Source of the DNA: Verrucomicrobiota bacterium
Lineage (GTDB): Bacteria; Verrucomicrobiota; Verrucomicrobiia; Limisphaerales; VHDF01
DNA: 38,080 nucleotides
Assembly: GCA_016871495.1 (NCBI GenBank)
Contig: VHDF01000041.1
Coordinates: forward strand, 1-38,080
Direction of reading: 5' to 3'
The notes beneath the pieces were generated by a model. The model searched no databases and was not told the origin of the DNA. It saw only the letters and a program-made list of their open reading frames with translations. Of this stretch, positions 1-38,080 are shown piece by piece. The translations under genes were made by a program, and so were the position numbers. The stretch's first letter is position 1. Every line of letters begins with the position of its first letter.

Positions 1-579
1 CCGCTGCGACCCCTTCCGGGGTCGACGACGCTGTCGTGCTCAGGATCCGGGGGTGGCGCTCGTGCCTCAAGCCACCCCCGGCTAATAGCTGGCATCCCTC
101 CGGGATGACCCGTGGTCGAGCAGGCTTATGTTTCGCGACCGATGCGTTGTCTTTTTCTCGCCGCCTCAGACCGTCGGATACTGAGACCACCAACCTCCGC
201 ATCGTCGATCGCCAACTGGGCTCATCCTGATTCCACCCCGGGTCAGGATGTCTGAGTCTAACCCAGCCCCGCCGAGCCCATCCAACCGCATGGCATGCCA
301 AGGGCGAAATGTTTCGCTCATGCATCAACCTCCCTTTCAATCGTGCCACCCGTTCGGGCAGACACACCTTGATGCGGCGTAAACGCTGCGCTCCGCCGCC
401 GGACCGCGCCGGCCGACCACGTCCGCATGCACCACGAGGAATGCCCTGTTTTGCTCGAGCTTGTTCAGATGCCGTCCAATGTTTAGCCTTCCGATCATCC
501 TCCCGACTAACTTGAGCATCAAGTTAGTCGGGACGATCATGATAACTTCGGGGGATGTGATCGAATCAATCGATACTCG
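1..579. repeat. Gene-free 5' segment with REP-like hairpins
   Basis: I see no convincing gene here. The segment holds several compact inverted repeats. A 7-bp stem with a TTCC loop lies at 7-13/18-24 (CGACCCC / GGGGTCG). An 11-bp stem lies at 47-57/71-81 (CCGGGGGTGGC / GCCACCCCCGG) with a 13-nt loop. A 6-bp stem lies at 93-98/102-107 (CATCCC / GGGATG). A copy of the GCGGCGT-AA-ACGCCGC palindrome family, with one mismatch, sits at 374-389. Short open frames here are low-complexity arginine/proline-rich translations of these repeats. I infer a dispersed intergenic repeat family; copies elsewhere in the genome cannot be seen from this window. Confidence 0.7.
494..540. repeat. Long near-perfect inverted repeat upstream of the serine hydrolase
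   Basis: Bases 494-515 and 519-540 are inverted copies with two mismatches in 22 positions. The inner 15 bp (501-515/519-533) are perfect and enclose a 3-nt loop, GCA. The end of the hairpin is 39 bp before the serine-hydrolase start. There is no following T-run, so it is not a classic intrinsic terminator. It could be a transcript-end hairpin, a repeat unit, or a cis-regulatory element for the gene at 580. Confidence 0.75.
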
Positions 580-2316
580 ATGTCATCGATGCGAATGAAT
601 CTCAAACGGTCGGCTTGGCGCGGCTTCACGGGAGCCGGCGCCATCGGATTTTGCCTGTGGATGACCGGTTGCGCCACGACGGGTCCCCAGTCCAATCCGC
701 GGGAGGCCCGAGTCGATCAGTTGTTCCAGGCTTGGAATCGTCCCGATTCGCCCGGCGCGGCGGTCGTGGTGGTCAAGGACGGAGCCGTGGTTTTCCAACG
801 CGGTTACGGCTGCGCCAACCTCGAGCAAGGCATCCCCATCACGCCACAGACACGCTTCGACGTGGCTTCGGTCGCCAAGCAATTCACCGGACTGTCCGTG
901 GCGATGCTCGTGGAGCAGGGCCAACTCTCCCTCGACGATGATGTTCGCAAACACCTGCCCGACGTGCCGGATTTTGGCCAGCCGATCACCCTGGCCCATC
1001 TGCTTTACCACACGAGCGGGTTGCGCGACTGGCCCGAGTCGTTCCTGCTGTCGAACCTCGATTTCGAGGCGCCCATCACTTTCGAAATGATTCTTGAACT
1101 GGTGCGGCGGCAGCGCGAGCTGGATTTCGCGCCCGGCGAACAGATGCAATACTCCAACACCGGCTACAACCTGCTCGCCGCCGTGGTCGCCAAGGTAACC
1201 GGCCAATCCTTCCGCGCGTGGATGGACACGAAGGTCTTCCAAGCGCTCGGCATGAAGCACACCCACGTGTGCGACAACCCCGCCGAAATCGTGCCCAACC
1301 GCGCCGAGTCTTACAGCATCAGCACCCCACCCGGCACACCGCGTCGCGTGACCAGCCAGTTGTCTGGCCTGGGCTCCAGCTCATTATTCATTTCCGCCGA
1401 GGATATGGGCAAATGGCTGCTCAATTTTGAAACCGCGCAAGTGGGCGGCAAGGCGGCGATCGCAATCATATGCCGTCCGGGATCCTTGAAAAACGGCGCG
1501 AAGTCCGTTTCTTGCTCCGGCCTCTTTGAGAATGATTACCACGGCCACAGAGTGCTCGAACACTCGGGCAGTTGGGCGGGGTATCGCAGCTTCACGAGGG
1601 TCATCCCGGAAAAACGACTGGCTGTCGCTGTGCTCGCCAACGCGGCCAACCTCAACCCTCAGCAGCAGGCGATCAAACTCACGGACCTGTTTCTGGATGA
1701 CCCTGACACTGCAAAATCCAGGTCACAAAGCCCCGAATCGGGTGTGGCTGTGAAATCCGATCCTTCCACCTGGGACGCTTTCCCGGGCACGTACCGTTTA
1801 GGGGCGGGATGGCTGCTCACCATCACTCGCGAAGCCGACACCCTGATGACCCAGGCCACGAACGAAGACCGATTCAAAATGACGCCGGCCGGCATCAACA
1901 CGTTCACGGTCGAGGGCTACAACCATCAAAAGGTGGAATTCGTCCGCCAAAAATCGGGTGCGGTCACGAACCTCGTTTACCGCGGCATCAACGCGCCGAA
2001 GCTGGATCTGCCGAAAATCGCTCCGGCGGACCTTGCGGCCTACGCCGGCGATTATTGGAGCGAAGAACTGCGTGTCGCGAGGCGAATCGAAATCCACGAC
2101 GGAAAGCTCGCGACCCGTGATCGCTCGGGTCAGTGGCTCCACTTTGTGCCGACGGGCGTGGATCGTTTCGACGCGGACTTTGGCCGCTGGGCGCTTCAAT
2201 TCACGCGCGATGGGTCCTCCGCGGTGGCGGAAATGAAAATCTCGGGAGGTCGCGTGCGCCATCTTCGCTACACGCGAACCACTCGACCGCAAGTCAATCT
2301 GCCGGGACTGAAATAG
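580..2316 (+). CDS. Serine hydrolase, beta-lactamase (class C/PBP-like) family, probable lipoprotein
   Basis: A 578-residue protein with a short basic N-terminus, a hydrophobic stretch and a lipobox-like end (MTGC, Cys31), so probably a membrane-anchored lipoprotein outside the cytoplasm. The transpeptidase-like domain (about 45-370) shows the catalytic SVAK motif (Ser97, Lys100), YSN at 191-193 and HSG at 328-330, matching the SxxK, YxN and HxG triad of class C beta-lactamases, D-peptidases and esterases. The remaining ~180 residues form a C-terminal extension of the kind often seen in these hydrolases. Substrate cannot be told; related proteins act on D-amino-acid peptides, esters or beta-lactams. 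In-frame ATGs follow at 589 and 595, so the start may be slightly downstream. It stands alone between two repeat-rich gene-free regions and ends with TAG. Confidence 0.9.
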   Translation: MSSMRMNLKRSAWRGFTGAGAIGFCLWMTGCATTGPQSNPREARVDQLFQAWNRPDSPGAAVVVVKDGAVVFQRGYGCANLEQGIPITPQTRFDVASVAKQFTGLSVAMLVEQGQLSLDDDVRKHLPDVPDFGQPITLAHLLYHTSGLRDWPESFLLSNLDFEAPITFEMILELVRRQRELDFAPGEQMQYSNTGYNLLAAVVAKVTGQSFRAWMDTKVFQALGMKHTHVCDNPAEIVPNRAESYSISTPPGTPRRVTSQLSGLGSSSLFISAEDMGKWLLNFETAQVGGKAAIAIICRPGSLKNGAKSVSCSGLFENDYHGHRVLEHSGSWAGYRSFTRVIPEKRLAVAVLANAANLNPQQQAIKLTDLFLDDPDTAKSRSQSPESGVAVKSDPSTWDAFPGTYRLGAGWLLTITREADTLMTQATNEDRFKMTPAGINTFTVEGYNHQKVEFVRQKSGAVTNLVYRGINAPKLDLPKIAPADLAAYAGDYWSEELRVARRIEIHDGKLATRDRSGQWLHFVPTGVDRFDADFGRWALQFTRDGSSAVAEMKISGGRVRHLRYTRTTRPQVNLPGLK

Positions 2317-3308
2317 CTTCAGACCTCCTGACCTCGAAGCGGAAGGAAGGGTGGGGAGTGGAACGAAATGGAGCCGGAAAGAGGAGGTCTTGGACGTTTC
2401 GGAGACGGCAGGGAGGAATTGAAATGGGGCATGCACCTCGCGCAAGGGCCAGTATTTCCCGCCAGAGGTGTGGAGATGGACGAAGAACTTGGCCTGCCGA
2501 GTGGAGGGTTCCCCTCTCTGTCATCCTCCTCCCGAGTTGTGGTGAGCGTTTCGCGGGAGCCGCAATCATTGCCGGTGCCATTGACGCGCCAGCCGAGGCA
2601 CGCCTCGGAGATGCTCGAATAGACGCGAAAATCCAGGAAGCAGCGCGCAGGGGGTGAAGCGGCGCGCCATCCCCTTCTATCCACTCCCCGGACGGGTTGC
2701 CCAGCCGCGAGGTGGCGATGAGAACGAGACGCGCAGGAGGAAAGAATCGCCCCCTTCTGTCGGAGCGCACCATTTACGGCCCTTCGGCGCTCGCTCATCA
2801 TTCCGCGCCGAGTCCCTCTAGCCACACAGTCGATCACGCATGAAGTCCTTGCCTCACAACCAAACCCGTCCATCGAAGTCCTGGTGCTCTGCATGCCTAT
2901 CCAACCCTGATATGGCGTAAACGCCGCGCTCCAGCCAGCAAATCGCGGGTGCTCGAGCGCGGATTCGGTGCCTCCGCAAGTAGTCGGGGCGCGCCGTTCA
3001 CGGCGCTTCCGCTCGAGCCCATCGGCCGCGGCGATCTCCTCCCGCTCCATGGCCCGCCCTGGGTGAATGCCTTCGCCCTGGCAGCACCCTTGCCCGTTGA
3101 AGCTGCCATGCCCCTTTGAAGAGACGCCTTGAAGCGGCGTAAACGCCGCGCCCCGGCGCTGCCGCGCGCAGCACCGACAAACTCTGGATGCAACGGTGCG
3201 GGTGGGAGAACCGAATAAACGGTTGCCGGTCGATCGGCGCACGAGCATGCTCTCGAGAGCTTTCCCCATGAATCCAACGTTCCATCCGAACCGTCCCCTG
3301 CTCCACCC
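2317..3308. repeat. Gene-free, repeat-rich 1-kb intergenic region
   Basis: No gene recognised. It carries a perfect palindrome CCGAGGC-AC-GCCTCGG (2593-2608). It also has two copies of a GCGGCGTAAACGCCGC-type palindrome: 2914-2925 (core GGCGT-AA-ACGCC) and 3134-3149 (7-bp stem, AA loop), the second within the longer shared sequence CCTTGAAGCGGCGTAAACGC. Long minus-strand open frames through here give repetitive, arginine-rich peptides and run antisense into the symporter gene, so I treat them as artefacts of high GC. The promoter of the symporter operon presumably lies at the right end, but I see no clear -35/-10 pair. Confidence 0.65.
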
Positions 3309-4784
3309 ATGACTCAGTTTTCCTGGTGGGCCGACGGCAGCATTGTCGGACTTTACCTGCTGGCCACCATGGCCGCCGGACTGATGGTCCGCAAATACGT
3401 GTCCAAGGTGGACGACTTCCTGGTGGCCGGCCGGGAAATGAATGTCTATCTGGGCATCGCCTCGCTCGCGGCGACCGAGTTTGGCATTGTGACGTGCATG
3501 TACACCGCTCAAAACGGTTACGAGAAGGGATTCGCCGGAGCGGTCCCGGGATTCTGCCAGGCGATCGCCATGTTCGTCATCGGGGTCACCGGATTCTGCA
3601 TCAAACCCCTGCGCGAATCCGGCGTGCGCACCCTGCCCGAACTCTTCGAGGAGCGATTCGGACCCCGGGTGCGCTGGGCCTCAGGCGTGGTGATTGTCCT
3701 GGGCGGCTTGCTCAACATGGGCGTTTTCCTGCGTGTGGGCGGCGAGTTCCTGACCCTGGTGTGCGGCATCGACGCCCGCTACTTGGAAATCACCATGACC
3801 GTGCTGCTGGTTGGGGTGGCCGCCTATACCATCCTTGGCGGCATGCTCTCGGTGCTGGTGACCGACTTTATCCAGTTCGTGGTCATGAGCGTGGGCATGC
3901 TTGCCGTCACCGTCCTGATTTTGTTCCACGTCGGATGGGATCGCTTGATCCAGGCTGTGGAGACCCATCGCGGCGCCGGAGGATTCAATCCCTTTGTCAA
4001 CGAGTCCATGGGCTGGCCGTATGTCATCTTCAATTTGCTCCTGAACACGGCGGCCTGCCTGACGTGGCAGGCGGTGATTGCGCGCGTTCTTGCCTCCAAA
4101 GATGCTTCGACGGGACAGCGCGTGTATCGCGGCACCGCGTTTTTCTTCGTCTGCCGTTTCATGATTCCGGGCCTGTGGGGCATCGCCGCACTGGCCGTCC
4201 TGGGGCCCCTGGCCCCGGGTGAAAACACGCTGCACGCGATGCCCAAGTTCCTGGCGACATTCCTCCCCATCGGCATGCTGGGATTGCTCGTGGCCGCCAT
4301 GCTTGCGGCGGACATGAGCACGGATTCCTCCTACATGCTGACCTGGGGAAGCGTGATTTATAACGACATTCTGGCCCCGTTTCGAAAGAACGCCTGGAGC
4401 GAGAAAAAGGGGTTGCTGGTCAATCGTTTCATCATCGCCCTCATCGGGGTGTTCCTCCTCCTCTACGGACTCTGGTATCCGTTGAAGGGCGATCTTTGGA
4501 CCTACCTCGGTGTCACCGGCACGATTTATCTCTCGAGCATGACCACGCTCGTCATCGCTTGTTGTTATTGGAAGCGAGCCAACAACTGGGGAGCCTCGGC
4601 CGCCATTGTGGTGGGCGCAGCGGTTCCGGTCACGTATCTCATCCTGGAGCAAAATTCAGCCACGGCAGCCTGGGCCAAGCAGGTGGGACCCTATTACTCC
4701 GGCATTGCCACCTACGTGCTGGTGGCGCTGGCCATGGTGGTGGGCTCGCTCTTGAAACCACAGCCCCGGGAGAAATCGTCATGA
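3309..4784 (+). CDS. Sodium:solute symporter (SSS family)
   Basis: A 491-residue, very hydrophobic protein with roughly 12-13 predicted membrane helices, in the size range of the SSS (SLC5) family. The N-terminus shows the family pattern of a first helix followed by a region reading DDFLVAGREM, then helices rich in Gly/Ala. These proteins import sugars, carboxylates, amino acids or polyols with Na+; the substrate cannot be told from sequence alone. Its stop codon overlaps the ATG of a 48-residue membrane protein (ATGA at 4781-4784), and a secreted or anchored ceramidase-like hydrolase follows 31 bp after that. I infer an operon in which the hydrolase may release a compound that the symporter imports. 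Confidence 0.92.
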   Translation: MTQFSWWADGSIVGLYLLATMAAGLMVRKYVSKVDDFLVAGREMNVYLGIASLAATEFGIVTCMYTAQNGYEKGFAGAVPGFCQAIAMFVIGVTGFCIKPLRESGVRTLPELFEERFGPRVRWASGVVIVLGGLLNMGVFLRVGGEFLTLVCGIDARYLEITMTVLLVGVAAYTILGGMLSVLVTDFIQFVVMSVGMLAVTVLILFHVGWDRLIQAVETHRGAGGFNPFVNESMGWPYVIFNLLLNTAACLTWQAVIARVLASKDASTGQRVYRGTAFFFVCRFMIPGLWGIAALAVLGPLAPGENTLHAMPKFLATFLPIGMLGLLVAAMLAADMSTDSSYMLTWGSVIYNDILAPFRKNAWSEKKGLLVNRFIIALIGVFLLLYGLWYPLKGDLWTYLGVTGTIYLSSMTTLVIACCYWKRANNWGASAAIVVGAAVPVTYLILEQNSATAAWAKQVGPYYSGIATYVLVALAMVVGSLLKPQPREKSS

Positions 4785-4927
4785 AGGATCACTGGTTTTG
4801 GACGGCGGTATTGATCGCGGTCGTGGTGTGGTACTCCACCATCACCCTTTACGTCGGAATTCGAGGAACCCTCGACGTGCGCTCGATGCTGCGGAATTTG
4901 AAAGCGCGGCGCGATCGCGAGGATTGA
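4781..4927 (+). CDS. Small single-helix membrane protein, probable symporter partner
   Basis: A 48-residue frame starting MKDHWFWTAVLIAVVV, with one hydrophobic helix (about 5-27) and a charged, arginine-rich C-terminal tail (LKARRDRED). The ATG overlaps the symporter stop as ATGA, which implies translational coupling. Several SSS transporters are encoded next to a tiny membrane protein of unknown role (for example YjcH beside ActP, or YhdT beside PanF), so I infer an accessory subunit or stabiliser. No catalytic motif is visible. It is short enough to be missed by standard annotation. Confidence 0.75.
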   Translation: MKDHWFWTAVLIAVVVWYSTITLYVGIRGTLDVRSMLRNLKARRDRED

Positions 4928-4958
4928 TCTCCGACCCCGGGCACCCGGGTGAGTTGCT

Positions 4959-6359
4959 ATGCGCGTCCCTCGGGGATTCAAGAAACGGGCGGTCCTCGCG
5001 ATTTCTGCCGCGTTCCTGGCGGTGGGGTTGGGTTTGTTGGACGGAGTGGATTACTCGCCCTATTTCCAGCAAGCCTGCTTTCAGCGCACCCAGGAACGGT
5101 GGCTTCAGACAAGCGCGGATTTCTCAGTCGTGGACGGCCCCTTGGAAGCGGGGTTTGGCCGCGCTCAACTGACTCCGTCGCAGGAGTCTGGTGCGTCAGG
5201 TTCGCCCGGGAGGTTTGCTTCAGTGCCCTTGGCCGGCTACGGCGCGAGAAAAGGCAGGCCCGCCGAAAGCGTTCACGACGATGTCTGGGTCAAAGCCGTG
5301 GCGTTGCGCGTTTCAGGGCGGGTCGGAGTGATCGTAGGAGTCGAAGCGCTGATCGTGCCCGAGGAAATCGCTCATGCGAGTTTGGCGCGACTGTCACGCG
5401 AACATTCCTTGTCAAGAGAGCAAATCTACTTTGGCGCCACCCATACGCACTCGAGTCTCGGGGGGTGGGGGCAAGGCTGGGTGGCGGAGCAATTCGCGGG
5501 ACCCTTCACCCTGGGCGTCAGGGAGTGGTTCGTGGACCGGATCGAGGCAGCGGTTCGAGAAGCGTTGAAGGATTTGCAACCGGCACAATTTGGGCACGGC
5601 AGCGTGGCAGCGCCTCAATTCGTGAGAAATCGCCTGGTCGGCAACCTCGGTACGGTGGATCCGGACTTCCAGTTTCTCGCATTTCGGCAGCAGTCCGGAC
5701 GGATGGGACTGGTGGGGAGCTATGCGGCCCATGCCACCGTGTTGCCTTCGAGGTTCATGAAATTCAGCGGCGATTATCCGGGAGTCTGGTGCCGTGAGGT
5801 CGAGAGTGCGACGAGGGGATTCGCCATGTTTCTCGCCGGATCCGTCGGCAGCCATGCGCCTGTTCCAGGCGCTTCGGACTGGGAGGGCGCCGAGCGCATG
5901 GGCAAAGGCCTTGCACGCGTCGTGCTCGACCGGATCCCGTCCACCCGCCTGACGAATCAGGTGCGTTTCGGAATGACGGGTCTCAAAGTGGAGCTCCCGG
6001 AACTCCATGCCAGGATCACGGATGGACTGAGGCTGCGTCCTTGGGCCGCCCGCTTGCTGGTGCCGGCCTCGCCCGACGCTTTCCTGCAAGGAATCCGGCT
6101 CAACGACGCCATGTGGATGGGGACCCCGTGCGATTACAGCGGGGAATTGGCCGTGGCTTGGAGGGAAAGGTGGCGCTCGCGCGGAGTGGAAAGCGCCATC
6201 ACGAGTTTTAACGGGAGCTATGTCGGCTACGTCATTCCCTCGCGCTACTATCACCTGGACGGGTATGAATCCCGCACCATGTCGTTCTTCGGACCGGCGG
6301 TGCCGGACTATTTCGAGGCGTGCCTGCGGGGCATCGCGGATACCCTCACACGGCACTGA
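4959..6359 (+). CDS. Neutral/alkaline non-lysosomal ceramidase-like hydrolase
   Basis: A 466-residue protein with an N-terminal hydrophobic segment (about 10-28) that acts as signal peptide or anchor, so probably periplasmic or membrane-attached. Motifs fit the neutral ceramidase N-terminal domain. GATHTHSSLGG at 159-169 supplies likely zinc ligands His162 and His164. A second conserved block, YAAHATVL around His258, is followed by FSGDYPG (269-275). Known members cleave the N-acyl bond of ceramide, but in bacteria of this kind many homologues are of unknown substrate. At 466 residues it is shorter than full-length neutral ceramidases (~650+), so the C-terminal immunoglobulin-like domain appears absent. 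It is the third gene of the symporter operon. Confidence 0.82.
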   Translation: MRVPRGFKKRAVLAISAAFLAVGLGLLDGVDYSPYFQQACFQRTQERWLQTSADFSVVDGPLEAGFGRAQLTPSQESGASGSPGRFASVPLAGYGARKGRPAESVHDDVWVKAVALRVSGRVGVIVGVEALIVPEEIAHASLARLSREHSLSREQIYFGATHTHSSLGGWGQGWVAEQFAGPFTLGVREWFVDRIEAAVREALKDLQPAQFGHGSVAAPQFVRNRLVGNLGTVDPDFQFLAFRQQSGRMGLVGSYAAHATVLPSRFMKFSGDYPGVWCREVESATRGFAMFLAGSVGSHAPVPGASDWEGAERMGKGLARVVLDRIPSTRLTNQVRFGMTGLKVELPELHARITDGLRLRPWAARLLVPASPDAFLQGIRLNDAMWMGTPCDYSGELAVAWRERWRSRGVESAITSFNGSYVGYVIPSRYYHLDGYESRTMSFFGPAVPDYFEACLRGIADTLTRH

Positions 6360-6379
6360 CCAGACTCTGGGATAAACGA

Positions 6380-6395
6380 CCGGCGAGGTTGCCGG
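6380..6395. terminator. Short GC hairpin between convergent genes
   Basis: CCGGC-GAGGTT-GCCGG forms a 5-bp stem with a 6-nt loop in the 39-bp gap between the ceramidase-like gene and the convergent dnaG. Its position suits a bidirectional terminator, but there is no strong T-run on either side, so this is only a weak candidate. Confidence 0.3.
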
Positions 6396-6398
6396 AGA

Positions 6399-8210
6399 TC
6401 AAGGCCCCGGTTTGGGCAAGGGTGTGGCGAGGAGCGATTGCAACGCCTTCAATTCGGCGATGATCTGCTGATGTTCCGCGGAGTTGGCATTGATTTCGCC
6501 CAACTTTCGATTGAGCTCCGACCTCTTGCTTTTCGCAAATCGATCGCGGATGCGTCCCAGCGACATTTGCAATTCGAGGGCGGGGTTCTTGGTGGCCTGG
6601 CTTTCCATCGCGGCCCGGCTCAAGAGCACGCGCAAAGATCCCGATGGAACTTGATCCAGAAACGAGGACGCCCCTCCTGCACCGCCAGACGGTTCGTCCT
6701 GCAGGATCCTTTCGACGACCGCTCGCAGGCCGCGATGTTCGAACCAATCCAGCCGGCCGTGGGCTCGCGCGTAGGGGATCAACTCAGGATGACTGAACAA
6801 CAGGGCCAGGAAACGCGACTCGGACGCGTTGGGCTCGGATTCGGTCTCGGCTGCTTCCGGTTCGGCAGCAGGATCTTCGTCCTCGGCCGTCGCACGGCTC
6901 GCGAACGGGGCTTGCTTGCGAAACTCCATCCGCACGGCTTCGGCCGAGACGGCGAGGGCTTGTGCTGTTTTTTGGGCGTAGGTGTCGATGAGAACCGCGC
7001 TGCCGGTTTTTCGCACGGCTTCGCCCATCGCGCGGACGATGGCCAGGCGGCCGCGATCTCCTTGGGACGCATGGAGGGACAGCAGCCGCCGCAGCAAGAA
7101 ATCGAAGAAACCCTCCGCCTTGGCGATAAGTTCGCGAAAGGCCGCGGCACCGAAGGCTTTGATGAAGCTGTCCGGATCATGGGGAGAGGGCACCACCGCC
7201 ACGCGTGCGGCCAACCCAACCGCGAGCATGGGGTCAAGGGCTTTGACCGCGGCGTTCTGACCGGCTGAATCGCCGTCGAAACAGAGCACGACTTCCTCCG
7301 TGTAGCGTCGCAAAATGCGGGCGTGATCGGAGGTGAAGGCGGTGCCTTGCGGCGCGACGACGTTGGTGACGCCTGCGGTGTGACAGGCAATGAGGTCAAT
7401 CTGGCCCTCACAAAGAATGGCCTGCTTGGCGTCAAGAATCGCCCGCTTCGATTTGTCCAATCCGTAGAAAACCCTGCCCTTCGTAAAAATGGGTGTTTCA
7501 GGCGAATTGACGTATTTGGCGGCTTTCGCCTCGGGATCGAGAAGACGTCCGCTAAAGGCGATGATTCTCCCCTGCTCATCGGCGATGGGAAACATGAGGC
7601 GTCCGCGGAATCGGTCGTAATAACCGTCCGCCCCCTCGCGCTTCACGATCAGTCCGGCCTGTTCGACGAGGGAGATTTCAAACCCCTTCGACTTCGCCCA
7701 ATGCAAGGTGTCGTCCCAAGCGTCCGGCGCAAAACCGAGGCGAAAGCGCTGGATGGCATCCGCCGTCACGCCGCGTTGCTGGAGATAGGCCCGGGCGGCT
7801 TCCCCGGCGGCGTCATGAAGGAGGCATTGTTGCCAGCGTTTCGTGATCTGCTCGTGCAGACTGAGCAGGGCGTCCTTGACGAACCGCCGTTGCTCCGCGC
7901 CCGGTTCCTGGGAAAGCTCAAGGGGGATGCGGGCGCGTTCAGCCAGCCTTTGCACGGCCTCCATGAACCCCACCCCTTCGTATTCCCGGATCCACGTGAA
8001 AACGTCCCCGCTCTTGTTGCATCCGTAACAATGGAAGATCTGCTTGTGCGCGCTGACGTAAAAGCTGGGAGTCTTCTCTTTGTGGAACGGACAAAGCCCG
8101 CGGAAGTTGGCGCCGACGCGTTTGAGCGGAACGCTGGTCCCTATAATCTCGACCAAATCGCTGGCGGCGCGAATTTGCTCGAGGGTCGCAGGCGGGACGA
8201 TTCCCGGCAT
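6399..8210 (-). CDS. dnaG: DNA primase DnaG
   Basis: A 603-residue replicative primase that makes RNA primers for chromosome replication. The N-terminal CHC2 zinc-binding domain has Cys40, His43, Cys61 and Cys64 in the pattern CPFH...CYGC. The catalytic core and Toprim fold follow, with CEGQID supplying the acidic Glu and FDGDSAG the DxD-type metal-binding residues. The C-terminal ~150 residues form the helicase-interacting region, the least conserved part of the family. Length is normal for DnaG. The start ATG is 24 bp after the stop of the CvpA-family gene, so the two are probably co-transcribed. It ends with TGA and converges with the ceramidase-like gene. Confidence 0.96.
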   Translation of the reverse strand: MPGIVPPATLEQIRAASDLVEIIGTSVPLKRVGANFRGLCPFHKEKTPSFYVSAHKQIFHCYGCNKSGDVFTWIREYEGVGFMEAVQRLAERARIPLELSQEPGAEQRRFVKDALLSLHEQITKRWQQCLLHDAAGEAARAYLQQRGVTADAIQRFRLGFAPDAWDDTLHWAKSKGFEISLVEQAGLIVKREGADGYYDRFRGRLMFPIADEQGRIIAFSGRLLDPEAKAAKYVNSPETPIFTKGRVFYGLDKSKRAILDAKQAILCEGQIDLIACHTAGVTNVVAPQGTAFTSDHARILRRYTEEVVLCFDGDSAGQNAAVKALDPMLAVGLAARVAVVPSPHDPDSFIKAFGAAAFRELIAKAEGFFDFLLRRLLSLHASQGDRGRLAIVRAMGEAVRKTGSAVLIDTYAQKTAQALAVSAEAVRMEFRKQAPFASRATAEDEDPAAEPEAAETESEPNASESRFLALLFSHPELIPYARAHGRLDWFEHRGLRAVVERILQDEPSGGAGGASSFLDQVPSGSLRVLLSRAAMESQATKNPALELQMSLGRIRDRFAKSKRSELNRKLGEINANSAEHQQIIAELKALQSLLATPLPKPGP

Positions 8211-8234
8211 GGGCGGAAATGAGGCGCGGGAAAC

Positions 8235-8873
8235 CTACTTCCGGCGCTCCATGGCGTCGTTGATGTCCCGGTTCGCTTTTTCCTGAAAGCTGTCCCGCAT
8301 CGATTTCACGTCGGAAGGCAGGGCGGGCTTGATCAACAAGAATCCCAGATGTTTTTGGATGAGAGGACCGAGAAAGGAATGTTTGAAGATGTTCTTCTGC
8401 ATTTCGCCGTGACGCGAAAAAAACGCGCTCCCGTAGACATCCTTGTCCTGCTTCGCAATCGCCGCCAGTTGAGCCTCGGGGTAAAGCCGGGCGCCGAACA
8501 GGGACAGGAACACGATCAGCATGCAAAACCAGCGGATCATCCCGGAAATCATGCCAAGATAATACTCGAGCGGGCCGAAAATATCGCTGCCCAAAAGCTT
8601 TTCCCCGGTCCCTTTCTTCACCAGCACAAACAGGATTTTGACGGCCAGCAAGAGGCTCACATAACCCCAGATGTTGGCATACAACTGGGACAACCCGGCG
8701 GAGACGATAAACGTCGCGACGTGCGTATAAAAGAGCCCGGCCACTGCCACCATCGCCAGCCATTGAATGAGAATCAGCAGTTCCTCGGACATGCCGCGAC
8801 GACGGCCTCGCAACAAACCGATCACGAGCAGGACGCCAACGATGAAATCGAAGAGTGTGGGGCTGTAGTTCAT
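8235..8873 (-). CDS. CvpA family membrane protein
   Basis: A 212-residue protein with four predicted membrane helices in its first ~130 residues (starting FDFIVGVLLVIGLLRGRRRG), typical of the CvpA/colicin V production family, followed by a soluble charged C-terminal tail. Family members are needed for colicin V export in E. coli and for envelope homeostasis elsewhere; the molecular role is not settled. It lies directly upstream of dnaG on the same strand. The start at 8873 leaves a 317-bp divergent gap to arsC. Confidence 0.85.
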   Translation of the reverse strand: MNYSPTLFDFIVGVLLVIGLLRGRRRGMSEELLILIQWLAMVAVAGLFYTHVATFIVSAGLSQLYANIWGYVSLLLAVKILFVLVKKGTGEKLLGSDIFGPLEYYLGMISGMIRWFCMLIVFLSLFGARLYPEAQLAAIAKQDKDVYGSAFFSRHGEMQKNIFKHSFLGPLIQKHLGFLLIKPALPSDVKSMRDSFQEKANRDINDAMERRK

Positions 8874-9190
8874 CCAGAATCAGTCAGTGGCCTTCTTGCG
8901 CAAGCCGATGACACTCTACAGAAAGTCTGGCTGCTGGCCAGCCGGAAAAGGAAGCGAAGAACGCTTCCCTGTCCGAGCGAGCTCGCTGCTGAAACCAGTC
9001 CCGCCAGCAGGATGGAACAGGCGCGGAATGTCTAACCCTTCGTTCAACACGCCTCGCGCCGATCGACCTCGCTCACCGGCCTCTTTGGGATGCGCTGCGC
9101 CGCTCTTTCGACGGCAAGGAAGACTTGCCTCAGATCGGTGTTTGCCGATAGAAGCGAGGGTGTGACGAATTTGGAATCAAATTCGTCGCC
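8874..9190. other. Divergent intergenic region between cvpA-dnaG and arsC
   Basis: No gene recognised. A hairpin GGAAGCG-AAGAA-CGCTTCC lies near 8950-8968. A perfect 10-bp inverted repeat lies immediately before arsC and is listed separately. The region must hold promoters for both directions, but I could not identify convincing -35/-10 elements. Confidence 0.4.
9164..9187. promoter_or_regulatory. Perfect 10-bp inverted repeat just before the arsC start
   Basis: GACGAATTTG (9164-9173) and CAAATTCGTC (9178-9187) are perfect inverted copies around a 4-nt loop, GAAT. The repeat ends 3 bp before the ATG, where the ribosome-binding site should be, and no separate Shine-Dalgarno sequence is visible. 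It could be an operator for a dimeric repressor such as ArsR, or an mRNA hairpin that masks the start. No arsR gene is in the window. Confidence 0.55.
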
Positions 9191-9664
9191 ATGAACGCGC
9201 CCGACTCCACTCCCCTCATCCTGGTCCTTTGCACCGGCAACTCCTGCCGGAGTCACATGGCGGAGGGATTCCTGCGGGCGGCATCCCAGGGGCGATTTCG
9301 GGTTGCGAGCGCGGGCAGCAAGCCCGTCGGCTATGTGCATCCCCTCTCCATCCAAGCCATGGCGGAAGCAGGCATCGATATCGCCTCGCATCATTCCAAG
9401 CACCTCTCCGAGTTTCTGAATCAACCCGTCGAGACCGTCATCACGGTCTGTGGAAAGGCCGACCAGGCGTGCCCCGTTTTTCATGGCCAGGTGAATCGGC
9501 ATCACTGGCCCTTCCCCGACCCGGCTCACGCCGAGGGGAGCGAAGAGGAGCAACTGAAAGTATTCCGCGAAGTGCGGGACGCCATCCGACTCGTCTTCGA
9601 AGCCTATGCCACGGGGCGTCTGGATGAAGCGCGGCGCCCAACCCCAATGCTGCCCCCGCTCTGA
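9191..9664 (+). CDS. arsC: Arsenate reductase, low-molecular-weight phosphatase (ArsC) type
   Basis: A 157-residue cytoplasmic enzyme that reduces arsenate to arsenite. The P-loop CTGNSCR runs from Cys14 to Arg20 (CX5R). The redox relay cysteines are Cys87 and Cys94 in VCGKADQACPVF, the arrangement of thioredoxin-coupled ArsC. The acid Asp110 lies in FPDPAH. All three catalytic cysteines are present, so it should be a reductase rather than a tyrosine phosphatase. It is a single gene with no arsR, acr3 or arsB beside it. A perfect inverted repeat covers the bases just before the ATG. The C-terminus extends ~20 residues past the usual end. Confidence 0.93.
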   Translation: MNAPDSTPLILVLCTGNSCRSHMAEGFLRAASQGRFRVASAGSKPVGYVHPLSIQAMAEAGIDIASHHSKHLSEFLNQPVETVITVCGKADQACPVFHGQVNRHHWPFPDPAHAEGSEEEQLKVFREVRDAIRLVFEAYATGRLDEARRPTPMLPPL

Positions 9665-9723
9665 ACGGGCATCGTTTTCCTGCTTCCTGAATCCGGGCCT
9701 CCCGGTCGTTCTTCTAGGGCCCC

Positions 9724-9830
9724 GGAGCGCGGCGGTGTCGTCCTTCAACCTGCCGCAGCACGTTGAAGAATCTGGAGTCTTCCGACCTGTCCGCGCGCTG
9801 CGGCGGGTCTCCGACCCAGCCGCGCTCTCC
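9724..9830. repeat. Imperfect inverted repeat of the GGAGCGCGGC...GCCGCAGC family
   Basis: The left arm begins GGAGCGCGGCGGTGTCG (9724) and runs to GCCGCAGCACG (about 9752-9762). The right arm (about 9794-9830) is its inverted, imperfect copy, reading CGCGCTGCGGCGG...CGACCCAGCCGCGCTCTCC. A smaller GAAGA...TCTTC hairpin lies near the centre. A single-arm relative occurs at 34284-34316. Translated on the minus strand both give the peptide DTAALR, a by-product of the repeat rather than a gene. Confidence 0.65.
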
Positions 9831-9869
9831 CAAATGAGACTTCCCCGAACTTTTTTACGCGCGTTGCGA

Positions 9870-9928
9870 CCATGAACCTCAGCACGCGGCACTGTGTCAC
9901 CATCAGGGTGGTGATTTGAGGTTCATGG
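9870..9928. repeat. Nested double inverted repeat
   Basis: The outer arms CCATGAACCTCA (9870-9881) and TGAGGTTCATGG (9917-9928) are perfect 12-bp inverted copies. Inside them a second 6-bp stem, TCACCA/TGGTGA (9897-9902/9909-9914), has a 6-nt loop. Together they could fold as a two-tier hairpin or cruciform. Function unknown. Confidence 0.7.
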
Positions 9929-9983
9929 GCAGAATGGCTGCGGTGCCTCCAGAGGTTGCCGGTGACCGGGTTGTCGTGGTAAC

Positions 9984-10128
9984 GCAGACAGCCCTGTCTG
10001 CTGTATCGCAGGCTGCCCAGCCTGCGGGGCGACGAAGGGAACCAGGCGCGTGGAGAGCAGGGAAGGGCCTCGTGCTTCACCCGCCGGGCCGACGGGCCGT
10101 CGGCGATACGGCAGGCTGGGCAGCCTGC
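9984..10128. repeat. Array of paired GCAGACA and GCAGGCTG hairpins
   Basis: Four stems follow one another. GCAGACA/TGTCTGC is at 9984-10001, GCAGGCTG/CAGCCTGC at 10008-10025, GCCGAC/GTCGGC at 10088-10104, and a second GCAGGCTG/CAGCCTGC at 10111-10128. The two GCAGGCTG units are inverted with respect to each other when their flanks (TATCGC... and ...GATACG) are considered, so the whole block is also a larger inverted repeat. I infer a REP-type intergenic element. Confidence 0.7.
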
Positions 10129-10237
10129 GCCACACGATAGATAACTTCGGGAGGCACGGGAAGGACTGCGGGCCACCGTCCGGGACTTGCGCCAGGTGGT
10201 GGAGCCCCTTTAACCTCACGGGGTATCCTGTCACGTC

Positions 10238-10774
10238 GTGAGCAAGAATATCGTCTATTTTGATTTGGAGACCCAGAAGTCGGCGGACGAAGTGGGAGGC
10301 TGGGATCGCATCCGGGACATGCGCATGAGCGTGGGCGTGACGTATTCCACGGCGCGCGGACAGTACCGGATTTACGGAGAGAAGGAAGTGGACGCGTTGA
10401 TCCAGGAACTCTTGCGGGCCGACTTGGTGGTGGGTTTCAACCATCTGCGATTCGATTACGAGGTGCTGCACGGCTATTCAATTGTGGACCTGCGCCAGGC
10501 GCCCACGCTGGATTTGATGGTGGATCTGCAGCGGGTGGTGCAGCGCCGGCTTTCACTGGATTCCGTGGCCGGAGCGACGCTGGGCGTGGAGAAGACAGCT
10601 GAGGGCCTGCAAGCCATCCGATGGTATCGGGAGGGCAAGCTGTTGGAGATTGCCGAGTACTGCTGTTACGATGTGAAGATCACCCGGCTCGTGCATGAGT
10701 ACGGCAGAGCTCAGCGCCAAGTCTTCTTCCACAATCGATTTGGGGCGAAGCAGTCCGCTGCGGTCGAGTGGTAG
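10238..10774 (+). CDS. Small RNase H-like 3'-5' exonuclease (DEDD fold)
   Basis: A 178-residue protein with the three exonuclease motifs of the DnaQ/RNase H-like superfamily. ExoI is DLET (Asp9, Glu11), ExoII is GFNHLRFDYEVL (Asp73), and ExoIII is YCCYD (Tyr141 to Asp145), consistent with a DEDDy-type active site. The domain stands alone without a polymerase or helicase partner, as in YprB-like proteins. The substrate (DNA or RNA) cannot be told. Translation appears to start at GTG 10238. It ends with TAG and converges with the cyclic-nucleotide-binding gene; a hairpin terminator sits between them. Confidence 0.78.
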   Translation: MSKNIVYFDLETQKSADEVGGWDRIRDMRMSVGVTYSTARGQYRIYGEKEVDALIQELLRADLVVGFNHLRFDYEVLHGYSIVDLRQAPTLDLMVDLQRVVQRRLSLDSVAGATLGVEKTAEGLQAIRWYREGKLLEIAEYCCYDVKITRLVHEYGRAQRQVFFHNRFGAKQSAAVEW

Positions 10775-10803
10775 ACTTCGACAAGACGCTTGAAACTGCG
10801 GGG

Positions 10804-10830
10804 AACCCACCGACTCGGGCGGGGTGGGTT
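10804..10830. terminator. Bidirectional hairpin terminator
   Basis: AACCCACC (10804-10811) and GGTGGGTT (10823-10830) form an 8-bp perfect stem with an 11-nt loop, followed on the plus strand by TGGTTCTT. It lies between two convergent genes, where a shared terminator is expected. Confidence 0.6.
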
Positions 10831-10836
10831 TGGTTC

Positions 10837-11322
10837 TTACTTCTTGGGACCGCCCATGGAAGTGCTGGCTTTGCGAAGCCGGTTGGACAATTCGACGGCG
10901 ATATTCTTCATCACCACCATCCCGAGGTGCGGCTCGCGTTGCACAAGTTCATTGAAGGCGGAACGCTGAACGACGAGCAGGATGCTTGCTTGGGAAGCCA
11001 GGGCGTGCGCATTCCGCGCCGCGCCGTCCAAGAAGGCCAACTCCCCGAAAATCTGTCCGTTCGCCAGGGTGGCGATGGCCTTGGCACCTTCTTCCAGGCA
11101 GATATCCACCTGGCCGCGCATGATGACAAAGGCTTCGTTGCCCTGGTCGCCCTTGTTAAAGATCTTCTCCCCGGGGCGGTAGAGTTTTTGGGTGAAAAGA
11201 CGCGCGATTTTACGGAGCTCGCTATCCCCCAAACCCGAAAAGATGGGCAGGCCGCGCAGGAGATTAATCACCGCCACCCCGATCTTTTGATCCTGGAAAT
11301 TCCGATCCACCAGGTCGGCCAT
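10837..11322 (-). CDS. Cyclic-nucleotide-binding (CRP-like) domain protein or domain
   Basis: A 161-residue frame with one cNMP-binding beta-barrel (about 20-140). FGELAFLDGAARNAHALA (92-109) matches the phosphate-binding cassette, with Arg103 as the likely phosphate ligand. No HTH or other output domain is present in this frame. The upstream acetyltransferase frame ends with TAG and continues in the same reading frame (codons for ARQ, then this ATG). No Shine-Dalgarno sequence precedes the ATG, so I suspect this is the C-terminal domain of one longer protein rather than a free gene. Fusions of acetyltransferase and cNMP-binding domains are known (mycobacterial PatA), though in the opposite domain order. 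It ends with TAA. Confidence 0.8.
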   Translation of the reverse strand: MADLVDRNFQDQKIGVAVINLLRGLPIFSGLGDSELRKIARLFTQKLYRPGEKIFNKGDQGNEAFVIMRGQVDICLEEGAKAIATLANGQIFGELAFLDGAARNAHALASQASILLVVQRSAFNELVQREPHLGMVVMKNIAVELSNRLRKASTSMGGPKK

Positions 11323-11331
11323 TTGCCGGGC

Positions 11332-12441
11332 CTAGTTCGTCAGCGTGAACTGCTCGGCCGAATAGACCATGTTCAGCTTGGCCAGCTTGACCACATCGAC
11401 GTGGCTTCCTTTGAGGAAGAGAAAGGCCGGCATGTAGGCGACCGGCACAAACCCGAGCTGTTCGGCGGTTTTGAGCATGCGCGGGGAGGTCATCACGACG
11501 TCCATCTCGGCAAACACCGCGCCGAGCTGTTCCTGCGAATATTTGACCACGTGGCTCAGGAGGGTGCCAATGCTCAGGTCGTCTGCGGAAAACGAGTCGA
11601 AAACGCGCACACAACGGTCGAGTTCGTCGAAGTGGTAGGCAAGCCCCGCCACGATTTGTCCGTCGCGGCTGGCAAGGACAGCGCGAAGACCCTGTTCGGA
11701 TTTGATCCGCATCATGCCCTGGCCCAAGCTGCCGCCACGCGAGATTTCGACGGCCGGATTGGAGGTCATGACCTGCGTGCGCCACAACTCGAAATCGTCG
11801 TAGGTGGCGTCATTGAGCTGCAATTCAACCTTGAGCGGGCAGCCGGTGACACCATCCCGGATGGTTAAGGGATTGCTGATGCGAAGGGTCTGCAGCACCG
11901 CCGCCGCGAGCTCGCCCACTTGGGGGAGAGATTCGGAGATTTGCATCCGGTTGACGACGTCCGGACGCGGAAACCAGGGGTAATACAAAACGCTTTGCCG
12001 CGTCCGGTGGAGATGCTTCGAAGGTTGAAAGCCGGCGCAGACATAGCCCAGTTCCTCGAAAAGGATCTGCTGCGCGTTGTCGGAGGCAAGAACACGCGCT
12101 ACCACGAGCTGCTGCCGTTGTTCGGCGAGCTCGTTGATTTTCAGGAGGAGATTCTGGGCGGAGCCGTCACGATAAGCTTCGGGATGGAAGAGGCAGCGCC
12201 CGAGATTGGCGACAGGGTTTTGGCTTCCGGGTTCGGCCGGAATGATGGTCGCAGAGGCGAGGACTCTTCCGGCATCGTCGGAAAGCTAGGTTTCGCCTCC
12301 GACGGCGGCATCCAGCTCTGTGGCGGCCCAAGCCGTGTCATAAACCTGCTTGTCAGGATAATCTTCCGCGAGAACCGCTTTGACGAGATCGACCCAAATG
12401 GGTGCGTCAGCGGGGGTGGCATTGCGTATCGTGGCTGGCAT
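11332..12441 (-). pseudogene. GNAT-type acetyltransferase interrupted by an in-frame TAG
   Basis: From the ATG at 12441 (MPATIRNATPADAPIW) a GNAT-like N-terminus runs 51 codons to a TAG at 12286-12288, then continues in the same frame to 11332. After the TAG come FHPEAYRDGSAQNLLL, resembling the acetyl-CoA-binding motif A, and ASDNAQQILFEELGY, resembling motif B. A second GNAT-like unit follows (VVMTSPRMLKTAEQLGF near its end). The terminal TAG (11332-11334) is followed in frame by GCC CGG CAA ATG, the start of the cyclic-nucleotide-binding frame. So one open frame of about 535 codons with two TAGs would give GNAT-GNAT-cNMP. A shorter frame from GTG 12105 would lack motif A. A disabled gene, readthrough or consensus error are all possible. 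Confidence 0.72.
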
Positions 12442-12535
12442 GCGTGGCAAATCGACAGGCGCTTCTGAAAACGAGCATGGATCAAACACAACCCCGAGAC
12501 CAACTGTAATCGTGAAGCAGGAACCGCATCGGCCT

Positions 12536-14311
12536 TTACGGCAAAGTTTGACGGACCAGCCGTCCCAATTCACGCGGGTCCAAGGCATGCGAGTACCACC
12601 GCACGTCTCGAAGACGTCCTCGGAGGTAATCGTTCGAACCGAACCCAAGTTTAAGCGGCATTTCCGGGCTGGCGTCGAGCGGAGGCGAGCTCAACTCACC
12701 GGAGGCAGCCACCGGCTTCCCCCCCACAAACAGCCTGAGCCGGCCTCCCTCTCGAGTGGCCGCCAAGTGGTTCCAGCCCGCCGGCAGGGATCGATCATGG
12801 GTGACATTCTGGCCGGATTCGAACGACCACACTTTGCCCGAAGGCAAGGTCCCACAGAAGAGCCGGCCATGGAACTCGGCCATCGTCCAGGCCCGCCGGT
12901 ATTTGACCCCAGGCGTGGCATCGAGTTGAACCATTCGCTTCCAACGATCCGGCCCGTCGCACCGATAGACCTCTGCCTGGGGCAGGGTTCCGGCGTAAAG
13001 CATGCCATTATGAACCATCATTCCCATCACTTCCAATTCCTGTCCGAGCCGGCCCCAATCTTCCCAGCGATGATCACCACCGTATCGATAAACCCGGCCT
13101 GTGCTCCAAGTGCCAACCATCAGCCGTCCGGAGTGAACCGCGAACGAGTAGGTCTGCGTGTTTTCCTTCGGGCCGACTTGGCCGCAATCGGCCCAGGATT
13201 CGCCGTCGTATCGAAACACGTGGCCCTGGTCATAGGAGGACGCGAAGAGAAACCCGTCGTAAACACACATCGCTTCCACGCGCAGATTTCCTGGGGTGGG
13301 GAGAGGCGTCCAACGCTTCTGGCCTTCGTAGCGGAAAAAACCCGCCGGACGATACAGCGAAGACGCATAAAGTGCGCCTCGATAAACCACCAGACCACCC
13401 ACGGCCTCGGTCCCCGGAAGCTGGCCGCAATCTTCCCAGCTCCGACCGCCGCGATAGCGAAACACTTTTCCGCCGGAGTGGGGATTCGTCGATTCAGGAA
13501 GGGCGGAACCCGCCAGACGATAATTCGCGACACCCGCATAAAGCTGGCCATTCCACTCGGCCAGCGCAGAAACGGAGTTGCAAGGAGCTGGGCTCCCGCA
13601 ATCGGCCCAGTCTGTTCCCCCGCGAAAATGGTAAACGCCGCCGCGCTCCCCCGGCCCGGGCTCACAGGTGCCGGCGTAAAGTCCTCCGTCATACGCCGCA
13701 AGCGCGAACACGAGCACCGCGTTGCCGGGACGGCCGTGATCGATCCAGGGGGCGGGCTGCTGCCCGTCATCCAGGCCGAAGTGCACTTGCCGGGCATTGC
13801 TCTGGCTTGTCGTGACTCCCGTGTGATGCGTGATGCGAAGTCCCCAACCCTTGCGGGACCTCGGATCGAACTGGCTTAGCACATCGCCAAATGCATCGTC
13901 CTGCTCTCCTTCGGGCGGAAGCCAAACCCAAACAGCGATCGTGAAATCGCGGCGTCCGATTTCGAGAGCCGGGCCGGACGGGATCTCGATCCAAGCACCC
14001 CGTCCATCAAACACGGCCAAAGAGGACCGGCCTTTTCTTTCAAACCGAACCCCATGATTGACGCCGTGATGCCCATGACCCGAGGTGTCACGGGCATCGC
14101 TTTCCAGTTTCCAATGGCCCAAGAGCGCGGGATGCAGACGCGGACCCGTCTCCGCACGGGCGAGCAGCCAGCACCACGGGAGCAGCAGCGAAAGGAGGAG
14201 TGAAACTGGGACTCGGAGGGCGGCGCCAAAATTCCCCCGCGCCGTGCCTGTCGCGGTTCTCGGACGGGTTCCAAGTCCAGCGACCTTTCCAGACAGGGCA
14301 CCGGGGCTCAT
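12536..14311 (-). CDS. LamG-domain protein with an inserted beta-propeller, secreted
   Basis: A 591-residue protein. After a long N-region comes a hydrophobic core (about 34-53, ending LLARA), likely a signal peptide. Residues ~62-185 are the first half of a LamG/concanavalin-A-like jellyroll (LLGHWKLESDARDTSGHGH, FDGRGAWIEIPSG, FTIAVWVWLP). Then come six repeats ending in variants of VFRYxGxxSWxDCG, a propeller-like array, across ~200-500. The last ~90 residues (WNHLAATREGGRLRLFVGG...) complete the LamG half. The ATG overlaps the stop of the PQQ-propeller gene (ATGA), so the two are translationally coupled. No enzyme motif is visible; I infer a carbohydrate- or surface-binding role. Confidence 0.82.
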   Translation of the reverse strand: MSPGALSGKVAGLGTRPRTATGTARGNFGAALRVPVSLLLSLLLPWCWLLARAETGPRLHPALLGHWKLESDARDTSGHGHHGVNHGVRFERKGRSSLAVFDGRGAWIEIPSGPALEIGRRDFTIAVWVWLPPEGEQDDAFGDVLSQFDPRSRKGWGLRITHHTGVTTSQSNARQVHFGLDDGQQPAPWIDHGRPGNAVLVFALAAYDGGLYAGTCEPGPGERGGVYHFRGGTDWADCGSPAPCNSVSALAEWNGQLYAGVANYRLAGSALPESTNPHSGGKVFRYRGGRSWEDCGQLPGTEAVGGLVVYRGALYASSLYRPAGFFRYEGQKRWTPLPTPGNLRVEAMCVYDGFLFASSYDQGHVFRYDGESWADCGQVGPKENTQTYSFAVHSGRLMVGTWSTGRVYRYGGDHRWEDWGRLGQELEVMGMMVHNGMLYAGTLPQAEVYRCDGPDRWKRMVQLDATPGVKYRRAWTMAEFHGRLFCGTLPSGKVWSFESGQNVTHDRSLPAGWNHLAATREGGRLRLFVGGKPVAASGELSSPPLDASPEMPLKLGFGSNDYLRGRLRDVRWYSHALDPRELGRLVRQTLP

Positions 14312-15810
14312 CGAAGATCGATGCACGCCATCTCCACCGCGTTCCGAATCAAGAGGCGTCCGTCCGCCATCGCATGCTGGTTCCAGGTCTTGCCTCGAAG
14401 GGCCTCCATGCGCAGCAGTTCGCGAGGTGCTTCCGGGGAAACTTCGATAAAAGCCACGTCCCCATTGCCACAGAGGATGATGACGTGCCGACCGGCGGCA
14501 AGAATTTGACCATAGCCATAACGCTCCCCTTTCCAGCGCCGCTCGCCGGTTTCGACGTCGACGCAAGCCAGACGATCCTCGTCGAGTCCATACAGCGTGC
14601 CATCGATGAGCACCGAGCTGGTGAACTTGTTCTTCATGGAGAGGTTTTTCCAGAGCGTGCGCGCGACCCAGGAGCCGTCGGGCTGCGTCCCGATTTCGAT
14701 CATTTCGCACCCGGTGCCGTAGCTGGCGGAAAGGAACACGCGCTTGTCCCCGACCACCACGGGCTGAGCAATGTTTCGATTGCCCATTTTCACAACCCAA
14801 GAATGGGACCAGATCAACGTGCCACGCTCCGGATCGAGCCCCACCACGCGATCCTTGGTGGCGGCGAGAATCTGGGAACGCCCGGCAATCCGGGCCAACA
14901 CCGGGGTGGAATAAGCGGCCTCGTCCTCAAGCGTTTGCCACAGTTTGGTGCTGCTTTGACGATGGTAAGCCACGAAGGATGACTGCCGCGGTCCCCCCGC
15001 AGCCACCACCACCGCATCGCCCACCACCAAGGGCGAGGCGGCACAACCGTAAAACGGCAACTGGGCGTGCGCGTCGAGGAGGATATTGGTGCTCCAGCGT
15101 TCCTGTCCTTGCGTCACACTAAGACACTTCAGCGTGCCAAGACCACCTAGAGCAAAGACATGTCCGTCGGCGTAAGCGGGCGTCGCGCGAGGACCCTCGC
15201 CTCCCAGAGACTCGGTGAACAATCCGTAGTAGGCATGGGCCCAGACCTGCCGGCCCGTTTCCAAATCATAAGCCGCCACCACTTCCTCCTTGCGACGCTG
15301 CTCGAGGGTGATGGCGAGTCCGTGAACCACAATGAAGGAAGCATAACCCCCTCCGACAGGCTGCTTCCACATCACCCTGGGTCGCACCTCGGCCCAATTG
15401 GTCCGCAAGGATCGTTCGCGATAGTGACCATCCCCATCAGGCCCGCGGAACGCGGTCCAGTAAGCCGCCCCGCGCGCAGACGCCCCCGCAGCATTGGTGG
15501 AGGAAGTGCCGGCGGTCTGGCCGCGGTGCCGTTCTAACGCATCATAGTCGGGCAGGGTCGGCGTTCGGGTGAACGCAGGGACATAGCCTCCTCTCCACTC
15601 GACCTTGAGCCATTCCATCCGGACTAAAGCCGCACCGATCAAAGCGGTGTAAATGAGGGACACGCCGGCGATGAAGACAGTCCCGAAAAGTTTGCCCACC
15701 ATGCCAAAGCGCGATCCGGTCCAGAGCAGATAGAGTCCCCAAGGCGGAAAGAGAAACGTGCCGCGACGGAGTTGGCGCAGAGCGGCCTGGCGGGCAGGAT
15801 CGGAGTTCAC
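14308..15810 (-). CDS. Membrane-anchored PQQ-like beta-propeller repeat protein
   Basis: A 500-residue protein with N-terminal hydrophobic helices (about 20-62), then a linker, and from ~115 a propeller built from WD/PQQ-type blades. Examples are WTAFRGPDGDG, AYDLETGRQVWAH, VVGLDPERGTLIWSHS and ACVDVETGERRWKG. Such proteins resemble PQQ-dependent dehydrogenases and BamB but lack obvious cofactor-binding residues; in this lineage they are commonly extracytoplasmic and of unknown function. The start is GTG at 15810, overlapping the radical SAM stop (GTGA), and its stop overlaps the next ATG, giving a tightly coupled three-gene set. Confidence 0.85.
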   Translation of the reverse strand: MNSDPARQAALRQLRRGTFLFPPWGLYLLWTGSRFGMVGKLFGTVFIAGVSLIYTALIGAALVRMEWLKVEWRGGYVPAFTRTPTLPDYDALERHRGQTAGTSSTNAAGASARGAAYWTAFRGPDGDGHYRERSLRTNWAEVRPRVMWKQPVGGGYASFIVVHGLAITLEQRRKEEVVAAYDLETGRQVWAHAYYGLFTESLGGEGPRATPAYADGHVFALGGLGTLKCLSVTQGQERWSTNILLDAHAQLPFYGCAASPLVVGDAVVVAAGGPRQSSFVAYHRQSSTKLWQTLEDEAAYSTPVLARIAGRSQILAATKDRVVGLDPERGTLIWSHSWVVKMGNRNIAQPVVVGDKRVFLSASYGTGCEMIEIGTQPDGSWVARTLWKNLSMKNKFTSSVLIDGTLYGLDEDRLACVDVETGERRWKGERYGYGQILAAGRHVIILCGNGDVAFIEVSPEAPRELLRMEALRGKTWNQHAMADGRLLIRNAVEMACIDLR

Positions 15811-16873
15811 AACGATGCGGGAACGGGGCTTTCGAGGAAGGGGCCCAGCCCAACCTTCGAGGGTTCAAGGTTTTCCTGAGCCAGCGCGTCGAGGAGGCGG
15901 CCTTCCGTCATGATGAAACGTTCGCGTTTGTAGAGCAGATAGTCCCCTCGAACAGGTTCCGGAGTCAGGTTGATCGTGGCGAGATTGGCGCCGCATCGCA
16001 ATCCTCGGCGGTAGCCTTCACCCGGTTGCGCGAGATGGAGAGCGCTGACGGCGGGAATGATCCAGTCCGGCCGGGCAAGTCTTAACAACGCCATGCTGTT
16101 TAACGTCTCGTCGATGCCGGCAGCGCTCGATCCCGCATGCGGGGTTGATTCACCAGGAATAAAGGGGCTGACACTGCAGCCGATGAGCGGCAGCTCGGAG
16201 GCAAGCGAAACCGCGGCCTCGAGCTCCCGGGAGGCGGACTCCGGATCAGGACCCGGGGAGACGAGACTCGCAAGGCCGGCGATGAATCCCGAACTCACTT
16301 TCCAGCCCGCGCCCGCCAGATAGCGAATATGGCGCAATCGCTCCGAAAGGCTGCCCGGCGCCCGTAACGCCTGGTAGTGGCCGGGGTCGGCGGACTCAAA
16401 CTTCATGATGTAAATCGAGGCACCGGCCTCCCGCAAAGCCTCGTAAAGTTCCGTGTCCAGGGTGCCCAAACATACGCTGACGCCCAAGGTGCCGCTTTCC
16501 TTGAGCCAGCGAATCAGAGGCAGCGCCACTTCTCGAACCGCGATGGGATCTTCTCCCGCCTGAAGATTCACGTCGGTAATGCTGGAGGGCCGGTGATCAA
16601 GCAGCAACTCGGCGAGGTCCTCGGCCCGCGCCCTGAATCTCGGCAGGGCCTTATGATCGCGCCGCATGCCGCAATAATCGCAGTTCTCCCGGCAAAAGTT
16701 GGATATCTCTCAATCACCGCGCGAACGAACACCTTGTTGCCAAAGCGCGCACGGGTGGCCTCACGGGCCTCCTCATGCAATGCCTCCTGAGCCAAGCCGG
16801 AAGCCAGGAACTGCTCCCGGCGGGCGGAGGAGGAAGGCACATGCACACCGCGAGTTAAAGCTCCTCCTGCCAT
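15807..16873 (-). pseudogene. HydE-like radical SAM gene with a frameshift
   Basis: The first ~55 codons from ATG 16873 encode a HydE/BioB-family N-terminus ending GNKVFVRAVIE. The expected continuation, ISNFCRENCDYCGMRRD with the Cx3Cx2C iron-sulfur motif, is present but in another frame. A run of CT repeats at 16706-16711 (plus strand; GAGAGA on the coding strand) contains two extra bases. Downstream, the frame ending at 15807 carries family blocks including LQAGED, KFESADPGHYQALR and GANLATINLTPEPVRGDY, which match the HydE/PylB/BioB barrel. A gene called only from the internal ATG at 16667 would lack the cluster cysteines. Its stop overlaps the PQQ-protein start. It is either a recent frameshift, programmed frameshifting, or a base-calling error. 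No [FeFe]-hydrogenase genes are in the window. Confidence 0.8.
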
Positions 16874-16994
16874 GCGGGCAACGGAATTATGAGCCCGCTT
16901 CCAGCCTCATCCCAAACACCGTCACCCCGCCACAGCGGAGACGGAAAAGCTTTTTTCTTGGTTCGCCGCCCGTCTTCAACTCTAGTCTTCGGGC

Positions 16995-17921
16995 ATGTCG
17001 AAAACCGCACTCGGAAGGGGCCTTGGAGCGCTGTTAGGCGGCGCCCAACCCTCCAAGCCAGCCGCCCCGCCCCCGCCCTCGTCCGCCCCGGCGGCGGCCC
17101 CCGCGGAAAACACGGGCTTGGCGAAACTCAAGCTGGAATCGATTCGCCCCTGTCCCCTGCAACCGAGGAAGCATTTTTCAGAAGACTCGCTCGCGGAATT
17201 GGCGGCCTCCCTCAAAGAGAACGGCTTGATCCAGCCCCTGGTGGTCCGCCCCCGCGGCGGTTCTTACGAGTTGATTGCGGGCGAGCGTCGCTGGCGCGCC
17301 GCCCAGCAGGCGGGATTTCAGGAAGTCCCGGCCTGGATCCGCGATGCCTCGGACCGCGAGGTGCTCGAAATGGCGTTGGTGGAAAATCTGCAACGGGAAA
17401 ACCTCAACCCCGTGGAAGAAGCGGCGGGGTTCGCTCAACTGCTGTCCCAGTTTCAACTGCGACAGGAAGACGTGGCCGCAAAAGTGGGCAAAAGCCGGGT
17501 CCATGTGGCCAACACCCTCCGCCTGCTTCGGTTGCCCCAGGAGGTGCTCGCGCATTTGCGGGACGGCAGAATTTCAGCGGGCCACGCGAAAGCCATCCTC
17601 GCGCTCAACTCGGCCGAGGAACAGCGCCTGGCCTGCGACAAGATCATTCGCGACGGATTGACGGTCCGAGCAGCGGAGGATCTTGCGCAACGATTGTCCG
17701 CGGGCGCCCACCCGGATTCCAGCCGGCGAAGCGGGCGAAGAGGAAACGCCGCGGGAGGAGGCAACCCACATGCCGCCCGCCTCGAGTCGCGCCTGCAGGA
17801 ACGCTTCCAAACCCGCGTCCGTCTTCGCTACCGGCAGGGGAAAGGCTCCATCGAAATTCAGTTTTTCTCGGACGAGGATCTGGAGCGTGTCTTGGGTGCG
17901 GTGGGATTGAATCCCGAGTAG
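16995..17921 (+). CDS. parB: ParB/Spo0J-family chromosome partition protein
   Basis: A 308-residue CTP-dependent clamp that loads at parS and helps segregate the chromosome. The N-terminal ALGRGLGALL is the ParA-stimulating peptide, followed by a Pro/Ala linker. The CTPase/arginine-patch domain has GERRWRA (96-102) and ENLQRENLNP (130-139). A helix-turn-helix follows (about 155-185), and a C-terminal dimerisation domain ends the protein. No parA lies beside it: the divergent upstream neighbour is the radical SAM gene and the downstream one is a sugar-type kinase. I saw no parS-like palindrome (TGTTTCACGTGAAACA type) in the window. It ends with TAG. Confidence 0.94.
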   Translation: MSKTALGRGLGALLGGAQPSKPAAPPPPSSAPAAAPAENTGLAKLKLESIRPCPLQPRKHFSEDSLAELAASLKENGLIQPLVVRPRGGSYELIAGERRWRAAQQAGFQEVPAWIRDASDREVLEMALVENLQRENLNPVEEAAGFAQLLSQFQLRQEDVAAKVGKSRVHVANTLRLLRLPQEVLAHLRDGRISAGHAKAILALNSAEEQRLACDKIIRDGLTVRAAEDLAQRLSAGAHPDSSRRSGRRGNAAGGGNPHAARLESRLQERFQTRVRLRYRQGKGSIEIQFFSDEDLERVLGAVGLNPE

Positions 17922-17926
17922 GTTGA

Positions 17927-19126
17927 ATGGTTCGTCCTTCCATCATGAACACATCCCCAATCGCCAAAGCCTCGACGCGTCCCGATCCCGAAACGTTGCG
18001 AGAACGTTGCGGACGGCGGCTGTCCGAGGCTGGACCCGCCCTGAATCGCTTGAAGGTGTTCGCCGGGTTCGACGGATTCGTGGACCGGATCATCCATGTC
18101 GTGGATCAGCGCGAAAATGCGGAGCGATTCTCGCGGTTGCCGACCATCGAACGTTTCGCCTCCCGCGCGGCGGCGGCGGCCGGCAAGAGCACGAACTTCG
18201 AACTGGTCCAACAGCAGATCAAGCTCGGGGGCAACGGCCCTATCCTGGCCAACGCGCTGGCAACGTTTGGCGCCCGTTTGACGTATGTCGGCGCGCTGGG
18301 CTGGCCGTCGGCGCACCCCGTGTTCGCGCCGTTCACCGAGCGCGCCCAAGTGCACAGCGTGGCGGATCCAGGACTCACCGATGCGCTGGAGTTCGAAGAC
18401 GGCAAACTCATTCTGAGCAAGTGCGATCACTTGCGCGACGTCAACTGGCCGAATCTGGAAGCCCGCTTCGGCCGCGAACGTCTCGCCGAAGCATTCGCCT
18501 CCTCCGAGCTCGTGGCGTTCGTCAATTGGACGATGCTCCCGGCCATGAGCGACATCTGGGAAACCCTCCAGCGCGAACTCATGCCCCAGTTGTCCGGACC
18601 TCCCCGCCGCCTGTTTCTGGACCTCGCGGACCCGGAAAAAAGGCGTCGGGAGGACATTCGAAGAGCCCTGGAACTCATGGTTCGATTTCGCGGGCCGTTC
18701 AACGTCACGCTGGGCCTGAACGAGAAGGAAGCGGGGGAACTCGCCAAGGTTCTGGAATTACCCCCTCGTCCGCGAACCGAGGAAGGCTTGGCGGAGCTCG
18801 CACAGGCCTTGCACGAGAAGATCGGCGTGGACACCTTGGTCATTCATCCCGTTCGTTACGCGCTGACGGCTTCGCCGAGCGGCGTGGAGGTCGTCCAGGG
18901 TCCTTTCGTGCCGAATCCCAAAATCACCACCGGTGCCGGCGACCATTTCAACGCGGGGTTCTGCCTCGGTCAAATGCTGGGGTTCAGCGACGCCGAGTCA
19001 TTGCTCATGGGAGTGACGACCAGCGGCCATTATGTGCGAACGGCGCAAAGCCCGACCCACCAGGACCTGCTCGCCATGTGGAAGCAATGGCCCGGCGCAG
19101 GATCCGCTGCAGTGTCTAGACCATGA
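17927..19126 (+). CDS. PfkB-family carbohydrate kinase
   Basis: A 399-residue ribokinase/PfkB-fold enzyme. The substrate-binding side has GGNGPILANAL (101-111). The C-terminal signature TTGAGDHFNAG (334-344) holds the anion hole and catalytic Asp339. These enzymes phosphorylate sugars or nucleosides using ATP; the substrate here is not clear, and the length is about 80 residues above a typical ribokinase. The gene starts 5 bp after parB, so it is probably co-transcribed. ATG 17945 is an alternative start; neither has a good Shine-Dalgarno sequence. Confidence 0.87.
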   Translation: MVRPSIMNTSPIAKASTRPDPETLRERCGRRLSEAGPALNRLKVFAGFDGFVDRIIHVVDQRENAERFSRLPTIERFASRAAAAAGKSTNFELVQQQIKLGGNGPILANALATFGARLTYVGALGWPSAHPVFAPFTERAQVHSVADPGLTDALEFEDGKLILSKCDHLRDVNWPNLEARFGRERLAEAFASSELVAFVNWTMLPAMSDIWETLQRELMPQLSGPPRRLFLDLADPEKRRREDIRRALELMVRFRGPFNVTLGLNEKEAGELAKVLELPPRPRTEEGLAELAQALHEKIGVDTLVIHPVRYALTASPSGVEVVQGPFVPNPKITTGAGDHFNAGFCLGQMLGFSDAESLLMGVTTSGHYVRTAQSPTHQDLLAMWKQWPGAGSAAVSRP

Positions 19127-19223
19127 GGAATGCGATCGTGAACAACGTTGCCGGGCAGAGCGAATTTCGACCACTGTCCAAAGCCCAGCCGGCCCGCGCC
19201 TCTCGTCCCGGCTTCCATGGAGT

Positions 19224-19796
19224 ATGATTCGACCCGTCGTTCATTACGGAGAGCCCATCCTGCGCCAAAAAGGAAAGCCTGTGGGCGAAATCACCGCGGA
19301 GGTGCGCGCCTTCGTCGCGGATCTTTTCGACACGATGTATGAAGCGAAAGGCATCGGCCTGGCCGCCCAACAGGCGGGACGCGCCTGGCAGATCTTCATC
19401 ATCGACGTGCGCGGCGTCACCGACCGCCCTTCCACCATCGAGTGGGAGGGCCACCCTCCAGAAGTCGAACGATGCATGCCGCTCGTCTTTATCGATCCCA
19501 AAGTCCGCCCCCTGGGCGCCGAGGCGGCCGGTCCGGAAGGCTGCCTGAGTTTTCCGGAACTTTATGCGGACATTTCGCGTCCGGAATCCACGGAGGTGGA
19601 AGCCAGGGACTTGGATGGCAATCCATTCCGCTTCCGTTGCGGAGGGTTATTGGCCAGGGCGATTCAGCATGAGTATGATCATTTGCAGGGTGTCCTTTTC
19701 ATCGATCGCATGTCGAGAAAGACGCGCGAGGAATTGAAAGCGGACATCGACGAGATTCAGGCCGAAACGAAACGCCGGATCAAAGGCGCGGGATGA
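19224..19796 (+). CDS. def: Peptide deformylase
   Basis: A 190-residue metalloenzyme that removes the N-formyl group from new proteins. All three family motifs are intact: GIGLAAQQ (43-50), EGCLS (105-109, metal ligand Cys107) and HEYDH (149-153, two His ligands and the catalytic Glu). I choose ATG 19224 (MIRPVVHYGEPIL) because it matches the family N-terminus; an in-frame extension back to 19032 would overlap the kinase gene. Its stop overlaps the ATG of hrpA (ATGA). Confidence 0.96.
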   Translation: MIRPVVHYGEPILRQKGKPVGEITAEVRAFVADLFDTMYEAKGIGLAAQQAGRAWQIFIIDVRGVTDRPSTIEWEGHPPEVERCMPLVFIDPKVRPLGAEAAGPEGCLSFPELYADISRPESTEVEARDLDGNPFRFRCGGLLARAIQHEYDHLQGVLFIDRMSRKTREELKADIDEIQAETKRRIKGAG

Positions 19797-22700
19797 ACCC
19801 GGCGCGGGTTGACGCCATCAAAGCCATCCTGCCGCGCACCATGCTGGCGGACTGGGTTCGCCTCGGTTCGCGTCTGGCGCGACTGTTGAAGGACACGCGC
19901 CACACGGGTCACCACGAGGAAATGCTCGATCGACTGTGGGCGGAAGCGCTCGCCTCACGCGACCGCCGGGCACGGCGCGCAGCCACGCCGCTGACCCTCG
20001 ATTATCCTGCCGATCTTCCCATCACCGCGCGCAAGGACGAGATCGTGGACGCGCTCCGCAACCATCCCGTGGTGGTCATCGCGGGAGAGACGGGTTCGGG
20101 GAAAACGACCCAGCTGCCCAAGATGTGCCTGGAGGCGGGGTTGGGAATCGAGGCCCTCGTCGGATGCACCCAGCCCAGGCGCGTGGCCGCCCTTTCCATT
20201 TCCCGGCGGCTGGCCGAGGAACTCCATGTGGAGTGGGGTCAGGAAGTCGGATGCAAAATCCGGTTTGACGATCGTTCCACCGAACGAACGCGAGTGAAAC
20301 TCATGACCGACGGCATCCTGCTGGCGGAGGTGCAAAGCGATCCACAGCTCTCCCAGTACAACGCCGTGATCATCGACGAAGCTCACGAACGAAGCCTGAA
20401 CATCGATTTCCTCCTCGGATGGCTGCTGCAGCTCTCGACGCAACGCCCGGACCTGAGGATCATCATCACCTCCGCCACCATCGACACGGGCGCGTTCTCT
20501 CGCGCCTTCAACAACGCCCCGGTCATCGAGGTTTCCGGACGCGCCTATCCCGTGGAAGTCAGGCACGCCCCGCCCGCGCCCGCCGAGGAGGAGGAGGATG
20601 CGCCCGAGTTGGTGGAAGCCGCGATCGCAGCCGTGCGCCAAATCCTCTCCGAATCATCCCAGGGAGACATCCTGGTCTTCATGCCAGGCGAAAGGGAAAT
20701 CCGGGAAATGCAGGAGGCCCTTCAAGCCCGGCGCGAGGAGCCGTTGGAGATTGTTCCGCTCTACGCAAGGCTCAGCGCGGGGGAGCAGGAACGCGCCTTT
20801 GCACCCAGCCTCTCCCGCAAAGTCATTCTCGCCACGAATATCGCGGAAACCTCTTTGACACTGCCCGGCATCCGTTACGTGGTGGACTCGGGACTGGCAC
20901 GGATCAGCCGTTACAACCCAAGAACCCGCACCCGTCGCCTGCCCATCGAACCAGTCTCCCAAAGCAGCGCCAATCAACGCCGCGGACGGGCCGGACGCGT
21001 GCAAGCCGGCGTCTGCATCCGGCTCTATTCCGAGGACGACTTCGCGGCCCGCCCCGAATTCACCCAGCCCGAAATTCAACGCTCCAATCTGGCGGAAGTC
21101 ATCCTTCGGATGCGGACTTTCTCCCTGGGACGCATTGAAACGTTTCCTTTCCTCAACCCCCCCTCCCCTTCCGCGATCGACGGCGGCTATAAACTCCTTC
21201 AGGAACTCGGAGCCCTCGATGACCAACGCGAGCTGACTCCTCTGGGACGGCGCCTTGGACGCCTCCCCATCGACCCCACCCTCGGACGGATGCTGCTGCA
21301 AGCCCTCGAGGAGCGCGCCACCCGCGAGGTCCTCATCCTCGCCTGCGGACTCAGCATCCAGGATCCGCGGGAACGACCCCATGCTCAAAAAGAGGCGGCG
21401 GAAGCAGCCCACCGCCGCTGGACGGACGCTCGATCCGATTTCATGTCGTTCCTGGTTCTCTGGGAAAAGATAGACGAGGCTTGGAAGGGCTTTCGTTCCC
21501 AGAGGGAGCGGCGCAAGTTTTGCAAAGCTCACTTTATCTCCTACACGCGCGTGGTCGAGTGGCGCGATTTGCATCAACAACTGCTCGAAATCCTGCGCGA
21601 CCAGGAACCTTGGAACGAAAACGAGGCCAGGGCGGAACACGAAGCGGTGCATCGATGCGTGCTCGCCGGATTTGCGGGCCAGGTCGCCCGGCGACTCGAC
21701 AAAAATCGCTATCAAACCGCAGCGGGCAAAGAGGCGATCCTTTTTCCAGGATCCGCGCTCTATGATCGCACTTTGGCACTCAGCGGTCCGGCGAGGGGAC
21801 ACGGCCAGCCCGCCACCCGCACCAAATCACGGCAGCCGGAGTGGATCGTGGCCGGGGAAATGGTGGAAACGTCCCAGCTCTTCCTTCGCAGTGCCGGAGC
21901 CATCGATCCAAACTGGATCATGGCGGTGGCTCCCCACTTGTGTCGCTCGGAATACGTCAATCCACATTGGAGTCCCGAGGCGGGCAAAGTCCTGGCGGAG
22001 CAAGTCGTGAGGTTGAACGGCTTGGAGCTTTTCCGAAGGAAAGCCGCTTACGAAAACATCGCTCCGGAAAAGGCACGCGATCTGTTCGTCCGTCATGCCC
22101 TGGTCGAGGAGCAGTGGGAAAGCCCGTCGTCCCGGCAGGCGCGCGGATCTCTGGTCGCCCGCCGAAATCCGACGCAACACCAACTCCTCGAGGCTTCGGA
22201 GGAAGCCGATCCGGCGCCCCGATCCGGGCCACCCTTTCTCGAACACAACCGGTCGATCCGGCACAGAATCGAAACCTGGCAAACACGGGTGCGGCGACAC
22301 GATCTGGGCGACCTGGACGAAGCCCTGTTCCAATTCTACCGCAGCAGGCTGCCGGTCCTGTCCTCGCGGCACGCTCTCTTGAAATGGCTGCGCGAAGAGG
22401 GACGCGGCTCGATTCTTCAAGCAACCGTTGAAGATGTCGCGGGTGACCTGGCTTTGGATTTTGACACGGAAGCCTTCCCGGACGAAGTGAGCCTCGCGGG
22501 AGAAATGCTGCGAGCATCCTATGCTTACGCCCCCGGAGAAGCCCACGACGGGGCCACGCTGTCCGTGCCCTTCAGCCTCGCGTCCGCTTTGAGCGGCTCC
22601 CAACTGAGTTGGGCCATTCCCGGACAGCGCCGGGAGATCGCCATGGAATACCTGCGCGCCTTGCCCAAGGCTCTCCGCAAAGAATTGATGCCCCTGGCGG

Positions 22701-23932
22701 CCAAAGCGGAAGCCATCGCCTCGGAACTTCAGCCCTCGAAGGGCACGCTCGCCGCCGAACTTGCCCAATTCCTGTGGAAGCGATTCGGAGTCCGCGTCGC
22801 TCCCGAGGCCTGGGACGCGGAAGCCATTCCACCGCATTTGCGCCCCCGCGTCGAGGTGGTTGATGCGTCGGGCAAAGTGCTGGGGGCGGGGCGGGTGTGG
22901 GAGACTCTCCAAACCGCTGCCTCACGCGAGACGGTCGCTTCCGGCGGCGAAGGCCGGATAGACCATGATCCCTGGCCGCAAGCGGTGGCTCGCTGGGAAC
23001 GGCACGATTTGAAGGCCTGGACCGTCGGCGACTTGCCCGAAGTCATGGAAATCGGAATCGCGCACGGACGCGCGTTGAAGGCATGGCCTGGATTCGAGTG
23101 GGAACAAGGTGTGCTCTCGTTGCGCATGTTCCGCTCCGCCGACTTGGCTCGCGCCTCCACGGAACGAGCGCTGCCTTCCATGATGGAGCGCGAACTCCAA
23201 AAGGATCTGGCGTGGTCGCGTCAGGATCTGCGGGCGTTGGAGCCTTCACGTCACTTCCTGGCGGGATGGATTTCCATGGATCAACTGCAGGAAGACGCAT
23301 GGGATTGGCTGAAACGCCTGGTGACCTCGGGCCGTTCCCTGCCGGCGCTGCGCCAGCGGGCCTTCATCGAACTGGCCGCGGCGGCGCGGGCGCAATTACG
23401 CACGGAGACGTCGGGTTTGCCGCGTCGGATCAACGAGATTTTGCGAGCTCGGTCGGAGACGCTGGCCGTCCTGAGGCGCGTGGCCGGGGCGCGCGAAGAC
23501 CCGGGCCGGCCCAAACGCGTGTTGCGCGACTTCTCGCAATTGGAGTCCCCCAGGTCAGCCGTGGAAACCCGCCATCCTTTGCGTGGTGACCTCGATTCCC
23601 TGGTGCCCGGCGACTTCCTGCGGCATTATTCGCGGGAGGAACTGGATCATCTGCCTCGCTATGTAAAGGCCCTGCAAGTCAGGGCCGAACGCGCGGCCTT
23701 GAACCCCGCCAAGGACGCCGAGCGTGCCCTTCTGGTTGAACCCTGGGAAAGACTGCTGACGCGAGTGGCTTTGGAGGCCACCGGGAATCCCAGCCGGCGC
23801 ATCCCGGTGGAAACTTTCCGCCGACTGATCTTCGAGTATCGAGTTTCCGTTTTTGCGCAAGAATTGGGAACGTCCATTCCGGTCTCGCCCAAACGGCTGC
23901 ACGAGGCGCACTTGCACCTATTTCAACCTTGA
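19793..23932 (+). CDS. hrpA: ATP-dependent RNA helicase HrpA
   Basis: A 1379-residue DEAH-box helicase of the length usual for HrpA. Motif I is GETGSGKT (98-105), motif II DEAH (195-198), motif III SAT (227-229) and motif VI QRRGRAGR (395-402). These are followed by the winged-helix/ratchet region and the long C-terminal HrpA-specific domain. In E. coli HrpA acts on mRNA cleavage and on rescue of stalled or collided ribosomes. Here it is translationally coupled to def, which also acts on translation. Intact; ends with TGA, 35 bp before the kinase gene. Confidence 0.96.
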   Translation: MNPARVDAIKAILPRTMLADWVRLGSRLARLLKDTRHTGHHEEMLDRLWAEALASRDRRARRAATPLTLDYPADLPITARKDEIVDALRNHPVVVIAGETGSGKTTQLPKMCLEAGLGIEALVGCTQPRRVAALSISRRLAEELHVEWGQEVGCKIRFDDRSTERTRVKLMTDGILLAEVQSDPQLSQYNAVIIDEAHERSLNIDFLLGWLLQLSTQRPDLRIIITSATIDTGAFSRAFNNAPVIEVSGRAYPVEVRHAPPAPAEEEEDAPELVEAAIAAVRQILSESSQGDILVFMPGEREIREMQEALQARREEPLEIVPLYARLSAGEQERAFAPSLSRKVILATNIAETSLTLPGIRYVVDSGLARISRYNPRTRTRRLPIEPVSQSSANQRRGRAGRVQAGVCIRLYSEDDFAARPEFTQPEIQRSNLAEVILRMRTFSLGRIETFPFLNPPSPSAIDGGYKLLQELGALDDQRELTPLGRRLGRLPIDPTLGRMLLQALEERATREVLILACGLSIQDPRERPHAQKEAAEAAHRRWTDARSDFMSFLVLWEKIDEAWKGFRSQRERRKFCKAHFISYTRVVEWRDLHQQLLEILRDQEPWNENEARAEHEAVHRCVLAGFAGQVARRLDKNRYQTAAGKEAILFPGSALYDRTLALSGPARGHGQPATRTKSRQPEWIVAGEMVETSQLFLRSAGAIDPNWIMAVAPHLCRSEYVNPHWSPEAGKVLAEQVVRLNGLELFRRKAAYENIAPEKARDLFVRHALVEEQWESPSSRQARGSLVARRNPTQHQLLEASEEADPAPRSGPPFLEHNRSIRHRIETWQTRVRRHDLGDLDEALFQFYRSRLPVLSSRHALLKWLREEGRGSILQATVEDVAGDLALDFDTEAFPDEVSLAGEMLRASYAYAPGEAHDGATLSVPFSLASALSGSQLSWAIPGQRREIAMEYLRALPKALRKELMPLAAKAEAIASELQPSKGTLAAELAQFLWKRFGVRVAPEAWDAEAIPPHLRPRVEVVDASGKVLGAGRVWETLQTAASRETVASGGEGRIDHDPWPQAVARWERHDLKAWTVGDLPEVMEIGIAHGRALKAWPGFEWEQGVLSLRMFRSADLARASTERALPSMMERELQKDLAWSRQDLRALEPSRHFLAGWISMDQLQEDAWDWLKRLVTSGRSLPALRQRAFIELAAAARAQLRTETSGLPRRINEILRARSETLAVLRRVAGAREDPGRPKRVLRDFSQLESPRSAVETRHPLRGDLDSLVPGDFLRHYSREELDHLPRYVKALQVRAERAALNPAKDAERALLVEPWERLLTRVALEATGNPSRRIPVETFRRLIFEYRVSVFAQELGTSIPVSPKRLHEAHLHLFQP

Positions 23933-23967
23933 CTCCGAGGACGGCCTGTTGAGCAAATGAGGGCACG

Positions 23968-24261
23968 ATGAGCCTCTCCGAACCGGCGGCGCTATTGGAA
24001 TATCTCCCAGCCCCGGCGTTCCTGACTGACCCCACCGGACGCGTGTCTTCCATCAATGCCCAGGCCCGCAGGGCCTTGCCCTGGCTCGGCGCGGAGGTCG
24101 TGGGACAATGGCTGACGGCCCTGGCGGCACCCGAAGACTTTCGAACCATCGAGCGCTACTTGCAGGAATGGGCGGATTCAAATCGAGCGACCGGCCTTCC
24201 GATCCCACCCGCCCGGACGGTGACCCTGCGGACCGTTCGTTTCGATCCCAACCCCATCTGA
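23968..24261 (+). pseudogene. N-terminal PAS segment of the histidine kinase, cut off by an in-frame TGA
   Basis: Ninety-seven codons from ATG 23968, with a GAGGG sequence shortly upstream, encode a PAS-like segment (LLEYLPAPAFLTDPTGRV...VRFDPNPI). It ends at TGA 24259-24261. The same frame then continues (SDRGELTGHLWRC...) without another stop into the second PAS domain and the kinase. In many PAS domains a Trp fits just before SDRGELxG, so TGG changed to TGA is a reasonable reading. I infer that this was, or functionally still is, the N-terminus of the kinase that follows. Confidence 0.7.
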
Positions 24262-24309
24262 AGTGATCGCGGCGAGCTCACGGGCCACCTCTGGCGCTGC
24301 TCCCCTTCC

Positions 24310-25866
24310 GTGGGCCAGCAAGGGAGGGAACAATTGGAGGTCATGGTGGATTCCATCAACGACGCCATCATTTCCATCGACGAGGAATTTCGCATCGCCT
24401 TTCTCAATCGCTCGGCGGAGGTCACCTTCGGCTGCTCGGCCAAGACCGCGATCGGACTTCATATCGATCTCTTCCCCACGCTCGCCACGGCCCTGAAGCA
24501 GATCAATCTCGGCGTGCTGGATCGAAATCCGGCCGTGTTCGAAAACGCCCATCAAATCGAGGGACATCGCTCGAATGGTGAATCGTTCCCCATGGAAGCC
24601 ACGCTCTCGAGCTCCTTGATCGGAGGGCGGCGTTTTTACGCGGCGGTGGTTCGCGACATCTCCGCCCAAATGCAGATGGAGCAGGCGCTCTATCAATCCC
24701 AGAAAAATCAAGCCGTCGGCACTCTGGCGGGAGGCGTGGCCCACGATTTCAACAACATCCTGACCGCAGTGCTCTCCCAACTGGACTGCCTGGTCTGGGC
24801 CCCCCACCTGCCCGAAGACCTCAAGGAAAACGCCATCCTCGCTCAAAACAGCGCCCGCCGCAGGGCGGAGCTCGTCAGCAAGCTGCTGACGTTCAGCCGC
24901 CACTCCGAGATCAAGTTGTCCCTCCTCAATCTCAACAAGATCGTCGAGGAAGTACTCGATATGCTGCGGCGAACCATCGCGCCCCACATCCAGATCCAGC
25001 ACTACACGGACGGATCCGAGGATTGGCAGGTGCATGGAGACTCCACTCAATTGATGCAGGTCATCATGAACCTGTGCCTCAATGCGCGGGACGCCATGAC
25101 CCAAGGCGGCGTGCTCACCGTCCGGGTGCGCCGCGTGAACTTCAGTCCCGAAGAGGCCAAGGAACCCCGCCGTTCGGGTTCCTTCGTTCAGTTGTCCATC
25201 CGCGACACAGGCCAGGGCATGAGTCCGGATGTGCTGGCGCGGCTGGGCGAACCCTACTTCACCACCAAGGAAGTCGGTAAAGGCACCGGCCTCGGCCTCT
25301 CCATTTGCTACAGCGTGGCCGCCGAACATAAAGGATGGATCGAAGTGGAGAGCGCGCCGGGTGAAGGCGCTGAGTTCCACGTCTTCTTCCCAATCGGCGC
25401 CGAGAAGTCGGATGCGGAAACCGAAGACCTGGGCGACATCGAATCCCTGAGCGAAAAGGCCCTGGAAGGCCGGGAGCGCATCCTGGTCGTGGACGACGAT
25501 GAGGTCATCCGGTTGGTAGTTCGGGCGGTCCTGTCCTATCGAGGATACACCGTCAGCGAAGCGGCCAATGGCGAGGAGGCACTGGTCGCGTTCTTCCGCG
25601 CACCAGAGGAGTTCGACCTGCTGTTGCTCGACCTCCATATGCCGAAAACAAGCGGCTGGGATGTGCTCAAGAAGATCTGCGAACACGGTTCGCCGGTCCG
25701 CGTCATCATCATGAGCGGCGGCGCCACCGAAGCGGATTACAAGCGGGCCAAGGAATTAGGCGCCGCCATGTTCATGCGCAAACCATTCGAAAACCGGCAG
25801 CTCACACGCATGGTTCGACGCGTGCTCGATTCCAATCTGCAAGGAGTTCGCTCCCTCCGGGACTGA
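24310..25866 (+). CDS. PAS hybrid sensor histidine kinase with C-terminal receiver
   Basis: From GTG 24310 the frame gives 518 residues. A PAS domain (about 8-125) senses a signal. HisKA follows with the phospho-acceptor box GVAHDFNN. Then comes the HATPase with N-box NLCLNARDAM, G1 DTGQGM and G2 GTGLGLS. The C-terminal receiver has acidic pocket VVDDDE, phospho-acceptor Asp in LLLLDLHMPKTSG and the conserved Lys in KPF. No transmembrane segment is visible, so the kinase is probably cytoplasmic. The frame is continuous with the upstream PAS segment except for a TGA. An AGGGAGG at 24321-24327 precedes an in-frame TTG at 24334, so translation could restart after the stop. Confidence 0.88.
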   Translation: MGQQGREQLEVMVDSINDAIISIDEEFRIAFLNRSAEVTFGCSAKTAIGLHIDLFPTLATALKQINLGVLDRNPAVFENAHQIEGHRSNGESFPMEATLSSSLIGGRRFYAAVVRDISAQMQMEQALYQSQKNQAVGTLAGGVAHDFNNILTAVLSQLDCLVWAPHLPEDLKENAILAQNSARRRAELVSKLLTFSRHSEIKLSLLNLNKIVEEVLDMLRRTIAPHIQIQHYTDGSEDWQVHGDSTQLMQVIMNLCLNARDAMTQGGVLTVRVRRVNFSPEEAKEPRRSGSFVQLSIRDTGQGMSPDVLARLGEPYFTTKEVGKGTGLGLSICYSVAAEHKGWIEVESAPGEGAEFHVFFPIGAEKSDAETEDLGDIESLSEKALEGRERILVVDDDEVIRLVVRAVLSYRGYTVSEAANGEEALVAFFRAPEEFDLLLLDLHMPKTSGWDVLKKICEHGSPVRVIIMSGGATEADYKRAKELGAAMFMRKPFENRQLTRMVRRVLDSNLQGVRSLRD

Positions 25867-25880
25867 CCCCAGTCGCCCAT

Positions 25881-25917
25881 CCGCCGCCGGGACAAAGCCG
25901 TTAAGGCGTGGCGGCGG
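25881..25917. terminator. Possible hairpin between convergent genes
   Basis: CCGCCGCC (25881-25888) and GGCGGCGG (25910-25917) can pair around a 21-nt loop in the short gap between the kinase and the convergent MFS fusion. The right arm overlaps the last codons of the MFS gene and no T-run follows, so this is weak. Confidence 0.3.
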
Positions 25918-28900
25918 GGGCCGGACCGCGGGCCTCTTGCAATCGAAAATCGACCTTCCGAATCGTCGCTTCCAGCCAAAGGTCTCGATTCACCACCCGC
26001 TCCCCGACGTAGCCTTGCTGCAAGGCTTGGCGGCACATCGAAATCGCGTCGTCGAATCTCCCCAGTTGAAGGAGTGACTCGATCGCGCGCTGAAGCACGC
26101 GCGGCGGCGCCTTGGGGTCCAGTTTGAACTGGATGAGGCCAAACTTGGACTCGTCCGGATTGAACGCGTCCGCCGCCCATTGCAAGCAGGCGGCGTCATC
26201 CGATCGATCCCATGCGATTTCGGCCAGATACAGCCGGTAGACGCGCTGATTGGCGGGATCGAGACGGATCAGTTTCTCCAGCGTCTCCCGCAACACTTGG
26301 GCGTCGGGAACACGGAAGATGGTGCGCTCGTCCCGATAGGTCTGCATCATGTTCATCACAAGTTGCCGGTAGGGGAGAAGATCTTTCTTGGCGAACGACT
26401 CCAAACGGGCGAGGTCTTTCTCAAAACGCAACGCAAACACTTCATGCGGCAGCGGAGGCGAAACCACCCGCGTCAGCAAAGCCAGGGGTTCGATCGAGTT
26501 CGGATCCTGCTCCCGCCAACGCAGGAACAACGAGCGCAGCAACCGGCCCGGAGCGATCGCGTTCGGAAGATGATAATCGACGAACGACCAGTAGTCGTCC
26601 TCCGTCAACGAACGCTCCCGAAGGTAACGCCCAAGCAACGTCGATGACCGCGGATTGTAATTCTCGTTGAACACCTGCCACAGGTCCGAACTGGTGCGAA
26701 CGAAAAAGGCCCGCTGCGCCAGAAACTCAAGGACAGGATACAAATCCGTGTGCATCTCCGCGTCGGGTGGCGCGACGAACCGGCCCCATCCCGACGAAAT
26801 CAATTGATGCGACAGAAAGACAGGCAGGCTGTTGACCTCAATGCGTTTCAAGTCCGCCTTCACGTCGGCATGTTGAAATCGAGCTTCCATGCCCGCGAGG
26901 TCCGGTTCCAGAGGAAGCAGCGAGCCCGTCACCAGCAAATCTCCCTGCCATCCTTGCCAGACACTCAGATGGGGAAACACCGAGCCGAACGTGTGCAGCA
27001 TCAAGGCAAAGGTGCGGTCGTTCGACTCGTAAGCCTGAACCCACTGAACCATCACGCCCCCGGGCGACAGACGGGAAGCGCACTGCTCATAAAACTCCCG
27101 GCTGAACACGGCGGCCACCCCCGCCATCCATGGGTTGGACGGTTCGCTCACAATCACGTCGTACTTGCTCTCACTGGCCAGCAGGAACGATTTGGCATCC
27201 TCGATGACGACCCGCACCTTCGGATGGTTCTCCAGCACCCGGTGATTGTAGGGACCAAACAACCGCGCGCCCTCCACAACCTCGGGTGAAATCTCCACCA
27301 GATCGATGTGACGGATGGAAGGATGGACCGCCACCGCCCCGCACGTCACACCACAACCCAGGCCCACAATCAGGGCATTCGTCGCCGACGGCTTGAGCAT
27401 CATCGGCACGTGCCCGGACATGACCTGGGTCTTCATGTCCTCCGCGGTGCTGGCATCCGTCTTGCCGTTCACCTTCAAAAAAAGATTGGTCTTGCCGGAA
27501 CCGTAGGTCGGCACCACGCAGACGGAGGAACCGGCCCCGTCCTTGTAGTAAGCAAACTCTCCCGACCGCAGATAGCTGCGGTACGCCGCAAGATCATTCG
27601 GCATGTTCGTCAACCGCCAGAAGCCCGCGCTGAAGGCCTGTTTCCACGTGGGCTGAAAAACGTTGCCCGCCGTCCACACCCAAACCACCCCGGCCAGTCC
27701 CACCCCGGCCATGACGCCAATGCGGGACACCTGCGTGCTCCGCAGCAACACGGCCAATCCGATGCCGGCATTCAACAGAATCCCCAAGGCCAGCGTACGC
27801 GCCATGCCCAGCTGGGGCATCAGCCAAAGTCCCGTCAGCGCCGCGCCCAGCACCGTTCCCGCGGTGTTCACCGCAAAGACACGCCCTACCGAACCGCCCG
27901 CGTGCCTCAGCTCGGACGTGGAAATGCGGCTGACCAGGGGCAGGGTCATGCCCAGGCAGGTGGTGGGAACAAACATCACCAGGAAGCACAGGCCGAGCTG
28001 CAACAAGGCGTAAAACGGATAGTTCGCATCCGTCCGATCCAGCAGGCCCGCCATTTTGCCAAATACGAAGGGCAGGTACTCGTAAAAAAACATCGACAAA
28101 AACAAGGTGCCCGCCAGGGCGATCTCCGCCCAGCCGAAGGCGTTCAAGTCGTCCTTCAAGTTCTTCCATCGATAAATAATCACCGCTCCCACCGTGATGC
28201 CCGAAATGAAGGTGATCAGCATCAGGGAAAACGCATGCGTGCTTGATCCCAGGGCTAACGCCAGAAGCCGCGTCCAGACCACCTCATACAGCATCGCCAC
28301 AAATCCGGAAATGCCGATGGCAGCCAGAGCCAGCCGTGCATGAGAGGATACCGGAGCCTCGGCGGAAGGCCCCCCGGCGTTGGGGGAAGCCGGCTCCGCG
28401 ATTTCATCCGCCAGCTGGTTTTCACGAAGCTGATAACTCAAATACAGCGCCACCGCCCCGGGCGCCACGTTGCAAAACGCCGCCACATAAAGCGACGCCT
28501 CCAATCCGATGCCAGGGATCAAAATGAAATCCGCCAGCACGCAACCGGCAATCGCCCCGGCGCTGTTCACGGCGTAAAGCATCGCCACTTTCTCACGCAA
28601 CTCGGCGAGCGCACGCGTGGCAAACCGGGCCAGGGCCGGAAAGGTCGCTCCCATCAAAACGGTCGGCACCAGAATCGTCAGCAAACTGAAGGCGAATTTC
28701 AGGGCCAGCACTCCGCTCCCCCCGGCTCCCGTGCTCCTCAAGACCGCCACATATCCGTCATGGCAGAATTGGTAATAATGAGGAAACAAGACCGCGTAGA
28801 GCCCGATGCCAAGCTCCAAATATCCGTAGAGCGCCAGGGGTCTCCTGGTGCGGTCCGCAAAGTGCCCGAGCCACGCGTTGCCCAATGCCAGCCCGCCCAT

Positions 28901-29062
28901 GAACGAAACCAGCACCGCCACCACCGCGTAGCTGGTGTGCCCCAAAAACAAGCCGAGATAACGAGCCCAGACGGTCTGGTAAATGAGCCCCGCCGCCCCG
29001 GAAACCAGAAAACAAACAACGACCGTGCCGAAAAGAGCGGGAGAACGGGAATTCACAAGCAT
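25901..29062 (-). CDS. Fused MFS/spermidine-synthase-like membrane protein, copy 1
   Basis: A 1053-residue protein in three parts. Residues 1-475 hold two related membrane halves: AGLIYQTVWARYLGLFLGHT near 25-43 is echoed by VAMLYEVVWTRLLALALGSS near 255-274. Residues ~500-740 are a methyltransferase-fold domain like spermidine synthase, with the nucleotide-binding loop GLGCGVTCG (567-575), acidic Glu590 and Asp622. The last ~270 residues are helical and TPR-like. The catalytic DSSDP-type motif of true spermidine synthases is replaced by SEPSNPWMAGV (639-649), so aminopropyl transfer is doubtful. It lies 14 bp downstream of a paralogue of almost identical length; the pair is clearly a tandem duplication, now well diverged. 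The real substrate is unknown. Confidence 0.88.
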   Translation of the reverse strand: MLVNSRSPALFGTVVVCFLVSGAAGLIYQTVWARYLGLFLGHTSYAVVAVLVSFMGGLALGNAWLGHFADRTRRPLALYGYLELGIGLYAVLFPHYYQFCHDGYVAVLRSTGAGGSGVLALKFAFSLLTILVPTVLMGATFPALARFATRALAELREKVAMLYAVNSAGAIAGCVLADFILIPGIGLEASLYVAAFCNVAPGAVALYLSYQLRENQLADEIAEPASPNAGGPSAEAPVSSHARLALAAIGISGFVAMLYEVVWTRLLALALGSSTHAFSLMLITFISGITVGAVIIYRWKNLKDDLNAFGWAEIALAGTLFLSMFFYEYLPFVFGKMAGLLDRTDANYPFYALLQLGLCFLVMFVPTTCLGMTLPLVSRISTSELRHAGGSVGRVFAVNTAGTVLGAALTGLWLMPQLGMARTLALGILLNAGIGLAVLLRSTQVSRIGVMAGVGLAGVVWVWTAGNVFQPTWKQAFSAGFWRLTNMPNDLAAYRSYLRSGEFAYYKDGAGSSVCVVPTYGSGKTNLFLKVNGKTDASTAEDMKTQVMSGHVPMMLKPSATNALIVGLGCGVTCGAVAVHPSIRHIDLVEISPEVVEGARLFGPYNHRVLENHPKVRVVIEDAKSFLLASESKYDVIVSEPSNPWMAGVAAVFSREFYEQCASRLSPGGVMVQWVQAYESNDRTFALMLHTFGSVFPHLSVWQGWQGDLLVTGSLLPLEPDLAGMEARFQHADVKADLKRIEVNSLPVFLSHQLISSGWGRFVAPPDAEMHTDLYPVLEFLAQRAFFVRTSSDLWQVFNENYNPRSSTLLGRYLRERSLTEDDYWSFVDYHLPNAIAPGRLLRSLFLRWREQDPNSIEPLALLTRVVSPPLPHEVFALRFEKDLARLESFAKKDLLPYRQLVMNMMQTYRDERTIFRVPDAQVLRETLEKLIRLDPANQRVYRLYLAEIAWDRSDDAACLQWAADAFNPDESKFGLIQFKLDPKAPPRVLQRAIESLLQLGRFDDAISMCRQALQQGYVGERVVNRDLWLEATIRKVDFRLQEARGPAPAATP

Positions 29063-29076
29063 TCAAGCTACGGGGT

Positions 29077-32000
29077 TCATCGATTGGCCGAGCCCAAGCC
29101 GGCGCTTTCGACCAGCACCGCCGCGGCCCGGCGCACAGCGGCGTCCAGAGGTGGAGAGAGCCCGGGAGGAGCATTCGCCGCGAAGCCCCGGCTCAAAGCC
29201 AAATGGCCAAGCTCTTTGGCCAAATCGAGCCGCTTCAACGCCAGCGAAGAATCAATCATCCGCCGCAACACGGCATGGGGCGCCTCGGCGTCGTGGGCAA
29301 ACAACGGCGCCCCCGCCGTCGCCAGGGCGGAGGCAAAGACTTCCGACCCCAAACGCAAACATTGCTCGTCGTCTCCCCGATCCCAGGCGAGCTCCGCCAG
29401 ATGCAACGTGTAAACCGCGCGATATTGCGAATCTTTGACCCTCAATTCCTCCGTGAGCCGCGCAATCGGTTCGGAATCGGGCACGTGAAACACCGAACGC
29501 CACGACCGGTACGTTTCCATGAGCAGTCGCTGCCGGTAACGCGCAACCTTGATCGACTCCTCTGTCCTCGGCCTGGCTCCCGCAGGGGCACCGGTCGTAT
29601 CCAGCCGGAGCGCGGCCAACTCCGCCAAATTGCCAAACGCATAGAGCTCCAACTCCTGCTCCACAGGCCGGGCCAAGCCAGGCGCCTTCTTGCGCCACTC
29701 TTGAATCATGCTCCGCATCAACTTGGGAGCCCCACTCCCCGGACGCGAAAAGAAATCGGAGACCGCCTCGTAATCGGACGCGGCCATCGGATGCTGTTCC
29801 AAATACCGTCGCAACAAGCTGCCCGAGCGCGCTTCCATGGCATGATCGTGTTCGCGATGTTTTGAAACCACCCCTTGCACAAAAAAGGCCTTCTGCGCCG
29901 CATACTCAAGGGTGGGATAATAATCGCTATGCACCACCGATCCCGCCGGAGGCAAATGCCCGCCGACCTGGGAATCCACCACCTCATGCCAGAAAAACAC
30001 GGCAGGATGTTTGATGCCAATGCGCTCCAGATCGGTCCGGACCCGCGCACTCTTCATCCGCTCCACCGCGGCCGCGAGACTCGGACGCAGCGGCTCAACC
30101 GAGCCGACCAAAATCATGTCCGAAGGGGATCCATGCCACAGACTGATGTGCGGAAAGGAAGTGCCAAACGTGCTCAGCACCATGTCGAACAACTCGTTGT
30201 TCGATTCGTAAAGCTGGATCCATTGCACCATCAAGCCTCCCGGTTTCAACCGCTTGCGACAGGCCTCGTAATACTCGCGGCTGAACACATTCGCCACCCC
30301 CGCCATCCAGGGATTCGACGGTTCGCTGATGATGATGTCGTATCGATTGGTCCCGAGCTGCAGAAACGTCTTGGCGTCCTCCACCCAAACCTTCACCCGC
30401 GAGTCGTCCAACGCCTTGTGGCTGAAATCGTGAAACAACCGCGCTCCGTCCACCACCTCGGGCGAGATCTCCACGACGTCCATGTGTCGCAGGGAATCAT
30501 GCTGATTGACGGCACCAATGGTCATCCCGCTCCCAATGCCCACCACCAGGACCTCCTGAGACTCAGGCCTCAGGAGCATGGGAATATGGCCGGAGAGCAA
30601 CTGCGTCGGCACATCCCCTTTGGTCCCGGCATCGCTCTTCCCATTGACCTTGAGCACCAGGTTCTCGGTCGCCGGCCGACCATCCCGGGCGGGCTCGGGA
30701 ATCCCGAACACCACCACCGTCCCGCTCGCGCCATCGCGGTGATACTTGATCTGCGGAATCTTGGCGACGCGATTGAAGGCTTCCCATGTGCGGGGAGGGT
30801 TCGGCATGCGCCAGAGCTCAGCGTGAAAAGACCGCACCCAGCGCTCACCGAAAAGAAACCCACAAAGGAGGATGAACAAAACCCCTCCCCCAGCCAGCGC
30901 CGGACCGAATCCTCGCCGGTCAGCCCATGCACCCCGGCCCACGACTTTCAACGCGATGGCAAAATTGAGCGCGATCCCAAACGCGAAAGTCCGGGGCAAA
31001 CCCAAGAGGGGCATCAAGGCCAATCCCGTCAGCCCCGCGCCCAACACCGTCCCCAGCGTGTTCACCGCGAAGACACGGCCAATCGAGCGACCCGTCTTGG
31101 AAAGCTCGCTGGTCGCAATCCGGCTCACCAGCGGAATGGTCATCCCCAAACAGGTGGTCGGCACCAACATCACCAGAAAACAAACCCCGGTCTGAACCAG
31201 GGTGTAGAAAGGATACCCGTCAGGTGTGCGCGCCAGCACCGACGCGGCACGGATGAAGAGATACGGCAGGTACTCGTAGAAAAACAGCGAAACGGTCAGG
31301 GTCGCGGCCAAAGCCAGCTCCGCCCATCCGAAAGCCGTGAGCGTGCTCTTGAACCTCCAGCGAACCACCAGCCCCGACCCCAGCGTGATGCCGGTAATAA
31401 ACGTCGTCAACATGACCGCGAAGGCGTGCGTGCTCGACCCCAGAGCCAATCCCAACAAACGTGTCCAGGCCACTTCGTACAACATCGCCACAAATCCAGA
31501 GACGCCAATGCCCCAAAGCGCCAGACGCACCTCGGACGGACTGAACTCCTCTGCGTGCGCCTCCACCGCGGGTGCGAAGGCCCCGCCTTTTCCCGCTCCC
31601 CCCTCCTGCTCCAGGCTCTTGCTCACGAACAAACAGACCAGCCCGGCCAGCAAATTCAGCGCGGCACCCGCATACACTGTCATTTCCAGGCCGATCGACG
31701 GCAAAAGCCAAAAGTCCGCCACCAAACAACCCGCCACGGCTCCGGCGCTGTTGATGCAATACAACCAGGCTACCCTCGACCTCAACTCCCCCAACGAACG
31801 CGTTACGAATCGAGTCAGGGCCGGCAGGGTGGCGCCCATCAGGACGGTGGGCAGAAAGATCGTCACCAAACTGAAGAGGAACTTCATGCCCAGCAGCATG
31901 GCTCCTCCCGCACTCACACCCCTCGCCGCCCCCAAGAATCCATCGCGACAGACCTCGAAATAAGTCGGGAAAATCAGCGCGTAAATGCCAATGCCAACCT

Positions 32001-32241
32001 CCAGCCATCCGTAAAAGGCCAGCGGCCGGCGCGCTCGATCCGCCACCGCTCCCAGCCAGGCATTGCCCAGGGCAAGCCCCCCCATGAACGCCACCAGGAC
32101 CGCCACCACCGCGTAACTGGTGTGTCCGAGAAAAAGCGAGAGATACCGCGTCCAAACGACTTGGTAGGAAAGCCCCGCAATGCCGGAGCCAAAAAAGCAT
32201 CCGGCCAGAAGCCAATAAGTCAACCGCGACTGCCAGTTCAT
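29077..32241 (-). CDS. Fused MFS/spermidine-synthase-like membrane protein, copy 2
   Basis: A 1054-residue paralogue of the adjacent copy with the same layout: duplicated membrane halves (AGLSYQVVWTRYLSLFLGHT and VAMLYEVAWTRLLGLALGSS), a methyltransferase-fold domain with GIGSGMTIG (568-576), SEPSNPWMAGV (640-650), and a C-terminal helical region ending in a low-similarity tail. The SpeE catalytic acid motif is again replaced. Alignment by eye shows strong matches through the membrane and SpeE-like domains and weaker ones in the C-terminal third, suggesting the latter carries the specificity difference. It is upstream of copy 1 and probably co-transcribed. The 119-bp gap to the VCBS-repeat gene upstream may hold a promoter. 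Confidence 0.88.
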   Translation of the reverse strand: MNWQSRLTYWLLAGCFFGSGIAGLSYQVVWTRYLSLFLGHTSYAVVAVLVAFMGGLALGNAWLGAVADRARRPLAFYGWLEVGIGIYALIFPTYFEVCRDGFLGAARGVSAGGAMLLGMKFLFSLVTIFLPTVLMGATLPALTRFVTRSLGELRSRVAWLYCINSAGAVAGCLVADFWLLPSIGLEMTVYAGAALNLLAGLVCLFVSKSLEQEGGAGKGGAFAPAVEAHAEEFSPSEVRLALWGIGVSGFVAMLYEVAWTRLLGLALGSSTHAFAVMLTTFITGITLGSGLVVRWRFKSTLTAFGWAELALAATLTVSLFFYEYLPYLFIRAASVLARTPDGYPFYTLVQTGVCFLVMLVPTTCLGMTIPLVSRIATSELSKTGRSIGRVFAVNTLGTVLGAGLTGLALMPLLGLPRTFAFGIALNFAIALKVVGRGAWADRRGFGPALAGGGVLFILLCGFLFGERWVRSFHAELWRMPNPPRTWEAFNRVAKIPQIKYHRDGASGTVVVFGIPEPARDGRPATENLVLKVNGKSDAGTKGDVPTQLLSGHIPMLLRPESQEVLVVGIGSGMTIGAVNQHDSLRHMDVVEISPEVVDGARLFHDFSHKALDDSRVKVWVEDAKTFLQLGTNRYDIIISEPSNPWMAGVANVFSREYYEACRKRLKPGGLMVQWIQLYESNNELFDMVLSTFGTSFPHISLWHGSPSDMILVGSVEPLRPSLAAAVERMKSARVRTDLERIGIKHPAVFFWHEVVDSQVGGHLPPAGSVVHSDYYPTLEYAAQKAFFVQGVVSKHREHDHAMEARSGSLLRRYLEQHPMAASDYEAVSDFFSRPGSGAPKLMRSMIQEWRKKAPGLARPVEQELELYAFGNLAELAALRLDTTGAPAGARPRTEESIKVARYRQRLLMETYRSWRSVFHVPDSEPIARLTEELRVKDSQYRAVYTLHLAELAWDRGDDEQCLRLGSEVFASALATAGAPLFAHDAEAPHAVLRRMIDSSLALKRLDLAKELGHLALSRGFAANAPPGLSPPLDAAVRRAAAVLVESAGLGSANR

Positions 32242-32360
32242 GATGGTTTGTGCCGGACTTTCCCTTGCGCCGATTCCCCAGCAGCAACAACCGCCGTTCC
32301 GAGTTGCCCGTTTCGTTCGTAGCCAGGCGCTCGGATCGAGGTGGGGCGATCAATCGCGGC

Positions 32361-33662
32361 CTAATGGAGGACTTTGGGCTGCGCCGCCTCCCACTGCTTG
32401 ATCGATACTTTCCTCATCTCCTGAGCCAGGAAGAAGGTGCCCTTCTTGTTCCCCACCACGATATCAGGCAGTCCGTCCCCATTGGCATCCCGAACCACGA
32501 CCTGCGTGCCCACACCACAATCGTCATCAATCAAATAGGGAATGAAATCCACCCCCGTCTTCTTGTTTCTCGATAACTTGAACCAATACAACACCGCAGG
32601 CGCGTTGGGCTCAGGATCGCCCGTGCGTCCATGCGCCCAGAATCGCTTCCCGGTCACAATGTCCAACAATCCATCGCGATCGACGTCCACCAAGTCGATG
32701 GCGTGCAATTGGGAGAACTGAACTCCATATCGATTCTCGCGAGGCTCTTTGTTCATGAAGATATGCTCCTTAAACTGAATCTCCGCCCCCGTTCTCACTT
32801 GCTGGTACCACGCCAGCCCGTATCCATGCCCCGCCAGACTCGTAATCACATCATTCCACCCGTCTCCATCCACGTCATAAGCATACATCTGGGCGCCACC
32901 CGTTCCGAAAGCCTGCTTGTGAAAAAGCCAGACCGGATTTCCCTCCAGGCTGGGCGGTTGTTCCCACCAGCCGTTTTTCTCGATCAAATCCTTCCGCCCA
33001 TCGCCGTTCACATCCCCCACACCCATGCCATGGGTGAACTTATGGTAATTGTTGTTGGGTGAAATCGGACGCCACGACCACGTCTTGCTCGGATCACTCC
33101 AATCGGGCTCAGCATACCCATACGCTCCCTTGGAACTGCACACGATCTCAGGACGCCCGTCCCCCGTGATGTCGGTGAACGTGGGGGACTCGTTATCCGT
33201 CACAGCAAGCACCACATGCTTCTTCCAATGTCCGCGCGCTCCACGCGGATTCTCATACCAACTCGAAGCCTCGCCCGGAAAACCTAGAATGAGGATATCC
33301 GTCCAACCGTCCTGGTTGAAATCGTAAGTGAATGCGAAGAAATTATCCGAATAAGCGTTGTTCGACCCCAGCGCCCCCTCAAAACCCGAGATGGTTTCCT
33401 CCGCCCCGCTCGCCCCCTTCTTCTTGAAACTCCTCGTCGCGGGGTAGAATTCGTGCCATCTCTGAAAATTCGGCCCCTCATACCAATAGGGTCCGCTCAC
33501 CAAATCCATTTTGCCGTCCCGGTTAAAATCACCGAAACTCGCGCCTTCACACCAGAATTTGTCGGACAATTGCGTCTTCTTAAAGCTGTGAACCGTGAAT
33601 GGAGCGGCCACGGTCGCTCCGCACAAGGACACGATCCATCCGATGCAAACCAGGGATTTCAT
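32361..33662 (-). CDS. Secreted VCBS/FG-GAP repeat protein
   Basis: A 433-residue protein with a signal peptide (MKSLVCIGWIVSLCGATVAA, cleavage near 20). It has at least seven calcium-binding loops of the form DxNxDGxxD: DFNRDGKMD, DFNQDGWTD, DITGDGRPE, DVNGDGRKD, DVDGDGWND, DVDRDGLLD and DANGDGLPD. These mark blades of an integrin-alpha-like seven-bladed propeller. Such proteins are exported and common in Verrucomicrobiota and Planctomycetota; a binding role is inferred and no enzyme motif is visible. It ends with TAG. The gene lies upstream of the MFS pair on the same strand. Confidence 0.88.
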   Translation of the reverse strand: MKSLVCIGWIVSLCGATVAAPFTVHSFKKTQLSDKFWCEGASFGDFNRDGKMDLVSGPYWYEGPNFQRWHEFYPATRSFKKKGASGAEETISGFEGALGSNNAYSDNFFAFTYDFNQDGWTDILILGFPGEASSWYENPRGARGHWKKHVVLAVTDNESPTFTDITGDGRPEIVCSSKGAYGYAEPDWSDPSKTWSWRPISPNNNYHKFTHGMGVGDVNGDGRKDLIEKNGWWEQPPSLEGNPVWLFHKQAFGTGGAQMYAYDVDGDGWNDVITSLAGHGYGLAWYQQVRTGAEIQFKEHIFMNKEPRENRYGVQFSQLHAIDLVDVDRDGLLDIVTGKRFWAHGRTGDPEPNAPAVLYWFKLSRNKKTGVDFIPYLIDDDCGVGTQVVVRDANGDGLPDIVVGNKKGTFFLAQEMRKVSIKQWEAAQPKVLH

Positions 33663-33923
33663 GGCCCAGTTCTAGGCAGCCTCCCACCGGGGGTCAAGGC
33701 ATTCAGACACCAACTCCAAGGAGAAACCTGCCAGGACTCCACATGAACACCTCCGGCAAAAAATCCCGCCATCAGAACATACCTTGGACACGAGTGTCCC
33801 ATTCTTGGACATCCTCTTCGGTGGGATGAGGCTTCGTGAGCCTAAAAACCGGGGATTTGCATGGATTTCGGCTGCTTTTTCGCTCCACCCCTCGGCTGGC
33901 ACGACCGATGCTTAACGTGAAGT

Positions 33924-34142
33924 ATGACAACCATCGTCTTGGTGCTAGCCACGATCTGGGCGGGGGGAGCGATCCTGTTCTTCGCCGCACTCGGCTTGGC
34001 CGCCAAGAGACCGATGCCAATGCCTGAGACGGGCGATTTCATCGAACCCGCCGCTGCAAGCGCGGATTCCAACGGAGCCTTCGCGGCACACGCTCCCGCA
34101 CCGTCGTCTCATCCGCTCATAGCCACGGCCTCCCGCTGTTAA
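33924..34142 (+). CDS. Possible small membrane protein, hypothetical
   Basis: A 72-residue frame with one hydrophobic helix (about 3-26, MTTIVLVLATIWAGGAILFF) and a Pro/Ala/Ser-rich tail. No family recognised. It lies alone, divergent from the VCBS-repeat gene, with no clear ribosome-binding site. The clean membrane helix directly after the ATG is the only support, so it may not be real. Confidence 0.4.
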   Translation: MTTIVLVLATIWAGGAILFFAALGLAAKRPMPMPETGDFIEPAAASADSNGAFAAHAPAPSSHPLIATASRC

Positions 34143-34501
34143 GCCGGCCAAATGGATTTCCCTGAAAAGCCGGATGAACGTCGGCTCTTCAGAAACATTT
34201 TCTGGTTTGGTTAAGGGAGTTCGGATCGAAGCGCCATCCGCTATTGCGACTGACTTTCCGCACCGTCGCGCTCCAAACACGCCGGAGCGCGGCCGTGTCG
34301 CAGACCAGCCGCAGCAATGCCAGAACATCAAGACGCACCAGGTTCCCCCAGCCACCCCGCATTGGCGTAACCCCTAAAACGGCCATTGCCCTTCATGAAC
34401 CTTGGCAAGGTCCTGGCGATGATCACCAGGCCCATCAAGGGTCGGCCCCGGGATAAGAACGCGAAGTTTGCGCGCCATGCCCGGAGAGTCGCCTGCGCCG
34501 C
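34143..34501. repeat. Gene-free segment with a GGAGCGCGGC-family repeat
   Basis: No gene recognised. A 7-bp hairpin GCGCTCC/GGAGCGC (34268-34274/34284-34290) leads into GGAGCGCGGCCGTGTCG (34284) and GCCGCAGCA, the same element as the arm at 9724. The rest shows no structure I can name. Confidence 0.5.
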
Positions 34502-34921
34502 TCACCTTTGTTCCGAACCGCTCCCCTGACGCTCCTCCCCACATCCCAGCCTGGCACCACAATCGGAGCAAAACTTCGCTCGATCTTCGGCGAGAAATCC
34601 GCAACGCCCGCAGCAATGGCCTCCACCCTTCGTCCTCCGGTGAATGATCAGGTTCCGAATGTAGGGAATCCACGTGAAACCGTAGGCGAAGATGAAAACC
34701 GAGTCGCGCTGATAAACAAGGGCATACGCCAGCAAGCAAAGCGAGCCGATCAAACTCAGCCACCAGAATGCCTGCGGCACCACCACTCTTCCCTTCCTTT
34801 CCGTGGCATACCACTGCACAAAAAACCGCGCGGAAAAAACGGCGTTGCCCACCCAGCCCAGCACCTTCCATGGATGCCATTCGATGCCGAGAAACTTTCC
34901 GTCAAACCAAAGCCAGTCCAT
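34502..34921 (-). CDS. LAB_N-domain membrane protein with C-terminal zinc ribbon
   Basis: A 139-residue protein. Residues ~15-95 match the short membrane domain called lipid-A-disaccharide synthase N-terminal (VLGWVGNAVFSARFFVQWYATERKGR...WWLSLIGS), with about three helices. It is followed by Cys104-x2-Cys107 and Cys118-x2-Cys121, a zinc-ribbon pattern not usual for this family. I choose ATG 34921 because GGGAG sits at a good distance upstream; an upstream in-frame ATG at 34978 would overlap bioF by 46 bp. It lies 11 bp after bioF, so it is probably in that operon. Function unknown; a role in lipid or envelope glycolipid handling is only suggested by the domain name. Confidence 0.8.
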   Translation of the reverse strand: MDWLWFDGKFLGIEWHPWKVLGWVGNAVFSARFFVQWYATERKGRVVVPQAFWWLSLIGSLCLLAYALVYQRDSVFIFAYGFTWIPYIRNLIIHRRTKGGGHCCGRCGFLAEDRAKFCSDCGARLGCGEERQGSGSEQR

Positions 34922-34932
34922 GTCGTCGCTCC

Positions 34933-36162
34933 CTAAGTCCTGTTCCCACTCCCACCCTCCCAGCCCGCCAACCCACACTCTCGCAACAACACCACCAGGC
35001 GATCGACATCTTCACGCCGGTGAGCCGCTGAAAAGCTGACCCGCAGCCTCGCCTTCCCCCGCGCGACTGCAGGATAACGAATCGCCGGAACCCACACGCC
35101 CCGCCCCCAAAGTTCTTGAAACGCCGACATCGCACGCGCTTCCGACCCCAGGATCAGGGGCCACACCGGACTGGCTTCACCGGGGCGCGGTTTTCCCGTC
35201 TCCCTTTCGAAAAGCCGAATGCGATCTCTCAAGGCTTCACGCAAAGCATCGCCCTCGGCGGACCGGACAATCCGCAAAGCTTCCAGCGCCGCAGCACAAG
35301 CGGAGGGTGCGGGGGCAGTGGAAAAGATAAAGGTTCGGGCCTGATTGATCAAATACTCCACCAATCGAGATGAACCGGCGACGAATCCTCCCGAGCTACC
35401 CAAGGCCTTGCCCAAAGTGCCCATCTGAATGGGAATACGTCCGCCTAACCCCAAAGCCTGCACCAACCCCGACCCGCCTTTCCCCATCACGCCGCCGGCA
35501 TGCGCCTCATCGACCATCAACCAAGCGCCATAGCGCTCCGCCAGATCCGTCATCTCCCTCAGCGGCGCGACATCGCCATCCATGGAGAACAACGATTCCG
35601 TGACCACCATTAAATTTCCCTCCTCACCATCCGGACCCTTTCCCCGTTCCGAAATCCAGCTCCGTGCCCACGACAGCTTCGCCTCCAGATCCGCCAAATC
35701 ATTGTGGCTGAACACGCGCAATTGCGCCCGGCTCAAGCGAGCTCCGTCAATCAAACTGGCGTGAGCCAACCGGTCCACCAACACCACGTCCCCCATCCCC
35801 AGAAGCGCGCCAAGCGTCCCCAAGGCAGCAGCCATGCCGGATCCAAAGACCAACGCGTCCTCCGCTTCTTTCCACTCCGCCAACGCTCGTTCCAATTCAA
35901 CATGCACAGGCAATGTTCCGCAGATCAGCCGGGAAGCACCTGAGCCCACGCCATAGCGTTCGGAGGCTCGAGCCGACGCTTGCCCTAACCGCGGATCCCC
36001 GGCCAGCCCCAGATAATCGTTCGAGGCGAAGCAAAGGGTCTCCTCGCCCTCCACTCGCACTTGGCGTCCAATCGGAAAATCATGCGGACGCAACTTCCGC
36101 TTCAGTTGCGACGCTTCTAACCTGTCCAATCGCCGCTGCAAGAAAGGGTCGAGCGAATTCAT
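34933..36162 (-). CDS. bioF: 8-amino-7-oxononanoate synthase or related alpha-oxoamine synthase (BioF-like)
   Basis: A 409-residue PLP enzyme of the alpha-oxoamine synthase family. Motifs include FASNDYLGL (45-53), DEAHAGG (218-224; Asp contacts the PLP ring nitrogen) and the PLP-lysine TLGKALGSSGG (Lys252). BioF condenses pimeloyl-ACP/CoA with alanine in biotin synthesis; close relatives (KBL, CqsA, SPT) use other acyl donors. No other biotin gene is in the window, so the exact reaction is not certain. I choose ATG 36162 because it overlaps the amidohydrolase stop (ATGA) and has GGAG upstream. Confidence 0.85.
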   Translation of the reverse strand: MNSLDPFLQRRLDRLEASQLKRKLRPHDFPIGRQVRVEGEETLCFASNDYLGLAGDPRLGQASARASERYGVGSGASRLICGTLPVHVELERALAEWKEAEDALVFGSGMAAALGTLGALLGMGDVVLVDRLAHASLIDGARLSRAQLRVFSHNDLADLEAKLSWARSWISERGKGPDGEEGNLMVVTESLFSMDGDVAPLREMTDLAERYGAWLMVDEAHAGGVMGKGGSGLVQALGLGGRIPIQMGTLGKALGSSGGFVAGSSRLVEYLINQARTFIFSTAPAPSACAAALEALRIVRSAEGDALREALRDRIRLFERETGKPRPGEASPVWPLILGSEARAMSAFQELWGRGVWVPAIRYPAVARGKARLRVSFSAAHRREDVDRLVVLLRECGLAGWEGGSGNRT

Positions 36163-37406
36163 CCTGCTCCCTCCTCGCGCCAGTGCCAACGTCCGCCGAC
36201 CATCGTTCCGAAAACATCACCTCGATGATGGACCAAACTCTCCGCGGCCTCGGCCGGTTTCCCACGAAACGGAATCACCGCCGAATCGGCGTTGGATCCC
36301 CTGTGCAACGAACCCAATCGGCCCATGAAACCCAGGACCTCCGCCGGACGTTCCCAAACCATCCTCAACAGTTCAGCGGGATCTCCAACCGGCCCACCGC
36401 CTCGCATGACGCGTAATTCTTCCAGGAGATTCAGATTCACGCATTCGCCCGCCCTGATGCGAACACTGGCCAAGCTGTCCGTCCCCACCACCACGCGAAC
36501 ACCCGCGTTCCGTAGTCGCTCCAGCGGGAAAGGATCATGTCTGAAATACGCGTGACTGCGAGGGCAGTGCACGACCGTCACCCCTCGCAAGGCCAGGAGT
36601 TCATCGTCGCTTGGACCCAAATAATTCGCGTGGGCAACCCACGTGGCGGGACTCAACGCACCGAGTTGATCGGCCCGTCTGACCGGACTGGCCGGGACTT
36701 CCCTTGCGATCCTCCTCCGCTCGCCCAGCCAAGCATGGAGGGGACCCCGCTGTTCGGCGAACATCTCGAATTCCTCCCGGGACTCCGCGACATGCAGAGA
36801 AAGCGGCCAAGCATTGAAACGTGCCGCCCCCGCCGCCTCCAGCATGACGTCGGAGCTCGTGGAATAGAGCGCGTGCGGCGCAAGCCCCGGAAAAACATTC
36901 AGAGCGCCTCCGACCGCGGCGAACCGCCCTTTCCATTCTTCCACCGCCGCGCGCACCATGCCGGACGCCTCCTCGCTCTCCCCGTATCCCAGCACTTCCA
37001 GGCAACTGAGCACGCGGATCGGTGTGCCGTGCCACACTTCCGGTGTCAGGGCCGGAACCGATTCCATATCGACCACGGTAGTCACGCCCGCGCGAAGAAG
37101 CATCTCCGCTCCCCGCCGCCAGGCCTCCCCATAAGCTTGGAACGAAGTCTCCGACTTCAAGCGAACGATGCTTTTAATCCAACCGGTGAAGGATTCGGGC
37201 GGAGCGAGTTTCCCAGCAAATCCGGTGTAATCCAGGTGGCAATGGCTGTTGATGAATCCCGGGAACAGCAGCACCTCGCCCAAATCCTCAACTTGGCCCT
37301 TCCTCCCCCAGGGCCTCGCGAGGTCAGCCCAGCGCCCCGCCTCCATCACCCGCCCTTCGAGGATCACCACCGCGCCGTCCTCAATGACTTCCCCGGCGGA
37401 AAGCAT
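36159..37406 (-). CDS. Amidohydrolase (TrzA/ATZ, aminohydrolase-type metal enzyme)
   Basis: A 415-residue TIM-barrel metallohydrolase. Metal ligands and catalytic residues are NSHCHLDY (His55, His57), HVAES (His205, Glu208), VAHANY (His259) and GTDSLAS (Asp310), as in the SAH/MTA deaminase, guanine deaminase and atrazine hydrolase group. The substrate is likely an aminated purine, pyrimidine or triazine; an aminofutalosine-deaminase (menaquinone) role is one option but no other futalosine gene is here. I choose ATG 37406 because GAGG lies 6 bp upstream; the open frame extends further but runs into hpf. Its stop overlaps bioF. Confidence 0.82.
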   Translation of the reverse strand: MLSAGEVIEDGAVVILEGRVMEAGRWADLARPWGRKGQVEDLGEVLLFPGFINSHCHLDYTGFAGKLAPPESFTGWIKSIVRLKSETSFQAYGEAWRRGAEMLLRAGVTTVVDMESVPALTPEVWHGTPIRVLSCLEVLGYGESEEASGMVRAAVEEWKGRFAAVGGALNVFPGLAPHALYSTSSDVMLEAAGAARFNAWPLSLHVAESREEFEMFAEQRGPLHAWLGERRRIAREVPASPVRRADQLGALSPATWVAHANYLGPSDDELLALRGVTVVHCPRSHAYFRHDPFPLERLRNAGVRVVVGTDSLASVRIRAGECVNLNLLEELRVMRGGGPVGDPAELLRMVWERPAEVLGFMGRLGSLHRGSNADSAVIPFRGKPAEAAESLVHHRGDVFGTMVGGRWHWREEGAG

Positions 37407-37566
37407 GAGGCACCTCGATCGAAGTGCCCGCGCCCTGGGGGGCGGAACTGGCCCCGCCTCGTCCCTCGAAGACTTTCCGGGATTGATCAATTCATTTTCG
37501 AGGCAAAGCTTGCAACGCGGACGCGCGGGGTGCTTGAAGCGATCCTCTCGCCGGACCCGAGCCGCG

Positions 37567-37923
37567 CTATTCCGCCGCGGCCTCCTGCCTCCTCCGTTTG
37601 GACTTGGAGGCTTCCGAATGACGGCGCGCTTTGAGCTTGGAATGCCGCTTGCGCAATTGTTGCTCGATTTTTTTCGTGACGCGATCGATCGCGGCGTAAA
37701 GATCACTCTCGCGGTCCTCGGCAAACAGATCCGGGCCGCTCACCCCGAGCCTCATGGAGCATCCAAAAGCCCGCTCGGGCGTGCGCGTATGATCGTGTTC
37801 CAAAGTGACCCGGACCTCCACGGCTCGCTGGTCCAAATGCTCCAGTTTGTCGATGCGCGTCAGCACGTGATCCTCGATGGCTTTGGTCAAGGTCACATTG
37901 TGCGTCGAAAGAATGAATTTCAT
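37567..37923 (-). CDS. hpf: Ribosome hibernation-promoting factor (short HPF/RaiA type)
   Basis: A 118-residue protein with the HPF beta-alpha-beta-beta-beta-alpha fold (MKFILSTHNVTLTKAIEDHV...DLYAAIDRVTKKIEQQLRKRHSK) and a Lys/Arg-rich tail of ~20 residues. It binds the 30S subunit at the tRNA/mRNA channel during stress or stationary phase. It lacks the C-terminal dimerisation domain of long HPF, so it resembles the short E. coli type, although the basic tail is unusually long. It is downstream of an unidentified gene on the same strand. Confidence 0.92.
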   Translation of the reverse strand: MKFILSTHNVTLTKAIEDHVLTRIDKLEHLDQRAVEVRVTLEHDHTRTPERAFGCSMRLGVSGPDLFAEDRESDLYAAIDRVTKKIEQQLRKRHSKLKARRHSEASKSKRRRQEAAAE

Positions 37924-37966
37924 AAGTCAGTCAAGAGCCTCCAGGATTCAAACGATCCTTCCATCA

Positions 37967-38080
37967 TCATGCTTGTTGAAACTTTCGCTGCGCCGGGAAG
38001 AGCGGGCGCAACGCGACACTGAGACGGTCTTGAAGAGCCTGCCTTTCGCGGTAGCGCGCCGCGGCCTCCGCGTTGGGCGA
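37967..38080 (-). CDS. C-terminal fragment of an unidentified gene running off the window
   Basis: The last 37 codons of a minus-strand frame end in TGA at 37967-37969. The peptide (NAEAAARYRERQALQDRL... ending KFQQA) is helical and charged, more protein-like than the alternative frames. It lies 43 bp upstream of hpf and is probably in the same operon. Too little is present to name it. Confidence 0.5.
   Translation of the reverse strand, partial: SPNAEAAARYRERQALQDRLSVALRPLFPAQRKFQQA

What the first reader, a model, noticed from the sequence alone, without database searches (positions are those of the whole stretch)
10837..12441. One acetyltransferase-cyclic-nucleotide-binding frame contains two in-frame TAG codons
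From ATG 12441 to TAA 10837 the minus strand keeps one frame of about 535 codons whose only interruptions are TAG at 12286-12288 and TAG at 11332-11334. The first falls inside the GNAT fold before the acetyl-CoA loop. The second falls between the acetyltransferase part and the cNMP-binding domain, with in-frame ARQ-M following and no ribosome-binding site. Read through, the product would be a GNAT-GNAT-cNMP protein, a domain order opposite to mycobacterial PatA. Both codons are one base from TGG. Two ambers in one otherwise coherent frame suggest readthrough, a decaying gene, or base errors.
Basis: partly seen in the sequence, partly recalled or inferred. Interest (0 to 1): 0.78.

Follow-up and report, generated by a model that had tools for sequence, protein, structure and literature searches.

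The report
Recently broken acetyltransferase gene, two stops
A conserved bacterial gene for a double acetyltransferase with a cyclic-nucleotide sensor has been cut in this one genome by two single-base stop codons, most likely because it is dispensable and decaying, and there is no sign that the cell reads through the stops.

Summary
One minus-strand frame (12441..10837, 535 codons) holds TAG at codons 52 and 370 and nothing else breaks it. In 21 relatives from two collections and in nearly all of the 54 other genomes found in a 245-genome survey of the order, the same protein is one open frame. An AlphaFold model of the read-through protein shows two GNAT domains and a C-terminal cyclic-nucleotide-binding domain. 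The first TAG replaces a conserved tryptophan codon (TGG in 32 of 36 relatives read there). The second sits at a variable linker site where relatives have mostly His or Gln. Nothing supports reading TAG as sense: no tRNA with anticodon CUA in a genome-wide census, an intact RF1, TAG ending 182 of 1,051 long frames, and other internal TAGs aligning with Tyr, Tyr/Phe/His and Glu. Stop sites are not conserved: one distant relative (G089) also has two TAGs, at different codons, and three others have frameshifted, deleted or truncated copies. The essential DnaG control shows about one stop in 150 copies. Best reading: a recently inactivated accessory gene. Base error cannot be excluded without reads. 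Interest is low; the intact protein family is more interesting than the stops.

The parts
10837..12441 (-). interrupted gene for a tandem GNAT plus cNMP-binding protein, 535 codons with two TAGs
12286..12288 (-). TAG1 (codon 52), at a conserved Trp (TGG in 32 of 36 relatives with a codon there; the others TAC, TAC, TAT, TTG)
11332..11334 (-). TAG2 (codon 370), at a variable linker site (CAC 13, CAG 5, CAT 2, CAA 2, others)
11974..12432 (-). first GNAT domain (model residues 4-156)
   Evidence: weak Pfam
11374..11820 (-). second GNAT domain (model residues 208-356)
   Evidence: not recognised by Pfam in the window protein
10855..11277 (-). cNMP-binding domain (model residues 389-529)
   Evidence: Pfam PF00027 E 2.7e-17; structure matches
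10837..11322 (-). mechanical ORF (ATG 9 nt after TAG2) that could give a free cNMP domain by reinitiation; the ATG is not conserved in relatives
10238..10774 (+). convergent neighbour gene, exonuclease-like by inspection (not tested against a library), conserved next to this gene in relatives (63-78% identity in 9 loci, partial matches in 2 cut by contig ends)

Best explanation
This is a recently inactivated copy of a conserved but accessory gene. The intact protein has two GNAT acetyltransferase domains followed by a cyclic-nucleotide-binding domain, so it probably acetylates a substrate under cAMP or cGMP control (inferred from domains, not shown). In this genome two single-base changes made TAG codons. 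Translation should end after 51 residues, inside the first GNAT domain, so no working enzyme is expected. The second TAG would be a later neutral hit or arose in the same decay.
For: Relatives are single open frames. Intact pairs are under strong purifying selection (dN/dS 0.029/0.838, 0.072/0.662, 0.011/0.077). TAG1 hits a conserved Trp. Both TAGs are one base from codons seen in relatives. The gene is patchy: 55 of 245 genomes of the order have a match at E 1e-60 or better. Independent lesions occur elsewhere in the family: two TAGs at other codons in G089, frameshift plus deletion in G051, loss of the first 76 residues in G147, frame change near residue 20 in G212. An essential control gene of similar length (DnaG) has one stop among about 150 listed copies from the same genomes; 4 of 56 versus 1 of 150 gives one-sided Fisher p 0.02. 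Internal stops elsewhere in this genome fall in accessory genes (PilM, SLBB, CotH, Sel1, DUF3160, transglutaminase-like), with a TAG share in line with the nonsense spectrum expected from codon usage, about 45%.
Against: There is no frameshift, and the frame keeps nearly all conserved residues: 6 deviations in 88 otherwise invariant columns, against 0-4 for most relatives of similar branch length. Decay must therefore be very recent, or the gene may still be made. Two genomes (G000 and G089) each carrying exactly two TAGs and no other lesion is a mild coincidence: four of four TAG has probability 0.04 at a 45% share.
Confidence: 0.72

Rival explanations
1. One or both TAGs are consensus or assembly errors in a metagenome-assembled contig, and the organism's gene is intact.
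For: The rest of the frame is well conserved, both TAGs are single-base differences from common codons, and the same genome shows other single in-frame stops.
Against: In-frame stops are rare in an essential gene over the same set of genomes (about 1 in 150). The internal stops confirmed in this genome sit in accessory genes. Two errors within 1 kb in one gene, inside a 38 kb contig, need a locally poor region.
Confidence: 0.18
2. The cell reads TAG as an amino acid, by a suppressor tRNA, a code change or leaky readthrough, and makes the full-length protein.
For: The frame stays coherent across both TAGs. Another relative, G089, has two TAGs in an otherwise constrained frame. Several other genes of this genome hold an internal TAG.
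Against: No CUA anticodon among the tRNAs found genome-wide, including a C16 tRNA array. RF1 is present and uninterrupted. No PylS above cut-off. TAG ends 182 of 1,051 long frames, and the frame after it is seldom coding (4.4% against 5.7% after TAA and 3.2% after TGA). Internal TAGs align with Trp, His/Gln, Tyr, Tyr/Phe/His and Glu, no single residue. The TAG sites in G089 differ from those here.
Confidence: 0.06
3. The gene is split but still used: internal starts give a GNAT2-only protein and, by termination-reinitiation at the ATG 9 nt after TAG2, a free cNMP-binding protein.
For: An ATG follows TAG2 at 9 nt. A stand-alone protein similar to the cNMP part exists in G003 (L023).
Against: The ATG is not conserved. 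No clear ribosome-binding site before the internal starts. The first GNAT domain is destroyed. Relatives keep all three parts fused.
Confidence: 0.04

Closest known systems
Mycobacterial Pat/PatA (cAMP-regulated protein acetyltransferase; NCBIfam NF058543)
   Same: Joins a cNMP-binding domain to a GNAT acetyltransferase (own knowledge); the cNMP parts match (NF058543 positions 1-107 on residues 398-502).
   Different: Opposite domain order, two GNAT domains instead of one, and 32.9 bits against a 460-bit cut-off.
Tandem GNAT proteins (PDB 2wpx/2wpw clavulanic acid pathway, 7q3a MAB_4324, 3tt2)
   Same: Two GNAT domains in a row; VIA-align Z 12.8-12.9 over 243-252 residues (rmsd 5.3-6.2) spanning model residues 1-343.
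   Different: The matched chains are about as long as the tandem GNAT part alone, so no cNMP domain is seen there; sequence identity is only 15-19%.
CRP-type, channel and protein-kinase cNMP-binding domains
   Same: The C-terminal domain has this fold (Z about 16-19) and Pfam PF00027.
   Different: The domain is the last part of an acetyltransferase; no DNA-binding part follows it.
Ordinary bacterial pseudogenes with nonsense mutations
   Same: Intact single-frame relatives, stops one base from the usual codons, unrelated lesions in other lineages.
   Different: Two stops but no frameshift and little other decay, so it must be very young.

Membership tests
Pseudogene (recent nonsense inactivation) | Relatives encode the same protein as one uninterrupted frame | tested here: met
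Pseudogene (recent nonsense inactivation) | Stops lie one base from codons used by relatives | tested here: met
Pseudogene (recent nonsense inactivation) | Loss of constraint on the rest of the frame | tested here: inconclusive
   6 of 88 invariant columns deviate, slightly high; the codon-position ratio is ordinary
Pseudogene (recent nonsense inactivation) | Gene is dispensable: patchy, with independent lesions elsewhere | tested here: met
Pseudogene (recent nonsense inactivation) | TAGs confirmed in raw reads and no full-length product | not testable with these tools
   no reads or proteomics
TAG recoding or suppression | tRNA with anticodon CUA | tested here: not met
   tRNA census of the 97%-complete genome
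TAG recoding or suppression | TAG avoided as a terminator, or RF1 lost | tested here: not met
   182 of 1,051 long frames end in TAG; RF1 478.6 bits, no stops
TAG recoding or suppression | Internal TAGs align with one amino acid, or are conserved at the same site | tested here: not met
Mycobacterial Pat/PatA | N-terminal cNMP domain followed by one GNAT domain, above NF058543 cut-off | tested here: not met
Tandem GNAT acetyltransferase | Two consecutive GNAT folds | tested here: met
   predicted structure and Foldseek/VIA matches; in the window protein Pfam sees only the first
Tandem GNAT acetyltransferase | Acetyl-CoA binding and acetyl transfer | not tested
   needs an intact relative expressed and assayed

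The most novel reading that the evidence does not exclude
TAGs in this gene are tolerated or used: several lineages of this order carry in-frame TAGs in the tandem GNAT-cNMP gene, and low-level readthrough gives a small amount of full-length acetyltransferase beside truncated products.
Probability: 0.05. Interest if true: 0.6.

Novelty: new member of a known kind. Interest (0 to 1): 0.17.

Why it matters
As a broken gene it is ordinary. It is a useful caution that two TAGs in a clean frame are not evidence of recoding until stop usage, tRNAs, RF1 and relatives have been checked. The intact family is worth a note: tandem GNAT domains fused to a C-terminal cyclic-nucleotide sensor, in the order opposite to Pat, under strong purifying selection and with a conserved neighbouring gene, yet no full-length family model in Pfam or NCBIfam reached its cut-off.

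Tried and rejected
Genome-wide TAG recoding: rejected on tRNA census, RF1, PylS, terminal stop usage and aligned residues. Separate genes in relatives: rejected, they are fused. Excess of TAG among internal stops: not significant (5 of 8 against 45% expected, p 0.26; these eight were picked by eye from the scan). tRNA loci of G089 could not be cut out, so suppression in G089 is untested. Plasmid and viral collections gave no relative. One literature search for GNAT-cNMP fusions found only one loosely related paper, which I did not read; the amber-reassignment search gave nothing I used. dN/dS for the window gene itself could not be computed because the nearest relative is 61% identical and synonymous sites are saturated. 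A codon-usage scan for internal stops was too weak and was replaced by a Markov model.

Full report
Observation. The minus-strand frame 12441..10837 has 535 codons, with TAG at codons 52 and 370 and no other break. This is more than a chance open frame: the read-through translation aligns over its whole length with proteins from genomes of the same order at up to 61% identity. The public records among the relatives are metagenome assemblies, most of them titled Verrucomicrobia. The genome itself is unnamed, 5.06 Mb in 201 contigs, 97% complete.

What the intact protein is. Pfam sees a cNMP-binding domain in all 20 family members scanned and GNAT models in several. An AlphaFold model of the read-through protein (TAG read as Trp, mean pLDDT 85) shows two GNAT-like domains, then a cNMP domain. 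A separate model of residues 1-369 matches solved tandem-GNAT proteins 7q3a, 2wpx and 3tt2 at Z 12.8-12.9 over 243-252 residues. The cNMP part matches CRP and channel or kinase cNMP domains. The order is opposite to Pat, whose NCBIfam model is matched only in its cNMP part and far below cut-off. A cyclic-nucleotide-controlled acetyltransferase is the natural inference, but no activity is shown.

What the stops replace. Site 52 is TGG in 32 of 36 relatives with a codon there, TAC or TAT in three and TTG in one. Site 370 is variable: CAC 13, CAG 5, CAT 2, CAA 2 and others. TAG is one base from TGG and from CAG. TAG1 lies inside a core strand of the first GNAT domain and should leave a 51-residue fragment (inference from the model).

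Is TAG read as sense? Every test I could make says no. RF00005 finds 56 tRNA genes in the whole genome. ARAGORN on the loci and stretches holding them, plus reading by eye of three array members that ARAGORN missed, shows no CUA anticodon. RF1 scores above its cut-off without stops and no PylS passes its cut-off. In 2.3 Mb of this genome 182 of 1,051 long frames end in TAG, and the 90 bases after such a TAG look coding in the same frame in 4.4% of cases, much as after TAA (5.7%) or TGA (3.2%). A scan for stops with coding sequence on both sides gave 21 candidates. I judged eight of these to be internal by inspection of the translations: five TAG, two TAA, one TGA. For six of them a Pfam match spans or closely flanks the stop; the L165 and L120 cases have no such match. 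Five of eight TAG is what nonsense mutation predicts from codon usage (about 45%). Relatives have Tyr (one homologue), Tyr/Phe/His and Glu at the three further TAGs checked, so no single residue fits.

Are the stops shared? No. In 245 genomes of the order 55 have the gene at E 1e-60 or better. Only G089 resembles the window: two TAGs in an otherwise open frame, but at query positions 128 and 204, where its same-genus relative G166 has TAC and CAA. G212 shows a frame change near residue 20, G147 lacks residues before 77 with unrelated sequence upstream, and G051 has a frameshift near residue 118 and a deletion. The G147 and G212 readings are mine from three-frame translations and could also be assembly faults. 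G107 has an extra 93 codons in frame and no stop.

Decay or error? As a control I ran DnaG, a similar-sized essential gene from the same window, over the same 245 genomes. Of the roughly 150 best matches listed one has a stop; matches below that were not listed, so the figure may be low. Against 4 of 56 interrupted copies here, one-sided Fisher p is 0.02; counting only the two copies with clean in-frame stops it is 0.18, so the contrast rests partly on the two less certain copies. Base errors alone should hit both genes alike, so at least part of the lesions in this family are probably real. This does not prove the two TAGs of this one genome; reads would. Intact pairs of the family have dN/dS well under 0.2, so the gene is selected where it is kept. 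The window copy deviates at 6 of 88 otherwise invariant columns, slightly more than relatives of similar branch length, with an ordinary codon-position ratio. If it is a pseudogene, it is young.

Neighbourhood. A convergent gene at 10238-10774 (+), exonuclease-like by inspection, sits beside this gene in eleven of the loci compared (two of them partial), including the decayed G051 copy. This supports orthology of the locus. It was not found in the short flank held for G089.

Verdict. A recently inactivated accessory gene is best supported (0.72), base or assembly error next (0.18), readthrough (0.06) and split-gene use (0.04) unlikely.

Noticed in passing
L266 (G089:C19:59101-60687, -): A relative from another family carries two TAGs in the same gene at different codons (query positions 128 and 204) and no other break.
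   Followed up: partly
L084:15181 (G000:C3, about 35181, -): A PilM-like gene has an internal TAG where nearly all relatives have Glu; the stop that separates the next (pilN-like) part in many relatives is missing here.
   Followed up: partly
L167:13417 (G000:C21, about 53417, -) and L181:4614 (G000:C31, about 24614, -): Internal TAGs in an SLBB-domain gene (relatives Tyr/Phe/His) and a CotH-like gene (Tyr in one relative).
   Followed up: partly
L141:4980 (TAG), L165:17804 (TAG), L083:4756 (TGA), L082:17986 (TAA), L120:5018 (TAA): Further single in-frame stops in Sel1-repeat, prepilin-like, DUF3160, transglutaminase-like and outer-membrane-like frames.
   Followed up: partly
L091:6300-14600 (G000:C16, about 44.3-52.6 kb): An array of about 15 tRNA genes on one strand, many with GGTGCGA in place of the usual GGTTCGA T-loop, as in mobile elements or large phages.
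   Followed up: partly
L100:400-497 (G000:C7, -): A selenocysteine tRNA (anticodon TCA) is predicted, so TGA recoding may occur in this genome.
   Followed up: no
L271 (G107:C77:13581-15428): A family member with an extra 93 codons inserted in frame between residues 295 and 299.
   Followed up: no
L023:1369-1938 (+): A stand-alone 189-residue protein similar to the cNMP part (47% identity) in G003.
   Followed up: no
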